From Marvinbryantia formatexigens (GTDB lineage Bacteria; Bacillota; Clostridia; Oscillospirales; Ruminococcaceae): DNA of 64,000 nt. The notes below the pieces were generated by a model. That model made no database searches, had not been told where the DNA came from, and saw only the letters and a program-made list of their open reading frames with translations. The DNA lies in contig JAETPU010000011.1 of assembly GCA_021771035.1 (NCBI GenBank), positions 1 through 64,000 of the forward strand, read 5' to 3'. The stretch's first letter is position 1. Each line of letters opens with the position of its first letter. The position numbers and the translations under genes were made by a program. Below, in pieces: positions 1-64,000 of this stretch.

Positions 1-39
1 AAGCTGCCTGGGAAAATTGGTCGATGCCGGTACTCATAT

Positions 40-115
40 TCCTCAATAGCTCAGCTGGCAGAGCATGCGGCTGTTAACCGCAGGGTCGTAGGTTCGAGCC
101 CTACTTGGGGAGCCA
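40..115 (+). tRNA. tRNA-Asn (GTT)
   Basis: A full cloverleaf can be drawn. The acceptor strand TCCTCAA (40-46) pairs with TTGGGGA (105-111), followed by the discriminator G and an encoded CCA (113-115). The anticodon loop CTGTTAA holds GTT at 73-75, which reads Asn codons. The T-arm motif GGTTCGAGCC is at 91-100. A terminator follows within ten bases, so this is the last or only gene of its transcript. Confidence 0.95.
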
Positions 116-122
116 GTACATG

Positions 123-164
123 AATCCAGACTTTTCTCCGATTGGAGAATGGTCTGGATTTTTT
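123..164 (+). terminator. Rho-independent terminator after tRNA-Asn
   Basis: AATCCAGAC (123-131) pairs with GTCTGGATT (152-160) and a run of T follows. Its position just downstream of the tRNA fits termination of that transcript. Confidence 0.85.
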
Positions 165-649
165 ATACCCAAATGCAACAGTTGGGAATCAGGGTTAGGA
201 AAAACAATGCCTGGGTAACACCTAATCGTATGGATACCGGCCTTTCTTCCTTTATCTTGAGACATATACAGGCGTGGAATCGCTGTAGTGGTAACGGGTG
301 TATGAGTGCAAATTCGGTTCTCTTATAAAGGATACTGGGGGATTATCAACAGTCAAAGGCCTGGACAAGGAGATAACCAGGATTGGTGTTTGGAAAAGCC
401 TCTTCCCGCCTGGTTTGATATCATTAGGGGGATAGATCGAAAGGAACTACTTGATGTAATCAATTTTAATGTTATACTATAAAAAATAGTATTTTTAGTT
501 CCTTTATCATGAAAGTAACATACGGACTATTTTTTGATACACGGGAATGAAAATCTACGATTTTCTGTTTATGTAATAAAAAATAGGATTGTGATTCGAT
601 TCAACCTAACGAACGTTTGCATACTATTTTTTGTTACGCGGGTATCAAC

Positions 650-668
650 CCTAACGCAGTGCGTTAGG
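650..668. repeat. 19-base palindrome
   Basis: CCTAACGCA (650-658) and TGCGTTAGG (660-668) are exact inverse complements around a single G. No T-run follows, so an operator or a recombination remnant is more likely than a terminator. A half-site AACCTAACG occurs at 602-610. Confidence 0.5.
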
Positions 669-1058
669 TTCTGAAAGAAGTCCTCAGACGCATAGTGTCT
701 GCCTTTTCTGTAGAAAAGAACCGGGCTTCTTCAAGGTTGATGAAAGCGCTTTTCCTTTCTTCTAATAAAAAACGGTTGACTGAAACGGGGAAGGTTCACG
801 GTGTGATAGGGATGGACTGCGCAGGAAGTTCCTGATAGCATAGGATCCAGGCTTGCCTCAGCAAAATCTATCAGTGATTTCCGCTATGAATTGTATCTGT
901 CCGGCCGCGCACTCTTTAAAATACGCTTGTCTTTTCATTAGGAGAAAGGGAAGAAGTCATCTAGGCCTTCAGCATTTCCTCCTAAAATTTGAGATAACAG
1001 GACATACAGCTGTCATGTTTATCAAGTTATAGTATCACTAATGGGTCACATGTCGGCC

Positions 1059-1140
1059 TAAAGCCCGATGCACGTTTGATGCAACACGATTTTGTTGCAA
1101 TAGATTCGCATCAGCAAGCTTCGTTTGCTGCCGGGCTTTA
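1059..1140. repeat. three-branched hairpin element
   Basis: TAAAGCCCG (1059-1067) pairs with CGGGCTTTA (1132-1140). Enclosed are two smaller hairpins: TGCAACA/TGTTGCA (about 1080-1099) and CAGCAA/TTGCTG (about 1112-1130). The closing stem plus two inner hairpins matches the architecture of the repeats near 5.7 and 57.9 kb, but the primary sequence differs and no TATAAT box is adjacent. Confidence 0.5.
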
Positions 1141-1493
1141 TATCCAATTGTGCCAACCGTTTTAGACATTAAGAAACGGAAACGGGCCTTTTGTCCGTAT
1201 TTCCTGGTGCAAACAGGGAAACGAGGGCCAATCCTGTCGATATTCGGGATGCTTTACAGGCACGGAAAGCGGTATACGACGGAACTGTACTTGCCTGCGG
1301 GATGGTGAAAACAAGCCGATGGTTTTTGCGCCAGCATCAAAGGATTCGCCCTGTATTTCAGTCATGGAAAGATAGATAACGTATACACAAAAATGCGTGC
1401 AAGACCTCTGCGTATCTCCGCCTGAGACAAAGAGGCTTGTCCTGCACGGACGAAGAGCCGGAGAAGTGCCCTGATGAAAGGGAGAGAGGGATT

Positions 1494-1961
1494 ATGATGA
1501 AGACGGTATGCGGTTTGGATTGCGGTGAATGCGGGTTACTGGAAAAGGGAGAATGCGGTGGATGCAACCAAACAAATGGGCGTCCGTTCGGCGGATCCTG
1601 TATGCTTGCAGAATGCTGTAAAAGGAAAGGATGCGAAAATTGCGGAAGGGCTTTTGAAGCGTCTTGTAAACTCAAAGAACAGCTGATTCGCGAATTTAAT
1701 GCCCTTGGAATTGAAGATATGCAGGAGGTTTGTGATCTGAATGCTCTGCACGGCGCGTATGTAAATTTGCAGTATACCTTGCCTGGCGGAAAGCAGATTC
1801 AAATCTGGGACGACGATAGAATCTATCTGGGAAATGAACTCTGTAAAAGGAACAGCAACAGATGTTATGGCCTGACTGCTGATGAAAACTATCTATTGGT
1901 ATGCGAATATGGAGCAGGCGGTTCCGACGCCGAAATTGTCGTTTATAAGAGACGGGGATAA
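1494..1961 (+). CDS. cysteine-rich DUF3795-like protein
   Basis: 155 residues. The first 60 residues carry about eleven cysteines, including CGLDCGEC (6-13), CGGC (21-24) and CENC (47-50). This spacing resembles the DUF3795 family, which is thought to bind zinc or another metal; its function is unknown. The second half (about 85-155) looks beta-rich and has no cysteine cluster. I start at 1494 because GAAAGGGAGAGAGG lies just upstream, although the frame stays open to 1437; ATG at 1497 is an alternative. No operon partner: about 225 bases separate it from the next gene. Family assignment is from the Cys pattern only. Confidence 0.7.
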   Translation: MMKTVCGLDCGECGLLEKGECGGCNQTNGRPFGGSCMLAECCKRKGCENCGRAFEASCKLKEQLIREFNALGIEDMQEVCDLNALHGAYVNLQYTLPGGKQIQIWDDDRIYLGNELCKRNSNRCYGLTADENYLLVCEYGAGGSDAEIVVYKRRG

Positions 1962-2186
1962 CCTGCTTGGCGGTATCCGGGCGCTGGAGTCCCCGCCGAA
2001 CCTCCACGGACTGACATTCCGGGACAGAATTTCCGCTGTGAGGATATTGGCATACTGCGGCGCCAATTGAAGGAAGATTTCATATAGGCCCCGTGTTCTC
2101 TGGGTGCCCAGAGGTATGGCAGGGCATTCAAAGGCAGTATTGAGCGGTACAAGGGCTGAAACACCGGAGCCCGAAGGGAGGAAACC

Positions 2187-3242
2187 ATGAAAGAGAAGAT
2201 GATATCCCTGAGAATGGAACGCCAGCATTTTCTCAACAAGGCGGACGAACGGGAATACAGTAACCTATTCCGCGACACCCAGCCGGGACAAAATGTGTAT
2301 TGGAACGGCTTTGGTGAGCCTCCCACCCTTTCCTGCCGTGCCGCCTTCGATGATATCGAGTTTAACCGGAGCCGGCAGCTTGACCGGACCCTCGTCAAGG
2401 GCCGGTTTGCGGGTGGCAATTTGGGATGGATAGAACCTCGGGATTTAGAGCTGTTTCTTGGGCTCTATCAAAAAAAGCTGAACAAGCCAACTGAGAACCA
2501 ACTGCGAATTCTGGAACTGATTGAACAGGAAGGGCCTCTCAACATTCAGCAAATCAAAGAGGAAACAGGACTGTTGGTGAAAGAAATTACACCTGCGCTG
2601 CACCGCCTGCAGGAAGCGTTTTTAATCTATGAAGATCAATATGATGGCGAATGGGATCGGGGCTGGTACAAATTTTCAGAGATGTTTCCCGATGTGAAGC
2701 CCAACAGATATCCCAGGGTGGAGGCGCTGAAGATTGTATTGCAGCGGTTTGCGTACCGCCTTGTTTGGTTCGATACCGCCATGGCAAAATCCTTCTATAG
2801 GATTCCCGGAAAAGAAATCAAGGCGGCAGTTGACGGGCTGGCTGAGGCGGGAATCCTGGTGGAACGGGACACAGGCTATATGCTGAAAAGCGATTGGGAT
2901 CGTCTCATCAGCTACAAGCCGAAACCGCTGCATTTTGTCCATGCTATTCACAGAAATGATTTTTTATACAAAGCCCATGAGCACAGATTAAAAGAACAGA
3001 TAAAGCCGATGACAGAATTCCTTGCCTATGATCATGAACCGCTCCAGTACCTGCTGATCGACGGCGAATTTCATGGCGCGTCAGTAGGTCATTTCCGCAA
3101 CGGCCCGTATGATCTGAATGATATTGTCTGTGATTTACCCGATGCACAAAGCCGTAGGGACGAGATTATCAAGGCTGTCCGGGACGCCAACTATGATAAG
3201 ATGCCGCAGCGCTTTCTGGGAGAGCAGCTGCACAATGGGTAA
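2187..3242 (+). CDS. winged-helix DNA-binding protein, AlkZ/YcaQ-like fold
   Basis: 351 residues. Around 100-150 is a segment typical of a winged helix (ENQLRILELIEQEG, then IQQIKEETG). The C-terminal part contains PLQYLLIDGEFHGASVG, which resembles the PVLxGDRLVGR segment of the HTH_42 superfamily (AlkZ/YcaQ DNA glycosylases, DUF1006). I cannot place the catalytic QxD/QxQ residues of AlkZ, so glycosylase activity is not claimed. The start is supported by AGGGAGGAAACC before ATG. It stands alone; gaps on both sides exceed 200 bases. A plain transcriptional or nucleic-acid-binding role is equally possible. Confidence 0.6.
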   Translation: MKEKMISLRMERQHFLNKADEREYSNLFRDTQPGQNVYWNGFGEPPTLSCRAAFDDIEFNRSRQLDRTLVKGRFAGGNLGWIEPRDLELFLGLYQKKLNKPTENQLRILELIEQEGPLNIQQIKEETGLLVKEITPALHRLQEAFLIYEDQYDGEWDRGWYKFSEMFPDVKPNRYPRVEALKIVLQRFAYRLVWFDTAMAKSFYRIPGKEIKAAVDGLAEAGILVERDTGYMLKSDWDRLISYKPKPLHFVHAIHRNDFLYKAHEHRLKEQIKPMTEFLAYDHEPLQYLLIDGEFHGASVGHFRNGPYDLNDIVCDLPDAQSRRDEIIKAVRDANYDKMPQRFLGEQLHNG

Positions 3243-3792
3243 TGCCATGGCGGGGATACGTTCGATCCCGGTATCGATCTGAAAATCTGGGCCACAAACA
3301 GCCGCTTGCCGGGTTTGGGTGCCTGGCGGAGCCGATTTCCTGCTGATTGGAGCGGTCCGGGAGCCGCAGCAGCTGTACAGGGCCTAGACGGTATCGGAAA
3401 TTCCGGTCCGGTACAACTGGCCGGATCGGAGGGCTTAGGGGCGAAAGAACGGGTATTCATCCCAATTGAAAACCATTGCTAGAGAGCATCAGATGAGCCG
3501 GCAGATATTCCTGCCGGCTTTTGAGACCTTTGGGGAGGAAACCGGAACGAAGGAGGGGAATCCCCTATATCTGCTGGTTAGGAGCATGATAGACCGGTAT
3601 CTCTGCGGGGAAGCAAGGTCAAATTGGGCCGGGATCCCACAAGATTATTGCTGTTGCACAATATTTTTGTAAATTAATATGGATTTTTGTTTTTATTCTG
3701 CTATAATTAGACTATAATCCATATATTATTGACGGTGATTCTGCGTTTTACAGACGCATCAAGACGCCGGGGAGCGTGAGGGGGAGACAGGA
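3243..3792 (+). other. intergenic, mostly featureless
   Basis: No supported gene. A short frame at 3466-3672 has no ribosome site and no recognisable content. The last 130 bases become AT-rich and hold a probable promoter for the RING-protein gene pair. Confidence 0.5.
3686..3718 (+). promoter_or_regulatory. probable promoter of the RING-protein pair
   Basis: Two TATAAT hexamers lie eleven bases apart (3702-3707 and 3713-3718) in a locally AT-rich patch. The second has TTGTTT about 19 bases upstream. The start codon of the first RING protein is 75 bases downstream. The -35 match is weak. Confidence 0.45.
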
Positions 3793-4632
3793 ATGACAGA
3801 GCAGATCGACAAAAAGGTGTGTCCATATTGTGGAAAAGAATTGCTGCAAAGCGAATCCCAAGTGGTGTGCGAAAACTGTGGGAGCACGTATCACCAGGCC
3901 TGTTGGGAACAGTCTGGTGGCTGTACCCAGAGTTTTTGTGAGTCCAATCGGGAACAGCAGGAAAATCCATATCCGGAGTATGCGCCGCAGGCGGTGCAGA
4001 GGGGTGATGCCGCGGCAGTCCCGCAGCGTGTGCAAAAAAAGAAGCGGCTCTGGCTGCGTTTGCTGCTGGGAATAGGGATTCCGGTACTGCTCCTGCTGGG
4101 GGCAGGGGGAATTCTCCTCCTTTGCCTGCCGGAGACGGTCAGTGGAACCTATACGCTGCTAAGCGGCAGTGTGGAATCGGTGTACACCTTTGAAGACGGA
4201 ACATACACCCTCAAGGAAAGCGATGACACGAAAAAGGGCACATATACGGTTGAGGGGAATATCGTCACCCTGACGGATGAAGAGGGAAAGCAGTCAAAGC
4301 TTTTAAAGGAAGGGGACTATCTGGCCCATCAGGAGAGCCGGTACCCGCAGGAGGTCCCCCGGGGGAACACCTTCAGCCAGACCTTTACCCAGAGCAGAGC
4401 GGATACATACCTCATCTACTGGAACCAGGTGGACTTTGCACAGGACGGCACCTACCGCGAGATATCTATGATTGTGCTTCCCTCCGCCTCCTCTGTGACC
4501 AATACGGAACAAACCGGAACTTATGAGAGAACCGGGGATATCCTGGTGATGAGGGACGAGGGGAAAGAGGACGGCAGGACCAAACTGATTTATCAGGACA
4601 GACTGTATACAGTTGTCTATGAGAAGTCCTAA
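3793..4632 (+). CDS. membrane-anchored RING-finger protein (Prok-RING family)
   Basis: 279 residues. An N-terminal cross-brace zinc finger is visible: C10-x2-C13, C26-x2-C29, H34, C37, C44, C49, matching the Prok-RING_1 pattern. A Pro/Gln-rich linker with a KKKR stop-transfer patch precedes one membrane helix (about 86-112). Residues about 115-279 are a Thr-rich beta domain (GTYTLL, GTYTVEG, TGTYERTGD), probably outside the membrane. Topology would put the RING in the cytoplasm. The start has GGGGGAGACAGGA upstream. A paralogue with the same layout follows 90 bases later. Prokaryotic RING domains are linked to ubiquitin-like chemistry in some systems, but no E1/E2/Ub-like gene is here, so no activity is claimed. 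Confidence 0.7.
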   Translation: MTEQIDKKVCPYCGKELLQSESQVVCENCGSTYHQACWEQSGGCTQSFCESNREQQENPYPEYAPQAVQRGDAAAVPQRVQKKKRLWLRLLLGIGIPVLLLLGAGGILLLCLPETVSGTYTLLSGSVESVYTFEDGTYTLKESDDTKKGTYTVEGNIVTLTDEEGKQSKLLKEGDYLAHQESRYPQEVPRGNTFSQTFTQSRADTYLIYWNQVDFAQDGTYREISMIVLPSASSVTNTEQTGTYERTGDILVMRDEGKEDGRTKLIYQDRLYTVVYEKS

Positions 4633-4722
4633 ACGATGCCGTTCTATTGGGATTTGAAAGTTTGGCGCAGCCAGAGGAGGCAATGCCGCCGGCGGAAGTG
4701 TGGAGATTGAGGAGGAAATGCT

Positions 4723-5580
4723 ATGGGAACAAGCGGATTGATATGCCCAATTTGCCAAGGGGAAATTTTAGAAGGGCAAGCGGCAAAATGCTGTGAGGGA
4801 TGCGGGGTATGGCATCACCTGGAATGCTGGGAAAAAAACCAAGGATGCTCCACGGACGCCTGCCGCGCCCATCAGGATGTACAGCCCAGCGCAGAGCCTG
4901 CCGGGGAATGGGAACCCCAAGCTCCCGTTAGTGAACCTGTGACAGATAGTTCAGCGCGCCCTCCTGAGGAACCTGGAGGAAAGAAGAAAAAGAAAACATG
5001 GCTGCTGATCCTGGCAGTGCTTCTGGCGGTTATACTGGTAATCGCAGGAGCGGCAGCGTTTCTGATAGGCAGGGCAAACCGCAGGCAGAACGAACAGGAG
5101 GCCCGCCAAAGACAGGAAAATGCCCAATACGCAGTGGCGTGTTACAGGAATGACGCCAAGGCGTTTTGCATGACCTCCATCATGCTGGGTTCCGGTATGG
5201 AGGATATCGGCAACGAGGTGAAGAAATTTTGGGGCGCCTATATTATAAACCAGACCTCTTACAAAGGGCACAGCTTTTATAGTGCGCAGAGTGCGGTATC
5301 GGCATCCCGAATTGAACAGTCCGAGAATATTGAAAAGGCTAAAAAGGCGGCTCCTATGATGAAATCCATGTATGAAGCCCTGCAGAATCTGCCGGATGAA
5401 AACGACGAGGAGCTGCAGGATATCAAGGATGCGGTGAAGGAACTTTATGCGGCCTACGAGGATATGTATGACTGTGTCATGGATGTTTCCGGCAGCTATA
5501 TTTCCTTTGGAAGCCGCTTCAGCAGCGCTGACAGTACCCTGGCCAGAAAATACAGAGCTTTAAATTCGCTGTTGGATTGA
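4723..5580 (+). CDS. second membrane-anchored RING-finger protein
   Basis: 285 residues. It repeats the architecture of the preceding gene: zinc finger C8-x2-C11, C23/C24, C27, H31/H32, C35, C42, C47; a Pro/Glu-rich linker; a KKKKK patch; and one membrane helix (about 92-114). The C-terminal domain differs: it is helical and Lys/Glu/Met-rich, with a likely coiled-coil segment (about 115-140). The tandem arrangement suggests a duplicated RING-TM module joined to different sensor domains; that is inference. The ribosome site GAGGAGG precedes the ATG. A C/G-rich hairpin follows the stop. Confidence 0.7.
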   Translation: MGTSGLICPICQGEILEGQAAKCCEGCGVWHHLECWEKNQGCSTDACRAHQDVQPSAEPAGEWEPQAPVSEPVTDSSARPPEEPGGKKKKKTWLLILAVLLAVILVIAGAAAFLIGRANRRQNEQEARQRQENAQYAVACYRNDAKAFCMTSIMLGSGMEDIGNEVKKFWGAYIINQTSYKGHSFYSAQSAVSASRIEQSENIEKAKKAAPMMKSMYEALQNLPDENDEELQDIKDAVKELYAAYEDMYDCVMDVSGSYISFGSRFSSADSTLARKYRALNSLLD

Positions 5581-5611
5581 GGCCTCCCTTTTTAGACTGA
5601 ATTGGAATCCA

Positions 5612-5657
5612 GCCGCCCCTTCCCTCTCCTGTACTGTTACAGGGGAAGGAGGGGGCT
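5612..5657 (+). terminator. hairpin after the RING-protein pair
   Basis: A purine/pyrimidine arm pair (CCCCTTCC with GGAAGGAGGGG, plus CCTGTA/TACAGG near the tip) can fold just after the second RING gene. No T-run follows, so termination efficiency is doubtful. Confidence 0.4.
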
Positions 5658-5716
5658 TATTGCTGATCTGGGTATCCCTGCATAGTTGCCGGGACGTCAG
5701 GGACAAACGCGATGAT

Positions 5717-5945
5717 TTATGGTACAATATTCGCGTGGAACGCGAATATCTCGAAGTTTCCCTCACCGGCCCCAAGGCACGGCCGGTGTTTGGCAAAGCC
5801 AAACCGCGAAACTTCCCGGTTCCTTCAGGTTTTATGGTACAATATTCGCGTGGAACGCGAATATCTCGAAGTTTCCCTCACCGGCCTGAAGGTACGGCCG
5901 GTGTTTGGCAAAGCCAAACCGTGAAACGTGCCGGTTGGTTCGAAA
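5717..5945 (+). repeat. structured repeat units A and B (115-base period)
   Basis: Two tandem near-identical units. Each begins with a TATGGTACAAT box (TACAAT at 5723 and 5838) that runs into a hairpin ATATTCGCG/CGCGAATAT. A three-way junction follows. In unit A the closing stem is GAAGTTTC (5753-5760) with GAAACTTC (5808-5815), and the inner hairpins are CACCGGCC/GGCCGGTG (5764-5788) and TTTGGC/GCCAAA (5789-5803). Unit B keeps both inner hairpins with changes mainly in loops. The next box, of unit C, lies exactly 115 bases after that of unit B. Confidence 0.85.
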
Positions 5946-6040
5946 GCTATGGTATAATAACCTCACGCTGTTATCCAAATCAAAGATTTGGACAGCTGAG
6001 AGAACATTGAACCACGGGTATGAAAGCTCCGCTTTCTATT
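5946..6040 (+). repeat. structured repeat unit C (CTCACGC type)
   Basis: TATGGTATAAT (box 5953-5958) is followed by ACCTCACGC, then a long hairpin with TCCAAATC/GATTTGGA at its tip, the conserved tail GAGAACATTGAA and a small GAAAGC/GCTTTC hairpin (6022-6036). The same modules in the same order occur twice on the minus strand near 27.3 kb. Confidence 0.8.
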
Positions 6041-6141
6041 TTATGGTATAATAAACGCAAATAGCGGTAAAAACGGCATTGGCCGTTTTTGCGGATGCAT
6101 TTCTTTTACCGACTGGTAGCAAGCCGATAAGCGGCTTGTAT
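6041..6141 (+). repeat. structured repeat unit D (TTTCTTTTACCG type)
   Basis: TATGGTATAAT (box 6047-6052). CGGTAAAA pairs with TTTTACCG around an inner AAACGGC/GCCGTTT hairpin, and CAAGCCG/CGGCTTG forms a final hairpin (about 6120-6138). The block from TTTCTTTTACCG to GGCTTG recurs at 20041-20085. Confidence 0.75.
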
Positions 6142-6235
6142 TTATGGTATAACAACCTCACGCCGTGAACGGATGCATAGCTGTAGACTGCGCAGTTCAG
6201 ATTGTCTGTACGCGGCGGGAAGAAATGCGGTATGA
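6142..6235 (+). repeat. degenerate structured repeat unit E
   Basis: It opens with TATGGTATAAC and ACCTCACGC like unit C, but the rest has diverged; CGCCG (6161) can pair with CGGCG (6213). It is the last unit of the array before the NUDIX gene. Confidence 0.55.
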
Positions 6236-6304
6236 GCAGAAAATCATCATCCGAGAGCAGGTTCAGGCTGGTATGGTAGGAAACGGAATTGCAATTGGGA
6301 TACT

Positions 6305-6339
6305 GTATCTAAAAAGATACGATTAGTATTTTTTGATAC
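6305..6339. promoter_or_regulatory. tandem GTATC...GATAC motifs upstream of NUDIX gene
   Basis: GTATCTAAAAAGATAC (6305-6320) is a perfect 16-base palindrome. AGTATTTTTTGATAC (6325-6339) follows and resembles the A-tract motifs at 526-540 and 623-637. They lie 44-78 bases before the start codon, an operator-like position. Confidence 0.45.
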
Positions 6340-6382
6340 AGAATTTTGGAAAGAAAACTGACAGAATTGTGGGGGACAGGCT

Positions 6383-6841
6383 GTGAGGACAGTGGAAAAA
6401 GCGATTTTTACAAATATGTGTATGCTCCGGGACGAACAGGGCCGGGTACTGGTGCAGGACAGGGCAGATCCCCAATGGGGTGGGCTGACGTTTCCCGGCG
6501 GCCATGTGGAGCCCGGAGAATCCTTTACCGACGCCATGGTGCGGGAATTTTTTGAGGAGACGGGGCTTACGATCTCGCAGCTGCGGCTGTGTGGAATCAA
6601 ACAATGGCCCTGTGAGAACGGCGCCCGTTATGTGGTGTTATTCTACCGGGCGGAGGCATTCACGGGAGAATTGTGTTCCTCCGAGGAGGGGGAAGTTTTT
6701 TGGATGGAAGTGCAGGACCTGCAGAATTCCCCCAGGCTAGCGCCGGATATGGATAAGATGCTCCGGGTATTTTTGGAGGATTCTCTGACAGAGCATTACT
6801 ATGGCCTCCAGGATGGGGAGTGGAAGGAAAGCCTGAAATAA
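6383..6841 (+). CDS. NUDIX hydrolase (MutT-like)
   Basis: 152 residues with a complete Nudix box: G40-x5-E46-x7-R54-E55-x2-E58-E59-x-G61. Such enzymes hydrolyse nucleoside diphosphate derivatives with a divalent metal. The sequence pattern around GGLTFPGGHVEPGES is typical of proteins annotated as 8-oxo-dGTP diphosphatase, but substrate cannot be told from sequence. The start is GTG at 6383 with GGGGGACAGG immediately upstream. The gene stands alone downstream of the repeat array and of the GTATC palindrome. Confidence 0.85.
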   Translation: MRTVEKAIFTNMCMLRDEQGRVLVQDRADPQWGGLTFPGGHVEPGESFTDAMVREFFEETGLTISQLRLCGIKQWPCENGARYVVLFYRAEAFTGELCSSEEGEVFWMEVQDLQNSPRLAPDMDKMLRVFLEDSLTEHYYGLQDGEWKESLK

Positions 6842-7342
6842 AAATTGGAGTTAAAGATCGATTCCACTAAGTACAGCGTGTCATCCAAGAAATAGAGATT
6901 TTGTATCGGATACAGACGCAGCAATCCCCGGGGATCAGCGTTTGAATTTATTTGTACCGGGGCAATTCCGGTATGCTCCAGGGAACCCGTCAGACGGCTG
7001 ATGCCGATTAACAAATTCCTGGGATTGCGCTCTTGCCTCATCAAGCGGCGCAGGTGTATCGAAACGGTCGGTTTTAGTGAGGGTGCGGGGGACAGTTGAC
7101 AGAAATGGTTCAATATGATAATATGCTACTATGATAAAGCGATGGCGGAAAATTCTGTCCAAAACCCGGCGGTTGGCCGGGGGTAAATCCCGGTTTGAGA
7201 TGGCGGGGTGTTTTGCGGCCAGCGGATTGGTGACAGGAGAATTGGAGTCCCGCCGATCGTGAGAATGGAAACCTCTGTGCTGTACAGCCGGAGCCTTGGG
7301 CTCCAAACTGGCTGAGGAAACGCGGCAAGGTTTGAGAAGGGA
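6842..7342 (+). other. his operon upstream region
   Basis: No supported gene. A promoter-like pair lies at 7096-7124, giving hisZ an untranslated leader of about 210 bases. I looked for a T-box (GGTGGNACCGCG) and for a His-rich leader peptide and found neither. A small GGAGCC/GGCTCC hairpin sits near 7290-7304. Antisense frames here run on as a shadow of hisZ. Confidence 0.5.
7096..7124 (+). promoter_or_regulatory. probable promoter of the histidine operon
   Basis: TTGACA (7096-7101), a 17-base spacer, then TAATAT (7119-7124); overlapping TATGAT and GATAAT boxes are alternatives. It is the best match upstream of hisZ. Confidence 0.55.
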
Positions 7343-8530
7343 ATGGTAATTACGGTGAATCGATTTGCAATCGCCACCCCCCGGGGAACGGCTGACAGGC
7401 TGTTTGCCGGCGGGAAACAGCTGCGGAACTGTGAACAGCAGATCCGGCAGGTGCTCTCCCGCAGGGGGTACCATGAGGCGGTGACGCCCTGTGTGGAATA
7501 TTACGACGTGTTTTTGCAGGCGGAATCTCCGCTGGATCAGGAGGAAATGTTTAAGCTGGTGGACGATAACGGCAGGCTGCTGGTCATCCGGCCGGACAGC
7601 ACCACCCCGCTGGCCCGGGTGGCGGCAACCCGTCTTTCCAACGAGGAGCTGCCCCTGCGGCTTTACTATGTACAGAATGTGCTGCGGGCCCATACGGGCA
7701 ACGGGCATCCCCGGGAAATCTACCAGGCGGGCGCGGAGCTCATGGGAGCCGGCGGCGTATTGGCGGATTTGGATATTCTCACCGCCGCCTGCCAGGTTTT
7801 GGAATGCTCCGGTGTGCGGGACTACTGTATCGAATTGGGCCATGCGGGCATCTATCAGGAGCTGATAGCCCAGCTGGGCGCCGGGGATGAGGCGCAGGAG
7901 GAGATTCGCCACCTCATTGAGCGCAAGGCCTTTGCCGCCTTGGGGGATCTTTTGGAGCCCTATGCCCAAAATGAGGCCTATCAGGCGCTGCGGGCCATGC
8001 CGCTGCTGTTCGGATCCCGCAAGGTGCTGGAAGATGCGGCCGCTTTAACCAAGAACCGGACGGTGCTGGAGTGCCTGTCCTATCTGGAAGCGGTCTATGC
8101 CGGACTGGCCCAGGCTGGCTATGAAGAGCACATCACCATTGATTTGGGGCTGGTGCATGAGATGGGGTATTATACGGGGATTTTGTTCCGTGGGTATCTC
8201 TCCGGAGCAGGAGGAACGGTCCTCACTGGCGGCCGGTATGATAAATTGTGCGGTAAATTTGGAAAAGAGCTGCCCGCGGTGGGATTTGCCGCGGATTTGG
8301 ATGGGCTTTCCGGGGATATCCCGGCTGTGGGAAACGGGCCCAAGACACTGGTATTTACCACCCCCCGGGAGTTTAGTGCAGCCATGAACTATATCTGCGG
8401 GCATTCCCCCCAGGCGCAGCTGTCCTATTGCGAACATTTGCAGGACGCGCTGCAGGAGGCCCGGGACAAGGGCTGCCAAACGCTGCTGGACTTCTCCGGC
8501 GGGCAGCAGACGGTATATGAGGTACGATAA
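7343..8530 (+). CDS. hisZ: ATP phosphoribosyltransferase regulatory subunit HisZ
   Basis: 395 residues. The protein is a catalytically inactive relative of histidyl-tRNA synthetase that partners the short form of HisG in the first step of histidine synthesis. Class II synthetase landmarks are visible: TPRGTADRLF near the N-terminus, the motif-2-like RPDSTTPLARV and LRLYYVQNVLR, and YYTGILFRGYLSG with GGRYDKL. ATG 7343 sits very close to GAGAAGG; GTG at 7355 is a possible start. The stop overlaps the hisG start by one base, so the two are translationally coupled, as expected for subunits of one complex. Confidence 0.92.
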   Translation: MVITVNRFAIATPRGTADRLFAGGKQLRNCEQQIRQVLSRRGYHEAVTPCVEYYDVFLQAESPLDQEEMFKLVDDNGRLLVIRPDSTTPLARVAATRLSNEELPLRLYYVQNVLRAHTGNGHPREIYQAGAELMGAGGVLADLDILTAACQVLECSGVRDYCIELGHAGIYQELIAQLGAGDEAQEEIRHLIERKAFAALGDLLEPYAQNEAYQALRAMPLLFGSRKVLEDAAALTKNRTVLECLSYLEAVYAGLAQAGYEEHITIDLGLVHEMGYYTGILFRGYLSGAGGTVLTGGRYDKLCGKFGKELPAVGFAADLDGLSGDIPAVGNGPKTLVFTTPREFSAAMNYICGHSPQAQLSYCEHLQDALQEARDKGCQTLLDFSGGQQTVYEVR

Positions 8531-9180
8531 TGGAAGAGAAGAAAATACGAATTGCCCTCACCAAGGGGCGCCTGGAAAAGAAGACGTTAACTCTATTAGA
8601 ACAGGCAGGCTACGATGTGCATGAGCTGCGGGAAAACACCCGCAGGCTGATTTTTTCCCTGCCGGGCAGCAATGTGGAATTGGTGCTGGCAAAGGCGGCG
8701 GATGTCATCACCTATGTGGAACACGGCGCCTGTGACATGGGCGTGGTGGGAAAGGATACCATCATGGAGCAGGGCGGCTCCTATTATGAGGTGATGGATC
8801 TCGGGTTCGGCCGGTGCCGGTTCGCCCTGGCGGGAAAGACCGGGCAGGACTTTTACCAGGGCTACCACACCCGCAAAATTGCCACCAAGTATCCCAACGT
8901 GGCGAAGAGCTATTTCAGCAGCAGGCAGATGGACGTGCAGACCATCAAAATTGAAGGCAGTGTGGAATTGACGCCGCTTTTGGGGCTGGCGGACGCCATT
9001 GTGGATATTGTGGAGACCGGCTCCACCCTCAGGGAAAACGGATTGTGCGTGTATGAGGATATTGCGCCGGTGAGCGCCAGGCTGATTGTGAATATCGCCA
9101 GCATGAAGATGAAGCAGGAACTGGTGCAGCCCATACTCAGGCAGCTTCAGGAGCAGCTGGAGGATGAAAGGGGAAAATAA
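8530..9180 (+). CDS. hisG: ATP phosphoribosyltransferase catalytic subunit (short form)
   Basis: 216 residues, the length of the short HisG class, which lacks the C-terminal regulatory domain and needs HisZ. It condenses ATP with PRPP to give phosphoribosyl-ATP. Visible landmarks are the N-terminal RIALTKGRL, ACDMGVVGKD in the middle, and the PRPP-binding region DAIVDIVETGSTLRENGL. Its start overlaps the hisZ stop by one base, and hisD starts two bases after its stop. As the committed step it is presumably feedback-controlled through HisZ. Confidence 0.95.
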   Translation: MEEKKIRIALTKGRLEKKTLTLLEQAGYDVHELRENTRRLIFSLPGSNVELVLAKAADVITYVEHGACDMGVVGKDTIMEQGGSYYEVMDLGFGRCRFALAGKTGQDFYQGYHTRKIATKYPNVAKSYFSSRQMDVQTIKIEGSVELTPLLGLADAIVDIVETGSTLRENGLCVYEDIAPVSARLIVNIASMKMKQELVQPILRQLQEQLEDERGK

Positions 9181-9181
9181 A

Positions 9182-10465
9182 ATGCTGTTACAGATACTCA
9201 AGGCCGACGGAACCGCGGAGCGGGAGAAAATCCGCGCCATGAAGGAGCGTGCCCTGCAGGAGAATACGCAGATTACGGAAGATGCCGCGAAGATTTTGGA
9301 GGATATCCGGCAAAACGGCATGGACGCCGTAGAGCGGTATTCCCTTCAGTTTGATAAAAACCCGGTGCGCCGGATACCCAAAGAGGAATTGCAAGCGGCC
9401 TATGAGGCCTGTGATCCGGGGCTGCGCACCGCCCTGGAGCGGGCGGCTGTCAATATCCGGGAATACCACGAGCATATGCTGGCAAAATCCTGGGAGTACC
9501 GCAGGGAGGACGGCGCGCAGCTGGGCCAGGTGGTGCGGGGCCTTGAGCGCGTGGGGATTTATGTCCCCGGCGGCACGGCGGCATACCCCTCCTCGGTCCT
9601 TATGAACGCGGTTCCGGCCAAGGTTGCCGGGGTCAGGGAACTTGTCATGGTGACGCCCCCCACACAAAACCTCTCCCTGCCGGTATTGGCGGCGGCAAAC
9701 ATTGCCGGAGTGGATACAGTGTTCGCTGTAGGCGGCATCCAGGCCATTGGGGCCCTGGCTTATGGAGCGGGGGAAATTCCCCGGGTGGATAAGATTGTAG
9801 GACCGGGCAACGCCTATGTGGCGGCGGCGAAAAAACTGGTGTACGGCCAGGTGGATATCGATATGATAGCCGGGCCCTCTGAAGTGCTGGTCATTGCCGA
9901 CGGCAAGGCGGATCCCAAATATGTGGCGGCGGATCTGCTGTCCCAGGCGGAGCATGACCGGATGGCCAGCGCTGTTTTGCTCACCGATTCCATGGAGCTG
10001 GCACGCCGTACGGCAGAGGAACTGGAGCGGCAGGCACAGCAGCTGCCCCGGTTTGAGATTGTCAGGGAGTCCATGGAGAACTACGGCAGTGCCATTGTGT
10101 GCCGGGATTTGAAAGAGGCCTGCCTTTTGGCGGATCTTGTGGCGCCGGAGCATCTGGAAGTCTCCACCGAAAACCCCAGGGAGCTGCTGGAAAGCCTGCA
10201 CAACGCCGGCGCGGTGTTTTTAGGGCATTACACCCCGGAGCCCCTGGGGGACTATATGGCGGGACCCAGCCATGTGCTGCCCACCTCGGGCACGGCGCGG
10301 TTCTTCTCGCCCCTGTCTACAGACACCTTTTTAAAGAAGATGAGCGTCATTGAGTATCCCCGTCAGGCGCTGATGCCTTTAGGGGAGGATATTATTTCCC
10401 TGGCGCAGTGCGAGCACCTGGACGCCCATGCCAATTCGGTGCGCGTACGGCTTCAGGAACGGTGA
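9182..10465 (+). CDS. hisD: histidinol dehydrogenase
   Basis: 427 residues. It carries out the last two oxidations, L-histidinol to L-histidine, with NAD and zinc. Family signatures include ERVGIYVPGGTAAYPSSVLMNAVPAK, here split as ERVGIYVPGG and SSVLMNAVPA; VDKIVGPGNAYVAAAKK; DMIAGPSEVLVIAD; and the C-terminal HVLPTSGTARFFSPLS. I start at ATG 9182, where GAAAGGGG is well spaced, rather than at the upstream in-frame ATG inside hisG (9164). hisC follows 16 bases after the stop. Confidence 0.95.
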   Translation: MLLQILKADGTAEREKIRAMKERALQENTQITEDAAKILEDIRQNGMDAVERYSLQFDKNPVRRIPKEELQAAYEACDPGLRTALERAAVNIREYHEHMLAKSWEYRREDGAQLGQVVRGLERVGIYVPGGTAAYPSSVLMNAVPAKVAGVRELVMVTPPTQNLSLPVLAAANIAGVDTVFAVGGIQAIGALAYGAGEIPRVDKIVGPGNAYVAAAKKLVYGQVDIDMIAGPSEVLVIADGKADPKYVAADLLSQAEHDRMASAVLLTDSMELARRTAEELERQAQQLPRFEIVRESMENYGSAIVCRDLKEACLLADLVAPEHLEVSTENPRELLESLHNAGAVFLGHYTPEPLGDYMAGPSHVLPTSGTARFFSPLSTDTFLKKMSVIEYPRQALMPLGEDIISLAQCEHLDAHANSVRVRLQER

Positions 10466-10481
10466 GGGGGCAGAAAAGGGT

Positions 10482-11531
10482 ATGAAACTGCCGCAGAAGC
10501 TGCTGGAAATGACGCCGTATGACCCCACCGAGAACCGGTATCCGGTGAAGCTGGATGCCAACGAGAGCTTTTTCCCCATTCCTCAGCCGGTACGCCAGCG
10601 TATTCTCCGTGCTGTGGAGGGGTTGGATTTTAACCGCTATCCGGATCCCAACTGTACCCGGCTGCGGGCTGCGGCTGCGGGAGCCTTCGGCGTTCAGGCG
10701 GAGAACCTGATGGCGGGGAACGGCTCCGACGAACTGATTTCCCTGATTGTCAGCGCCTTTGTCCCCAAGGGCGGAACGCTCATGGTGATTGAACCGGATT
10801 TTTCCATGTACCGGTTTTATGCCCAGCTCTGTGAGGTGAGCGTTCTCAGCCATGAAAAGGCCCCCGACTTCCGGGTGAGCCCTCAGAAAATTTTAGACAA
10901 GGCGGCCCGGCAACGCCCCGATGTGCTGATATTCTCCAACCCCTGCAATCCCGCCGGACAGGGCTTTACCCGGGAGGAGATCCGGCTGCTGCTGAAAAAC
11001 CTGCCGGAGACACTGGTGGTGGTGGATGAGGCCTATATGGATTTTTGGGATCAGAGTATGCTGCCCGAAATCGAAACCTATGAAAACCTGATGATTCTGC
11101 GCACCATGTCCAAGGCCTACGCCATGGCGGGGATCCGCCTGGGCTTTGCCGCAGCGCGAAAGGAACTCATTGAGCAGTTTAACAAGTGCCGCAGCCCCTT
11201 TAATGTCAGCAGCCTCACTCAGGCCGCGGGAACCGCTGCCCTTCAGGATACGTCCTGGGCGCTGGGGCAGATATCGCAGATCCTGGAGAATAAGCGTCTT
11301 TTGCAGGAACAGCTGAGTTCCCTGGCAGAGCAAACGGGGGCTTTCCAGGTGCTGGAGAGCCATACCAATTTTGTGTTGGTTCGCACCGGCCGGTGCTCGG
11401 AGCTCTATCAGGGGCTCTTGGAGCGGGGGATCTGTGTGCGTAATTTTGAGCGGCTGTCCCTGCTGCGCATCACGGCGGGGAGCCGGGAGGAAAATGCCCG
11501 GCTGCTGGAGGCCCTGGGGGAGGTTTTATAG
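10482..11531 (+). CDS. hisC: histidinol-phosphate aminotransferase
   Basis: 349 residues, a class I/II PLP aminotransferase. It makes histidinol phosphate from imidazole acetol phosphate and glutamate. The N-terminal VKLDANESFFP, GNGSDELI, SNPCNPAGQGF and the PLP-lysine region RTMSKAYAMAGIRLGFA are visible. The ATG at 10482 has GAAAAGGG upstream; the longer frame from 10428 would overlap hisD and lacks a site. The 247 bases before hisB hold no gene that I can support. Confidence 0.93.
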   Translation: MKLPQKLLEMTPYDPTENRYPVKLDANESFFPIPQPVRQRILRAVEGLDFNRYPDPNCTRLRAAAAGAFGVQAENLMAGNGSDELISLIVSAFVPKGGTLMVIEPDFSMYRFYAQLCEVSVLSHEKAPDFRVSPQKILDKAARQRPDVLIFSNPCNPAGQGFTREEIRLLLKNLPETLVVVDEAYMDFWDQSMLPEIETYENLMILRTMSKAYAMAGIRLGFAAARKELIEQFNKCRSPFNVSSLTQAAGTAALQDTSWALGQISQILENKRLLQEQLSSLAEQTGAFQVLESHTNFVLVRTGRCSELYQGLLERGICVRNFERLSLLRITAGSREENARLLEALGEVL

Positions 11532-11778
11532 GAACCCCCTCAAGGCGTGGTTGCTGTCAGCTGGAATTGAGAGGCGGGGTTCACCGCGTTTAAGGGGGGC
11601 TGCCGGTGGCTTTCAGCGAAGCCCAGGCGCACTTGGGTGCTGCCAGTTCACAAGGCAGCGGGGCGCATAGGGACGATTGGTTCCTTGGCGTCTGCCGGGA
11701 GGATAAGAAAACGGGTACAACCGGAATCATGAACGATAGCGCGGGGTACCGTACCCTTTGATTCGAAAGGAGTAAAAA

Positions 11779-12354
11779 ATGCAGCCTGTGTGTGTTACAA
11801 GAACCACCCGGGAAACCGCTGTCACCGTTCGCCTGGCGCGCGGGGCGGGACCGGTGGAGATCGATACCGGCATCGGCTTTTTTGATCATATGCTCACCGC
11901 CCTGGCGGTCCACTCCGGGTTTTCCCTTGCCATATCGGCCAAGGGGGATCTGAATGTGGACGGCCATCACACGGTGGAGGACGTGGGAATTGTTCTGGGA
12001 GACGCCTTTGCCCAGCTGCTGGGGGATCGCAGCGGCATTGCGCGTTACGGCACAGCCACCATTCCCATGGACGAAGCCCTGGGCTTTTGCAGCCTGGATA
12101 TCTCCGGGCGGCCCTTTTTGGTGTTTGACGTACCGATGCCCCAGGAGAGGATAGGGGAATACGACGCCTGCCTGACCAAGGAATTTTTCAGGGCCTTCGC
12201 CTTTCACGCGGGGATTACCCTGCATCTGAAGGGTGTGTATGGGGAAAATTCCCACCATATTACAGAGGCGCTCTTCAAGGCGGCTGCCCATGCCCTGCGC
12301 CAGGGGGCAGAGCCCACCCGGGCCGGGGCTCTGTCCACGAAGGGGGTATTGTAG
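11779..12354 (+). CDS. hisB: imidazoleglycerol-phosphate dehydratase
   Basis: 191 residues, the monofunctional dehydratase without the phosphatase domain of the enterobacterial bifunctional HisB. The manganese-binding repeats are clear: FFDHML and HHTVEDVGI in the first half, and HAGITLHL and SHHITEALFKA in the second. GAAAGGAG lies upstream of ATG 11779. The stop TAG is followed directly by the hisH ATG, so translation is coupled. Confidence 0.95.
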   Translation: MQPVCVTRTTRETAVTVRLARGAGPVEIDTGIGFFDHMLTALAVHSGFSLAISAKGDLNVDGHHTVEDVGIVLGDAFAQLLGDRSGIARYGTATIPMDEALGFCSLDISGRPFLVFDVPMPQERIGEYDACLTKEFFRAFAFHAGITLHLKGVYGENSHHITEALFKAAAHALRQGAEPTRAGALSTKGVL

Positions 12355-12975
12355 ATGGGATATTTGGCGGTGGTGGATTACGGCGCCGGAAATTTAATGA
12401 GCGTCTGCAAGGCGCTGGACTTTATAGGCTGTGAAAACCGGATTGCCCACACTGCACGGGAGCTGGAAGACGCCGCTGGGGTGATTCTGCCCGGGGTTGG
12501 GGCCTTCTCCGACGCCATGCAGGCCCTCGGTGAGAGCGGTTTGAGGGAACCGGTTTTGGCTGCGGCGCGGCAAAAGCCGTTTTTGGGCATCTGCCTGGGA
12601 ATGCAGATGCTGTTTGAGAGCAGTGAGGAGATGGGGAACACCCCTGGCCTGGGGCTTTTAAAGGGGACGGTTGCCCGCATCCCCACGGATCTCAAGCTGC
12701 CGCAGATTGGCTGGAACAGCCTGGAGATTGTAAGGGAGAATCCCCTGACACAGGGGCTTTGCACCGGGGACTGGGTGTATTTTGTCCACAGCTACCAGGT
12801 GGTTCCCCAGTGTGAGGAGGATTTGTCCGCTGTCTGCGACTACCACGCTAGAGTGCCCGCCATGGTGGCGAAGGGGAACCTGTTTGGCTGCCAGTTCCAT
12901 CCGGAAAAAAGTGGGGAAACCGGGCTGCGGATTCTCAGGAATTTTGCAGGACTGCTCAGGGAGGGTAATCGATGA
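12355..12975 (+). CDS. hisH: imidazole glycerol phosphate synthase, glutaminase subunit
   Basis: 206 residues, a class I glutamine amidotransferase that supplies ammonia to HisF. The catalytic triad is visible: the cysteine in GICLGMQMLFESS, and the histidine and glutamate in FHPEKSG near the C-terminus. The oxyanion segment PGVGAF is present near the N-terminus. It abuts hisB and overlaps hisA by four bases (ATGA), typical of his operons. Confidence 0.95.
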   Translation: MGYLAVVDYGAGNLMSVCKALDFIGCENRIAHTARELEDAAGVILPGVGAFSDAMQALGESGLREPVLAAARQKPFLGICLGMQMLFESSEEMGNTPGLGLLKGTVARIPTDLKLPQIGWNSLEIVRENPLTQGLCTGDWVYFVHSYQVVPQCEEDLSAVCDYHARVPAMVAKGNLFGCQFHPEKSGETGLRILRNFAGLLREGNR

Positions 12976-13688
12976 GGATTTTGCCAGCCATTGATTTAAA
13001 GGACGGAATTTGTGTAAGGCTGCGCCAGGGAGAATACGATAGCGTATACCAGGTGGCCCGGGATGCGGTTCAGACGGCCCGCTCCTTTTTAAAGGACGGG
13101 GCGCAGCTTATCCATATGGTGGATTTGGACGGCGCCAAGGACGGCGTGGGGAAAAACCGCGCTGTCATCCAAAGGGTGATGGCGGAGACCGGCGCCGCGG
13201 TGGAGCTGGGCGGGGGCATCCGTTCCCTTGAGGATCTGGAGCAGGTGTTTTCCCTGGGGGTATCCAGGGCGGTCATCGGTTCCGCCGCAGTGGAAAACCC
13301 GGATCTGGTGTGCCGGGCAGTAGAGCTCTATGGGGAAAAAATCGCCGTAGGCCTGGATGTGCGGGGCGGTACGGTGCGCACCCAGGGCTGGCGGGAGGAT
13401 TCCTCAGCGGACTATTTGGAATTTGCCCGCAAAATGGAGGCCTTCGGGGTGAAAACCCTCATTTTTACGGATATTGAGACGGATGGAATGCTGACAGGCC
13501 CCAATTTAAAGGCGCTTTCCCAGCTGCAGGAGGCTGTCTCCTGCGGGATTGTGGCCTCTGGAGGAATTTCTTCCCTGGCGGATCTGCGTGCGCTCAAGGA
13601 GCTGGGGATTCCAGAGGTGATTGTGGGAAAAGCCGTCTATTCCGGGGATGTGGACTTAAAAGCGGCGATTGCACTGGGGGTGGAGTGA
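12972..13688 (+). CDS. hisA: ProFAR isomerase
   Basis: 238 residues, a beta/alpha barrel that opens the ribose ring of ProFAR by Amadori rearrangement. It starts [15 protein letters not shown], where the aspartate is the catalytic base. The second half contains [10 protein letters not shown] and the phosphate-binding VASGGIS. The stop TGA overlaps the hisF ATG in TGATG. Confidence 0.95.
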
Positions 13689-14452
13689 TGCTGGCAAAAC
13701 GGATTATACCCTGCCTGGACGTCAAGGATGGACGGGTGGTCAAGGGGATCAATTTTGTGGGCCTGCGGGACGCGGGCGACCCGGTGGAGCTGGCAAAATT
13801 CTATTCCTCCCAGGGTGCGGACGAGATTGTATTTTTGGATATCACAGCCACCAAGGACAACCGGGGAACAATCGCGGATGTAGTTCGCCGTACGGCCCAG
13901 GAGGTGTTTGTGCCCCTGACTGTGGGCGGCGGTATCCGCACAGTGGAGGATTTTAAGGAGATCCTGCGGGCCGGGGCGGACAAAATTTCAGTGAACTCCG
14001 CAGCGGTGAAAAACCCGCAGCTTCTCGCCCAGGCGGCCCGCCGGTTTGGGCGGCAGTGCGTTGTGCTGGCGGTGGACGCCCGGCACAGCGAGGCGATGCC
14101 CAGCGGCTATGAGGTGTATGTGGCAGGGGGAAGCGTCCCCACGAGCAGGGATGCCCTGGAATGGGTGCACGAGGCCTGCGGCCTGGGAGCAGGGGAAATT
14201 CTGCTCACCTCCATGGACCGGGACGGCACCAAAGCGGGGTTTGACTTGGAATTGACCCGCATGGTGGCCCAGGCGGCGGATGTGCCGGTGATAGCCTCCG
14301 GCGGCTGCGGGAGCCTTTTCCACTTTTCCCAGGTGTTTCAGGAGACAAACTGCGATGCGGCTCTGGCAGCTTCGCTGTTCCATTATGGAGAGCTGACCAT
14401 CCCCCAGGTGAAGGAATACCTGCGGGGGGAGAAAATCTCGGTGCGGCTGTAA
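13688..14452 (+). CDS. hisF: imidazole glycerol phosphate synthase, cyclase subunit
   Basis: 254 residues, the barrel partner of His[13 protein letters not shown] carries the first catalytic aspartate, [12 protein letters not shown] the second, and [13 protein letters not shown] the phosphate loop. I choose ATG 13688, which overlaps the hisA stop, over the GTG one codon earlier. The segment encoding VIASGGCG is copied in decayed form about 250 bases downstream. Confidence 0.95.
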
Positions 14453-14920
14453 GAGCGGAATCGGAAAATACCTTTTGACGGTGTGGCTTATGAGGAGGCG
14501 CCTGAGAATGCCCAGCCCAGATGAGGGAAGCGCCGATGACAGCTTCCGGCGGCTGCGGGAGCCCTCTCCGCTTTGTTCGGGGGCTTGAGTGGATGGATTT
14601 TGAGACGGCGCTGGCGGAAATTTGCGCTATGACAAAAGCGGCCCTGTAAAGTTCAGCCGGTTTATCGGTGGAATGGATTCCCTCTAGGATGTCTTGCAGA
14701 GGGGCCGACGGTAATTTTCCCTGGCACCCGGATGTAAGCCCCAAGAGGGAAGAGCCCTCCGGAAGTTATCCCCATAATTTTCTCTTTTGATTTCCAAGAC
14801 CCGGAGTGCTGTGTGAGGGGGCCGAGGCAGATTTATGGAGGACAGGGGAATTTGTCCATATGACTTTTGCCAGTGCCGGGCCCGCGATAGGAGACGAATT
14901 GGGAAAGGAATTAGTTTTCA
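14453..14920 (+). other. his operon internal gap
   Basis: 468 bases between hisF and hisI, unusual in an otherwise tight operon. It holds the hisF fragment at 14536-14649 and no complete gene. No terminator is obvious, so hisIE is probably still co-transcribed. Confidence 0.6.
14536..14649 (+). pseudogene. decayed duplicate of the hisF 3' region
   Basis: A 37-codon open frame begins MTASGGCGSPLRF. It aligns with his[14 protein letters not shown] and continues with ETALAEICAM against [10 protein letters not shown]. At nucleotide level CTTCCGGCGGCTGCGGGAGC is matched in hisF at about 14297-14316 with one change. The barrel core is absent, so it cannot be an enzyme. A leftover of a partial operon duplication is the simplest reading. 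Confidence 0.75.
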
Positions 14921-15253
14921 ATGGAATTGGAACGCTTTTTTAAAAAGGACACGTTGATACCGGTTATCTGCCAGGATATACGGGATAACCGGGTTTTGAT
15001 GCTGGGTTATGCCGACAGCCGGGCCCTGGCGCTCACCATGTCCACGGGGACGGCGTGGTTTTATTCCCGCAGCCGCCAAAAGCTGTGGAACAAGGGGGAG
15101 ACCTCGGGGAATTTTATCCGGGTACAGGAGATAGTATCCGACTGTGACGACGACACCCTGATCTATCGGGGCACGCCCTGCGGCCCGGTGTGCCATACCG
15201 GGCATGAAACCTGTTTTTATACCACGCTTTGGCAAGCTGCAAAGGAGGACTGA
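14921..15253 (+). CDS. hisI: phosphoribosyl-AMP cyclohydrolase
   Basis: 110 residues, the monofunctional cyclohydrolase that opens the adenine ring of PR-AMP. The metal motifs SDCDDDTLIYRG and CGPVCHTGHETCFY are present, with three zinc-ligand cysteines. GGGAAAGGAATTAG precedes the ATG. hisE follows three bases after the stop, so the two activities fused in many bacteria are separate here. Confidence 0.95.
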   Translation: MELERFFKKDTLIPVICQDIRDNRVLMLGYADSRALALTMSTGTAWFYSRSRQKLWNKGETSGNFIRVQEIVSDCDDDTLIYRGTPCGPVCHTGHETCFYTTLWQAAKED

Positions 15254-15256
15254 ATA

Positions 15257-15583
15257 ATGGCCGACGCACTCAGAGAGATGGAAACTGTCATTGAACAGCG
15301 CAGAGGCGAGCCCCTGGAGGGCTCCTACACCTGCTACCTGTTTGAGAAGGGCCTGGACAAAATTCTGAAAAAGCTGGGCGAGGAATCCGCCGAGACGATT
15401 ATCGCGGCGAAAAATGGAGAAAAAGAGGAATTGGTAGGGGAAATCAACGATCTGCTCTATCATCTTCTGGTGATGATGAACGTATGCGGAGTCAGCCTAT
15501 CTGAGGTGGAGGCGGAGTGCCGCAGGCGCGCGCAGAAGATCGGAAACCTCAAGCAGTTTCATGTGTCGGATCACGAAAGCTGA
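15257..15583 (+). CDS. hisE: phosphoribosyl-ATP pyrophosphohydrolase
   Basis: 108 residues, an all-alpha NTP-pyrophosphohydrolase of the MazG fold that converts PR-ATP to PR-AMP. The metal-binding signature EESAETIIAAKNG and later EINDLLYHLLVMM are visible. It is the last gene of the operon and a strong terminator follows about 70 bases later. No histidinol-phosphatase gene (hisN/hisK type) occurs in or near the operon. Confidence 0.95.
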   Translation: MADALREMETVIEQRRGEPLEGSYTCYLFEKGLDKILKKLGEESAETIIAAKNGEKEELVGEINDLLYHLLVMMNVCGVSLSEVEAECRRRAQKIGNLKQFHVSDHES

Positions 15584-15655
15584 AAAAAGGCGCCGGAATG
15601 CGCCGGTAAGGCCTTGGATCCGGGCGGGTTCTTGTGAAATCAGATAAAAAATTGC

Positions 15656-15694
15656 AATCCCCTTTTGCCTGCTTATGCAAAAGGGGATTTTTTT
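15656..15694 (+). terminator. terminator of the histidine operon
   Basis: AATCCCCTTTT (15656-15666) pairs with AAAAGGGGATT (15679-15689), followed by a T-run. Confidence 0.9.
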
Positions 15695-15992
15695 GCGTTC
15701 TTCTGGAAAATGGGAGAAAAAACAAGTATAATAGTAACGTTAGAGACAAAGGACTGGAGAACCCGGCACAGAGCCCCAAAACCCGCGTCAGGGAAAGGGC
15801 GGTGGCGCTCGATGGCCGGGAGCTTCGGGGCTGTTTACGGCACGGGGAAGAAGCCGAGGCCCAATCGGTACAGGCGCAAAGGCGGCAATGCCAGAAAAGG
15901 CCCTGCCGCAGCCGCTTGGCTGGTACTCCCTGTGAAGTGAAGGGATGAACACTGCACCCCCAGTGAAGGAAGATAGAAGGAGACGCATAGGC

Positions 15993-17828
15993 TTGATTAG
16001 AGAGGATTTAAGAAACGTTGCAATTATCGCCCACGTTGACCATGGGAAGACCACCCTTGTGGATGGAATGCTGCGCCAGAGCGGCGCCTTCCGGGACAAC
16101 CAGGTGGTAGAGGACCGCGTGATGGACAGCAATGACTTGGAGCGGGAGCGCGGCATTACAATTTTGGCGAAGAATACCTCCGTGATGTACGGAGACGTAA
16201 AAATCAATATTATCGACACCCCTGGACACGCCGATTTCGGCGGCGAGGTGGAGCGTGTTCTCAAGATGGTCAACGGCGTAATCCTCCTGGTGGATGCGGC
16301 GGAGGGCCCCATGCCCCAGACCCGGTTTGTGCTGTCCAAAGCGCTGGATTTGGGACTGAAAATTATCGTGGTGGTCAATAAGATTGACCGCCCGGATGCC
16401 CGGCTGAGCGAACTGGAGGATGAGGTTCTGGAGCTGCTTCTGGATTTGGACGCCAGCGAGGACCAGCTGGAGAGTCCGATTCTGTACTGTTCGGGCCGTG
16501 ACGGCACCGCCAGCTTCGATTACAATGAGCCCGGGGAGGATTTAAAGCCCCTGTTCAACACCATTTTGGAGCACGTTCCAGCGCCCCAGGGCGACGAGAA
16601 CGGCTCCCTGCAGATTCTGGTTTCCTCTATCGATTACAACGACTATGTGGGCCGGATTGCGGTTGGCCGCGTGGAGCGGGGAGACGTACGGGTGAACCAG
16701 GAGGTTGCCGTTACCCAGTATCCCCACGAGGAGGGAGAGGAAATCACCTCCTACCGCGGACGGGTGGTGAGCCTGTATCAGATCAGCGGCCTGAGCCGTG
16801 TGCCCGTGCAGGAGGCCAAGGTGGGCGATATCGTGTGTATCGCGGGCCTGGAAAAGATCAATATCGGCGAGACCATCTGTGCCACGGACTGTGTGGAACC
16901 TCTGCCCTTTGTGAAAATTTCCGAACCCACTGTGGAGATGACCTTCTCTGTAAACGACAGCCCCTTTGCCGGCAAGGACGGAAAGTTTGTCACCTCTCGG
17001 CATCTGCGGGACAGGCTGTTCCGGGAACTGCTCAAGGATGTCTCGTTAAAGGTGCGGGAGACCGATACCACCGAGAGCTTTACTGTACTGGGCCGTGGCG
17101 AGATGCACCTTTCTATCCTGATTGAGAATATGCGCCGCGAGGGTTTTGAACTGCAGGTGGGGCCGCCCAAGGTTCTCTTCAAGACCGTGAACGGCCAGCG
17201 CTATGAGCCCATCGAGCGGGTGGTCATCGACGTGCCGGAGGATTCCCTGGGCTCAGTCATGCAGAAGATGGGCGAGCGCAAGGGCGAATTGCAGCATATG
17301 ACGCCCCAGGGCAGCCGGATGCGGGTGGAGTTTTTGGTTCCCTCCCGTGGTTTGTTCGGTTACCGCAAGGAATTTTTGACAGATACCCGCGGCGAGGGCA
17401 TCATGAGCGCGGTATTTGAGAAATATGAGCCCTACAAGGGCGACATTCCCCGCCGTTCCGTGGGCTCTCTGATTGCCTTTGAGACCGGGGAAAGCGTCAC
17501 CTACGGCTTATACAATGCCCAGGAGCGCGGAGCCCTGTTTATCGGGCCGGGTGTGCCGGTTTATGAGGGAATGATTGTGGGAGAATCCCCCAAGGCGGAG
17601 GATATTGTAGTCAATGTGTGCAAGCGTAAGCATATGACTAACACCAGAGCCTCCGGAAGCGATGACGCCCTGCGGCTGATTTCTCCTAAAAATATGAGCC
17701 TGGAAGAATGTTTGGAATTCGTCAATGACGATGAGCTGGTGGAGGTGACCCCTCATAACCTGCGTATCCGCAAGCGGATTCTGGATAATGCCCAGCGCGC
17801 CAAGACCGAGGCCAAGCTGAAAAAATAA
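15993..17828 (+). CDS. typA: translational GTPase TypA/BipA
   Basis: 611 residues. It is an EF-G-like ribosome-associated GTPase involved in stress and low-temperature growth and late ribosome assembly. The G domain carries AHVDHGKTTLVDGM, DTPGHADFGGEV and VNKIDRPDA. Domains II, III, V and the TypA-specific C-terminal domain (ending KKRILDNAQRAK-like) follow. I place the start at TTG 15993 because AAGGAG (15977-15982) is ten bases upstream and the protein then begins like other TypA (IREDLRNVAII). ATG at 15945 has a site too close and adds 16 residues absent from the family. Confidence 0.93.
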   Translation: MIREDLRNVAIIAHVDHGKTTLVDGMLRQSGAFRDNQVVEDRVMDSNDLERERGITILAKNTSVMYGDVKINIIDTPGHADFGGEVERVLKMVNGVILLVDAAEGPMPQTRFVLSKALDLGLKIIVVVNKIDRPDARLSELEDEVLELLLDLDASEDQLESPILYCSGRDGTASFDYNEPGEDLKPLFNTILEHVPAPQGDENGSLQILVSSIDYNDYVGRIAVGRVERGDVRVNQEVAVTQYPHEEGEEITSYRGRVVSLYQISGLSRVPVQEAKVGDIVCIAGLEKINIGETICATDCVEPLPFVKISEPTVEMTFSVNDSPFAGKDGKFVTSRHLRDRLFRELLKDVSLKVRETDTTESFTVLGRGEMHLSILIENMRREGFELQVGPPKVLFKTVNGQRYEPIERVVIDVPEDSLGSVMQKMGERKGELQHMTPQGSRMRVEFLVPSRGLFGYRKEFLTDTRGEGIMSAVFEKYEPYKGDIPRRSVGSLIAFETGESVTYGLYNAQERGALFIGPGVPVYEGMIVGESPKAEDIVVNVCKRKHMTNTRASGSDDALRLISPKNMSLEECLEFVNDDELVEVTPHNLRIRKRILDNAQRAKTEAKLKK

Positions 17829-17848
17829 AATTTTAACGTCAAACCTGT

Positions 17849-17880
17849 GAAGAGGTGGGGAGCCGGTTCCTCACCTCTTC
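17849..17880 (+). terminator. hairpin after typA
   Basis: GAAGAGGTG (17849-17857) pairs with CACCTCTTC (17872-17880), and GGA/TCC extends the stem. A good T-run is missing. Confidence 0.5.
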
Positions 17881-18236
17881 TGCTGTATGCCGGCGAAGGG
17901 ACAAGGAAAATATCCCCAATTTGCACCGGAGGTGGGTAACTCCAGTTGCGCAAACCAGGTTATCCGCGGCACTGGCGGAGGCAATGGCAGTATCATAAAA
18001 GCCTTGGGCGGGACAGGCAGGTTCAGCGGCCTGCCCGGCAAAAAAGATTTTAGCATTCCGGATGCCGGGAGACACCGGAGAATCAGGAGACTCTCCATAT
18101 TCCCCGCCAGTCCGCCGTTGTCTGCGCGCTGGTGTTAGTGACTGTATAAAGATTACCGGTGCGGGTTTTGTATGATGGAGTGCAGCTCCATCCTCACGTA
18201 GGGACCGAGCATTTTTAATTGAGGAGGGATGCGAAC

Positions 18237-18755
18237 GTGAAAATCGCGGTTTTAGGCTACAGCGGCAGCGGGAAATCCACGTTGGGAAAATATTTGAGCC
18301 AGCTGTATGGAATTCCAGTTTTGTATCTGGACACCGTCCAGTTTTTGCCCAATTGGCAGGAACGGGATCGGGGAGAGGCAATCGAGATGGTGGCTCAATT
18401 TATGAACCAGGATTCCTGGGTGATTGACGGCAATTACACCGGTTTTTTGCAGAGGGAGCGCCTGGAGCAGGCGGACAAAATCATTTTTTTGAATTTTCAT
18501 CGTGTGGCCTGCCTGCGGCGGGCTTATCGGAGATATCGGCAGAACCGGGGCACCTCCCGGGAAAGTATGGCCAATGGCTGTGCTGAAAAGCTGGACGCTC
18601 AATTTATCTGGTGGATTCTCTATGCGGGCAGAACTGCGGCGCGGCGTCGGCATTACCGCCAGGTAGCGGAGCAGTACCGGGATAAAACTGTAGTGATCAA
18701 AAACCAGCGGGAGCTGGATGCATTCATGAATCGCTTGGAGCCGGATGGAAACTGA
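18237..18755 (+). CDS. P-loop kinase-like protein (FlaR/adenylate-kinase-like)
   Basis: 172 residues. A Walker A loop GYSGSGKST (7-15) begins the protein. It is followed by VLYLDTVQFLPNW, typical of proteins annotated as DNA topology modulation protein FlaR or AAA-family shikimate-kinase-like. An Arg-rich lid follows (RRAYRRYRQNRG). Substrate is unknown. The start is GTG at 18237: GAGGAGGG (18221-18228) has ideal spacing, whereas the frame-opening TTG lies upstream of that site. A terminator follows the stop closely, so it is monocistronic. Confidence 0.75.
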   Translation: MKIAVLGYSGSGKSTLGKYLSQLYGIPVLYLDTVQFLPNWQERDRGEAIEMVAQFMNQDSWVIDGNYTGFLQRERLEQADKIIFLNFHRVACLRRAYRRYRQNRGTSRESMANGCAEKLDAQFIWWILYAGRTAARRRHYRQVAEQYRDKTVVIKNQRELDAFMNRLEPDGN

Positions 18756-18765
18756 AGGCCGCATA

Positions 18766-18810
18766 ACAGGGGAACGCGGCGAGAATTTGCCATGCGCTCC
18801 CCTGTTTCTT
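18766..18810 (+). terminator. terminator after the P-loop gene
   Basis: ACAGGGGA and GCG (from 18766) pair with GCG and TCCCCTGT (to about 18805), with TTCTT following. Confidence 0.75.
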
Positions 18811-19645
18811 GTATCGCCGGAGTTTTGGAACTGTCCCCAAGCCGGATTCCTATAAAATCATAGAAAATAGTCATTGGAGGATAGTCACAAATCTATGACA
18901 GCGGTTCGGTATTTCTCTATAAAAATTATATCATTTGTGTAGAGGTTTATGGGCAAAATATGTTATAATGACATACATAAGAGTTAAACCGGCAAATACC
19001 ATTGTTACGGCTGCGTGTTTTATCACGTGCAGAACGTCCCGGCGGCTTTCTTTTTTTCAATACAATAATTAATTTTGAAATAGAATATCAGGTGGTTTTC
19101 ACCTTATCGCTCAATATTTGGGGGCATTCCTTTCGAAAAAGATCGCTGCACTGGATTGTTCAGGAATTGGATACAATATTCATGCGGAATGCAGACACAG
19201 AGTCCTGTTCGACACTCCAAGAGGCTTTCTTGCCTGCCGAAGGCGTGACGGCGCTTGCGCCATGAGACGTGCAAACTCCAATTTATTCCATACGCAGATG
19301 GAACGGATGATTAGAGAGCTTTTCCTGCTGTCAATCGGCGCTTCAGCTGAAGCGTGGAACATCCGGCTGGCAGAGAATTGGCAGCCGCCTCACGCCCAAA
19401 ACCGAAACAGCGCTTCAGGCGGTGGACTAACATGGAACCGATTTCTCCACGTCTGCATAAAAATATGATTCTAAGAAAACCGGTGTTGCAGGGAAACCAG
19501 GGAGGGTATGGGTTCCTGGTACGGCAGTGGAAAATAAGCATATGCCGGCGTGTGACGCGCACCAGTCAAACGCCTATAGGCAGTGGCGAAGAGCGGGGTT
19601 CCTACGGTATAATGGGTGAATCGATGGAACAGAGGCGGTGGAACC
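18811..19645 (+). other. gene-poor stretch before the small HTH gene
   Basis: A TATAAT box sits at 18964-18969 in an AT-rich patch with no good -35. Frames at 19002-19265 and 19118-19468 overlap, lack ribosome sites and resemble nothing I know. GCGCTTCAGCTGAAGCG at about 19339-19355 is palindromic. A second TATAAT lies near 19604, 40 bases before the HTH gene. Confidence 0.45.
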
Positions 19646-19891
19646 ATGAGCTTTCGTCTGGAAGACCGGGATATCGAGATGGTCAAAACGATTGTTTCTC
19701 AGCTCAGGAGCTGCAGGATTCAGAGAAAGCTCAGCCAGAGCAAGTTGGCAAATCTCTGCGGGATCAGTCTGTCCGAAATCAAGAAGTTGGAAAGCGGACG
19801 AAATTCCAACTTTTCTGTGGTTGTGCTGATCAGAATCATGAGTTGTCTGGGGATGGAAAAGCTGGATCCTCACAGATTTTGGAATTCGTAA
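19646..19891 (+). CDS. small Cro/CI-type helix-turn-helix protein
   Basis: 81 residues, almost entirely one HTH_3 domain: RIQRKLSQSKLANLCGIS supplies the first two helices and LSEIKKLESGRNS the recognition region. No second domain is present, so it would act as a small DNA-binding regulator. I start at ATG 19646 (MSFRLEDRD), where GAGGCGGTGG lies upstream; the frame is open to 19616. Another frame through the same DNA is longer but has no domain. No toxin-like partner is visible beside it. Confidence 0.65.
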   Translation: MSFRLEDRDIEMVKTIVSQLRSCRIQRKLSQSKLANLCGISLSEIKKLESGRNSNFSVVVLIRIMSCLGMEKLDPHRFWNS

Positions 19892-20001
19892 ACGGAAATA
19901 CGGATTGCAGAGGCACCAGGGAAACCGTTCATCCTATACGGGAAATTAAAGATTGGATAAGATGTATGAAAAATAGAAAAAACACTATGCAACATATATT
20001 A

Positions 20002-20091
20002 AATTTGGTATAATAAATGCAACTAAGGATATATAGTTGCGTTTCTTTTACCGTTCTGGTGGCAAGCTGATAGGCGGCCTGCGTTTGACTC
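20002..20091 (+). repeat. structured repeat copy F (D type)
   Basis: TTGGTATAAT (box 20009-20014) leads into GCAACTAT/ATAGTTGC, then TTTCTTTTACCG, TGGTGGCAAGC and GATAGGCGGCCTG. The second half matches unit D at 6101-6138; the first stem has a different sequence but the same position. It ends about 60 bases before the zinc-ribbon gene and could supply its promoter. Confidence 0.7.
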
Positions 20092-20151
20092 AGAAAAGAC
20101 GCTGCCGGCAGACAGTGATGAGGTGATTTTGAAACTGAAGGAGGGAGTTTT

Positions 20152-20403
20152 ATGTGTTTTTGGAGAAAAAAGCCCAAACGGGAAAAGTGTGTGGAGTGCG
20201 GGTATATTTTTACACCGGAGGATACGGGGGATAAATGCCCCATGTGTAAAACCTACCGCCGCTGCCCATTTTGTCAGAATAAAAAAATAGAGCGGATTTT
20301 TCCTTCCAGTATGATGGCGATTAAGACGATCGCTTCCCTGGAGTTCCAGGAGTCCATTGCCCCCAACCAATTCACCTGTAAAAAGTGCGGCCGGCAGTTT
20401 TAG
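20152..20403 (+). CDS. small zinc-ribbon protein
   Basis: 83 residues with six or more zinc-ligand cysteines in CxxC pairs: CVECG, CPMC, CPFC and the C-terminal CKKCGRQF, enough for two ribbons. There are no other domains or membrane segments. GAAGGAGGGAG lies upstream of ATG 20152. A strong bidirectional terminator follows. The function is unknown; such proteins often bind nucleic acid or act as metal-binding adaptors. Confidence 0.65.
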   Translation: MCFWRKKPKREKCVECGYIFTPEDTGDKCPMCKTYRRCPFCQNKKIERIFPSSMMAIKTIASLEFQESIAPNQFTCKKCGRQF

Positions 20404-20504
20404 TGCCTGTGATTGAGTGCCGCAGCGGGAGCAGCTTATCGGGAAATCCAGCACACGCCTTTCCTTGCTGGGGAAAAAGTCAGGCCGTTATTATGAGGGC
20501 ATCA

Positions 20505-20542
20505 AAAAGCGCCGGAACACCACGAAATGTTCCGGCGCTTTT
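20505..20542. terminator. bidirectional terminator
   Basis: AAAAGCGCCGGAACA (20505-20519) pairs with TGTTCCGGCGCTTTT (20528-20542). A-run and T-run flank the stem, so it can serve the zinc-ribbon gene (+) and the acetyltransferase (-). Confidence 0.9.
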
Positions 20543-20611
20543 ATACTGCTTTTCATTAAAAAATCCCAGTGCTCTGAGAAAAATTTTCCGTGAGCATCAG
20601 CCGGTTCAGAC

Positions 20612-21247
20612 TTATTCTACAAAGGAATGGCTCATGATATAGAATTCCTCCTGGCTGCGCTGGTAGCAGCGCTCCAGCTTTTCCAGGCTGTCATCATATT
20701 GACGCGCTTTCTCCTCGTCAATCTCCATTGCCGGGCTCTCGTGATAGACCCATCTTCTGCCGTTCAATGCGTTGGGAACCAGTTCCTTTACCATCATCGC
20801 TGCCGGGAATTTCCCGTTTTCCAGGGAGACCTGAAATTTTTTACAGCTCTGAAAGCCGCGGCTTACATAGTTCATCGGGCTGCCAAAGATGACGATGGCG
20901 TCATACCCCAGCTGCACCGCCCGCAGAAAGGAGTATTCCATGAGCTTCTTCCCGTATCCCTTTCTCTGGTATTCGGGCTGAATACTCACGGGACCAAACG
21001 TGAGTATTTCCTTTTCCGCTCCGGTTTCGTCTACCAGCCGAGCCTTTGTATACATGATGTTTCCGATAATTTTCTCATCTTCTTCGATCACGAAGTCCAA
21101 CTCCGGGATAAAATCCTCATGCCCGCGCATGATATGAACCAAGTAGTGTTCGGCGCATCCTGGGACATAGAGGTTATAAAAGGCCCTCCGGGTAATTTCT
21201 TCCACAATCTGATAATCTGCGGGGGTTTCATTTCGTATGGTAACCAT
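20612..21247 (-). CDS. GNAT-family N-acetyltransferase
   Basis: 211 residues. The acetyl-CoA-binding motif A is visible as FGPVSIQPEYQRKGYGKKLM (Q/R-x-x-G-x-G). A central DFVIEEDEKIIGNIMY strand and YDAIVIFGSPMNYVSRGFQ follow, the latter typical of the YhbS-like branch. The acceptor substrate is unknown. The RBS AGAAAGGAAAC precedes ATG 21247. It is convergent with the zinc-ribbon gene across the shared terminator. Confidence 0.85.
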   Translation of the reverse strand: MVTIRNETPADYQIVEEITRRAFYNLYVPGCAEHYLVHIMRGHEDFIPELDFVIEEDEKIIGNIMYTKARLVDETGAEKEILTFGPVSIQPEYQRKGYGKKLMEYSFLRAVQLGYDAIVIFGSPMNYVSRGFQSCKKFQVSLENGKFPAAMMVKELVPNALNGRRWVYHESPAMEIDEEKARQYDDSLEKLERCYQRSQEEFYIMSHSFVE

Positions 21248-21638
21248 ATGAGTTGTTTCCTTTCTCTGCCGGCCCTGTCAGCGGCCGTACGAATCCTTTT
21301 TCAGTATAGCATGGCCAAAAAGAACCATCAAGGGGAAACGTTAGGGTGCGCGCCGCTCATTTCTGCTGTGCCAATGGCTCTGTGCGTTTCGCTGGGGGTA
21401 AAAACAGATAACCATCCGGATAAGTATAGTTACGTTATGCAGTGTGATTCCACTGGATGTGGGAATGGATGATTGATAAAATTGAATTTTTTGAAAATTT
21501 TTCAAATGATATCCCGAATCTCAGCCGGAATAATTCAGAGGAAAGCGCGCAGACTAGAAATATCCCAAGCATACCGGCGCTTTGGTTTGAGGCGCACGGT
21601 TGGGCATTCCTCATATTCAACAGATAGGAGTGGAATCC

Positions 21639-21845
21639 ATGGATAAGTTGGCACTCATTCTCGTTATAATCGGCGCTCTCAACTGGGGTCTGGTTGGTAT
21701 TTTCCAATTCGACCTGGTTGCCTGGATCTTCGGCGGCTCTGCTGCCATGATCAGCCGGATTATTTATACGCTGGTCGCTCTGGCCGGTGTGTGGGCCATC
21801 TCTCTGCTGTTCCGCGACACTGCCGCGGCAGACAGCCGGGAATAA
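21639..21845 (+). CDS. DUF378 membrane protein
   Basis: 68 residues with two membrane helices: LALILVIIGALNWGLVGIF (about 4-22) and IIYTLVALAGVWAISLLF (about 43-60). The ALNWGLVGIF core is characteristic of DUF378 (YuzA-like), whose function is unknown. The start at 21639 follows ATAGGAG; the upstream frame from 21600 has no site. A terminator follows the stop. Confidence 0.85.
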   Translation: MDKLALILVIIGALNWGLVGIFQFDLVAWIFGGSAAMISRIIYTLVALAGVWAISLLFRDTAAADSRE

Positions 21846-22263
21846 CCAATTTCCCCAGGGTTCATGAGCTCAAGGACGCTTTGGCGCTGAAAATGCAGCC
21901 TAAGGCATGAGTTTGTGAAGACAAAAACCGCTGCAAGCTTGCAGCGGTTTTTCTATTTGTAATCTCTGCGTCCATCTGGAAAGGCTGTATGTGTAACAGA
22001 CGAGATGAAAGTCCATCCTGTATCACCGCGGGCAGGGGAGCGAAAGGACGATGGAACGCAAACGGCAAGGTCAGTCCCAGGCGCCTGTTTGACGCCCTGA
22101 GTCCCGGGGCGTCGCGCTTGCGGGAGATGGTACGCGGAGGAGTTTGTTGTGTACGCTGAATTAGAAAGGTGGCATTCACAGGCATGGGCCCTGGCGATGC
22201 TTCACAGCTCTGTCAGGGACTGGGAGCGTTTGCGGCCCGTTCCTGTCCTGGGGACAATCAGAA
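21846..22263 (+). other. intergenic with one terminator
   Basis: Apart from the terminator at 21923-21952 I see nothing supportable. The GC-rich part at 22000-22250 has short frames on both strands without ribosome sites. Confidence 0.5.
21923..21952. terminator. terminator after the DUF378 gene
   Basis: AAAAACCGCTGCAA pairs with TTGCAGCGGTTTTT around a GC centre; it is symmetric and could work in both directions. Confidence 0.9.
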
Positions 22264-23052
22264 CTATCCTCGGGTAAATATGGGGACCAGCAGCGTGAGC
22301 ACCCCATAGATAATGGGCTGGTGCAGGACATAGACAATCAGGGTATGACGCCCAATCCAGGCCAGGGGACGCAGGCGGGAATTGGTCCAGATCCCCGGCA
22401 GCGGATTCTGGGTACTTTTGCGGCGTTTATTCAGCCAGCTGCCCGCTGCAGCCCCGCATAAAAATAAAAACAGCCAGGGGATGAGCGGATAATAGTCAGC
22501 CGAGGAAAAACTGCTGGAGGGCAGACCCAGCCAGAAGAGCCAGGAGGTTTGATAGAGCCCTTCGGGCAGGGGAATCAGGCGGGCCAGCAAAAAGCCGTCC
22601 GGAACATAATAGGTAAGGATAAACAGCCCGAGGCCCAGGAAGAATCCGACAGCCCATGGGATGCGCTGCCAAAATCGGTGAATCAGAGCAAAGAGGAGCG
22701 AGCAAACCCCAAGCAAATGCAGAACACCGAATACAATGAGCTGGGAGGGCATAACAAGGGCGGTGGCAAGGGTCATCCCCATGGCGACGGCAAAGATTTG
22801 AAGCCCATGCCGGGCCGGACTGCGGGAGAACTGAGCGGACACGCCGCTGATAAACACAAAGGAGACGCCGATACTAACTTGGAATGCCCGCATCCCATCA
22901 GTGTAAAACCAGGGCATCCGGCAGCCAAAGAGGATTGCCAGATCGTACAGAGTGTGGTAGCACAGCATGGCCAGCAGGGCCAGCCCCCGGTACTGATCCA
23001 GCAGGGTGATACGGCCCGGGACGGGATTTGCCGCTGAGTTTTTTTTAAGCAA
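22264..23052 (-). CDS. heparan-alpha-glucosaminide acetyltransferase-like membrane protein
   Basis: About 262 residues and at least seven hydrophobic helices. The opening RITLLDQYRGLALLAMLCYHTLYDL matches the DUF1624/HGSNAT catalytic-domain family (pieces RITLLDQYRG and AMLCYHTLYD), which moves acyl groups across the membrane onto sugars. The C-terminal WIGRHTLIVYVLHQPIIYG is also typical. I place the start at TTG 23052, nine bases after GGGAGG. The frame is open to 23115, but that portion is crossed by a hairpin (23074-23103). It lies downstream of the DUF4358 lipoprotein gene on the same strand. Confidence 0.7.
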   Translation of the reverse strand: MLKKNSAANPVPGRITLLDQYRGLALLAMLCYHTLYDLAILFGCRMPWFYTDGMRAFQVSIGVSFVFISGVSAQFSRSPARHGLQIFAVAMGMTLATALVMPSQLIVFGVLHLLGVCSLLFALIHRFWQRIPWAVGFFLGLGLFILTYYVPDGFLLARLIPLPEGLYQTSWLFWLGLPSSSFSSADYYPLIPWLFLFLCGAAAGSWLNKRRKSTQNPLPGIWTNSRLRPLAWIGRHTLIVYVLHQPIIYGVLTLLVPIFTRG

Positions 23053-23073
23053 AACGGTTTGCCTCCCAACAAA

Positions 23074-23103
23074 GGCCTCAGGACGGAAAGACCGCCTGAG
23101 GCC
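23074..23103 (-). terminator. hairpin between DUF4358 gene and acyltransferase gene
   Basis: On the minus strand CCTCAGG and CCTGAGG form a stem with GGC/GCC extension, followed by CTTTGTT. It may attenuate read-through from the lipoprotein gene. Confidence 0.5.
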
Positions 23104-23127
23104 TGAATTCATCACTGAACCGTATGG

Positions 23128-23634
23128 TCAGATTAAATATTGCTCGATGATTTTTTTTGCGCTTTCATTGTCCGGCAGCATCAGCATAATCACATAGCCG
23201 CCCCGCTCGTAAATCTCCGCGCCCTTGGAAATTGCATAGGAGTTGTGAATATCATAATTTTCGCACTGAGCCATACGGGCTTGCTGGCGGCTGGAAAAGG
23301 CGTCCAGCACGTCCTGCTTTTTCCCTTCGGCCGGTTTGACGATACATACATCGGACACACCATACCGGAAATCCGTATACCGGACGGCATATTCCTCCAC
23401 ATCCTCTGGATCCAGAAAGAATTCTTCCTTTAAAATCTGATCCGTGGCATCGGCCAAGGTGGAATTTTCAACATTGGCGTACACCGCATTGATGACCTCG
23501 GAGAGCTTTTCCTGAGCGGTCTGCTGGGAGGTTTCCTCCTGAGAGGAGGAATTGGTATCGGAACTTCCGGAACAGCCGGCCAACGGGATAACCATCATCG
23601 CAAGGGCAAACAGCAGGCAAATGATTCGTTTCAT
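23128..23634 (-). CDS. DUF4358 lipoprotein
   Basis: 168 residues. The N-terminus MKRIICLLFALAMM runs to a lipobox IPLAGC, so the mature protein is anchored by a lipid at Cys. A Ser/Gln-rich linker (about 23-40) leads to a conserved alpha/beta region with DVCIVKPAEGKKQDV and YVIMLMLPDN, matching DUF4358. Function is unknown. ATG 23634 follows GAAAGGAG; the GTG just before it would add one residue. The acyltransferase-like gene lies downstream on the same strand. Confidence 0.8.
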   Translation of the reverse strand: MKRIICLLFALAMMVIPLAGCSGSSDTNSSSQEETSQQTAQEKLSEVINAVYANVENSTLADATDQILKEEFFLDPEDVEEYAVRYTDFRYGVSDVCIVKPAEGKKQDVLDAFSSRQQARMAQCENYDIHNSYAISKGAEIYERGGYVIMLMLPDNESAKKIIEQYLI

Positions 23635-24103
23635 CACGAAATACTCCTTTCTCAAACTTGTTGCCAAACGGCAACCCATAGGCCGCTAACAAAAAGAGCG
23701 GCGCTGTGCCGTTAAAAAGCGGCATGAAAAATTAATAGCTTCCAGGCGGCAAAACGGAAAAAATTCTGCAAAAGGGCGCAAAACCCCTTTTACAGAGAAC
23801 TTGTGTCACTGGATTGGACCCGATTGGGAGAGCTGGTGTACTTGCAGGAACGCCACTGCCTATGAGAACCTGTCCTCATCAACGGACAGCCTCCAGCGGG
23901 CGCCGGGCGGCTGCAAATCTCTTGAGGCAGTCGGCTTTGCAACAGTTATTTGATATGTCTGGTAAAAATCCTTCTCAAGCGGTTTTAAGAAAAGGCCCCG
24001 GCAGGAGACAGAAGTTATTTTGGGAAAAGGGTGCGGATAATCTTGAAACCGGGAAGGATACGAATTTTCTTTGATGGCGGGAACCATAGGTCTTGAAACC
24101 GTT

Positions 24104-24352
24104 TCAAAGTGTTCCTATGGGGGATATTTGGTCTGAAATAAACGGATGGTTTTCCTTTTCTATCACAAGAAAGCCTATCCCGTTATCCTTGATACGAAGA
24201 ATGACGTCCTGCTTTTTGATATATGGAAATAGAATCTGGCGGTTTGCGGTTCCGTCGACCATAGCAGCGTTAAATTCCTCTGTCCAAGGGTTCCACTCAA
24301 CTATTTTTGGTAGATAGGACGAAAAAATGACGATTTTCTTGTGATGTAACAA
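24104..24352 (-). CDS. doubtful small protein in AT-rich island
   Basis: A possible 82-residue protein with a TTG start, ending in KENHPFISDQISPIGTL. It has no ribosome site that I would trust and no recognisable domain. The amino-acid composition looks protein-like and base composition differs from the neighbourhood. It may be a fragment of a foreign gene rather than a working one. Confidence 0.25.
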   Translation of the reverse strand: MLHHKKIVIFSSYLPKIVEWNPWTEEFNAAMVDGTANRQILFPYIKKQDVILRIKDNGIGFLVIEKENHPFISDQISPIGTL

Positions 24353-24443
24353 AAAAATTATAACGGAAATGATGGGAAAGTCAAGGGAAAACTCAATAAT
24401 TTCAAAATACTGTCACAATTGGCGGGGAATTCGCCAGGAACTT

Positions 24444-24475
24444 AAAAAAGCGTCTGTATCCGCAGATACAGACGC
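24444..24475 (-). terminator. terminator of lexA
   Basis: GCGTCTGTATC and GATACAGACGC (24450-24475) form the stem. On the minus strand a run of six T follows. It lies about 140 bases after the lexA stop. Confidence 0.85.
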
Positions 24476-24613
24476 AGAACGCCATCAGGATTGGAGACAG
24501 CCGGTTTTTTAATTGGCAAAGCCAAAGGCCAAACGCAGCCGCACGCCGGTGGGCGCCGTCAAGAAAGTGAAATAAAGGAGGAATCTGGTAACACAAAAAA
24601 GCTGAGGCCTGGG

Positions 24614-25198
24614 TCAGTCGTAGTAACGGATCAGGGAAACGACTTTGCCGAGAATCGAGACCTCGTCCACAATGATGGGATCCATGGTATCATTTTCCGG
24701 CTGCAGGCGGAAATGGCCGTCTTCCTTATAAAAGCGTTTTACCGTGGCTTCATCCTCCACCAGGGCCACCACGATTTCCCCGTTTTGAGCATAGGGGGTT
24801 TTACGCACAATGATCACATCGCCGTCATAAATACCTACATTAATCATGCTTTCGCCCTTGACGTGCAGGGCAAAGAGATTTTCCGAGGAGTTGGCCTCCA
24901 TACGGTAGGGGATATAGTCCTCAATATTTTCTACAGCCAGGATAGGCGTCCCGGCGGCAACCGTACCCACCAGAGGAACACGGGCGGCGGCGCGGGGCTG
25001 AGCCAGGCGAATAGAGCGATTGAGGTTTTCGCCCCGGATGATGTATCCCTTTTCCTCCAGTTCCTTGAGGTATTTGTGAACTGTGGAGGTAGATTTGATT
25101 GACAGGGTGGAACAAATTTCCCGCACGGACGGCGGGACTCCATCGTCGATACAATCCTCTACATATTTCAAAATGCGCGCTGCCTTTTCGCTGAGCAT
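24614..25198 (-). CDS. lexA: LexA repressor
   Basis: 194 residues. An N-terminal winged helix (about 1-65, with PSVREICSTLSI and STVHKYLKELEEKGYI) binds SOS operators. The S24 domain follows. The cleavage site Ala82-Gly83 in VGTVAAGTP, the nucleophile Ser117 in KGESM and the lysine K154 in ATVKRF are all present, so RecA-stimulated self-cleavage should work. A promoter TTGAAA-18-TATGAT lies upstream with an SOS-like near-palindrome between the boxes, suggesting autoregulation. A candidate RNA gene runs divergently. Confidence 0.95.
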   Translation of the reverse strand: MLSEKAARILKYVEDCIDDGVPPSVREICSTLSIKSTSTVHKYLKELEEKGYIIRGENLNRSIRLAQPRAAARVPLVGTVAAGTPILAVENIEDYIPYRMEANSSENLFALHVKGESMINVGIYDGDVIIVRKTPYAQNGEIVVALVEDEATVKRFYKEDGHFRLQPENDTMDPIIVDEVSILGKVVSLIRYYD

Positions 25199-25229
25199 AA
25201 TTTTTACCGCCTCTCACGTTCTTTTTTCT

Positions 25230-25259
25230 ATCATACCACAAACCATATGTTCTTTTCAA
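25230..25259 (-). promoter_or_regulatory. lexA promoter with SOS-box-like spacer
   Basis: Minus strand TTGAAA (25254-25259), 18-base spacer, TATGAT (25230-25235). The spacer holds AGAACATATGGTTTG, where AGAAC and GTTTG half-sites are five bases apart rather than the usual four. It is a near-match, not a consensus SOS box. Confidence 0.5.
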
Positions 25260-25359
25260 TCCCCCTGTGCAGATTCCCGTTTTAGAGAATTCATATTTTT
25301 TGGTACGAATATTCAAGCTTCGTTTACAGTTGTTTAACACTCTGAAAAGCCGCATCTCT

Positions 25360-25365
25360 TATAAT
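25360..25365 (+). promoter_or_regulatory. -10 box of the candidate small RNA
   Basis: A perfect TATAAT lies at 25360-25365, with TTAACA at 25334-25339 as a poorly spaced -35. Transcription would begin near 25372, exactly at the first strand of the RNA closing stem. Confidence 0.5.
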
Positions 25366-25371
25366 AACAAA

Positions 25372-25500
25372 TGTACCCGGTACGCAGCCGCAGCGTACAC
25401 ACGATAAGAGAAACGTGTTTCGGGTACTGCTCTACCCTCCTCAAAAACACACCTCAAACAACTTTTGCAGCCACTGCTCGGCAGTGGCTGCACTTTTTTT
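25372..25500 (+). ncRNA. candidate structured small RNA with C-rich single-stranded loop
   Basis: No protein frame fits here. GTACCCG (25373-25379) pairs with CGGGTAC (25421-25427). The two enclosed hairpins are directly stacked: GTACGC/GCGTAC (25380-25398) and ACACG/CGTGT (25399-25418), giving a compact three-way junction. An unpaired stretch with CTACCCTCCTC (about 25432-25442) follows and could pair with Shine-Dalgarno sequences. A textbook terminator TGCAGCCACTGC/GCAGTGGCTGCA (25466-25492) with seven T ends the transcript. I recognise no known RNA family. Confidence 0.6.
25466..25500 (+). terminator. terminator of the candidate small RNA
   Basis: A twelve-base perfect stem with a three-base loop, followed by C and seven T. 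There is no upstream coding gene on this strand within 3.3 kb, so it must belong to a non-coding transcript. Confidence 0.9.
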
Positions 25501-26208
25501 GCTGTCTTTAGGATTAACAAAACCCCTGGTTCTGCCAGGGGTAAACAAAGAAAGCCCCGGAAAAAGAAAGAAGTAAAAAAATATCATGAGTTTTTCCAAG
25601 GAGAAGGAAAGGGATAGGGTTACAGAAAGAAAGCCGGGGCTCTATGCGCAAGGTATCCCTTTCACAGAAGGCTATGGAAAATCAAAGTGAACTGGTTTGC
25701 CAGCAGCAGGGCAAGGGATACGATGATGTTTTTGAGGACTCCTTCCAGTGGGCCGGCAAGTGCTGGCCTGTCTGGAGACTGTGCAAATCATGGGATTACC
25801 TATGATCTTGATTCTGTACAGTGATGGGAGAGGACTGATATACGGCGCCAAGGCAGGTCATTTGCAGCCAAGGGAACACAACGTTTTTGGAGAGAGCCTG
25901 GAATTGGAGGAGGCCCATAAAGTCAGGATAAGGATATGAAGCCATTTTTGAGAACGCCTTCAAGGGATCAGCGCGGACTGTTGCCTGCGGCGTTGTGTAT
26001 AAACCATTAGACTGCCAGTGCCCTGGGGCCAGAGCGTGTCTGCCTGCACAAACGCTGAAGCACAAGGAATTGTGGATGGCAGGATTGTGGTGGAGAGGGC
26101 AGGAATGATCGGTTTGCAGATCTGGTTCGCGAGCCCCTTTGGGGCAGACTGAAAGGAACCCAATTTCTGGGTTCCCACCGGCAGGAAAGTCCCGGAATAG
26201 CAGAGGGT
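25501..26208. other. intergenic, no supported gene
   Basis: ACCCCTGG/CCAGGGGT (about 25522-25543) is a hairpin followed on the minus strand by TTTTGTT; it could end a minus-strand transcript from the AraC region. Short frames on both strands have no ribosome sites. Confidence 0.45.
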
Positions 26209-26984
26209 TCAGTGGCTGCGGCGGAACTGGGACGGCGGGCAGCCGAAGTGTTTTCGAAACAACCGGCTGAAATAAAATTCATCCTGAAAGCCACAGTCCA
26301 GAGCGATTTGACAGATAGGCTGGGAAGTGTTCAGGAGCTCCGCCTTGGATATCTCCAGCCTTAGCCTTAGGCAATATTGGATGGGCGTCTGCCCGGTTTG
26401 GGAGCGAAATCCCTCGATGAAGGCGGTTTTTTTCATTCTGGCCACCTGGCAGAGCGACTGGATACTATGAGCCCGGCTGGGGTTCTGATGAATATAGTCA
26501 AGTACCCTGGAGATTCTGGCGTCTGTGGCCAGGGACTGCTGATGCCTGGTAAGAAACAGGGTGTAGAGCATCTCGCTCAATAGCAGATCCTGTTTCCACG
26601 CCACCAGGTACTCACGGCGCATCCAAAGATTGGCCAATTCCCCCAGCAGGGCCTGGATTCCTGCGGTGTCACTCAGTGAGCAGATATCCTCAAGGGGGAG
26701 TTTTTCACAACCGGTTCGCAGGAGGGAGAAGTGGATCCCATAGAATTTCATGGACGGATGTGCGGGGACTTGCAGGCTATGGCGCTGATTGGGATAGAAA
26801 TAAATGAGATCATTTTTACGGACGGTGTGGGTGCGGCCTTCAATTGTAACCTCTCCGGCGCCCTCGGTTATCAGTACCAGTTCATGGTTGCCCTATCAAA
26901 GCGGTTTGCGGTGTACGGGTACGGCAGAAGGCAGTGGGAACTAAGGACGTTGTCGCCTTCTGATAGGTTCCAAACAGCGGCAGA
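26209..26984 (-). pseudogene. frameshifted AraC-family regulator
   Basis: The C-terminal part is an intact AraC double helix-turn-helix: IQSLCQVARMKKTAFIEGF and ICQIALDCGFQDEFYFSRLF, ending PPSQFRRSH. Upstream, the same frame encodes a cupin-like sensor (ELVLITEGAGEVTIEG, then KNDLIYFYPNQRHSLQV) before an in-frame TAG near 26897. The likely N-terminal portion (YTANRFDRAT) continues in a different frame from about 26984. No ATG/GTG/TTG is in frame between the stop at 26985-26987 and the shift. The gene therefore looks disrupted, or there is a sequencing error. It is divergent from the URO-D-like gene, a usual regulator-target layout. Confidence 0.7.
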
Positions 26985-27496
26985 CTAGCCGGGGATCTAT
27001 AGCAGAGAAGTTGCGGAACCTGCAGCAGCGGCCACAATCCAAATGTTTCCCGGGCAGGCGGCGTGGTTTAATTTGGAGGGAATTGGCTGAATTCCCGGAT
27101 TGGACGCCGGATACCTGAGCGCGTACCGCCTAACTGCTTGTGCAGTTCACTGGAAGAAGGACACGTTTGCCGCTGACCGGGTTTTCCGGCAACATTTCCG
27201 GCGACTTAAACGAGTTTCGGAATATTATCCAGGTACAGAACCTTTCTGCATGGATATTTTTACGACATCATCTATACTAAAGCATAAAGAGAAAGCGGCT
27301 TCGATGTTCTCACAGCCGTCCAAAGCTATGCTTTGGGATATGGCGTGAGGTCATTATAGCATAAAAAGAAAGCGGAAGCTTTCAAACAAAGCGGCTTCAA
27401 TGTTCTCACAGCCGTCTGAAGCTTTGCTTCAGTACACGGCGTGAGGTCATTATAGCACAGGGGATTTCCCCACATCAAGAGAAAGGAAGAAGAGCG
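26985..27496. other. divergent intergenic region with inverted repeat copies
   Basis: Between the AraC remnant and the URO-D family gene. The first 280 bases hold nothing that I can support; the rest is two repeat copies, listed separately. Confidence 0.5.
27272..27456 (-). repeat. structured repeat copies G and H (C type, minus strand)
   Basis: Read on the minus strand, GCTATAATGACCTCACGC occurs twice, with boxes at 27449-27454 and 27353-27358, 96 bases apart. Each is followed by a hairpin, CTGAAGC/GCTTCAG in one and CCAAAGC/GCTTTGG in the other, closed by GCC/GGC, then GGCTGTGAGAACAT and GAAGCCGCTTT. The module order matches unit C at 5.95 kb, with stem sequences changed on both sides. Confidence 0.85.
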
Positions 27497-28612
27497 ATGA
27501 TTTGGAGCCGGGAGGAGTACCTAGCGCATATGACTTTCGAGGACACGGGAAGAGAGCTATTCTGTGAACTGTTTGGACTTTTGATTGGATTGGACGGGGA
27601 ATGGAAACAACAGGGGGCTGCGGCTGAGGAATTGGATCTATCTGCCTTTGGATGGGACGGCGTCAAAATGGCACCTGTTGGATGCAAGACTGGCGCTATC
27701 ACCGGAATATCATCCAGAATATTGGAGGATACCCCGGAATATACACTCTCTGTAGACGCCATGGGAAGGACACAGAAGCTCTGCAAGCAAAGCGCCACCA
27801 TTCCTTTGCCGCAGGACTATCCGGTGAAGGATTTTGATGATTGGCTCAAGATAAAGCACTGGTATGAGTTTCGGGAGGACAGAGTGGATACGGAGCGGCT
27901 TAAACAGCTCAAGAAGCTCCAGGAGCAGGGAGTGCTGATAACCGCCAGTATCCCAGGCGGCTTTGACGAACCCCGTCAGCTGATGGGCGAGGAGGAGCTT
28001 TGCTGTGCTTACTATGAACAGCCGGAGCTGATTCACGATATTCTGGACACGATTTCCAATACTGCGTTAAAGGTGTTTGAGCGGGTTAGCGATATCCTGG
28101 TGATTGACAATTTGGGCGTGCACGAGGATATGGCGGGGAAATCGGGGCCCTTGGCAGGGCCCAGGCAGGTACGGGAATTTATCCGGCCCTATTACCGCAG
28201 GGTATGGGATGAACTATCCCGGCAGGGAACCAAGCTCTTTTCCCAGGACAGCGACGGGAACATGGAGGCGGTAATCGAGGAGTTTCTGGAAGCGGGAATC
28301 AATGTAATGTACCCCTTTGAACCGGCGGCGGGGATGGACATGGTGAAGGCCCGGCAAACATATGGAAAGCGGCTGGCAATCAAGGGCGGTATTGATAAGC
28401 ATAGTTTAAGGCAAAGCAAAGATGAAATAAAACGGGAGCTGGAGTACAAAATGGGGCCTGTTATGAGAGGCGGAGGAACTGTATTTGCCCTGGATCACCG
28501 GATTCCCAACGGTACTCCTCTGGAGCATTACCGGTTTTATGTGGAATATGGAAGGAAGCTGCTGGGGCTTGGGCCTGCAAGCCGGGAGGAGTTCATCCGG
28601 ATGGCATTTTAA
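27497..28612 (+). CDS. uroporphyrinogen decarboxylase family protein (methyltransferase-like)
   Basis: 371 residues in the URO-D superfamily. Landmarks are VLITASIPGGFDEPRQLMG, LVIDNLGVHEDMAGKSGPL, the middle strand NVMYPFEPAAGMD, and the C-terminal GGGTVFALDHRIPNGTPLEHY. The pieces DHRIPNGTPLEHY and NLGVHEDMAGKSG are typical of the branch annotated as URO-D/methyltransferase (MtaA-like) in anaerobes, not of haem-pathway HemE. Such proteins move methyl groups to or from corrinoid or thiol carriers; the substrate here is unknown. AGAAAGGAAGAAG precedes ATG 27497. No corrinoid protein is encoded nearby. Confidence 0.8.
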   Translation: MIWSREEYLAHMTFEDTGRELFCELFGLLIGLDGEWKQQGAAAEELDLSAFGWDGVKMAPVGCKTGAITGISSRILEDTPEYTLSVDAMGRTQKLCKQSATIPLPQDYPVKDFDDWLKIKHWYEFREDRVDTERLKQLKKLQEQGVLITASIPGGFDEPRQLMGEEELCCAYYEQPELIHDILDTISNTALKVFERVSDILVIDNLGVHEDMAGKSGPLAGPRQVREFIRPYYRRVWDELSRQGTKLFSQDSDGNMEAVIEEFLEAGINVMYPFEPAAGMDMVKARQTYGKRLAIKGGIDKHSLRQSKDEIKRELEYKMGPVMRGGGTVFALDHRIPNGTPLEHYRFYVEYGRKLLGLGPASREEFIRMAF

Positions 28613-28994
28613 CAGCACCGAACCTGAAGGCGGTTGTTGCGCCAGAGTTACCCAGCCGTTTGAATACGGCTGGACTGGAAGGAAAACGGCTGTGTCACAG
28701 AAAAAGCGCCTGTCCTGCGTTGGATTACAGGACAGGCGCTTTTTTTGTTTTTGTAAGCAGTGAGGACGGAATTCCCTGCCGGGACAGAAGAAAAAGAATG
28801 ATGTATGGTAGGTATCCTATCAGGGAAATCCTGTTTGAATCACATTTGGGAGAGCATGAGCGCGAAGGTTGCTGCGGAAACAACAGTGGGACGAATATGG
28901 TGAAAGGGCGGATTCTTCAACGGCTGGGGTGCGGTTATGGGCGGCGGAGAACCGCCGGGCCTGAACCCGCAGAGCTCGTTTTAAGGTTGGGGGG
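28613..28994 (+). other. intergenic
   Basis: It holds the terminator at 28701-28747. The remaining 250 bases between convergent genes show nothing that I can support. Confidence 0.5.
28701..28747 (+). terminator. terminator after the URO-D family gene
   Basis: AAAAAGCGCCTGTCCTG (28701-28717) pairs with CAGGACAGGCGCTTTTT (from 28728), with a T-run. It could also work on the minus strand. Confidence 0.9.
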
Positions 28995-29792
28995 CTACGT
29001 CAGCCACACCGCCAGAAGAACCAGAACGACGATATGGGCCGGATAATACAGATAGAAAACGTATTTGGAGGATGTTCCCCGCGCGCCGTTATACTGGCTC
29101 AGGAAAACTAGGGAGAGCAGGGCATAGCCCAGGGTAATGGCGTAGGCGGGCAGCATTTCGGGGACAAAGCCGTACTCCAAGCTATCCTGAAGGGGATAGA
29201 GAAACCCGCGGGAGACGAGAATGATCCCGCCCAGGGCCAGCGGGCGGTGCCTTGGATTGGAAAAATAGTAACAGGCAAACACGCCCAGCACGCCAAAGAG
29301 GCTGTAATCGGTTTGCAGGACTGCCGCCGCCAGGCAGCACAGAACCACTGTGGCCCAGGCCAGGAACCGGCGCCCGGCAAGGCACAGGGTCCGCCAGCCC
29401 CAGCAGGCCAGGGCGCCCAGAGTGAGAGTGAAGAGCATATTGGTGCAGCCCAAATGCAGGGAAAGGGGCTCCCCGCGGATGAGGCACAGCATCAGCTGAA
29501 AGGGGAGTTCCGAGAGCACCGCAAAGAACAAAAGCCGCCCCACATAGCGGGGCATACTGCGGGTATAGCGGCAGCCCTCCCCCAAAAGCCACAAAAACAC
29601 ATAGACCGTGGCGCTGCCGATTCCAAAGAGCGCAGTGGTCAGGGTATAGGCGGCCTGGCGGCTGATGGAAAGGGCTTCGGCGAGCATGGGGAGCAAAAGC
29701 CAGCCGAATAGTTTATAGGCGTGATCCACCGTCATGGTGATAAGGCCCAGCCGTTTCAGAGAGGACGCTGTCAGGCCATGGGATTGTGTCAA
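28995..29792 (-). CDS. TraX family membrane protein
   Basis: 265 residues and about eight hydrophobic helices. The opening LKRLGLITMTVDHAYKLFG has the conserved Lys and the MxxDH motif of TraX, the family of the F-pilin acetyltransferase; chromosomal Firmicutes members are probably acyltransferases of unknown target. The C-terminal KYVFYLYYPAHIVVL is also a family feature. I start at TTG 29792, six bases after GAGGAGGAG; the ATG at 29825 lies upstream of that site. It is transcribed divergently from the MATE gene. Confidence 0.8.
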   Translation of the reverse strand: MTQSHGLTASSLKRLGLITMTVDHAYKLFGWLLLPMLAEALSISRQAAYTLTTALFGIGSATVYVFLWLLGEGCRYTRSMPRYVGRLLFFAVLSELPFQLMLCLIRGEPLSLHLGCTNMLFTLTLGALACWGWRTLCLAGRRFLAWATVVLCCLAAAVLQTDYSLFGVLGVFACYYFSNPRHRPLALGGIILVSRGFLYPLQDSLEYGFVPEMLPAYAITLGYALLSLVFLSQYNGARGTSSKYVFYLYYPAHIVVLVLLAVWLT

Positions 29793-30244
29793 GGAACACT
29801 CCTCCTCTGCAATCGGGATACCCATACGGGAGCTCAGGGGCTACGAGAGAATACGGGGGCGGCTGCAGGCTGTTTCCAGTTTACGGGATTGCAGCAGTGA
29901 TGTCAAACCAACCGGGGACGGCGGCTGCGGTCGGGGGAAAAAGGCCGGGAAAACGCATGGACAAAATTCGACAGCTGTGCTATTCTTTCTTAGGTATGTC
30001 CCGGACAGTACCAGAATTTAAGGTGGGGCAGCCGGATATTTGGGGCGGGCGTCCTGTGTCGGTCCCAAATGGACGGAGGAATCCCAGGGCTTGCCTGTGC
30101 GTGCGGGATGGCCTTAGCAAAAGGCGCTGAAGGACGGCAGAACCAAAGGACGGCAGAGAGCTTTCCTCCCGCCGGTGGTGGGTTGCAGGCCCCCAAGAAT
30201 CTGAAGTGTCTGGGAACAAAAATGATGGAAAGGAGCGTACCGCC
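29793..30244. other. divergent intergenic region
   Basis: Between TraX and MATE. I see no gene and no clear riboswitch; frames here lack ribosome sites. Confidence 0.45.
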
Positions 30245-31669
30245 ATGCCAAAATTCCTGCGCGAAACGATACCGGATGAAAATCAAATTACACAGGGCGT
30301 GATCTGGAAACAACTGCTGCTGTTTTTCTTTCCCATTTTACTGGGAACTTTTTTTCAGCAGCTGTATAATACAGTCGATGCGGTGATTGTGGGCAATTTT
30401 GTTGGCAAAGAGGCCCTGGCCGCTGTGGGAGGAGCCACGGGAACCCTGATTAATTTGATTGTGGGCTTTTTTGTGGGACTCTCCTCGGGCGCAACCGTGA
30501 TTATCTCCCAGTTTTTTGGCGCGCGGCGCGCCAAAGAAACCAGCCAGGCGGTGCACACAGCCATGGCGCTTGCCATTGCGGCCGGCGCTGTCTTTATGGT
30601 GGTGGGAATTGCGGCGGCTCCCTGGGCGCTGCGGGCCATGGGAACCCCCGCGGATATTATGGAGCACGCCGTCGTATATCTGAGAGTCTATTTTGCCGGC
30701 ATGATATTTTCCTTAGTGTATAATATTGGTTCCGGTATCCTGAGAGCTATCGGAGATTCCAAGCGCCCGTTATATTTTTTGATTGTATGCAGCCTGCTCA
30801 ACCTGGTATTGGATCTGCTCTTTGTGTTGGTGTTCCGCTGGGGTGTGCTGGGGGTAGCCCTTGCCACGACCATCTCCCAGGTGGTCAGCGGCATTCTGGT
30901 TGTACTCTCTTTGACCCGCTCCCAGGAAATCTACCAGCTCAGGCTCAGGGAGATCCGGTTTGAGCCGGCTATCCTGCGGGATATTGTACGCATCGGGCTG
31001 CCTGCGGGGCTGCAGTCGGTGATGTATTCCGCCTCGAATATTATCATCCAGGCCTCGGTGAATTCCTTTGGGACGGACACCATCGCCGCCTGGACTGCCT
31101 ATGGCAAGATTGACGGGCTGTATTGGATGATGATGGGTGCCTTTGGCGTATCCATTACCACCTTTACCGGACAGAACTTCGGCGCGCAGCGGTATGACAG
31201 GGTGCGCAAGAGCACCCGGGTGTGCCTGGCGCTCTCCATGGGGGCGACTATTGTGATGAGCGGGATTCTGCTGGTGAGCGGGGAGATTATTTTCCGCCTG
31301 TTTACCCAGGACTCCGCCGTCATTACCCGGGGAATGGAGCTGCTCAAGCTGCTGGTGCCCTTCTATTTTACCTATGTATGCATCGAGATTCTCTCCGGGG
31401 CGGTGCGGGGAACCGGGGATTCGCTGATTCCCATGATAATCACCTGCGTGGGAGTATGCGTCCTGCGCGTGGTTTGGATATTCGTGGTGGTTCCCCTGCG
31501 CCATACGGTGGGAATGGTCGCCATGAGCTACCCGGTGACCTGGGTGATTACATCGGTTATTTTTATCATCTATTACTGCCAGGGAGGATGGCTGCGCCGG
31601 TGCATCAAAAAAGCCGGCTTCCCGCCTGAGGAGCGGCAAAGCCGCCGGCATTCGGGAAGCGCGGCATAA
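30245..31669 (+). CDS. MATE family efflux transporter
   Basis: 474 residues with twelve predicted membrane helices in two homologous halves. Signatures are LGTFFQQLYNTVDAVIVGNFVG in helix 1-2 (core FFQQLYNTVDAVIVG), FVGLSSGATVIISQFFGA, and the second-half TGQNFGAQRYDRVRKS. This is the branch common in Clostridia (NorM/DinF-like), exporting cationic drugs or metabolites against Na+ or H+. ATG 30245 has GAAAGGAG at good spacing; the frame opens at 30206. A His/Arg-rich tail (RQSRRHSGSAA) ends the protein. Confidence 0.9.
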   Translation: MPKFLRETIPDENQITQGVIWKQLLLFFFPILLGTFFQQLYNTVDAVIVGNFVGKEALAAVGGATGTLINLIVGFFVGLSSGATVIISQFFGARRAKETSQAVHTAMALAIAAGAVFMVVGIAAAPWALRAMGTPADIMEHAVVYLRVYFAGMIFSLVYNIGSGILRAIGDSKRPLYFLIVCSLLNLVLDLLFVLVFRWGVLGVALATTISQVVSGILVVLSLTRSQEIYQLRLREIRFEPAILRDIVRIGLPAGLQSVMYSASNIIIQASVNSFGTDTIAAWTAYGKIDGLYWMMMGAFGVSITTFTGQNFGAQRYDRVRKSTRVCLALSMGATIVMSGILLVSGEIIFRLFTQDSAVITRGMELLKLLVPFYFTYVCIEILSGAVRGTGDSLIPMIITCVGVCVLRVVWIFVVVPLRHTVGMVAMSYPVTWVITSVIFIIYYCQGGWLRRCIKKAGFPPEERQSRRHSGSAA

Positions 31670-31736
31670 TTGGCGCCGGTTGGATACGGACATTTGGGGG
31701 TTCATTTTAGGATGAGGTCCCCTTTTTTATACCGAA

Positions 31737-31772
31737 GCCCTTCCGGCGGGAACAGAAATCCCCCGGAAGGGC
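31737..31772. terminator. hairpin between MATE and glutaredoxin genes
   Basis: GCCCTTCCGG (31737-31746) pairs with CCGGAAGGGC (31763-31772) between convergent genes. T-runs are poor on both sides. Confidence 0.5.
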
Positions 31773-31812
31773 GTTCTCCGGCGGCCTATGGCGAGCGGAC
31801 GGCACACGGCGG

Positions 31813-32094
31813 TTACACCTGGGCTGCCGCCGTTTCGCTGCAGGCCAGCTGAAAGACCCGCTGGACATCCTGGCGGGTGAGCTGTCCCTCGCAGATTTTT
31901 TCCCCGTCCACATAGTAGGTGGGGACATAATAATAGTCGTGGGCGTTGGCGAAGTCCTCCTCCCGGGTTTCATCCACAATCCGCAGTGGGATTTTTGCAT
32001 ACTCCGGGTGTTCCCTTAAAAGTTCTTCCTGCCAGGCCAGGGCCTGTTTACAGTAGGGACAGGTGGGCATCATAAACATCAGAATGGGTTTCAT
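31813..32094 (-). CDS. glutaredoxin/thioredoxin-fold protein
   Basis: 93 residues. A CPYC active site (Cys12 and Cys15) lies after the first strand (PILMFMMPTCPYC), and VPTYYVDGEKICEG carries the cis-proline. This is a single glutaredoxin-type domain like those annotated as glutaredoxin family or NrdH-like in Clostridia, a likely cytoplasmic thiol-disulfide reductant. I start at ATG 32094 behind GAAAGGAGG; the frame extends upstream to 32163 without support. Confidence 0.8.
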   Translation of the reverse strand: MKPILMFMMPTCPYCKQALAWQEELLREHPEYAKIPLRIVDETREEDFANAHDYYYVPTYYVDGEKICEGQLTRQDVQRVFQLACSETAAAQV

Positions 32095-32857
32095 GCTGCG
32101 GCCTCCTTTCAGGGCTTGGGGTTCCGGCTTATTCAAAAAGCCGGAGGGTTTATGGTGGTTCATTGGGCCGGGCGAATAGGCGGCTCAGGCAGGCCTTCTT
32201 CCGGGCTTGGGGCACCAGGGAATGAGCATCAGACGGTGCGGCGGCCTCAGTGCCGGGAAAAACTTGGATGAGCCTGTTTGGCACACCGGATGTCCGGGGA
32301 TTGGCGCCGGCCAATGGCAACCGGAACTTGATTGGCAGCAGAAGTTCAAGACAGCCGCGCCCTGCGCGACTATTGTAGCACGCCTTGTCCGCTTACACAA
32401 GCGCCGGCAGGGCGTTTTTTAGGGCCCTGGTTCTAGGATTCCCCACAGGGCCTGTTTTAAAAGGTGTGTTTGCAACATTTGAACACAGGACGCCTGCGGG
32501 CAGGGTGGCTGAGGGGAATGTCGGTGACGGCCTGCCGGACAGGTACGTCGGGGACTGTGTGTTTTTGGAGGGTAAGGTTCGCCTTTGGGATGCCGGGAGA
32601 ATGGCGGATTGGTCCCAGGGGAGCGGGAATTGTCTTTGCGGCGCTGGGGGCAACTTGGCCGCCGAGGCCGCGCCGGAAGGGCAATGGGGGTGGATTTCCC
32701 GGATTTGGCGGAACTGCCCGGACACGTGGGCTGTCCCGGGAAGCAGCCCTTATTGGAACAGGGCCCGCAGAGCCATGCGGAATCGGGGCGCTATACAAAG
32801 AAAAGGAAAAATGTTACACTGAAAGGCAGGAACAGTTGAGATAAAGGAGAAGCTATC
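32095..32857. other. 763-base gap without supported gene
   Basis: GC-rich, with overlapping frames on both strands, none with a ribosome site or recognisable domain. The last 50 bases before the glycosyltransferase turn AT-rich and carry its AAAGGAG site. Confidence 0.5.
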
Positions 32858-33862
32858 ATGCGGGAAAATCGGCTTTATGTGGTGATTCCATGTTACAATG
32901 AGGAGGAGGTGCTGCCCCAGACGGTAGAGCGCCTTCGGGAAAAGATGCAGGCGCTTATAAAGGAGGGGCTGATTGCCCCGGACAGCCGGGTGGTGTTTGT
33001 GGACGACGGCTCCAAGGACAGAACCTGGCAGATGATATGCGCCCTGCACCGGGAGGACCCGCTCTTTTCCGGGATTACCCTCTCCCTGAACCGGGGGCAT
33101 CAGAACGCGCTGCTGGCGGGGCTGATGACAGTACGAAACCGGTGCGACTGCACCATCTCCATGGACGCGGATCTGCAGGACGATCTGGACGCCATGGACG
33201 AGATGCTCAGGCATTACCAGGAGGGCTGTGAGATCGTATACGGAGTACGGTCCAAGCGCCAGACGGATTCCTTTTTCAAGCGATTTACCGCCCAGTCCTT
33301 TTACAGGATGATGCGCATTTTAGGCGCCGGGACCATTTATAACCATGCAGATTACCGCCTGATGAGCCGCCGGGCCCTCGAGGCCCTCGCCCAGTACAGG
33401 GAGGTCAACCTGTTTTTACGGGGGATTGTGCCGATGATTGGCTATAAAACTGCCCAGGTGCTCTATGAGCGGCACGAGCGGGCTGCCGGAACCAGCAAAT
33501 ATCCCCTGAAAAAGATGGTGGGACTGGCCTTTGAGGGGATTACTTCCCTGAGCACAAAGCCCATACGCATGATTACCTGGCTGGGTGTGCTGCTGTTTGC
33601 GGTGAGCATTTTGATGGGCGGCTATTCCCTGGTGCAGCACTGGCTGGGCAATACCATCCGGGGCTGGACCAGCACGGTGCTCTCCATCTGGGCGGTGGGC
33701 GGCCTGGTGCTGTTTTCATTGGGAATCGTGGGGGAATATATTGGGAAAATCTACCTGGAGACCAAGGCGCGTCCCCGGTACCTGGTGGCGGAATTTTTGG
33801 ACGATGCGGGTCAGGACAAGGGGGAGCGGGATCCGGCGGGAACAGACGGGTTTCTTGGATAA
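32858..33862 (+). CDS. GtrB-like family 2 glycosyltransferase
   Basis: 334 residues. The GT-A domain shows VVIPCYNEEEVL at the N-terminus, VVFVDDGSKDRT, and the metal-binding DADLQDD. Two C-terminal membrane helices (about 235-257 and 272-298) anchor it. This layout matches GtrB/DPM-type enzymes that load glucose or another sugar onto undecaprenyl phosphate. No flippase (GtrA) or acceptor-specific enzyme is adjacent. AAAGGAG precedes the ATG, and a terminator follows. Confidence 0.88.
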   Translation: MRENRLYVVIPCYNEEEVLPQTVERLREKMQALIKEGLIAPDSRVVFVDDGSKDRTWQMICALHREDPLFSGITLSLNRGHQNALLAGLMTVRNRCDCTISMDADLQDDLDAMDEMLRHYQEGCEIVYGVRSKRQTDSFFKRFTAQSFYRMMRILGAGTIYNHADYRLMSRRALEALAQYREVNLFLRGIVPMIGYKTAQVLYERHERAAGTSKYPLKKMVGLAFEGITSLSTKPIRMITWLGVLLFAVSILMGGYSLVQHWLGNTIRGWTSTVLSIWAVGGLVLFSLGIVGEYIGKIYLETKARPRYLVAEFLDDAGQDKGERDPAGTDGFLG

Positions 33863-33938
33863 TACAAGTAGGATTCTTGACGCCATATATACAATTCCTG
33901 TACCGGCTGCGTGAAGGCCGGAAACGGAACACGGGGTG

Positions 33939-33968
33939 AACCGGGCTGGGGCTGCCAGCCCGGTTTTT
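33939..33968 (+). terminator. terminator of the glycosyltransferase gene
   Basis: AACCGGGCTGG (33939-33949) pairs with CCAGCCCGGTT (33955-33965), followed by TTT. Confidence 0.85.
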
Positions 33969-34120
33969 GACTGCCGTATCCGGTATGAGAGGCTTTGGGC
34001 TGAACCCGTGATTTTGATTTTGGACTGAGAGCTGGCGCAGGGAAAACGAGGAATGAAAGTCGGAATCGGCTTATAATCTCAGTATAAATGACAGAATTTT
34101 ATTAAAATTGCTTAAAATTA

Positions 34121-34149
34121 TTGACAATAATATTATTATTTGTTAATCT
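34121..34149 (+). promoter_or_regulatory. probable promoter of the lipoprotein gene
   Basis: TTGACA (34121-34126), 17 bases, TAATCT (34144-34149), inside an AT-rich patch. TATAAC at 34149-34154 is an alternative -10 with poor spacing. Confidence 0.5.
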
Positions 34150-34231
34150 ATAACTATAAAGCGGCAGTAAGAGTATTTGAATGACTGAGGATGGATGTGT
34201 TAAAACGGGTCTGCTGAGGGGAGAGATGAGA

Positions 34232-34831
34232 ATGAAACGGTTTGGAATGAAAATTTTTACTATGATGGCAGCGGCGGTGGTTCTGGCGGCGGGGATATTA
34301 ACCGGCTGTCAAAAGAGCAATGAAATTTCCCTGAAGGATCTAAAAACCGGGGACGAGTACCAGTATGTCAAGGCGATGTGGAATACCTCCGTCCAGGAGG
34401 TGGAGAAGAGCCTGCCGTTTTCGATGGAGAAGCATCCGATAGTCCCCGAAGGGAACACCGGGAAATACTATGTGCCCTACCGTTCAGAAAATATAACTGT
34501 GGACGGACTCAAGGCGACGGCTAAATGGGAGTTTTACGAGGATCAGCTGAAAATGATCCAGTTCAATATCGAGACTACCAGGGACGAATACCGGGAACAG
34601 TTTGACAGGGAGGTGGAGCGCCTGACCCGGCAGTTTGGCCCGGAGAGTGAAAAGAGAGAAAATCCGGACACCGGATTTGAGGGCTACAGCTGGAAAACAG
34701 ATAACACGCTTTTACAGCTTTCTTTGTCTACTGGAGAAGCCGAACTTCCCAGCAGATCCCCAATCATATCGATTTCCATCAGCCACCTGAGCCTATTGGA
34801 GGATAAGTACTACGATATGCCGAGTCAGTGA
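34232..34831 (+). CDS. lipoprotein of unknown function
   Basis: 199 residues. MKRFGMKIFTMM leads through a hydrophobic stretch to the lipobox ILTGC, so the protein is exported and lipid-anchored. The mature part is charged, with alternating strands and helices; the piece DEYREQFDREVERLTRQFGP may form an amphipathic helix. No family recognised. GAGGGG is about ten bases before ATG 34232; two upstream in-frame ATGs (34181, 34226) are less well placed. It has its own promoter and terminator. Confidence 0.7.
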   Translation: MKRFGMKIFTMMAAAVVLAAGILTGCQKSNEISLKDLKTGDEYQYVKAMWNTSVQEVEKSLPFSMEKHPIVPEGNTGKYYVPYRSENITVDGLKATAKWEFYEDQLKMIQFNIETTRDEYREQFDREVERLTRQFGPESEKRENPDTGFEGYSWKTDNTLLQLSLSTGEAELPSRSPIISISISHLSLLEDKYYDMPSQ

Positions 34832-34969
34832 CGGCGGGTCAAGGCGGCTGGGGGGTTCTGTGAGTTTTGCTTGTGGAGCTGTTACCGTGCGTATATGGCG
34901 GCGTGGACTGAGAATTGCCAAAACATGGATTTTGCAGCAGGTTTGCGAGGGCCTGAAAGTTAATATTGA

Positions 34970-35013
34970 AAAAACGCCTCCCCGGAGAAAAGTTCTCCGG
35001 GGAGGCGTTTTTC
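34970..35013 (+). terminator. terminator after the lipoprotein gene
   Basis: AAAAACGCCTCCCCGGAGAA pairs with TTCTCCGGGGAGGCGTTTTT around a three-base loop. Confidence 0.92.
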
Positions 35014-35610
35014 ATGGCGCCGAAGATGGAAGAAAAAACTCTGGTTGTGAACGATTCCAAAGGAAAGTGATAAGGGAAAGGTCACCTGACGTAAGATAGC
35101 GAATACTTACACAAAGAGACGGCGTTTTTCGGGCGGTATCGGATGAGTCTTTGTTTGAATGTGTTGAAAGTTATAAAAATGGATGAATTCCTTATCGGGA
35201 AGGCGAACCCTTTCAGTTATTCCAGAGGTGGGCAAATGGCGCGTCAGAGAAAAAATTCGTAAGCTTGGTGAGCAAATTAGAAGCTTCGGCTTTCTTTTTA
35301 CGCGCAGGATCGGATTCACATTGACAAATTGATTTGCTTTTACAACCATGATCGTTTTTGCCTATAAAAGCACTGCCGTAACCCGGAGATTCATCGGAAG
35401 TGCGCCTAGTCCATTGAATGCTTAGTTGTTCAGCACCTCTGTGAAGTTTCGGGTAGACCCAAAACTTCCGTAGTCGGTTCAAGTTCCGTCTATGAAAGTT
35501 CTGCCGTAACTCGGGGGTTCATCGGAAGGGCACCGGAACGCGTTTCGTTTTATTCTTCACCTGGTTCCTCAGTGCCCCTTAGAAGGTCTAATTTTACATA
35601 AAAACAAAAC
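35014..35610. other. AT-richer intergenic region with a dispersed repeat
   Basis: No gene found between the lipoprotein terminator and the pheT terminator. The main content is the repeat at 35362-35545. Confidence 0.5.
35362..35545 (+). repeat. second repeat family, copy 1
   Basis: Landmarks in order: CTGCCGTAACCCGGAGATTC (35373), GTGCGCCTAG (35400), AAGTTTCGGG...CCCAAAACTT forming a hairpin (about 35443-35466), CCGTAGTC, TTCAAGTTC, and CTGCCGTAACTCGGGGGTTC (35501). The segment from GCGCCTAG to GGGGGTTCATC recurs on the opposite strand at 63540-63665. Within this copy the CTGCCGTAAC motif occurs twice, 128 bases apart, as if a second unit precedes. Confidence 0.75.
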
Positions 35611-35635
35611 TGACGCCGCTTCAAAAACGGCGTCA
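35600..35635 (-). terminator. terminator of pheS-pheT
   Basis: TGACGCCG (35611-35618) and CGGCGTCA (35628-35635) form the stem. On the minus strand GTTTTGTTTTTATG follows. Confidence 0.8.
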
Positions 35636-35770
35636 GCTTGCGTAATTACGTGTTTTTTACTCTTAGGGGCTTTATTTTTTGTCCGTTTCCTCTGGTGCAC
35701 TACACCTATCCATCTTTTCAGAGGAACTACAATTAGGACAAGAGGCTCAATCAAAGAAACGGTGAAGTAA

Positions 35771-38143
35771 TTAGCCGCGCAGGGTGGCGCCCAGGGCTTC
35801 CAGGGCTTTGATCACCTTATTGACGGCCCGGGAAATTTCTTCTTCTGTCAGGGTATGATCCGCCGCGCGCAGGGTGAAGGAATAGGCAACGCTCTTTTTA
35901 CCGGCTTCAATCTGCTTGCCGCGGAACACATCGAAGAGCCGGACATCCTCTAAAATGGCTCCGGCGGCGGTGCGGATTGCCTTCTCGATGGAGAGGACGG
36001 GCAAGTCCTCATCGCACAGGAGGGCCAGATCCCGTGTGGTGGCCGGATACTTAGGCAGAGGACGGTACAGGCGCTCGGCGTTTTGGTTTTCCCACAGGGC
36101 CTGGACATCCACATCCGCCACATAGGCCCGCACGCCGATTCCATAGTTCTCCAGAACCGCCGGGTGGATTTCGCCCAGGGTTGCCAGAGTGGTATCCCCC
36201 AGGGTGATGACAGCGCAGCGGCCCGGGTGGAAGGTGGGGTTATCGGTGACGGCGGTAACATCGCAGCCGGTGATGCCGCAGGAAGCCAGCAGCGTTTCCA
36301 CCACGCCCTTGAGGGTATAGAAATCCACATCCTCGCCATACATTCCCACAATAGCCTTGACCCGCTCGATGGGGAGTTTGTCGGGCGTGGTGGGGATATA
36401 TTCCGTAGCCAGCTCATAGAAGCGCACAGCGGCGTTGCGGTTATTATAGTTGGTGGAGAGCACCTGGAGCATAGAGGGCACAGCGGTGGTGCGCATGATG
36501 CTGGTATCCTCGCCCAGGGGATTGGTGATGGTGAGGGAATCCCGCAGGGCGCTGTCCTTGGGAAGATTGATTTTATCATAGGATTTGGGACTCATGAAGG
36601 AATAGGTGGAAATTTCGCTGCAGCCCTGGGAGAGCAGCATCCCGCTCAGGGAACGCTCAAATTTCTGCCGCCCTGTAAGCCCGGCCTGGGCAAAGCCGCC
36701 CAGGGGGATGGTGGGGATATTATTATAGCCATAGAAGCGGGCGACTTCCTCCGCCAGATCGGCCTTTCCCTCCACATCGCTGCGGAAGGAGGGGACGATA
36801 CAGTCGCCGCCATCGAAGGTGAATTCCAATTTTTCCAGGATCTTCACGTGCTCCTCATAGGGAAGCTCGATCCCCAAAAAGCGGTTGATCCAGGCGTAAT
36901 CGTAGGGGATGCGCCGCAGCTCATGGCTGGAGTTGTCGATATCAATGCAGCCGCCCACGATTTCACCCGCGCCCAGGAGTTCCACCAGTTCGCAGGCGCG
37001 CTGAACGGCAGGGACGCAGTTGGCGGGATCCAGGCCCTTTTCGAACCGGGAGGAGCTCTCAGTGCGCAGGCCGATTTTTTTCGCGGTGCGGCGCACGGAG
37101 ACCCCGGAGAAACAGGCGGACTCAAAGATGACCGTATTGGTATTGTCATTGATGCCGCTGTTTTCCCCGCCCATAACGCCGGCTACGGCAGAGGGCTTGG
37201 ACTCGTCGGCAATGACCAGCATTTCTGGGGAAAGCTGGCGCTCCACGCCGTCCAGAGTGACGATGGACTCGTTTTCTTTGGCGTTGCGCACGATGATTTT
37301 GCCGCCGGCCACATTGTTTAAATCGAAGGCGTGCATGGGCTGGCCGTATTCCAGCATCACATAGTTGGTGATATCCACCAGGTTATTAATGGGGCGCACG
37401 CCGCTGGCCCGCAGGCGCTCCCGCATCCAGCGGGGAGAGGGACCGATTTTTACATTTTTGACAGCTCTTGCCACATAGCGCTGGCACAGCTGAGAATTGA
37501 GAACCTGCACGCTGAGAAGTTCCCGGATGTCCCCGCTCTCATGCTGAACCTGAGGCGCCTTGAGGTTGAGAGGCACCTGGTAGGTGGCGGCAGTCTCCCG
37601 GGCCAGGCCGATGACGGACAGGCAGTCCGGGCGGTTGGAGGTGATTTCAAACTCCACGCAGGTATCGTTTAAGCCGATGGCGTCCCGGATATCGTCGCCG
37701 GGGGCGCAGTCCTCCTGGAGAATAAAGATGCCGTCCTCGATGGCATAGGGGAAGTCGTGCACGGTGAGGCTGAGTTCGGACAGCGAGCACATCATGCCGT
37801 TAGACTCCACGCCCCGCAGCTTGCCCTTTTTAATTTTCACGCCGCCCGGCAGGGTGGAGCCGGACAGGGCAACGGGAACCATTGCGCCGGGGAACACATT
37901 ATCCGCGCCGGTGACGATTTGGATGGTTTCATTTCCCACATCCACCTGGCACACCACCAGTTTGTCCGCGTTGGGATGCCCCTGTACAGACAGGATTTTT
38001 CCCACGACCACCTTGGAGAGCTCTTCACCCTCGACGGTGTAGCCCTCCACCTTGGAACCGGACATGGTGAGAGCCTCGGCGTATTCTCTGGGGGTGGGAT
38101 TTATGGTTACATAATCAGAAAGCCATTTCATGGACAGATTCAT
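35771..38143 (-). CDS. pheT: phenylalanine--tRNA ligase beta subunit
   Basis: 790 residues, the full length for bacterial PheT. It forms the alpha2-beta2 enzyme with PheS. Visible are the N-terminal tRNA-binding OB fold (VVVGKILSVQGHPNADKLVV region; core GHPNADKLVV), the B3/B4 editing region, the B5 domain with the synthetase-like fold, and the C-terminal anticodon-binding FDX-ACB domain (YPATTRDLALLCDEDLPV). AAAGGAGG precedes ATG 38143. It lies 194 bases after pheS on the same strand and shares the T-box leader. Confidence 0.97.
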   Translation of the reverse strand: MNLSMKWLSDYVTINPTPREYAEALTMSGSKVEGYTVEGEELSKVVVGKILSVQGHPNADKLVVCQVDVGNETIQIVTGADNVFPGAMVPVALSGSTLPGGVKIKKGKLRGVESNGMMCSLSELSLTVHDFPYAIEDGIFILQEDCAPGDDIRDAIGLNDTCVEFEITSNRPDCLSVIGLARETAATYQVPLNLKAPQVQHESGDIRELLSVQVLNSQLCQRYVARAVKNVKIGPSPRWMRERLRASGVRPINNLVDITNYVMLEYGQPMHAFDLNNVAGGKIIVRNAKENESIVTLDGVERQLSPEMLVIADESKPSAVAGVMGGENSGINDNTNTVIFESACFSGVSVRRTAKKIGLRTESSSRFEKGLDPANCVPAVQRACELVELLGAGEIVGGCIDIDNSSHELRRIPYDYAWINRFLGIELPYEEHVKILEKLEFTFDGGDCIVPSFRSDVEGKADLAEEVARFYGYNNIPTIPLGGFAQAGLTGRQKFERSLSGMLLSQGCSEISTYSFMSPKSYDKINLPKDSALRDSLTITNPLGEDTSIMRTTAVPSMLQVLSTNYNNRNAAVRFYELATEYIPTTPDKLPIERVKAIVGMYGEDVDFYTLKGVVETLLASCGITGCDVTAVTDNPTFHPGRCAVITLGDTTLATLGEIHPAVLENYGIGVRAYVADVDVQALWENQNAERLYRPLPKYPATTRDLALLCDEDLPVLSIEKAIRTAAGAILEDVRLFDVFRGKQIEAGKKSVAYSFTLRAADHTLTEEEISRAVNKVIKALEALGATLRG

Positions 38144-38337
38144 TGGGTACTTCCTCCTTTATTGATGGAAAATCCGCAGGGCGGCAAGGGGAAAACGGGG
38201 ATGGGCCCCCGGCGGCTCGGCCTCAAAGCGGAGAACACCGCTGATTGACACAGACCGGCGGCGCCGTCTTAACAATTCGGTATGGCGCATTGGCGCCCGC
38301 GGTTTTCCTGGCAACGTTGCAAGTTTTCAATCATCCT

Positions 38338-39357
38338 CTAAAACTGGCTGAGGAATTTATCGTCGTTTTCGAAGAACAGACGGATATCGTCGATGCCGTA
38401 GCGCTTCATGACGATGCGCTCCAGGCCGATACCAAAGGCGAAGCCGCTGTATACCTCGGGATCGATGCCGCAGTTGGCAAGTACCTTGGGATGGACCATA
38501 CCGCAGCCCAGAATCTCGATCCAGCCCTCGCCCTTACACAGGCGGCAGCCCTCGCCGTGGCAGTTAAAGCACATGACGTCCAGTTCCGCGGAGGGTTCGG
38601 TGAAGGGGAAGTGGTGGGGGCGGAAGCGTACCACGGAATCGTCCCCATAGATCTTTTTGATAAAGGTTTCCAGGGTGCTCTTGAGGTTGGCCATGGTGAT
38701 GCCCTTATCCACCACAAGCCCCTCGATTTGATGGAACAGGGGGGAATGGGTGGCGTCCGCAGCGTCGGAGCGGAACACGCGCCCCGGGGCGATGATGCGG
38801 ATAGGGGGCTTTTGGGTTTCCATGACGCGGATCTGGACCGGGGAGGTCTGGGAGCGAAGCAGGATGGTGTCTGTCACATAGAAGGTGTCCTGAGAATCCC
38901 GGGCCGGGTGGTCCGGGGGAAGGTTGAGCGCCTCGAAGTTATAGTAGTCATACTCCACCTCGGGGCCCTCGGCGATATCAAAGCCCATGCCCAGGGAGAT
39001 CTCTTCGATTTCCTCCAGCACCTTGGTGAGAGGGTGCTTTTTGCCCACCGGCTGCTGCTTGCCGGGCATGGTGACGTCCAGCTTTTCCTCCAGGAGTTTC
39101 TTCTGCAGGGCCTGTTCCCGGAGCTCCTGGGTGTGGCGGGCGATTTTATCTTCGATATCACAGCGGATTTCATTGGCTAAAGCGCCGATGACAGGGCGTT
39201 CCTCCGCAGTGAGGGAGCCCATCTGTTTGAGGATGGCGGTGAGCTCTCCCTTTTTACCCAGATATTTGACGCGCACGGTATCCAGGAGCTTCAGATCCTG
39301 GATGGCTTCCAGTTCCTGGACGGCGGCCTGCCTGATTTTTTCCAATGCCTGTTTCAT
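38338..39357 (-). CDS. pheS: phenylalanine--tRNA ligase alpha subunit
   Basis: 339 residues. An N-terminal coiled coil (about 1-85) contacts tRNA. The class II catalytic core follows, with motif 2 [21 protein letters not shown] (core [14 protein letters not shown]), the phenylalanine-binding FPFTEPSAE, and motif 3 [13 protein letters not shown]. Cysteines in [16 protein letters not shown] form a small zinc-like knuckle seen in this family. I start at ATG 39357, behind TGGAGG; the frame runs on to 39537 only because it passes through the T-box leader. Confidence 0.97.
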
Positions 39358-39451
39358 GCTTGTTCCTCCATTTGTCAGCGCCGCGGTGCGGCGGGTGAAG
39401 TTCGGTTTGGCTGAGAAAGGGCTGCGGGCGTTTGGAAAACGCCCGGGGATC

Positions 39452-39712
39452 AAAAGAAAAAGGCCCTCATCCCCAAAGGGACGAAAGCCTTGTTTTCGCG
39501 GTACCACCCTTGTTTCCGGCAGACGCCGGACACTCAAACCGGCTGTAACGGGCCGGAGCCGTTGCCGCCTACCACAACTGTTTCAGCGGCACCGTTCGTG
39601 AGTGAACTTCAGCAGTCCCCGATTTGCCGGATGCTTACAGCCGATGACATCCGTTCTCTGGAGCAAAGGAGCCGGGCGCTTACTCTCTCAGTCAATACGT
39701 TCTCATTTATGC
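39452..39712 (-). promoter_or_regulatory. T-box riboswitch, Phe (UUC specifier)
   Basis: On the minus strand the antiterminator sequence AGGGTGGTACCGCG is present (complement at 39497-39510), followed by the competing terminator AAGGC...GCCTT with a T-rich tail (39452-39491). The stem I region contains a TTC specifier within AAGTTCACTC (39604-39606), reading Phe. Uncharged tRNA-Phe would stabilise the antiterminator and switch on pheST. Confidence 0.95.
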
Positions 39713-39718
39713 CCCTTT

Positions 39719-39747
39719 AGTATACCACGGTTCTGAAGGCTGCGCAA
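39719..39747 (-). promoter_or_regulatory. promoter of pheST
   Basis: Minus strand TTGCGC (39742-39747), 17 bases, TATACT (39719-39724). Transcription would begin about seven bases on, at the start of the T-box. Confidence 0.75.
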
Positions 39748-40156
39748 GCGGGGAAAACGATGGAAAACGCCCCTGCTAAAGCGCCGGAATTGGACAGTTT
39801 GCGCCAAGAAGGTGTCCTGAGAGGGGGGAGCTGGATGACGGGGAGCGCTTTTCCTGCGATTCGCACGCGGCTGGGGGCTCTCTTCGGGGGAAGGGGAAAG
39901 GCAGAAAAATCCACGGCACCTGTTCATTGGAGTATTTAAGACAGACAGAACCGATCCAGAGGGGACTGCTGATTAGGAGGGATAGGGGATATGTGGGAGC
40001 AGCCGCTGCACAATGCGCATGAGGTTCAGAGCTCCTACGGGAAGCCAAGCTGGGCCCCGGCTGTCCAATTCCGGCGGCGGTGTGTGGATACGGCCCGGGG
40101 CCGATGGGAGGGCCCTGGGTATCCAGTGCGGAAGACAGCGCCACGGTCGGCGCGAT
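39748..40156. other. left flank of the phage-derived element
   Basis: About 400 bases without supported gene. I compared it by eye with the right flank (54036-54354) and saw no obvious direct repeat that could be an attachment core. Confidence 0.4.
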
Positions 40157-40780
40157 TTACCAGGAGTGGCGGGTGACGGTGGAGAGGACCCGTCCCACGA
40201 TGCGCACACGGTTGAGGGTTTCCCCGGTGTAGACCTGGGGGGTGTAGTCCCGGTTAAAGGGCTGCAGGATGAGAGTGCCCTCCTGCTTGACCACCTTTTT
40301 TAAGGTGCCCTCCTCGCCGTCCAGGAGAACCACCGCCAATTCCCCGGAATCCACGTCCTCCTGCTTGCGCACCAGGGCCAGATCCCCGTCGTGGATATAG
40401 GGCTCCATGCTGTCCCCCTTCACCAGCAGATAGAAGCACTCCTCGGGATTTTTGACGTTGGCCGTCTCATAGCCGATAATCTCCTCGTTGGCGATACAGC
40501 CGTATCCGGCTTTGACAGAGCCCAGGATGGCGATGAGGGGAAAATCCGTCAGGGATACGCCGCCCAGCCGCTGCAAAAGCCCAGGGGCGGGCTCCTCCTG
40601 GAGCAGGGCCTCCATGGTGACGCCGAAATAATCCGCCATCGCCTTGAGGGTGTCGGCCTTGGGCACGGCGCCGGTGCGCCATTTATAGAGATTGCCCTTG
40701 CTGAGCCCCAGGGATTCCACCAGCCGGGTGACAGGGATTCCCTTTTGGCGGCAGAGTTCCTGAATTCGCTCGTAAAACAT
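40157..40780 (-). CDS. phage-type CI/LexA-like repressor
   Basis: 207 residues. An N-terminal HTH (about 5-60, GIPVTRLVESLGLSKGNLYK) is joined to an S24 peptidase domain. The cleavage dipeptide Ala91-Gly92 in GSVKAGYG, Ser124 in KGDSMEP and the general-base lysine at 161 or 162 (TLKKV) are all present, so it should self-cleave on RecA activation. AAGGAGG precedes ATG 40780. It diverges from the structural operon and most likely represses the operon promoter through the palindromes at 41145-41307. Confidence 0.88.
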   Translation of the reverse strand: MFYERIQELCRQKGIPVTRLVESLGLSKGNLYKWRTGAVPKADTLKAMADYFGVTMEALLQEEPAPGLLQRLGGVSLTDFPLIAILGSVKAGYGCIANEEIIGYETANVKNPEECFYLLVKGDSMEPYIHDGDLALVRKQEDVDSGELAVVLLDGEEGTLKKVVKQEGTLILQPFNRDYTPQVYTGETLNRVRIVGRVLSTVTRHSW

Positions 40781-41169
40781 CGCGGTTCCTCCTTATATTA
40801 TGGAATGGAGCATGGCAGATACAATCGCCCCAAAACTCTTGAGCCCTTCTTTTACACAAAACAGCCTGCTTTTGAGGATGACGGCGCCGCGGGCAGGTAC
40901 CGGATTGCAAGCGCCGGCGGATTTGTCAAAATACCTGAGGCAATCGCGCCGCCTAGCTTGACGGGGCTCCTTCGCGGCGCGCAGACGGTGCGGCTGGGAT
41001 CCCGGACTTATCCTGCGCGGCCCCGGGACAAACGGCCGCCGTGCCTTTCGGCATCCCGCCGGCGGGGAACGGAATTCAGCACCACCCGGCGGCATACGCC
41101 GGGGGCAGCCCTATTTTGGGAGCATAGGATATAAACCGCAGAAATGTGCAATTCAGTGCATATATACCG

Positions 41170-41198
41170 TTGACATAATTAGATAAGTGCACTATAAT
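41170..41198 (+). promoter_or_regulatory. consensus promoter of the structural operon
   Basis: TTGACA (41170-41175), exactly 17 bases, TATAAT (41193-41198): a perfect sigma-A consensus. It needs repression to be silent, and an operator overlaps its -10. Confidence 0.9.
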
Positions 41199-41208
41199 GT
41201 ACTTATCT
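41181..41208. promoter_or_regulatory. 28-base palindromic operator over the -10 box
   Basis: AGATAAGTGCA (41181-41191) and TGTACTTATCT (41198-41208) match as inverse complements at ten of eleven positions, centred on the -10. Repressor bound here would block RNA polymerase. Confidence 0.75.
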
Positions 41209-41334
41209 TCCATAGAAACCAAAAAATCCGTGCACTTTAAGAACTATTATCTTCTGCAAAGAAAAAACAAAGCAGAGACAAGAAACAGATGTGCATTAAA
41301 AAGCACAGTCTCAGTATACCGTAGGAGGGATGGG

Positions 41335-41865
41335 ATGTCAAGAAGAGAAGAACATACGTTTATTGTTGATCGGGCAAATTTTAAAACCCCGCGCCAGGCG
41401 GCCGCCGCCCAGGCGCTTTTGGAGGAGGTGACTCCGGAGAGGGCAGCCAGGGCACTGGGGTGTTCCCGGGAATACCTGCGCGGGCTGTTGGGCAGGGAGG
41501 AATTCCGCCGGGCGCTCGGGCGGGAAAAGCAGCGGTTTGAGGAGGAACGCCGCCAGTGGATGGAGCAGAGGATCCTGGAGGAGTGGCAGGCCATCGCCTT
41601 TGCGGACGCCGGGGAGTATCTTTCCGGGGAGGCCGATCCGGACGGGGGTACGGCGGTAACCCTGCGGGATTTGAGGGAGTGTCCGGACACCAGGGCCATC
41701 TCGGAGATTATCCCGTGCAGCGGCGGGAGCGTGAAGGTGAAGTTCTATGACAAGGCCCAGGCCCTGCAGCAATTGGGCAAGCTGTTGGGGCTTTCCGGGC
41801 AGGAGAGCACCCCGCAGAAAATCCTGGTGGAACTCAAAGGGGAGACCGGCCGATGGGCGAAGTGA
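41335..41865 (+). CDS. terminase small subunit
   Basis: 176 residues. An N-terminal HTH-like part (PRQAAAAQALLEEVTPERAARALGCSREYLRGLLG; core ERAARALGCSREYLRGLLG) fits DNA recognition by TerS, and the C-terminal part is charged with ILVELKGET. It is identified mainly from its place directly before terL, overlapping it by 13 bases. TAGGAGGG precedes ATG 41335; the frame open to 41197 includes promoter DNA. It is the first gene under the repressor-controlled promoter. Confidence 0.75.
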   Translation: MSRREEHTFIVDRANFKTPRQAAAAQALLEEVTPERAARALGCSREYLRGLLGREEFRRALGREKQRFEEERRQWMEQRILEEWQAIAFADAGEYLSGEADPDGGTAVTLRDLRECPDTRAISEIIPCSGGSVKVKFYDKAQALQQLGKLLGLSGQESTPQKILVELKGETGRWAK

Positions 41866-43283
41866 AGATCCGCCTGGACGAGCCCTACCCCAAGCAGAGG
41901 GAGTTTTTTGAGGCAAACACCCGGTATGTGGCCTACGGCGGCGCCAGAGGGGGCGGGAAGAGCTGGGCGGCCCGGGTAAAGCTGATTTTGCTGGCGCTGG
42001 GGCAGCCGGGCATTCAGATGCTGCTGTTACGCCGGACCTACCCTCAGCTGCGGGAAAACCATATCCTAACCCTGCAAAAAATTTTAGGGGACGCGGCGGC
42101 GTACCGAGAGAGCCAAAAGGCGTTTGAGTTTCCCAATGGTTCCCGGCTGAAATTGGGGTATTGCAGCCGGGAGGCAGATGTGCTGCAGTACCAGGGACAG
42201 GCCTATGACGTGATTGTTTTGGAGGAGGCCACCCAGTTTACGGAGTTTCAGTTTCAGGCTCTCACGGAGTGCAACCGTTCCAGCGGGCAGATGCAAGGGG
42301 AGTTTCTGCCCCGGATGTATTTAACCTGCAACCCAGGCGGAGTGGGGCACAATTGGGTGAAGCGGCTGTTTATCGACCGGGATTACCGGGGCAGCGAGCG
42401 CGGGGAGGATTATACCTTCATCCGCAGCAATGTGTATGATAACGCCTATTTGATGGAGCATTCCCCCCACTATGTACGGACGCTGGAAAACCTGCCGGAG
42501 AACCGCAGGAGGGCCATGCTGTACGGGGACTGGGATCTCTTTGAGGGGCAGTATTTCAGCGAGTTCCGAAGGGAAATCCATGTATGCCGCCCCTTTGAGA
42601 TTCCTCAGGATTGGAGGCGGTATGTTTCTTTGGACTATGGCTTGGATATGCTGGCCTGTTACTGGATTGCCATGGATTCCCTGGGCAACGCCTGGGTGTA
42701 CCGGGAACTGTATGAGAGCGCGCTGATTGTCAGCGACGCGGCGCAGAGAATCCGGGAATGGGGCATGGGGGAGAAAATCCAGCAGTATTTTGCCCCGCCG
42801 GATCTGTGGAACCGGAGGCAGGACACCGGAAGAAGCGCGGCTGAGATTTTTGCCCGGCAGGGGATCTATTTGACAAGGGCCTCCAACGACCGGGTGAACG
42901 GCTGGCTGAGCCTCAAGGAGTGGCTCAAGCCCTACGGGGCGCAGGGAGGCGGGGATGATTCCCGTGCCTTGGAACCGGCCTTGTCAGGGGAAACCCTGCC
43001 GGGGGACTTGAATGGATCCCCGGCGGATTCCACCGGCTCCGGGAGGGAGGCGAGGCTCAAGATTTTCGAGAGCTGCCGAAACCTCATCCGGTGCCTGCCT
43101 GCCATCCAGTTTGACCCGCGCAATCCCAACGACTGTGCGGTTGTGCCCCACGAGGTGACCCATGCCTGCGACGCGCTGCGGTATTTTGCCGTCTCCAGGC
43201 CCCTGGGACCGCCGCGGGAGCCCGCGCCCGGCTGGGAGGAGGAATTGGATCAGGTAAGGGAGCTGATAGAGTATGGCATTTAA
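41853..43283 (+). CDS. terminase large subunit
   Basis: 476 residues, the packaging motor. The ATPase has a Walker A GGARGGGKS (29-37), Walker B VIVLEEATQF, and the coupling region TCNPGGVGHNWVKRLF. The RNase-H-like nuclease begins at VSLDYGLDM and later carries FARQGIYL and SNDRVNG. Length is normal for TerL. A low-complexity insert (about 360-395) resembles a tolerated expansion. The last about 20 codons (GWEEELDQVRELIEYGI) are duplicated four times downstream. No frameshift is seen, so it should be functional. Confidence 0.93.
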   Translation: MGEVKIRLDEPYPKQREFFEANTRYVAYGGARGGGKSWAARVKLILLALGQPGIQMLLLRRTYPQLRENHILTLQKILGDAAAYRESQKAFEFPNGSRLKLGYCSREADVLQYQGQAYDVIVLEEATQFTEFQFQALTECNRSSGQMQGEFLPRMYLTCNPGGVGHNWVKRLFIDRDYRGSERGEDYTFIRSNVYDNAYLMEHSPHYVRTLENLPENRRRAMLYGDWDLFEGQYFSEFRREIHVCRPFEIPQDWRRYVSLDYGLDMLACYWIAMDSLGNAWVYRELYESALIVSDAAQRIREWGMGEKIQQYFAPPDLWNRRQDTGRSAAEIFARQGIYLTRASNDRVNGWLSLKEWLKPYGAQGGGDDSRALEPALSGETLPGDLNGSPADSTGSGREARLKIFESCRNLIRCLPAIQFDPRNPNDCAVVPHEVTHACDALRYFAVSRPLGPPREPAPGWEEELDQVRELIEYGI

Positions 43284-43930
43284 AAAGGCGGGATGCCCCG
43301 TGCTGGGCATGGAGAAAACCCGACGGAGGCCTGGACTGGGTGCATGAGGAGAAAGCCATGCGGCCAGCGGGGGCAAGAGGGAGCCCGTGCTCGGCTGGGA
43401 GAAGGAATTGAAGCTCATGGAGTATGACGTTTAAAAAGACGGGATGCCCTGTGCTGGGCATGGAGAAAACCCGACGGAAGCCTGGGCTGGGTTCGCGGGG
43501 AGAAAGCCTTACGGACGGCGGGGCGGGAGAAAGCCCGAGTTCCGACTGGGAGGAGGAATTGAAGCTCATGGAGTATGACGTTTAAAAAGACGGGATGCCC
43601 CGTGCTGGGCGAGGAGAAAACTCGACGGAAGCCTGGGCTTAGTGCATGGGGAGAAAGCCGTGCGGACGGCGGGGGCAAGAGGGAGCCCGTGCCCGGCTGG
43701 GAGAAGGAATTGGATCAGGCTAGAGAGCTCCTGGCATATGGAATTTAAAGGGCGAGCCGCCCGGTGAGAGGAAGTGAGAGGATCCGGCGGAAGCCTGAAC
43801 TGAAGACGCAGCAAGAAAACCGTGCGGACAGTGGGGCAAGAGGGGAGCCTGAGCCGGACTGGGAGGAGGGGTTGGAGCAAGTCAGAGAGACTCCTGGGGT
43901 ACGGCGTTTAAAAGGGCGGCGAACGCCGGG
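43265..43930 (+). repeat. tandem copies of the terL 3' end
   Basis: After the terL stop (43281-43283), four further copies of its ending occur. Their TTTAAA signals are near 43431, 43581, 43744 and 43907, so unit lengths are about 150, 150, 163 and 163 bases. Each encodes in the terL frame a version of the C-terminus: WEKELKLMEYDV, WEEELKLMEYDV, WEKELDQARELLAYGI, and a frameshifted WEEGLEQVRE. The spacer between copies (GACGGGATGCCC, GTGCTGGGC, GGAGAAAAC, CGACGGAAGCC) is also repeated. Confidence 0.9.
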
Positions 43931-44114
43931 GGGATAAGAGGGAACGCCCCGGCGCAGGAAGAGCCGGGAAGGGAGTTCCCGGAAGGCGGAACGGCCTTGG
44001 GCTGCGGGAAGGTTTAGATTCGCGGTTTTCGCTGCCGGGGGAACTCAAAGAATTTGCGGGACGGGGACAGAGGACCTATTTCGTATGAAATAAAAGAGGG
44101 AGGCGGGAGATGTG
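43931..44114 (+). other. spacer after the terL repeats
   Basis: GC-rich DNA without gene, leading to the ribosome site of the 74-residue membrane protein. Confidence 0.5.
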
Positions 44115-44339
44115 ATGGAAGCTGGAATATTAGTTTTGGGATGCCTGTTATCCTTTTTATGCGGCGCCTGGGTGCGGGATCCGGTTTTGCCGGTTCGCAG
44201 GAAAAGCGGGAGAAAGAGCCTAAGGCGCGGGGCCGGGAAGGCTTCGGGAAACGAGTCCCAGGCCGCCCGGGAAGGCCGGGAGGTGCCCATTGGGGAGCAG
44301 TGGGAAAATTTTTGGAATTACGGCGGCGAGGAGCTCTGA
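44115..44339 (+). CDS. small membrane protein between terminase and portal genes
   Basis: 74 residues. One N-terminal membrane helix (AGILVLGCLLSFLCGAWV, about 4-21), an Arg/Lys-rich stretch, and the ending IGEQWENFWNYGGEEL. Small proteins with a similar aromatic ending sit between terL and portal in some Firmicutes phages, which supports reality. GGGAGGCGGGAG precedes ATG 44115. Function unknown. Confidence 0.6.
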   Translation: MEAGILVLGCLLSFLCGAWVRDPVLPVRRKSGRKSLRRGAGKASGNESQAAREGREVPIGEQWENFWNYGGEEL

Positions 44340-44364
44340 GCGCCGGGAAAGGAGGTGATAACCA

Positions 44365-45960
44365 TTGAATATCAGGCAGAAACCCGAAGAAATCTATGAG
44401 GAATACCTGCGGGGGGTGGAATATAACGAATCCATCGGCCTCTATGACACAGTGCGGCGCAATGAGAATTTTTTCAACGACCGGCAGTGGGAGGGCGTGA
44501 ACGCCCCGGACTTGGACAAGCCGGTTTTCAATTTTCTAAAGCCGGTGGTGAACTACTACATCGCCATGATCACCAGCGACGACATCGGGGTGGAGATCCA
44601 GCCCTTCGGGCAGGTGGATGAGGAGCTCAGGGATGTGCTGCAGGCCGCGGCCCAGGAGGTGGAGAGGGTGATGGAGAATACCAAAATCCGGTCCAAGCAA
44701 AAGCGGATGCTCCGGGACGCCGCGGTGGACGGGGATGGGTGCTTTTATCTGTACTTTGACCCGGACATTCCCCGGGGGACCGGGGAGTATGGGGAAATCT
44801 GCGCGGAAAACCTGGAAAATACCCAGGTGCTCTTCGGCAATCCCGCGGTGGACGACCTGCAGAGCCAGCCCTTCCTCCTGGTGGTACAGCACCAGCCGCT
44901 GGATTTGGTGCGCCGGCAGGCCCTCAAAAACGGGATTGGCGCCGCGGGGGCTGAGGAAATCCAGCCCGACAGCCTACTAGATCCCTATAGCCTATCTGAG
45001 GACGACGTGGTGACAGTGATAACCAAGTTCTGGAAGGAGGATGGGACGGTGAAGCTCATCTCCACGACCAGAAACCAGGTTGTGAGGCCCAGGGCGGACA
45101 CGGGGTACCGGCTGTATCCCCTGGTATATTTCATCTGGGAGAGGGTACGCCACAGCTATCACGGTATGGCGGTGCTCACCGGGAAAATCAGCAATCAGAT
45201 TTTTGTCAACAAGCTGTACGCCATGGCGATGCAGTATGTGAAAAACCAGGCGTTCCCCAAGCTGCTGTTTGACCGCAGCAAGATTGATTCCTGGAGCAAC
45301 CGGGTGGGGGACGCCATCGCGGTGAACGGCGATCCCAGCCAGGCGGTGGCCTCCAGCTTTGCAAGCCGGGATATGTCCTCCCAGGTGCTGCAGCTGATTG
45401 ACGAGACCATCTCCCGCACCAAGGATCTCATGGGGGCCTCGGACGCGGCGCTGGGAAACATCAATCCCCAGAATACCTCGGCGATTATTGCGGTGCAGAA
45501 GGCCGCATCCCTGTCCCTGGAGCTGCAGAAGATGGAGTTTTACCAGTTTGTGGAGGATTATATCCGGATTTTCCTGGAGATGATGCGGGTGAACTACGGC
45601 GTGCGCCGGGTGGCCTTTGAAGGGCCGCAGGGGGATGAGCGCTGCCGGTGGATTGACTTTTCCAGGCTGCAGGACTGCACCTGGAAGCTCAATGTGCAAA
45701 TAGGCGCGGCCAGCTACTGGTCGGAGCTGATGCAGGTACAGACGCTGGACAACCTGTTCCTCAACGGGATTATCGACGACAGTATCGACTATTTGCAGAA
45801 TGTGCCCCAGGGCTATCTACGCAACAAGAATGAGCTGATAGCGAAGCTCAAGGCGCGGCGCCGGGAGCAGGAGCGTGCAGAGGAAAACAAGAAAGAACAT
45901 AAGTTCTATCCTAAGGAGGGAGAACGTGGGAGAAAAAGCAATGACACCCCAGGAGTTTGA
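44365..45960 (+). CDS. portal protein
   Basis: 531 residues. It opens NESIGLYDTVRRNENFFNDRQWEG, carries DKPVFNFLKPVVNYYIAMI, DGDGCFYLYFDPDI, and a late DAALGNINPQNTSAIIAVQKA followed by helix-rich segments. This pattern belongs to portal proteins of Firmicutes podo-/siphoviruses; the order terL-portal-scaffold-capsid supports it. The start is TTG at 44365 with the perfect site AAAGGAGGTGATA. It overlaps the scaffold gene by 35 bases. Confidence 0.85.
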   Translation: MNIRQKPEEIYEEYLRGVEYNESIGLYDTVRRNENFFNDRQWEGVNAPDLDKPVFNFLKPVVNYYIAMITSDDIGVEIQPFGQVDEELRDVLQAAAQEVERVMENTKIRSKQKRMLRDAAVDGDGCFYLYFDPDIPRGTGEYGEICAENLENTQVLFGNPAVDDLQSQPFLLVVQHQPLDLVRRQALKNGIGAAGAEEIQPDSLLDPYSLSEDDVVTVITKFWKEDGTVKLISTTRNQVVRPRADTGYRLYPLVYFIWERVRHSYHGMAVLTGKISNQIFVNKLYAMAMQYVKNQAFPKLLFDRSKIDSWSNRVGDAIAVNGDPSQAVASSFASRDMSSQVLQLIDETISRTKDLMGASDAALGNINPQNTSAIIAVQKAASLSLELQKMEFYQFVEDYIRIFLEMMRVNYGVRRVAFEGPQGDERCRWIDFSRLQDCTWKLNVQIGAASYWSELMQVQTLDNLFLNGIIDDSIDYLQNVPQGYLRNKNELIAKLKARRREQERAEENKKEHKFYPKEGERGRKSNDTPGV

Positions 45961-46480
45961 CGGGATTTTTCAGGATGAACTGGAAGAGACCTATCAGGTT
46001 CCCCGGCAGGAAGCGCTCTTTGATTTGCAGGAGATATTGGAGGAGGATTCCCGGCCCGATTCCGGGCAGCAGGAGCGGGAACCAGCCGTGCAGCCCCTGG
46101 CACCGGAGCCCTCAGAGCGGGAACCGGGGGATCCCTCAGGACAGGAGCCCCAAGAATTTGAGAAGCTGTGCCGGGGAGCCGGGATTGACCCGCAGGTGCT
46201 GGGGGAGCTCATCCAGGAGGGGTATTTTGAGCAGATGCTCGAAGGGGCCCGCCGGGAGAGCGAGCAGCGGATGCTGCGCACCCTGGGAGAGGATACTCCT
46301 GAGCGCAGGCGCTATGAAGAGCGCCTGAAAAACGGGATGACATCCCGGGAGGCCCTGGGGCTTGCCAGGCAGGAGCAGCTGGAGCAAAAGGTGCGCCAGC
46401 TGGAACAGCAGCTGCGCAACCGGGAGCGGGCGATTGGTTCGCTGCAGTCCCAAACGAACCCATCCTGGGGGTTTGAATGA
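45926..46480 (+). CDS. capsid scaffolding protein (probable)
   Basis: 184 residues, strongly acidic, Gln/Glu/Pro-rich, with a C-terminal coiled coil (LARQEQLEQKVRQLEQQLRN region; core VRQLEQQLRNRE). Low complexity plus position between portal and major capsid genes fits a scaffold. GTG 45926 follows AAGGAGGGAG. There is no protease gene nearby, so a non-cleaved scaffold (P22 gp8-like role) is implied; that is inference. Confidence 0.7.
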   Translation: MGEKAMTPQEFDGIFQDELEETYQVPRQEALFDLQEILEEDSRPDSGQQEREPAVQPLAPEPSEREPGDPSGQEPQEFEKLCRGAGIDPQVLGELIQEGYFEQMLEGARRESEQRMLRTLGEDTPERRRYEERLKNGMTSREALGLARQEQLEQKVRQLEQQLRNRERAIGSLQSQTNPSWGFE

Positions 46481-46939
46481 GAACTAGGCTTTGTGCCGGG
46501 CTTGGGTGTTCCGCTGTCCTCGGCTGCGTTGAGAGGCTGCCCGGTGTGGCGTGCAAAGCCCCACAGGGACAGTCCTCGGCGGCACAGCGTCCGTCAAGGG
46601 GCGAAGCCCGGCTGCGTTTGGGCAGTGCCATGGTTTTTTGTCCAGTGAGAACAAACGCGTCCCCTCAATCGGGGGCGGCATGGGAGAAAACTGTGGGTTT
46701 GCACTGAGCCCAGGCGCAGGGGAAGTTTTAGGGCAGGCGGGAAGTCCATCCAACGCGGCGCGCAGTGCCCCATAGGAAACCCTGAGACGCAGGACGCCTG
46801 GCAAGGAGAAGGATGGGGTTGCTTCCCGACAATCACAAGGGTATTCGTACAGTAAGAACAAACGCGTCCCCCCAAGCGGGGACGGCATGGGAGAAAACCG
46901 GCGCTCCGACAGCCGGAATAAGAAAGGAAGATAGAAATA
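46481..46939 (+). other. non-coding gap before the capsid gene, with direct repeats
   Basis: 459 bases without a supported gene. It contains two 51-base direct repeats (next entry). Frames on the minus strand here are artefacts of GC-rich composition. Confidence 0.6.
46643..46900 (+). repeat. two 51-base direct repeats
   Basis: 46643-46693 and 46850-46900 share AGAACAAACGCGTCCCC and GGCATGGGAGAAAAC with few mismatches, 207 bases apart. In the second, CGTCCCC and GGGGACG form a hairpin. The second lies just before the capsid gene ribosome site, so each may be a leader or processing element. Confidence 0.75.
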
Positions 46940-47992
46940 ATGGCAATCAATTTAGCCAGCAAGTACAGCGCGCGGGTGGCAAAGGCCTTTTCCCTGCGCA
47001 GTTTTCTCAATGGAAGAACATCGGGCGCCTATCAGTTCGACGGTGTGCGCTCGGTCAAGGTGTTCACCCCTATCACAGTGGACGAGGTGGACTATGAGCG
47101 CAGCGGCACCAGCCGGTACGGTACGCCGCAGGATATGCAGGACACGGTACAGGAACTGATGCTTACCCAGGACAAGAGTTTTTCCCTGATTATCGACAAG
47201 GGGGACAACACCTCCCAGATGATGGTGAAAAACGCCTCGGATATGCTGCTGCTGCAGTTGCAGGAAAAGACGGTGCCCAACGCGGACCGGTATGCCTTTT
47301 CCCAGTTTGTGCGCCAGGCGGGCACGGTGAAGGGAATTTCCCAGAAGCCCACCAAGGCCACGGTTGCGGAGATTATCCTGGACGCCTGCCAGGCCATGGA
47401 CGACATGGGGGTACCCGACGGCGCAGCCAGAACCCTGTTTGCCACCGCCCAGATGTGCAAGCTCATCAAATTGTCCCCGGAATTTATCGGGATTGACCGT
47501 TTGGGGGAAAAGGCCCTGTCCAAGGGGCAGATTGGGGAGATTTCCGGGATGCAGGTGGTCAAGGTGCCCACCTCCTACCTGCCCCAGGACTGCTATTTCC
47601 TGATCACCTACAAGGAGAGCATCCTGTTCCCCTATAAGCTCAAGGACACGAAGATCCATACGGATCCCCCCGGAATCAGCGGCGCGCTCATCGAAGGGCG
47701 CCACTACTATGACGCCTTTGTGCTGGGCGCCAAGGCAAACGGAGTTTATGCGGTGGTGCTCGCCGACAAGAAGCTGCCCGAGCCCACCATCACCGTCACC
47801 GGATCCAGTGCCTCCATTGCCTGTTCCGGCGCCCAGGAGATCCGGTATACCCTGGACGGGACGGATCCCCGGTACAGCAGCACGGCCAAGGTGTATTCCG
47901 CCGCGGTGAATGTGCCCCAGGGGGCCTGTGTGAGGGCTGTGGGCTATGACGGGGATCAGTTTACCTCGGATGTGGCGCTCAAAAACGCCTGA
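46940..47992 (+). CDS. major capsid protein with C-terminal chitobiase-like domain
   Basis: 350 residues. The start AINLASKYSARVAKAFSLRSFLNG is typical of HK97-fold capsid proteins of Firmicutes phages (core NLASKYSARVAKAF). The body (about 1-280) ends KANGVYAVVLADKK. Residues about 283-350 form an extra beta-sandwich with IRYTLDGTDPRYSSTAKVYS, which matches the chitobiase/beta-hexosaminidase C-terminal (CHB_HEX_C) pattern. Such add-ons on capsids may display a sugar-binding surface. GAAAGGAAG precedes the ATG. Confidence 0.85.
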   Translation: MAINLASKYSARVAKAFSLRSFLNGRTSGAYQFDGVRSVKVFTPITVDEVDYERSGTSRYGTPQDMQDTVQELMLTQDKSFSLIIDKGDNTSQMMVKNASDMLLLQLQEKTVPNADRYAFSQFVRQAGTVKGISQKPTKATVAEIILDACQAMDDMGVPDGAARTLFATAQMCKLIKLSPEFIGIDRLGEKALSKGQIGEISGMQVVKVPTSYLPQDCYFLITYKESILFPYKLKDTKIHTDPPGISGALIEGRHYYDAFVLGAKANGVYAVVLADKKLPEPTITVTGSSASIACSGAQEIRYTLDGTDPRYSSTAKVYSAAVNVPQGACVRAVGYDGDQFTSDVALKNA

Positions 47993-48116
47993 AAAGCAGC
48001 TGGAAATAAACCATGATTGTCTGTGCCTGCACGGGATGCGGCCACTTGGGGCATTTGGGGGAGGAACCTGGCCCGGCTGTGCGGGAGACGCAGACATGAT
48101 GTAAGGGGGAGTGACA

Positions 48117-48497
48117 ATGGAGCCGATTACGGCATCCGATATTTTTGCCTGGGCCCTGGCCCTTTTGGGGGAGACCCCTCAAAAGAGCCGCGGCTATGAG
48201 CAGCTGGCGGCGCCGGTGCTAAACCAGCTGCTGATGCGGTGTTATCAGACGGAGAACGCCCTGCGGCGCGCCAGGGGGCAAATTCCCCTGGAGTGCCCGG
48301 CAACGGTGCAGGAGCTTGGGGAGCCGGTGGACTACGACACCAGGCTGTGCCGGGAGATTCTGCCCCTGGGCCTGGCGGCCCTATTGATACTGGAGGACGA
48401 TCCCCAGCGGGCGGCCTTCTTTGACTGGCGGTTCCAAAGCTCGCTGGAACAGTGCGCGCCGGCGCAGTTTGTACCTATGGAGGACTGTTACCCATGA
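48117..48497 (+). CDS. head-tail adaptor-like protein (probable)
   Basis: 126 residues, helical. It starts MEPITASDIFAWALALLGE, a pattern common to small connector/adaptor proteins encoded just after the capsid gene in short-tailed phages. The assignment is by position and helical character, so low specificity. AAGGGGGAGTG precedes the ATG. The stop overlaps the next start (ATGA), suggesting coupled synthesis. Confidence 0.55.
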   Translation: MEPITASDIFAWALALLGETPQKSRGYEQLAAPVLNQLLMRCYQTENALRRARGQIPLECPATVQELGEPVDYDTRLCREILPLGLAALLILEDDPQRAAFFDWRFQSSLEQCAPAQFVPMEDCYP

Positions 48498-50326
48498 GAG
48501 ACTATCTGGCGCCAAACAGCCTGAAACAGGAGCATCTGCGGCTTACGCAGTTCGGCGGGGTGGATTTTTTCTCGGAGGCCTCCCAGGTGGATCCCCGGCG
48601 GTCGCCGGACGCAAAGAACATGATTGCAGACAGCCAGTTTTTCCCGGTGAAGCGAACGGGCTACAAAAAAATGGCGGCGTTTTCCGGAAAAATAAACGGG
48701 ATCTTCGGGCTCAGGGAAAACAGGGGCGGGAGCATCCTGGTCCATGCGGGGAAGAACCTGTACGCCTATGATCCCACCGAGCAGGAGAGCGCCCTTTTGT
48801 ATTCGGGGATGGCAGACGCGCCCTCCAGCGCCTTTGCCATGAATTCCAAGCTCTATCTGCTGGATTCCAAGAATTTTTTGTGCTGGGACGGGAACACAGC
48901 GGCGCCGGTGAGCCAGGACGCCTATGTTCCCACCACCCGGATTGGGCGCCATGCCACCGGTGGGGGACAGGCGTTTGAGAGCCCCAACCTTCTGACCGGG
49001 CGCCGGCGCAACAGCTTTACCGCGGACGGGGCCAGTACCGTATACCATCTGGACGCCCAGGGGCTGGACGCGGCTGAGGTGAGCGTTTTGGTGGACGGGA
49101 CGGCTTTGGCCCAGGGGACGGATTATCAGGTGAACCGTACTGCGGGGACCATCACCTTTGTGAAACCGCCGGCGGACGATGCCGGGGCGGACAGCATCGA
49201 GGTGACCTTCTCCAAGACCCAGAAGGGCGCTTTGGAGAAAATCCTTGGATGCACCGTTTGCTCGGTGTATGGAGGGAAGAACAATTCCTGCGCCTTTGTG
49301 AGCGGAAACTCCAAGTACCCCAACACGGACTGGCACAGCGCGCCCTATGATCCCACCTATTTCCCCGAGGACTCGTTTACCCGTATCGGCGCGGATTCCA
49401 GCGCCATTGTGGGGTACATCCGGCAGCACGACGCCCAGATTATCCTCAAGGAGTGCGGGGACGACGCGGGGCAATACCTGCGCACCAGCAGCTTTGACGG
49501 GGAAAAGGAACAGATTTTCCCCATCCAGCAGGGCTCGGCGGGCATTGGGGCCGTATCCTCCCGGGCCATGGGCATTTTGGAGGATGAGCCGTTGTTTCTC
49601 TCCGATACGGGGGTGTACGCCTGCGGCAAAACACAGGTGAAGCAGGAATTGGCCCTGCAGCGGCGTTCCCGGCGCATTGACAGGCACCTGACGGCTCAGC
49701 CGGGGCTCAAGGAAGCGGCGGCGATTGCCTTTGGGGGCAAATTTTACCTGAGTGTTGGCGGCCGCTGCTATGTAGCGGATTCCCGGCAAAAATACCGGGA
49801 TGACGCCGCGGGAACCAGCTATGAGTGGTATTACTGGGACAATATTCCCGCCCGCTGCTTTTTGGAGTGGGAAAACCGGCTGTATTTCGGGACCGCGGAC
49901 GGCCGGCTGTGCAGGTTCTGCCTGCCCCAGGAGACGGGGGCCTACCTGGACGACGGCGACGCTATCGACGCCTGGTGGAAAACGCCGATGCTCCATTTCG
50001 GAAGCCATACGGTTTACAAAAATATCCGCAACGTGGCGGTGACGGCGATGCCCTATGCCCGCAGCGGGATGAGCGTATATTATAGCAGTGACGAGGAGTG
50101 GATGCGGCTTGTCTACCAGGGGAACATCGATTTATTTTCCTGGGAAAACCTGGACTTCTCCCGGTTTTCCTTCCGGAGCATCCCGGCGCCCTTTGCACGG
50201 TTTACCGGGGAGCGCTCCCGGCATATTACGGTTTTTCAGGTGACAGTGCGCAACGCGCAGCCCGACGAGCCCTTTGGCCTGCTGGGGCTGCAGATTGATT
50301 ACACCATAGGGGGAGGTGTGCGGTAG
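48494..50326 (+). CDS. large phage structural protein, probable tail/stabilisation component
   Basis: 610 residues. The N-terminus contains FGGVDFFSEASQVDPRRSPDAKNMI (core VDPRRSPDAKNMI) and VKRTGYKKMAAF, resembling phage proteins that begin with an arm naming attachment segments and then form beta propellers (P22 gp10-like). The C-terminus DEPFGLLGLQIDYTIGGG is typical of such tail components. Position after the adaptor supports a short-tail role. ATG 48494 overlaps the preceding stop. I cannot tell which tail protein it corresponds to. Confidence 0.6.
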   Translation: MRDYLAPNSLKQEHLRLTQFGGVDFFSEASQVDPRRSPDAKNMIADSQFFPVKRTGYKKMAAFSGKINGIFGLRENRGGSILVHAGKNLYAYDPTEQESALLYSGMADAPSSAFAMNSKLYLLDSKNFLCWDGNTAAPVSQDAYVPTTRIGRHATGGGQAFESPNLLTGRRRNSFTADGASTVYHLDAQGLDAAEVSVLVDGTALAQGTDYQVNRTAGTITFVKPPADDAGADSIEVTFSKTQKGALEKILGCTVCSVYGGKNNSCAFVSGNSKYPNTDWHSAPYDPTYFPEDSFTRIGADSSAIVGYIRQHDAQIILKECGDDAGQYLRTSSFDGEKEQIFPIQQGSAGIGAVSSRAMGILEDEPLFLSDTGVYACGKTQVKQELALQRRSRRIDRHLTAQPGLKEAAAIAFGGKFYLSVGGRCYVADSRQKYRDDAAGTSYEWYYWDNIPARCFLEWENRLYFGTADGRLCRFCLPQETGAYLDDGDAIDAWWKTPMLHFGSHTVYKNIRNVAVTAMPYARSGMSVYYSSDEEWMRLVYQGNIDLFSWENLDFSRFSFRSIPAPFARFTGERSRHITVFQVTVRNAQPDEPFGLLGLQIDYTIGGGVR

Positions 50327-50327
50327 A

Positions 50328-50909
50328 TTGAAACTCAGGGAGTATGAGATTAGAGCCTTTTCCAAGCCGGTGACAGCCCTGGCGGATGAACCCAGGATGG
50401 CGGCGGATGAACTGAAGGCCTGGTTTGATTCCAATTCCGTTCATGAGGTGAAGCCCTCTGTGAACGGGATTATCGGGGTGCTGGACAGCCCTCAGGGCGC
50501 GGACGCCATCGGGTTTTCCGGCGGCTGGGAGACAGTGGGGGACGCCCTGCGGGTGCTGGCCCAGCGAACCGGACAGGCCCAGAGCCAGCTGACGGAGATT
50601 CTAAATACTATGCAGCAGGTTTGGCAGGCGGCGGCCCAGGCGCAGCAGTCCGCCCAGATTGCCCAGCTCCACGCGCAGCGGGCGCAGGAAATTGCCGAAA
50701 AGATGAACTGGACTGAGCTCATTGACCCGGTGAGCGGGGAGAAGAGGGGAATTCAGGAAATTCTCTATGAGATGTTTTACTTTTTTGGGGCCCATGAGCA
50801 GATTACCTGCCAGGTTTGGGACGATGCAAACTTCACCTGCGCACAGATGGACGCTTTGGACTTTACCTGCCGGGAATTTGATTTAGAGAACATTTTTAAG
50901 GCCGCCTGA
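50328..50909 (+). CDS. phage tail-region protein with Ala/Gln coiled coil
   Basis: 193 residues. A central helix rich in Ala and Gln (QVWQAAAQAQQSAQIAQLHA, about 107-126) is likely coiled coil. The C-terminal part repeats the motif DDANFTCAQMDALDFTCREFD. Start TTG at 50328 follows GGGGGAGG by about ten bases; an ATG-start alternative is not well placed. Probable tail or ejection component; not recognised by name. Confidence 0.5.
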   Translation: MKLREYEIRAFSKPVTALADEPRMAADELKAWFDSNSVHEVKPSVNGIIGVLDSPQGADAIGFSGGWETVGDALRVLAQRTGQAQSQLTEILNTMQQVWQAAAQAQQSAQIAQLHAQRAQEIAEKMNWTELIDPVSGEKRGIQEILYEMFYFFGAHEQITCQVWDDANFTCAQMDALDFTCREFDLENIFKAA

Positions 50910-51013
50910 GCCTTTGGAGAAAAAACAATACAAGCAGGGCAGTGGACGGGCGTCCCGGAGGATTCCTGGATCCGGGCGCCCGGGGCCATTGTCATGAAAG
51001 GAACGGTGATACA

Positions 51014-51634
51014 GTGGCAAGTACCAACAAAACGGCACTGGGGCTCAACCAATGGGTGAGCACGGACCGGCCCAAATGGGCGGACTTTAACCAGGACAAC
51101 TTGATAATCGAGGAACAGCTGCAAAAGCGGGCGCTGCTGGATGAGGACGGCCATGTCCAGCAGGCGGCAGCCAATTCCCTCGCGCTGGGGGGAAAGGCCT
51201 ACAGCGAACTTTTTGACGCCAGCGGCAAGGCAAAGACCTCCCTGAACAGCGAAAAATTGGGAGGGACTGCCGCGTCCGGTTACCAACTGAAGGACACCGC
51301 GCTGAAATGGTACGATTTGGAGCTTATGAATGAATTTAACCCGTCCACCAGCCAGACGCCTCAATATATGCGGGATAACGGGGGATGGGTGCAGGTGCTC
51401 TGTTCGTTCAATCGGTCCACTCCGCCCGACTCCTTTGAGCAGCTGGCGGTACTGCCCCAGGGGTACCGCCCACCCAAGCAGATCCATGTGCCGGTGATAG
51501 CGGGGATTGGTACCTGGAGCTCTTATGTGACCATCAATCCCAGCGGATCCATTAACTTTTACAACGGTTCCATCTCCTCGGGATGGCCCAACGGAGCGCT
51601 GGGCTTCAATGTTGTATTTAAAACCGTCGTGTAA
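51014..51634 (+). CDS. tail fibre / receptor-binding protein (probable)
   Basis: 206 residues. The N-terminus STNKTALGLNQWVSTDRPKWADFNQDN is the usual opening of phage fibre proteins (core LGLNQWVSTDRPKWADFNQD). A linker with EKLGGTAASGYQLKD precedes a C-terminal beta domain, ending LGFNVVFKTVV. Start GTG 51014 follows GAAAGGAACGG. It would bind the cell surface. Its small size suggests a short fibre. Confidence 0.7.
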   Translation: MASTNKTALGLNQWVSTDRPKWADFNQDNLIIEEQLQKRALLDEDGHVQQAAANSLALGGKAYSELFDASGKAKTSLNSEKLGGTAASGYQLKDTALKWYDLELMNEFNPSTSQTPQYMRDNGGWVQVLCSFNRSTPPDSFEQLAVLPQGYRPPKQIHVPVIAGIGTWSSYVTINPSGSINFYNGSISSGWPNGALGFNVVFKTVV

Positions 51635-51649
51635 ATAAGGAGGGACAAT

Positions 51650-51997
51650 ATGGAATATAAGCATTGCTGCGTGATAGACGCCCAGGGATTGTATGTGGAT
51701 TATGTCCTGGTGCTGCTAATCCCTCAGGAAACCGGGGAGGTACGGGAGGAAATCCAATACTACCGGCTTGGCCCCGGGGAGAGTCTGGCGGATGTCGGCG
51801 CGCCGTCTGAAACTTTGGTAAAGCCCAGGTACAACGGCACCGGCTGGGAGGAATCCGCCACGCCTGAGGAAATAGAAGAATGGGAGCGGGAGCATCCGGT
51901 CCCGCCGCCGGCCGGCCCCAGCGAACTGGAGCTGCTGCGGCAGCAGGTGGCCGCCCTGCAGGCCCAGATTGATAGCTTGACAGGCGCGCACGCCTGA
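51650..51997 (+). CDS. small phage protein after the fibre gene
   Basis: 115 residues. An N-terminal beta part (YKHCCVIDAQGLYVDYVLVLL) is followed by an acidic Pro-rich linker and a C-terminal leucine-rich coiled coil (SELELLRQQVAALQAQIDSL). Similar small proteins lie next to fibre genes in Firmicutes prophages and may chaperone or cap the fibre. AGGAGGGAC precedes ATG 51650. Confidence 0.6.
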   Translation: MEYKHCCVIDAQGLYVDYVLVLLIPQETGEVREEIQYYRLGPGESLADVGAPSETLVKPRYNGTGWEESATPEEIEEWEREHPVPPPAGPSELELLRQQVAALQAQIDSLTGAHA

Positions 51998-52116
51998 GAA
52001 AACGGGCAGCGGCGGGGAAACCAGCCTGCCGCTGCCTTATAGGGCGGCCTTGATTGGAATGGGCCGCCCTCAATAAGGCGGACACAACGGTACAAAAGAA
52101 AGATAGGAGAGACAGT

Positions 52117-52593
52117 ATGGAGGTAGGATATTTAAAATTTCTCGGGGCGTTTTTATTGGGGATGATAGCCTCGTTTTGTAAGCAGTACGGACTGGTGATA
52201 GCCCTGGTGCTGGTGCTGATTGTGATGGACTGCGTCACCGGGCTGGTTAAATCCAAGATCACAGGGGAAAAATGGGACAGCAAAAAGGGGACAAAGGGGT
52301 TTTGGAAAAAGATGGCGCTGATTTGCGCGTTGTTTTTCGGCGTGGCCCTGGATGCGGTGATTCCCTTTGTGTTGCAGCTGGGGCTGAATGTCTCCCTGCC
52401 CTTCAACGCCCCCTTCGGGCTGATTGTGGGGGCATACATCATTTTAAACGAGAGCATTTCCATCTGCGAAAACCTGTACGCCGCCAATCCGGCGATTATC
52501 CCCGGCTGGATGGTGCGGCTGCTTAAAATCGCAGGGAATGCCATCGATGCAGGAAACGACAAGGAGGATAAACAGCATGAAAGTATGGATTGA
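52117..52593 (+). CDS. phage holin (TcdE/Phage_holin_4-like)
   Basis: 158 residues and three hydrophobic helices: LKFLGAFLLGMIASF, LVIALVLVLIVMDCVTGL, and the region ICALFFGVALDAVIPFVLQL. The motif MDCVTGLVKSKITGEKWDSKKG is typical of the toxin-secretion/phage-lysis holin family (core DCVTGLVKSKITGE). It would make membrane lesions that release the endolysin. ATAGGAGAG precedes ATG 52117. It overlaps the amidase gene by 17 bases. Confidence 0.88.
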   Translation: MEVGYLKFLGAFLLGMIASFCKQYGLVIALVLVLIVMDCVTGLVKSKITGEKWDSKKGTKGFWKKMALICALFFGVALDAVIPFVLQLGLNVSLPFNAPFGLIVGAYIILNESISICENLYAANPAIIPGWMVRLLKIAGNAIDAGNDKEDKQHESMD

Positions 52594-53266
52594 CGCGGGG
52601 CACGGAGGTTCCGCCAGCGGGGCGGTGAACGGCTCGAGGATGGAGAAAAACGATACGCTCAGGCTGGCAAAGCTGGTGCAGGCGGCCTTTGAGCGCTGCG
52701 GGGTACAGACGGTGATGACCCGAACCTCAGACGTCTATCTGTCCCTGGCGGACAGAACGAACCTGGAAAACCGCTCCGGGTGTGATTTGGCGGTGTCCCT
52801 GCACCGCAATTCCGCTTCGGCGGACGCCTGCGGGGTGGAGATCTGGCTGCACCATGCGGCGCCGGAAGCCTATGTGCAGTGGGCGCAGCTGGTTCTGAAG
52901 GAATTGCAGGCGGTGGGCATCAGCAAAAACCGCGGGGTAAAAAAAGGCTATATTGGGGATGCCAATGCGGATTATGCGGTGAACCGGGACACCAAGGCCC
53001 CTTCCATGATGATAGAGCTGGGCTTTATCAGCAACGCGGGGGACAACCGGGACTATGATGCCAAGCTGACCCAGTACGCCGAGGCCATTGTGAAGGGCTG
53101 CTGCAGCTGGAAGGGCGTAGCCTACCAGGCGCCCAATGGAGAGACGCCGCAGGGCAAAACACTGTACCGGGTGCAGGTGGGGGCCTTCCAGAACCGGGAG
53201 AACGCCCAGCGAATGCAGCAGCAGCTTCAGGAAAAGGGGTACCCGGCCTTTATTACCCAGTCCTAG
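52577..53266 (+). CDS. N-acetylmuramoyl-L-alanine amidase with SPOR domain (endolysin)
   Basis: 229 residues. Amidase_3 catalytic domain: VWIDAGHGG (zinc His), the glutamate in MEKNDTLRLAKL, SLHRNSASADACGVEIWL (second His) and MIELGFISNAGDN (catalytic Glu). Residues about 195-229 (LYRVQVGAFQNRENAQ and following) form a SPOR-type peptidoglycan-binding domain. Together with the preceding holin it is the lysis module. ATG 52577 follows GGAGGATAA. A terminator lies 245 bases after the stop. Confidence 0.92.
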   Translation: MKVWIDAGHGGSASGAVNGSRMEKNDTLRLAKLVQAAFERCGVQTVMTRTSDVYLSLADRTNLENRSGCDLAVSLHRNSASADACGVEIWLHHAAPEAYVQWAQLVLKELQAVGISKNRGVKKGYIGDANADYAVNRDTKAPSMMIELGFISNAGDNRDYDAKLTQYAEAIVKGCCSWKGVAYQAPNGETPQGKTLYRVQVGAFQNRENAQRMQQQLQEKGYPAFITQS

Positions 53267-53510
53267 AGAACCCGGTACGGCAAGCACGGGGCAGGGCTGT
53301 GGCTTTCCGGGCGGATGAATTTGACTGTTTGACCGGGGGACAGGCTCAGCGGCGGCCAATGGACAGGAGGGCCGAGGGGCCAGGCCCGGGCGCTGGACGG
53401 CCCAGTTTGGCGGTGCGGGGCCTCCCAGGGCGGTACCGCACCAGCGGGGAGAGAGGAAAGAAGGGCCAAAGTGGCTGAGGGAAACAGTGCGGGGACAAGG
53501 AAGCAGGAAG
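53267..53510 (+). other. spacer after the lysis genes
   Basis: GC-rich DNA with no supported gene before the terminator. Confidence 0.5.
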
Positions 53511-53538
53511 AGAGGGCGGGGGTTTCCCGCCCTCTTTT
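53511..53538 (+). terminator. terminator of the phage structural operon
   Basis: AGAGGGCGGG pairs with CCCGCCCTCT around GGTTT, followed by TTTGA. Confidence 0.8.
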
Positions 53539-53609
53539 GATAGGAGACGGCCGGCTTTATGCTTGACAGCGCAGGCCGGTATACTGGAACGAAGGGAAGG
53601 AAAGAATCT

Positions 53610-54035
53610 ATGGCAGTCAATGAAGAAACCTTAAAAAAGCAGCGTCTGGCCGCCGCAAAGAAACTGCGGGATCAGCTTGAGAAGGCGCAGGAGGTCCAGA
53701 GAACCCAGAATGAAAGGACCTTTGCCAGCGGGGCTCAGCAGCTGCGGACCCGGGCCGGGACACTGGCGGATTTGGGGCTCGCCCAAAGCGGATATGCCCG
53801 CAGCGAGGCCCGGCAGGCCGCGGGGAAGGTGATGGACTCGCTGGAGGACGCTCGTGCTAAGCGGGCCCAAACCCAGGCGAAGGTGGAGCAGGACAGAAAG
53901 GATGCGGGGCTGGAAGCTGGAATGCTGGGCCCCGATTACCAGTACAAAGAGCAGCCGGTGAAGCCCCGGTATTCCGATACCATTACCAAGGAATTGCTCA
54001 AGCGCCTGCTCCGGCGTCAGGCGGGCCGGCGGTAA
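53610..54035 (+). CDS. small helical, charged protein at the element's right end
   Basis: 141 residues, almost all helix: two Ala/Arg/Gln-rich stretches (LRTRAGTLADLGLAQSGYAR; AKRAQTQAKVEQDRKDAG) and an Arg-rich tail RLLRRQAGRR. No family recognised. It lies after the operon terminator with its own TATACT-like box (about 53579) and GAAGGGAAGG site. The composition is reminiscent of phage ejection or minor structural proteins, but this is a guess. Confidence 0.45.
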   Translation: MAVNEETLKKQRLAAAKKLRDQLEKAQEVQRTQNERTFASGAQQLRTRAGTLADLGLAQSGYARSEARQAAGKVMDSLEDARAKRAQTQAKVEQDRKDAGLEAGMLGPDYQYKEQPVKPRYSDTITKELLKRLLRRQAGRR

Positions 54036-54354
54036 GCCCTCTTGCCGCAAGGTGTCAGCTTAATCCGGCAAAAGGTGGATTTTCCCGGGGATTGGCGGTA
54101 TAATACGGTCATAGGAGCCTAAGCCGCTCTCAAAAAGTATGGCGGGAACCCCGGGCAGTTATGGATTTGTACAGGCCGAATGTCCGGCGAAGCCCGGGGC
54201 CTTTCGGGAATATGAGGGAAACGAGGTTCCGCATAGGGTTCGGGGGTTGCTCCGGGGGTATCGCGGTACAGAAAAACGAACAGAAAACAACAGACAGGAG
54301 TGCCGGGGGAAGCCGCGGCGCCTGTCCGAAAACGGAAAGGGGACTGAATGGACT
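54036..54354 (+). other. right flank of the phage-derived element
   Basis: 319 bases without supported gene. No tRNA or obvious attachment repeat is visible here. Confidence 0.4.
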
Positions 54355-54825
54355 ATGCTGAAGCCAGGAGATTTAGCGCCGGCGTTCACCTTGCCGGACA
54401 GCCAGGGCAATCAGGTATCGCTGACGGATTTTAAAGGAAAAAAAGTGGTGGTATATTTTTATCCCAAGGATTCCACTCCGGGCTGCACCCGCCAGGCCTG
54501 CGCGTTTCGGGACAGCTTTCCGGAATTTGAGGCCCGTGGGGTCGTTGTCATCGGCATCAGCAAGGACAGCGCGGCCTCCCACCTGAAATTTGCCCAGAGG
54601 CAGGAACTGCCGTTTTTGTTACTCAGCGATGAGAACCGCCAGGCCATCGAGGCCTATGGCGTATGGCAGGAGAAAAAGCTCTACGGCAAGGCGAGTATGG
54701 GTGTGGTGCGCACCACCTTTTTAGTGGATGAAGCCGGGCGTATCGAGGCTGTATTTGAGAAGGCAAAGCCGGATACCAATGCCGGGGAGATTTTAAATTA
54801 TCTGGACAAAGGAGAGCGCGGATGA
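54355..54825 (+). CDS. bcp: peroxiredoxin (BCP/PrxQ type)
   Basis: 156 residues. The peroxidatic Cys44 lies in YPKDSTPGCTRQAC, and Cys49 five residues on is the resolving Cys, which defines the atypical 2-Cys PrxQ class. It reduces hydroperoxides using thioredoxin. The frame is open upstream to 54139, but ATG 54355 after AAAGGGGAC gives a normal N-terminus (MLKPGDLAPAFTLPD). Its stop overlaps the msrA start, a small oxidative-defence operon. Confidence 0.9.
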   Translation: MLKPGDLAPAFTLPDSQGNQVSLTDFKGKKVVVYFYPKDSTPGCTRQACAFRDSFPEFEARGVVVIGISKDSAASHLKFAQRQELPFLLLSDENRQAIEAYGVWQEKKLYGKASMGVVRTTFLVDEAGRIEAVFEKAKPDTNAGEILNYLDKGERG

Positions 54826-55334
54826 GACATACCCTATATTTTGCGGGCGGGTGTTTTTGGGGAACGCAGAAGTTCTTTGACTGCATAAAGGGCGTGCTGG
54901 CCACCCGGGTGGGCTATGCCAACGGGTCCACCGAGAACCCCACCTATGAGCAGGTGTGCCGGCAGGATACCGGGCACGCGGAGACAGTGGAGGTCCTCTT
55001 TGAGGACACGGTGCTTCCCCTGCCCCTGTTGCTTCACACCTTCTACCAGGCTGTGGATCCCACCTCGGTGAACCGTCAGGGGCCGGATTCGGGGCCCCAG
55101 TACCGCACGGGGATCTACTATCTGGATGCGCGGGATGAGCCGGTGATCCGGGATTCTCTGGCCCAGCTTCAAAGGCGCATAAGCGCCCCTGTGGCAATCC
55201 AGTGCCAGAGGCTGGAGCAGTTTTATGAGGCGGAGGACTACCATCAGAAGTACCTGGAGAAAAACCCCGGCGGCTACTGCCATATTTCTCCGGAGCAGTT
55301 TGAACTGGCCAGAAGCGCAAACCGTTCCCGATAG
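54822..55334 (+). CDS. msrA: peptide methionine-S-sulfoxide reductase
   Basis: 170 residues. The catalytic Cys11 is in AGGCFWG, with GYANG and the conserved DPTSVNRQGPDSGPQYRTG region. It reduces the S epimer of methionine sulfoxide. ATGA overlap with bcp. MsrB is not fused or nearby. The C-terminus lacks the usual recycling Cys pair, so electrons presumably come directly from thioredoxin. Confidence 0.93.
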   Translation: MRHTLYFAGGCFWGTQKFFDCIKGVLATRVGYANGSTENPTYEQVCRQDTGHAETVEVLFEDTVLPLPLLLHTFYQAVDPTSVNRQGPDSGPQYRTGIYYLDARDEPVIRDSLAQLQRRISAPVAIQCQRLEQFYEAEDYHQKYLEKNPGGYCHISPEQFELARSANRSR

Positions 55335-55364
55335 CGGCGCCCCAAAGACGAAAGGAGAAAGGGT

Positions 55365-56090
55365 ATGACGACAAGACAGGATTGGCGGCATCTTACGGGA
55401 GCCTATAATGTCCGGGATTTGGGCGGCTATGACGCCGCGGGAAAAAAGACGCTCCCGGGGGTGTTTCTGCGTGCGGACAGTACGGCGGGCTTAACGCCCC
55501 AGGATTGTGAACGCCTGAAGGGGGCGGGGCTGGCCCTGGTGGTGGATTTGCGCTCGGCGCGGGAGGCACAGCTTGAGCCCTCGGCCTTTATACAGGATGG
55601 GGGCGTGCCGGTTGTGGGGATCCCGCTGTTGGATCACATCCAGTCGGCAAAGGCTCAAACGGAATTTCCTGAGAGCTTAGGGGAGATGTACTGCCAGCTG
55701 CTGGACACTGGCCGAGGGGAGTTTGGACAAATTTTCTCCCTGTTTGCCAGAACCCAGGGGCTCATCCTGTTTCACTGCACCGCCGGAAAGGACCGTACGG
55801 GTGTGGTGAGTATGCTGCTTCTGGAGCTGGCAGGCGTGAGCCGGGAACAGATTATTTTGGACTATCTTCTCACGGAGGAGCGCCTGCTCCCGGTGCTGCA
55901 GGGACAGCTTCAAAAGATTCGGAAAATGGGGCTGAACCCGCCGGAGTACCTGCTGCATGCCACTCGGGAGGATATCGGGACGGCTCTGGATCATCTGGCG
56001 CACGGCTATGGCTCCGCCCGGGAGTACCTTCTGGGCTGCGGGGTGACAGGAGAGGAGCTGAGTGCCATCCTCAGGCGATTTGTGGGATAA
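55365..56090 (+). CDS. tyrosine-protein phosphatase (Y_phosphatase3 type)
   Basis: 241 residues. NVRDLGGY (15-22) and the P-loop HCTAGKDRTG (Cys138, Arg144) are the signatures of the LipA/DUF1486-like dual-specificity family, which dephosphorylates phosphotyrosine, phospho-serine or phosphoinositides. DLRSARE supplies the general acid region. No signal peptide, so cytosolic. GAAAGGAGAAAGG precedes the ATG. It lies 30 bases after msrA and may be co-transcribed with bcp-msrA. Confidence 0.85.
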   Translation: MTTRQDWRHLTGAYNVRDLGGYDAAGKKTLPGVFLRADSTAGLTPQDCERLKGAGLALVVDLRSAREAQLEPSAFIQDGGVPVVGIPLLDHIQSAKAQTEFPESLGEMYCQLLDTGRGEFGQIFSLFARTQGLILFHCTAGKDRTGVVSMLLLELAGVSREQIILDYLLTEERLLPVLQGQLQKIRKMGLNPPEYLLHATREDIGTALDHLAHGYGSAREYLLGCGVTGEELSAILRRFVG

Positions 56091-56123
56091 CCCCGCAGGT
56101 TATCCTAAATCAATCGAGCATAA

Positions 56124-56163
56124 AAATCCCCCCTGTGAGCCTAAACGGCTGGCAGGGGGGATT
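56124..56163. terminator. bidirectional terminator
   Basis: AATCCCCCCTGT...GGCAGGGGGGATT with an inner GAGCC/GGCT stem; T-rich on the minus strand side. Ends the phosphatase transcript and backs up the minus-strand terminator. Confidence 0.75.
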
Positions 56164-56270
56164 GGCGTATCAAAATAAGGGAAAGCGGTATTCTATGTTT
56201 TGGCGGTCTTGACTGTTTTTGATCCGGATAAACTGTACCGAAACAAAGGCTTGGGGCACAACGGTGTCCA

Positions 56271-56314
56271 AGGAAAAAGGGCGTCCGGCGGTTTCAAAGC
56301 CGCCGGCGCCCTTT
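56271..56314 (-). terminator. terminator of the minus-strand lipoprotein gene
   Basis: AAAGGGCG and CGCCCTTT enclose CCGGCGG/CCGCCGG, a near-continuous GC stem; on the minus strand TTTTTCC follows. Confidence 0.85.
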
Positions 56315-56331
56315 GGGCATGATGGGCTGAT

Positions 56332-57411
56332 TTATGGGGTAAACTGCAAATTACGGGGAATACCGTCTTTGAGTTGAAGGCGCTGCCAGCCCACCATCTC
56401 CCCTGAGGAGGTGTCATATCCATACAGGATGAGATCCCGGTTGGATAACGCGGAGGTAAAGCCCCAGCCGTAGAAGACCCCGTCCTTGAGAAGGGTTGCG
56501 CCGATAGTATCGATCAACATCGTTTCATAGGGGAGAGGACAGGAGATTCTCTTGAGAATCTCGCCGGAGGTGTCCAGCCTGGTAAACGTGATCTCCCAGG
56601 CATGCTCGGGAGTACTGGTGGTTACCGCCAGCAGAGAGCCGTCCTCCTGGGGATACACTGCCAGGCACCCCCCCTCCAGATTCAGAATTGTGCAGTCCGA
56701 GCTGCCCAGATGGTGGAGCACCAGCTTAGAATCCCAGGGCAGATTCGCCTGAGCGGTAAAATAGTTATAGACAAACCCCAGAGTTTCGGGATTGGGGGAA
56801 AACAGAGCGCGGGTATTCCAGTCCTTGGAGCGCGGGTCCGCATATAGTGCGGACGTATCAGAGTAGGGATAGCGCAGCCAGGTTCCGTCTGTGCAGTCAA
56901 TGCGGATAATCCCATCAGGAACCACCCAATACCAAAAGCCGTTTTCATAACAGGTAGCGGTTACCGGATCCCCGGGAGTGGTTTTGGGAATTTCGATTCG
57001 GCGTTCCCCCAAAAAGCAGGTCCAGAATGTCTGGGCATCGAAGAGGAGCAACATTGTCCCATCCTCCAATTTTGTGCTCTCCACCGCCTGGCCCAGTTCG
57101 TCCATGAGAGAGACTTTCCAGTTGGCGCCGTCCGGTGTGAGTGTATCCCGTAAATCCTGAATGGCCTGTGCATCTAGAATTCCTCTCATTCCCGTGTAAA
57201 ATTGGGGAATTTTATGGATCTCCTGATTTTGGATGGAATACCCTACCATCCCCAGATTGTACATACAGTATAGTTCAAAATGGGGGAAGGCCTCCAGGGA
57301 GCCGCCGGTCTCGGCAATTTGAACCAAGGAATCGTCCTCTTTCAAGGAACACGCCGTTAATGCAAGCAGGCAAAGAAGCACGCAAGTGATTTGTTTGAGC
57401 CGGTTGAGCAT
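56332..57411 (-). CDS. lipoprotein of unknown function
   Basis: 359 residues. The signal peptide LKQITCVLLCLLALTACS has a lipobox LTAC. The rest has repeated beta-propeller-like segments (WYWVVPDGIIRIDCTDGTW, CLAVYPQEDGSLLAV, DLILYGYDTSSGEMVGW), suggesting a surface beta-propeller or WD-like fold; no family recognised. ATG 57411 follows AAAGGATGG; the upstream in-frame codons to 57432 lack a better site. Strong terminators follow. Confidence 0.7.
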   Translation of the reverse strand: MLNRLKQITCVLLCLLALTACSLKEDDSLVQIAETGGSLEAFPHFELYCMYNLGMVGYSIQNQEIHKIPQFYTGMRGILDAQAIQDLRDTLTPDGANWKVSLMDELGQAVESTKLEDGTMLLLFDAQTFWTCFLGERRIEIPKTTPGDPVTATCYENGFWYWVVPDGIIRIDCTDGTWLRYPYSDTSALYADPRSKDWNTRALFSPNPETLGFVYNYFTAQANLPWDSKLVLHHLGSSDCTILNLEGGCLAVYPQEDGSLLAVTTSTPEHAWEITFTRLDTSGEILKRISCPLPYETMLIDTIGATLLKDGVFYGWGFTSALSNRDLILYGYDTSSGEMVGWQRLQLKDGIPRNLQFTP

Positions 57412-58368
57412 ATTAAGGCACCATCCTTTCAAAACAATTACCGGAGGTTCCCGCTGTGGGGCAAGGCTGCCTGGGTACCAAGGAGCCGCCTTTTTAACAG
57501 CCCGGGCTGGTGGATTCAGCGGCGCGTCTTGGGGCCTTCATGGCAACGGCGCTTCGAAATTTGCCGAAGCCCAGATTCCGGCACGATGTCCTTGACAGGA
57601 AGCACCGTTTCAGACAGCGGATCTAAAAATCGGAATGCCGGTGCCGCATTGCCCCTTTGCCGGACATGGGGCGAGCCGTATTTACAGTGCTTTGAATGAT
57701 TTTCGGCCGCTGTTATACTTATAACTTAACAAAATTATATAAAAAAGTAAATGGGTTTTATAAAAAATCTATAATTGTGGACTTGGCGGACATTTTGGGT
57801 TGCCGGGTTTGGAACGCACAAGAAAATTCTTCTGATAGGGCCTTCGGTTTTGAGCGGAAGTTTACTTCTGAGGGACTGGCGGTTATCCCGCAAGAATCCA
57901 CAGCGCGTTTCTTTTCATTTGAGGAAAAGGATGGTATAATAATCACGCAAAGCGTGATTATTAAGGAGTTTCGTTTGCCGGTCAAGCAACGACCGGCATT
58001 CAGCTGCCGCTGAACCACGAAACGTCCCGGCTGGTTCTAAAATGATGGCATAATGCTCCCACAAGGAGTGAATGTGCAATCAGCTTCGATAATGCAATCA
58101 TCGGTGATCATTGGGGGAGCTTTGTCTGCCGGTCAAACGGGGGCGGTCATTCAGCAGAGGCCCAAGGGCGAAATGCTCCGGTTCATCTTAACGGGGGGAC
58201 CATATTCGCACATGGCTTGCGTCTGCAAGGGCAGTTTGGCTCATAGACTGTAAGTACCAGGCAGCGGAAAGCGGATGATTTGCCCCGGGGCCCGGTGCCG
58301 CCGGGGGATTCGACTGAGAAATCCAGCTTGATAGGCTGATTGTATGAGAGCGGGAGGGGGATTGGAGT
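57412..58368. other. 957-base gap with repeat copies
   Basis: No supported gene. An AT-rich patch (57710-57780) precedes repeat copies I and J. A frame at 57696-58013 runs across the repeat and is considered chance. Confidence 0.5.
57928..58115 (+). repeat. structured repeat copies I and J (A/B type)
   Basis: Copy I: TATAAT box (57935-57940) overlaps hairpin TAATAATCACGC/GCGTGATTATTA (57937-57963). The junction closing stem GTTTCGT (57968-57974) pairs with ACGAAAC (58017-58023) and encloses GCCGGTC/GACCGGC (57977-57997) and TTCAGC/GCTGAA (57999-58014). The tail CGTCCCGGCTGGTTC leads to the next box CATAAT (58049-58054), 114 bases on, where truncated copy J starts. Confidence 0.85.
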
Positions 58369-60687
58369 ATGGCGGTGCCCGAAGGCATTCAATTTCATAC
58401 GGCGCCGGATGGTTCGCTGGATTCCCTGAGTGCGGGCGGCTGCCCAGTCCCTCTGCGCCGGGAACGGTACCGGGGCATGAAGCTATGGCTGCAGATGGCA
58501 GGCGAGCCCCGGGAAATCCCGCTGACCCCGGTGGGGGAAAGCGTATTTGCCGCCAGGGTGCACGAGCAGGACTACCAGCTGAGCTACCGGGAGACAGGCG
58601 GCGCCTTGGAGGTGAAAATCCGGGTACACAACTCGGACGAGGTCTCCTTTTGTCCCAGAACCTTGTTTTTGACCACGGGTATCGACTGCTATATGGAGCG
58701 GTATCCCCAGTGGAACGAGATGCTGTTTCCCACCCTGCTGCGGTGTGAAAAGACGCATTTCTGGGGATACTGTATGTCGCCCCAGGGGATGGTGCTGGCC
58801 ATGGCGTCGCCGGATCCCATCGCCTCCTGGAGTTTGGAATACTCCCGGCTGCAGGACGAATGGAGCGAGCACCACTATCTCACGGGAGGGCACCGGATTG
58901 ATACCTTTCACCTGCATCTGCTGGCCGCGCAGCCGCAGCCGCAGCGGCATCCGGTGCTGCAGTCCGTAGGGGCGCACGACACCAGGGAGTGGACGCTCTA
59001 TTTTTCCCGGGTGGATTCCCCTGAGCTTGTGCTGCCTTGGTGCGCTCAGTTTTGCCGGGCTCCCATGCTGGCGTTAGAGCGGTATACGGTGGATCCGGGG
59101 GAGACGGTGGCAGGAGTGCTCCTGTCCGGGCCGGGAACCGTTCATCTGACGCTTTTGGAGCCCGACGGCAGCTCCAGGCCGGTGGCGGTGCGCGCTTCGG
59201 GGTTTTCTTTGGAGGCACCGGGGGCGGTGGGGCTGTATACCCTGCGGGCCCAGTGGGGCTTAAAAGTCAGCGAGGGCAGCTTTTATGTCAAACGCAAAAA
59301 CTCCTGGTATTTAAGGATGGGCCGCCAGGCGGTATTGGAGAACCCGCCGGTGTATACACACCATGTGGAGGCGTTTTTAAGCCTGTATACCATCCTTCTC
59401 GCCCGCAAGCACCTGCCGGACGAGCGGCAGGATGCCCAGTGTGAGGAGTATTTTCAGGAGATATTGGAAAAACTATACAATCCCCAGACAGGCCGGGTGC
59501 GGGAAAATCCCTGGAGAATCCAGGACAGCGCGGCGCTGGGCGCCCTGATGGCCCTGCGCTACACCGTCACCGGGGATCCCCGGGATCTGCACACCGCGGG
59601 CAGTCTGGCGGATTATCTGATGGAGTGCCAGGGGGAGGACGGCGCCTATTACAGCATGCCGTCTCCTCAGATGGTGTCCCCCGAGCAGGGGACCCATTAC
59701 ACGGCGGTGACCTATATCGCCAAATATGTGCTGGAGGTCTCCCGGGAGGAGGAGCTGGCCGCCCGGGAATATCCGGAATTCCTGGAGAGTGCCCGCCGGC
59801 ACCGGCAGAGCGCCCAGCGGGCCATTGCCGAATTGGAACGCAGCCGGGACAACATCGAAACCGAAGGGGAAATGACCTTTGAGGACGGCATGATCAGCTG
59901 CAGCCTTTTGCAGATAGCCTTCCGGGCGCTGCAGATGGCCCAGTCCCCGGAGAGACAGCGGTATGCGGATACCGCCCGCGAGATGGCCCGGCTCCACCGC
60001 TGCTTAACCCAGCAGCTGGTGCCGGACTGCCGGATGAACGGGGCCACGCTGCGGTTTTGGGAGGCCCAGTACAACATTCACCTGTTCCACAACGGAATGA
60101 ATTCCCCCTGCGGATGGACCTGCTGGAAGGTGTACGGGGACTACTATTTATACCTGCTCACCGGAGAGCCCCAGTACCTGCGCGAGGCCATGAACGGCCT
60201 GGGGGCGTGCTTACAGCTGGTGGATGGGAAAACCGGGCATCTGCGCTGGGGCTTTCTGGCGGATCCGCACATTGAGTGCCTGCGGTTTGTCCCATGCGGG
60301 CAGGGGGATGAGGAGGGAAAGCTCATCTGGGATACGGTCGGGGAGCAGTACCTGGAGCAGGTGAGCTCCTGGCACCGGACACAGCCATTCCCCCGCCCAA
60401 AATGGGGAATTGACAACCTGGTGCACGAGATATTCAAATGCCTGGCGGAAATCTCCCTTACCAATGCCTTTGTCATCTGGCGGGAGGGAAAACTGACAGC
60501 CTACAACTGCCGGGTCACCCGCAGAAAGGACGGCAGCCTGCTCATACTCCCCAGGGAGGAGCTGGTGTGCCGGGTGCACTGCAATTTCGATGAGGACACC
60601 AATGTGGAGGTCCGTTTTTCGGGGCGGACTGTGTGCGACAGGCGCCGGTTCGGCTGGGTTTGGCGAATGGGGCCGCCCGCCCCATAA
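58369..60687 (+). CDS. large cytosolic protein, possible alpha/alpha-barrel glycosidase-like
   Basis: 772 residues, no signal peptide. The N-terminal 300 residues look beta-rich. From about 315 a series of paired helices (VEAFLSLYTILLARKHL; DSAALGALMALRYTV; TYIAKYVLEVSREEELA; ISCSLLQIAFRALQMAQ; NSPCGWTCWKVYGDYYLYLL; VHEIFKCLAEISLTNAF) recalls six-hairpin (alpha/alpha)6 glycosidases and lyases. No catalytic signature recognised. GGGGGATTGGAG precedes the ATG. It sits alone before metG. Confidence 0.5.
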   Translation: MAVPEGIQFHTAPDGSLDSLSAGGCPVPLRRERYRGMKLWLQMAGEPREIPLTPVGESVFAARVHEQDYQLSYRETGGALEVKIRVHNSDEVSFCPRTLFLTTGIDCYMERYPQWNEMLFPTLLRCEKTHFWGYCMSPQGMVLAMASPDPIASWSLEYSRLQDEWSEHHYLTGGHRIDTFHLHLLAAQPQPQRHPVLQSVGAHDTREWTLYFSRVDSPELVLPWCAQFCRAPMLALERYTVDPGETVAGVLLSGPGTVHLTLLEPDGSSRPVAVRASGFSLEAPGAVGLYTLRAQWGLKVSEGSFYVKRKNSWYLRMGRQAVLENPPVYTHHVEAFLSLYTILLARKHLPDERQDAQCEEYFQEILEKLYNPQTGRVRENPWRIQDSAALGALMALRYTVTGDPRDLHTAGSLADYLMECQGEDGAYYSMPSPQMVSPEQGTHYTAVTYIAKYVLEVSREEELAAREYPEFLESARRHRQSAQRAIAELERSRDNIETEGEMTFEDGMISCSLLQIAFRALQMAQSPERQRYADTAREMARLHRCLTQQLVPDCRMNGATLRFWEAQYNIHLFHNGMNSPCGWTCWKVYGDYYLYLLTGEPQYLREAMNGLGACLQLVDGKTGHLRWGFLADPHIECLRFVPCGQGDEEGKLIWDTVGEQYLEQVSSWHRTQPFPRPKWGIDNLVHEIFKCLAEISLTNAFVIWREGKLTAYNCRVTRRKDGSLLILPREELVCRVHCNFDEDTNVEVRFSGRTVCDRRRFGWVWRMGPPAP

Positions 60688-60761
60688 GATACCTGCTTCC
60701 AACATACGATAAAGGAACCCTTACCATATAACAGGACAGCTGAAAATAGGAGGATATCCCA

Positions 60762-62726
60762 ATGAGTGAGAAAAAGAAGTTCTATATCACCACGCCGATT
60801 TACTATCCCTCGGCGAAGCTGCACATCGGGCACAGCTACTGTACCGTTGCCACGGACACCATGGCCCGATATAAGCGCCTGCAGGGCTATGATGTGATGT
60901 TCCTCACCGGAACCGACGAACATGGGCAGAAAATCCAGCAGAAGGCCCAGGAGGCAGGCGTAACCCCGCAGGCCTATGTGGACAATATCGTCAGCGGCAT
61001 CCAGGAGCTCTGGAAGCTGATGAATATCTCCAACGACCGCTTTATCCGCACCACGGACGCTTACCATGTAGAATCCGTGCAGAAAATTTTCCGCCGCCTG
61101 TATGATCAGGGGGACATCTATAAATCCGTCTATACCGGCAAATACTGTACGCCCTGCGAATCCTTCTGGACGGAAAGCCAGCTGGTGGACGGCAAATGCC
61201 CGGACTGCGGGCGCGAGGTTGCGGACGCCCAGGAGGAAGCCTATTTCTTCCGGCTGTCCAAGTATGCGGATCGCCTGGTGGCCTATTATGAGGAGCACCC
61301 GGACTTTCTGGAGCCCTCGTCCCGGCTCAATGAGATGGTCAACAACTTCATTAAACCCGGCCTGGAGGATCTGTGCGTATCCCGCACCACCTTTGACTGG
61401 GGTATCCCTGTGGATTTTGATCCCAAGCACGTGGTGTATGTATGGGTGGACGCCCTGACCAACTATATCACGGCTCTGGGCTATGAAAACGACACCTACC
61501 ATGATTTTGAGAAATACTGGCCGGCGGACGTCCACTTTGTGGGCAAGGAGATCACCCGGTTCCACTCCATCATCTGGCCCGCCATGCTGATGGCGCTGGA
61601 TCTGCCCCTGCCCAAAAAGGTGTTCGGACATGGATGGCTGTTAATCGACGGCGGCAAGATGAGCAAATCCAAGGGCAATGTGGTGGATCCCCAGGTGCTG
61701 TGCGAGCGGTACGGGGTGGATGCCCTGCGGTATTTCCTGCTGCGGGAGTTCCCGTTTGGGTCGGACGGCGCGTTCACCAACGAGGCGCTGATCAACCGCA
61801 TCAACGCGGATTTGGCCAACGATTTGGGGAATCTGGTATCCCGCAGCGTATCCATGGTGCAAAAGTATTTTGACGGCAAGCTCCCGGAGACGCAGCAGGA
61901 GGATCCCATGGATGAGGAGCTGCTCACCCTGTTGGGCGGGCTGCGGGCGCGCTATGAGGGGCATATGGAACAGTATGCCTTCCAGTCTGCCCTCATCGAG
62001 GTATTCAAGGTGATCTCCAGAACCAATAAATATATCGACGAGACGGCCCCCTGGATCCTGGCAAAGGACGAGGCCAACCGGGCCCGGCTGGCTAGGGTGA
62101 TGTACAACCTGCTGGAATCCCTGCGGATTTGTACGGTGCTGCTCACGCCCTTTATGCCGGACACCGCGCAGAAGATCTTCGGCCAGATTGGCGCCAGGGA
62201 AGCCCAGACCACCTGGGAGAGCGCCGCGCAGGTTGGGCTTCTCAGCCGGGACGTACAGGTGCACAAGGGCGAGACCCTGTTCCCGCGGATCGATGTGGCC
62301 AAGGAATTAGCGGCCTTGGAAGGGGATAAAAAGGCAGAGGAAGCGCCGAAAAAAGCGGAGAAGGCCCCCAAGAAGCCTGAGGAGAAGCCCCAGGGCGTCT
62401 CTGTCATCGGGATTGAGGACTTTGGCAAGGTGGCCTTGAGAGTTGCCAAGATTGTGGAATGCGAGAAGGTGCCCAAGTCCGATAAGCTTCTGCGCTTACA
62501 GCTGGATGACGGGGAATCGGGACGCCAGGTGGTGTCCGGCATTGCCCCCTGGTATACCCCGGAAGAGCTCACCGGCAAAAAGGTGATCATCGTCTCCAAC
62601 CTGAAGCCCGCCAAGCTCAGAGGAGTGGAGTCCAACGGGATGATTTTGGCCGCCGACTGCAAGAACGGCGACGTGAAGGTCATCTTTGTGGACGACGCTA
62701 TCGACTGCGGCGCCACCGTCCGGTAA
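60762..62726 (+). CDS. metG: methionine--tRNA ligase
   Basis: 654 residues. Class I signature HIGH in KLHIGHSYCTVATDT, KMSKSKGN before the anticodon domain, and a zinc knuckle of two CxxC pairs (CTPCESFW, CPDCGREV). A Lys/Glu/Pro-rich linker (about 525-548) joins a C-terminal tRNA-binding OB domain (FGKVALRVAKIVECEKVPKSDKL), which dimerises many MetRS. AATAGGAGGATA precedes the ATG. No T-box or SAM switch is evident upstream. Terminator follows. Confidence 0.97.
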   Translation: MSEKKKFYITTPIYYPSAKLHIGHSYCTVATDTMARYKRLQGYDVMFLTGTDEHGQKIQQKAQEAGVTPQAYVDNIVSGIQELWKLMNISNDRFIRTTDAYHVESVQKIFRRLYDQGDIYKSVYTGKYCTPCESFWTESQLVDGKCPDCGREVADAQEEAYFFRLSKYADRLVAYYEEHPDFLEPSSRLNEMVNNFIKPGLEDLCVSRTTFDWGIPVDFDPKHVVYVWVDALTNYITALGYENDTYHDFEKYWPADVHFVGKEITRFHSIIWPAMLMALDLPLPKKVFGHGWLLIDGGKMSKSKGNVVDPQVLCERYGVDALRYFLLREFPFGSDGAFTNEALINRINADLANDLGNLVSRSVSMVQKYFDGKLPETQQEDPMDEELLTLLGGLRARYEGHMEQYAFQSALIEVFKVISRTNKYIDETAPWILAKDEANRARLARVMYNLLESLRICTVLLTPFMPDTAQKIFGQIGAREAQTTWESAAQVGLLSRDVQVHKGETLFPRIDVAKELAALEGDKKAEEAPKKAEKAPKKPEEKPQGVSVIGIEDFGKVALRVAKIVECEKVPKSDKLLRLQLDDGESGRQVVSGIAPWYTPEELTGKKVIIVSNLKPAKLRGVESNGMILAADCKNGDVKVIFVDDAIDCGATVR

Positions 62727-62741
62727 TAAAATCAAAAGGGC

Positions 62742-62775
62742 AGGCCCCCTGCAAACGCAGGGGGCCTCTTTTTGT
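62742..62775 (+). terminator. terminator of metG
   Basis: AGGCCCCCTGC pairs with GCAGGGGGCCT around AAAC, followed by a T-rich tract. Confidence 0.9.
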
Positions 62776-62790
62776 AGAAAACTCAAATTT

Positions 62791-62813
62791 AGTATACTTA
62801 AAGCAAGTATACT
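62791..62813. promoter_or_regulatory. 23-base palindromic operator-like site
   Basis: AGTATACTT (62791-62799) and AAGTATACT (62805-62813) are exact inverse complements with a five-base centre. It lies 27-49 bases before the TATAAT box at 62840-62845, and no good -35 is present, which suits an activator site; repression is equally possible. Confidence 0.65.
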
Positions 62814-62888
62814 GGTCCCCTCTGCATCAAAAAACAAATTATAATATGCTTGTATCTGGAATTGGTAAGTGCAGAGGAGGAAGTTGAA

Positions 62889-63167
62889 ATGAACGACATC
62901 TTAGAGGATCTGTTTTGCGGGAAAATAAGACCGTTGGATGAGATAATGCCAAACTCGCAGGACTATGAAAAAGTGCGAGATCAACGGATTTGCAAAATTG
63001 ATAATTTAATAGAAAGGCTGAAGTGTGTGGATCCGTCATTAAAAACAGAATTCATGGAAATCCTGGTTCTGGAGGGAGAGATAGGTTCCTATGAAGTTTC
63101 CCAGACTTTTATCACGGGTTTCCGACTGGGGGCCAGAATAATGGCTGCCATTTTTGAGGATGATTAG
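62889..63167 (+). CDS. small DUF6809-like protein
   Basis: 92 residues, mostly helical and acidic, with LEDLFCGKIRPLDEIMPNSQDYEKVRD (core GKIRPLDEIMPNSQDY) at the N-terminus. This opening resembles a family of small Firmicutes proteins (DUF6809) of unknown function, often beside mobile or phage genes. The start at 62889 follows GAGGAGG; the frame is open to 62850. AT-richer than its neighbours, which hints at transfer. Confidence 0.6.
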   Translation: MNDILEDLFCGKIRPLDEIMPNSQDYEKVRDQRICKIDNLIERLKCVDPSLKTEFMEILVLEGEIGSYEVSQTFITGFRLGARIMAAIFEDD

Positions 63168-63452
63168 GCGGTCAGTTCACGACTGTTTGAGTAGGCAAGA
63201 CTACCTGGGGGGAGATGCCCAAGAGGGAGAACGCCTCTTGGGCAGGTCTTTCCCCCTTTTCTGGCCGTGCAGAAAAGGGGTGCCACCGCGGCATGAGCGG
63301 GCAGGGAGAGGAAAACTAAAAATGTAGTTTTTCTAAATTCGCATGAAAAAGGTGCAAGCCGCCCATGTGAATTGTCATCCAATTCCTTCCCAAAGCCCTG
63401 CCGCCGGGATGCGGGTAGTTCATTCTTGGCCTAGTAGTACGGCATCCCTTAT

Positions 63453-63478
63453 GAGAATTGAAACAAGTTTCAATTCTC
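63453..63478. repeat. 26-base hairpin
   Basis: GAGAATTGAAAC and GTTTCAATTCTC are perfect complements around AA. No T-run follows on either strand. It lies next to the repeat family 2 copy and may be part of a longer element. Confidence 0.5.
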
Positions 63479-63539
63479 CGTGGCTAATGCTGGCAGAAAA
63501 GTACCCAAAGGCCACAAAGTAGGGGGCCAGCCCCCTGCT

Positions 63540-63665
63540 TTGATGAACCCCCGGGTTACGGCAGTAATCTGATAGCCAGAACTTGAATTGACTACGGAAG
63601 TTTTGGGCTTGCCCCGAAACTTCTAAGGGATGCTGATAAACTAAGATTAGAACCAAGCTAGGCGC
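63540..63665 (-). repeat. second repeat family, copy 2 (inverted)
   Basis: Read on the minus strand: GCGCCTAG, CTTAGTT, CAGCA, GAAGTTTCGGG with CCCAAAACTTC forming a hairpin, CCGTAGTC, TTCAAGTTC, CTGCCGTAACCCGGGGGTTC. The same landmarks, in order and at similar distances, occur at 35400-35525 on the plus strand. Confidence 0.75.
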
Positions 63666-64000
63666 ATCCCGGTGCCCCCCTTGAAAAATTGACGCAGGTG
63701 TGATACAGTAAGACAAAGCTGAATTTGTTCAGCGGTGAAATGCTGAGATCGGAAGAAGTACCCCCAGTGGGCGGCCACAGAGAGAAGCACAGAGGCTGAG
63801 AGTGTTTTGCCAGGCCATGGGGAGAAATGCATCCGGGAGCACGGTGGTGCGAACATCGGGCCGGTGGCCCGTATCAGTAGCATCCTGCGCGGCGCCGGCG
63901 TTATCGGGCGGGTTCTTCCCCTATGGGAGAACTGTTGAGTGAAATGCGAAGTGGAACCGCGGACAGAACCTGCCGCCTTCGCCCGGGATACCGGGTGGAG

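Follow-up and report, generated by a model that had tools for sequence, protein, structure and literature searches.

Small interspersed repeats are common, and for most of them the way in which they move, and why their hosts tolerate them, is open. Insertion of the IS200/IS605 type takes place 3' of a short fixed sequence and involves elements with folded ends, and the Correia elements of Neisseria have terminal inverted repeats. Correia elements have been described as small insertions able to generate functional promoters, and the BOX elements of Streptococcus as modular, hairpin-forming intergenic repeats with variable internal modules, which are probably non-autonomous and can alter the expression of nearby genes (PMC3049150). 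The REP/BIME repeats moved by RAYT are short and folded, have a tag 5' of the hairpin, occur in arrays and are probably moved as single-stranded DNA (PMC3733652).

The repeats described here were found in a stretch of 64,000 nucleotides (the window) that corresponds to contig C38 of a genome of 3.27 Mb in 66 contigs (G000). The units at 5716-5945 and 57928-58042 are members of a large dispersed family of folded repeats of about 110 bases. The repeat has 54 BLAST matches in G000, and a covariance-model search of this genome, as proposed in the preliminary description, carried out with a model from 48 copies and with 150 candidates scored, rendered at least 136 copies at E≤0.001 in 85 arrays of 1-5 units each; many genomic copies were what that description had named as support for a structured element. 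A unit is made of the head TG-N-TAYAAT, a hairpin P1 whose 5' arm begins inside the -10 hexamer, and a closing stem P2 that encloses two inner hairpins, P3 and P4, for which there are two sequence versions that swap between units. An optional hairpin, CAATCATC...GATGATTG, is present up to three times per unit between P1 and P2 and is the sole repeated inner module, an array being otherwise a tandem of equal units. Unrelated bodies (C and D types) with the same head are found inside arrays, as at 5946-6140; they match about 60 places in G000, are dispersed in both G000 and its sister species G001, and stand head to tail with A-type units in a single array, the three families having only the junction sequence in common. 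Genes were called by codon score and named from their N-termini or Pfam. The features of the window are the following:

5700..5705, plus strand: -35-like GGGACA, 17 nt before the first -10 hexamer, matching TTGACA at 4/6 positions (by reading)
5716..5830, plus strand: A-type unit 1 (unit A), -10 hexamer TACAAT at 5723-5728, then P1, P2 with P3 and P4, and a linker; covariance-model (CM) score 119 bits
5831..5945, plus strand: A-type unit 2 (unit B), -10 hexamer at 5838-5843; forms a 115-bp tandem direct repeat with unit 1 (90% identity); CM 122.7 bits
5946..6037, plus strand: C-type unit, head TATGGTATAATA, different body with the hairpin CTCACG.../...TGAGAG (z -4.9), ending in a terminator-like GAAAGCTCCGCTTTC and a T-rich tract
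6038..6140, plus strand: D-type unit, head TATGGTATAATAAACG, same as in the C type, different folded body (z -3.7)
6141..6240, plus strand: last, degenerate unit of the first array, head TATGGTATAACAACCTCACG; downstream, at 6383, is a NUDIX gene read in the same direction
25199..25259, minus strand: empty site, promoter TTGAAA-18-TATGAT of the gene at 24614-25198, presumably LexA-like by its N-terminus
27280..27460, minus strand: two tandem C-type units, heads TATGCTATAATGACCTCACG
32280..32384, minus strand: degenerate A-type unit, CM 35.6 bits
57928..58041, plus strand: A-type unit I, -10 TATAAT at 57935-57940, -35-like TTTTCA at 57912-57917 with 17 nt spacing; CM 102 bits
58042..58185, plus strand: diverged A-type unit in which inserted CAATCATC.../GATGATTG hairpins separate P1 from P2; a gene follows at 58369 in the same direction

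In the C-type units (5946-6037 and 27280-27460) a terminator-like hairpin and T-tract stand directly before the next -10 head, so that an array could halt upstream transcription and then restart it.

The window also contains repeats of other kinds: an inverted dispersed pair at 35356-35523 and 63542-63614, 28 kb apart and 84% identical over 73 nt; a direct repeat of 82 nt at 46610-46691 and 46817-46898, 78% identical and well conserved in its second half (ACAAACGCGTCCCC...CGGCATGGGAGAAAAC); and three tandem repeats with a 151-bp period at 43242-43712, which are 74-85% identical. A T-box leader (Rfam RF00230, 111 bits) is located at 39474-39704 on the minus strand.

At gathering score, nothing in Rfam 15 matched the units in the window, and a comparison at E≤1 over 5500-6400 gave nothing meaningful, in agreement with the earlier remark that no named family looks like this. 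Searches of phage, plasmid and IMG/VR sequences gave no match to the units either, and, with no link to a Y1 transposase (see below), the copies are not explained as fragments of a known insertion sequence, an outcome that the preliminary description had named as a refutation.

Units A, B and I fold alike, with z-scores of -2.7, -2.9 and -5.8. In the alignment of 48 copies, standard pairs account for 95.5% of the pair cells and 132 cells are changed on both sides, against 45.6 in shuffles and at most 17 in a control with the partners slid by 1-3 columns, which bears out the common layout with paired stem changes first noticed in these three units. The addition of the sister species G001 and the genus of G005 (three genera) rendered double changes in 34 of 34 pairs and 462 double-changed cells, against 126 in shuffles, and copies from other genera (about 19 further genomes) rendered 714 against 189, the alignments that extend beyond the first 48 copies (A2 and A3) having been fitted to the structure and being biased towards it. 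The stems are rebuilt with entirely different letters and, together with the slid controls and the sequences as read, this makes selection on the fold plain. As for the closing stem, its pairing is kept, as had been described, but it is less perfect than was thought, since at one of its pairs (alignment columns 45/96) about half of the G000 copies have C.A.

Transcribed RNA tolerates G.U and not A.C. The mismatch counts of G.U to A.C were 29:54, 76:79 and 45:54 in the alignments A1, A2 and A3, respectively, and 29:25 and 74:48 when two special columns of P2 were left out, whereas tRNA from the same loci gave 19:0, this being a small control for which the tRNA finder favours G.U. Since G.U does not exceed A.C, it does not look as if the copies were maintained as RNA genes, and a folded DNA strand, selected when the element moves, is more likely and fits better than a maintained RNA. 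It could also be the case that the ratio reflects in part the neutral decay of old copies. The preliminary description had proposed selection on a folded RNA or on single-stranded DNA; the folded strand stands, and a ratio near 1 speaks against the RNA.

The arrays are not placed at random with respect to genes. In G000, 52 of the 60 arrays with a callable downstream gene point at it, with 50% expected (ca. 3e-9, one-sided binomial), while the orientation of the upstream gene is random (27:31) and a position between the ends of two convergent genes is rare (4 of 58 arrays). The first heads of 11 of 53 arrays have a -35 (at least 4/6 positions) at exactly 17 nt, other spacings being found 0-4 times; an independent set, comprising other genera and the sister species, has a -35 at 17 nt in 11 of 34 and TTG there in 13 of 34, and the first head of the array L188 belongs to a perfect TTGACA-17-TATAAT. 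Internal heads lack a -35 at 17 nt because the tail of a unit precedes them, and about half of the terminal heads are degenerate. The spacing of the first heads indicates that they are the host genes' own promoters. On these grounds the TATAAT-like head reads as a real sigma-70 -10 box, which in the first unit would be the -10 of the host gene promoter and in later units a carried replacement. The suggestion that each head is an independent promoter box of a small RNA gave way to this assignment, which the empty sites considered below also favour.

Orthologous promoters were matched by protein or DNA anchors in draft genomes of species representatives; 20 kb of window DNA was too diverged from G001, so that protein anchors were used. 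Both junctions are clean only at ddl, which we take from its N-terminus to encode D-Ala-D-Ala ligase, and several of the other sites have a 3' junction that is blurred. The filled ddl promoter, in G191, reads TTGCCA-17-TATAAT, followed by two units (108 and 111 bp) and then by AACTGGGAGCATACCC; each of these units ends in TATGGTATAAT (TTTTTTATGGTATAAT), next to which the native start region begins. In G257 and G101 the site is empty and reads TGTAGTATAAT|AAC.AGAAGC, with TGTAGTATAAT standing directly before AACAAGAAGCATACCC or AACTAGAAGCATACCC. The ddl unit runs GATTGGC...TATGGTATAAT, and its ends are not inverted copies of each other. TATAAT is found on both sides of the insertion, as a target-site duplication would show it, but may be carried by the unit.

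The left junction lies at the hexamer in the resolved empty sites. At array 2 of L197, for instance, G191 and G257 are homologous up to and including TATGATATAAT, and no longer from the following base on. The promoter of the LexA-like gene, empty in the window, is filled in G001, where the same -35 region is followed by TACAAT and by two units starting at its -10, and where TATGAT, which is also the native hexamer, comes after the last unit. Because first hexamers are element-like (TACAAT) and the terminal ones differ by locus, a target-site duplication of the whole head is no more than a possible reading. The promoters of the MIVEPK gene and of L161/L233 are empty in G001 and filled in G000, and L213/L277 is a further empty/filled pair. 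At L151/L127 and L051/L137, G000 and G001 have arrays at the same gene with species-specific unit sequences, and arrays can therefore be old and turned over within a species. Loci L254 (G257) and L264 (G101), which are filled in sister species, have only a P1-like hairpin after the -10, which might be what is left of the element or its smallest form. The direction of change at the empty sites is our reading of these pairs, and an exact deletion, by recombination between the TATAAT copies on either side, would give the same picture.

These results are best accounted for, with a probability of about 0.75, if the units are short (ca. 105-118 bp), non-coding, non-autonomous mobile elements whose insertion site is the -10 hexamer of sigma-70 promoters, in most cases ones with an extended TGn motif, and which rebuild the promoter. 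The element starts at the host -10 and the native -35 is kept, while its TATGG-type tail leaves the native start region again behind a -10, as seen on the right side at ddl; each unit recreates the sequence in which it sits. The unit would be TAYAAT-P1-P2/P3/P4-TATGG if it goes in directly 5' of the native hexamer, and P1...TATGGTAYAAT if it goes in directly 3' of that hexamer; at ddl the hexamer is shared and the two registers are indistinguishable, and the LexA-like pair favours the 5' register. Arrays may grow by re-insertion into the -10 boxes of the units themselves and by local tandem duplication. With the target restored by every unit, an old unit could take up a new one of whatever family, which would give the mixed A/C/D arrays, and a contribution of local duplication is indicated by the likeness between units, which is 83% within one array and 75% between arrays. 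The moving substrate would be the folded strand (P1 and the three-way junction P2-P4), probably as single-stranded DNA. It might be recognised by an enzyme encoded elsewhere and acting in trans, and the open promoter is perhaps the source of a single-stranded target. The host would tolerate the insertion since a promoter is restored next to the gene, and all that the insert presumably adds is a folded leader together with at least one spare promoter.

The search for an autonomous copy with an internal gene covered the solo heads, which turned out to be only native promoters or decayed units. No mobilising enzyme was found, Y1 transposase being the candidate checked: the IS200-type/Y1 transposase (PF01797) is absent in G005, which has units, and present in many unit-free genomes.

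It would also be conceivable that the units are a cis-regulatory RNA leader, similar to a riboswitch or an attenuator, which benefits the host by controlling the downstream gene and happens to be repeated. Such a leader would lie, as the units do, in the sense direction between promoter and gene, would show strong covariation and would be common to some orthologous loci (e.g. L151/L127); we nevertheless find it unlikely, given that G.U is not in excess over A.C, that the 5' arm of P1 extends over both the -10 and the expected start site, which keeps the first P1 from forming in RNA made from its own promoter, that the downstream genes look unrelated (ddl, NUDIX, LexA-like, response regulator), and that one sister species can have units at a promoter where another has none, with a freely varying number of units. 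Ordinary MITE- or REP-like repeats that insert at random, with selection leaving only the copies that keep a promoter, are less probable again. Purifying selection on promoters is to be expected, and the units are dispersed, intergenic and hairpin-rich as other small repeats are, but random insertion would leave copies in harmless places too, such as the convergent gene ends where so few arrays are found, and it explains neither the left junction at the hexamer nor three unit families with only the junction sequence in common. Least probable are arrays of small RNA genes, each unit being an autonomous transcription unit with its own -10 box: every unit has an extended -10 and C-type units close with a terminator-like hairpin and T-tract before the next head, but A-type units are devoid of a terminator, a start 7 nt past the hexamer would halve P1, the arrays are tied to downstream genes instead of being free-standing, and the mismatches have no RNA signature.

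The mobile element preferred here is not restricted to one species. With the three-genus covariance model it was detected in 30 of 397 genomes of the family, belonging to 16 of 126 genera, and also in several other families of the order; G563 has a tandem promoter-headed array, and three species of the genus g101 have ca. 40-100 BLAST matches each to one array-containing locus. Three-way junctions without a head are found in G313, G117, G216, G337, G086 and others, some of them directly after a stop codon, so that -10 targeting belongs to a subset. In other genera, the downstream gene is co-oriented for 23 of 28 promoter-headed copies, against 12 of 22 headless ones, and this lack of orientation bias in the latter implies that the fold predates the -10 habit or reaches beyond it. 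In G313, G117 and G216 (L191, L200 and L201, respectively) the stop codon of a FabG-like gene directly precedes the headless junction. In G137 (L216) and G400 (L220) the junction comes shortly after a strong promoter, TTGACA-17-TATAAT, and at L216 it is followed by a small hydrophobic ORF, MSVIEVLTLLLLIATIIDIVVGICNNKKK, which to our eye resembles holin-like type I toxins.

Sister species in which a promoter is empty in one and filled in the other reveal the insertion rule: a -10 is hit and a -10 is left. An element that brings its own replacement -10 box could spread without breaking the gene, and this self-repairing, promoter-specific insertion strategy becomes directly testable. The proposed reading predicts an enzyme whose recognition target is the hexamer or, alternatively, the open promoter. 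It would also mean that standard annotation overlooks stacked promoters and folded repeat leaders at dozens of genes in a genome of this kind.

No repeat that targets the -10 was found in the open literature searched, and we know of no described small repeat that uses the -10 hexamer as insertion site and rebuilds the promoter. The odds seem to us evenly balanced that these units represent a new class of mobile element, with the -10 hexamer, possibly in a strand-separated open promoter, as target, a folded DNA strand moved by an as yet unfound enzyme, and a promoter rebuilt on both sides; the element would possibly be categorically new if the enzyme and the target rule are confirmed. In the way it works, the element resembles the known small non-autonomous repeats, namely BOX, REP/BIME and Correia-type MITEs. 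Like BOX elements, the units are modular intergenic hairpin repeats near genes, but BOX is one inserted composite, boxA-boxB(n)-boxC, whereas here, as far as layout is compared, whole units stand head to tail, each starting from a -10 and containing a three-way junction. With REP/BIME they share short folded repeats in arrays and a tag 5' of a hairpin, but the REP tag is GTAG (or CGTC) beside a palindrome of 20-40 nt and a Y1 tyrosine transposase is present with the repeat, whereas in the copies read TAYAAT lies 5' of P1, the units have ca. 110 bp and a three-way junction, and no link to such a transposase was found. Insertion at a short fixed sequence and a folded element recall the IS200/IS605 type, from which the units differ in having a promoter hexamer as target, no correlating Y1 gene and no autonomous copy seen. 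Finally, the terminal inverted repeats of MITEs are missing from the ddl unit and, while Correia-type MITEs create promoters after inserting nearby, here the -10 itself is the target and the native start region is retained.
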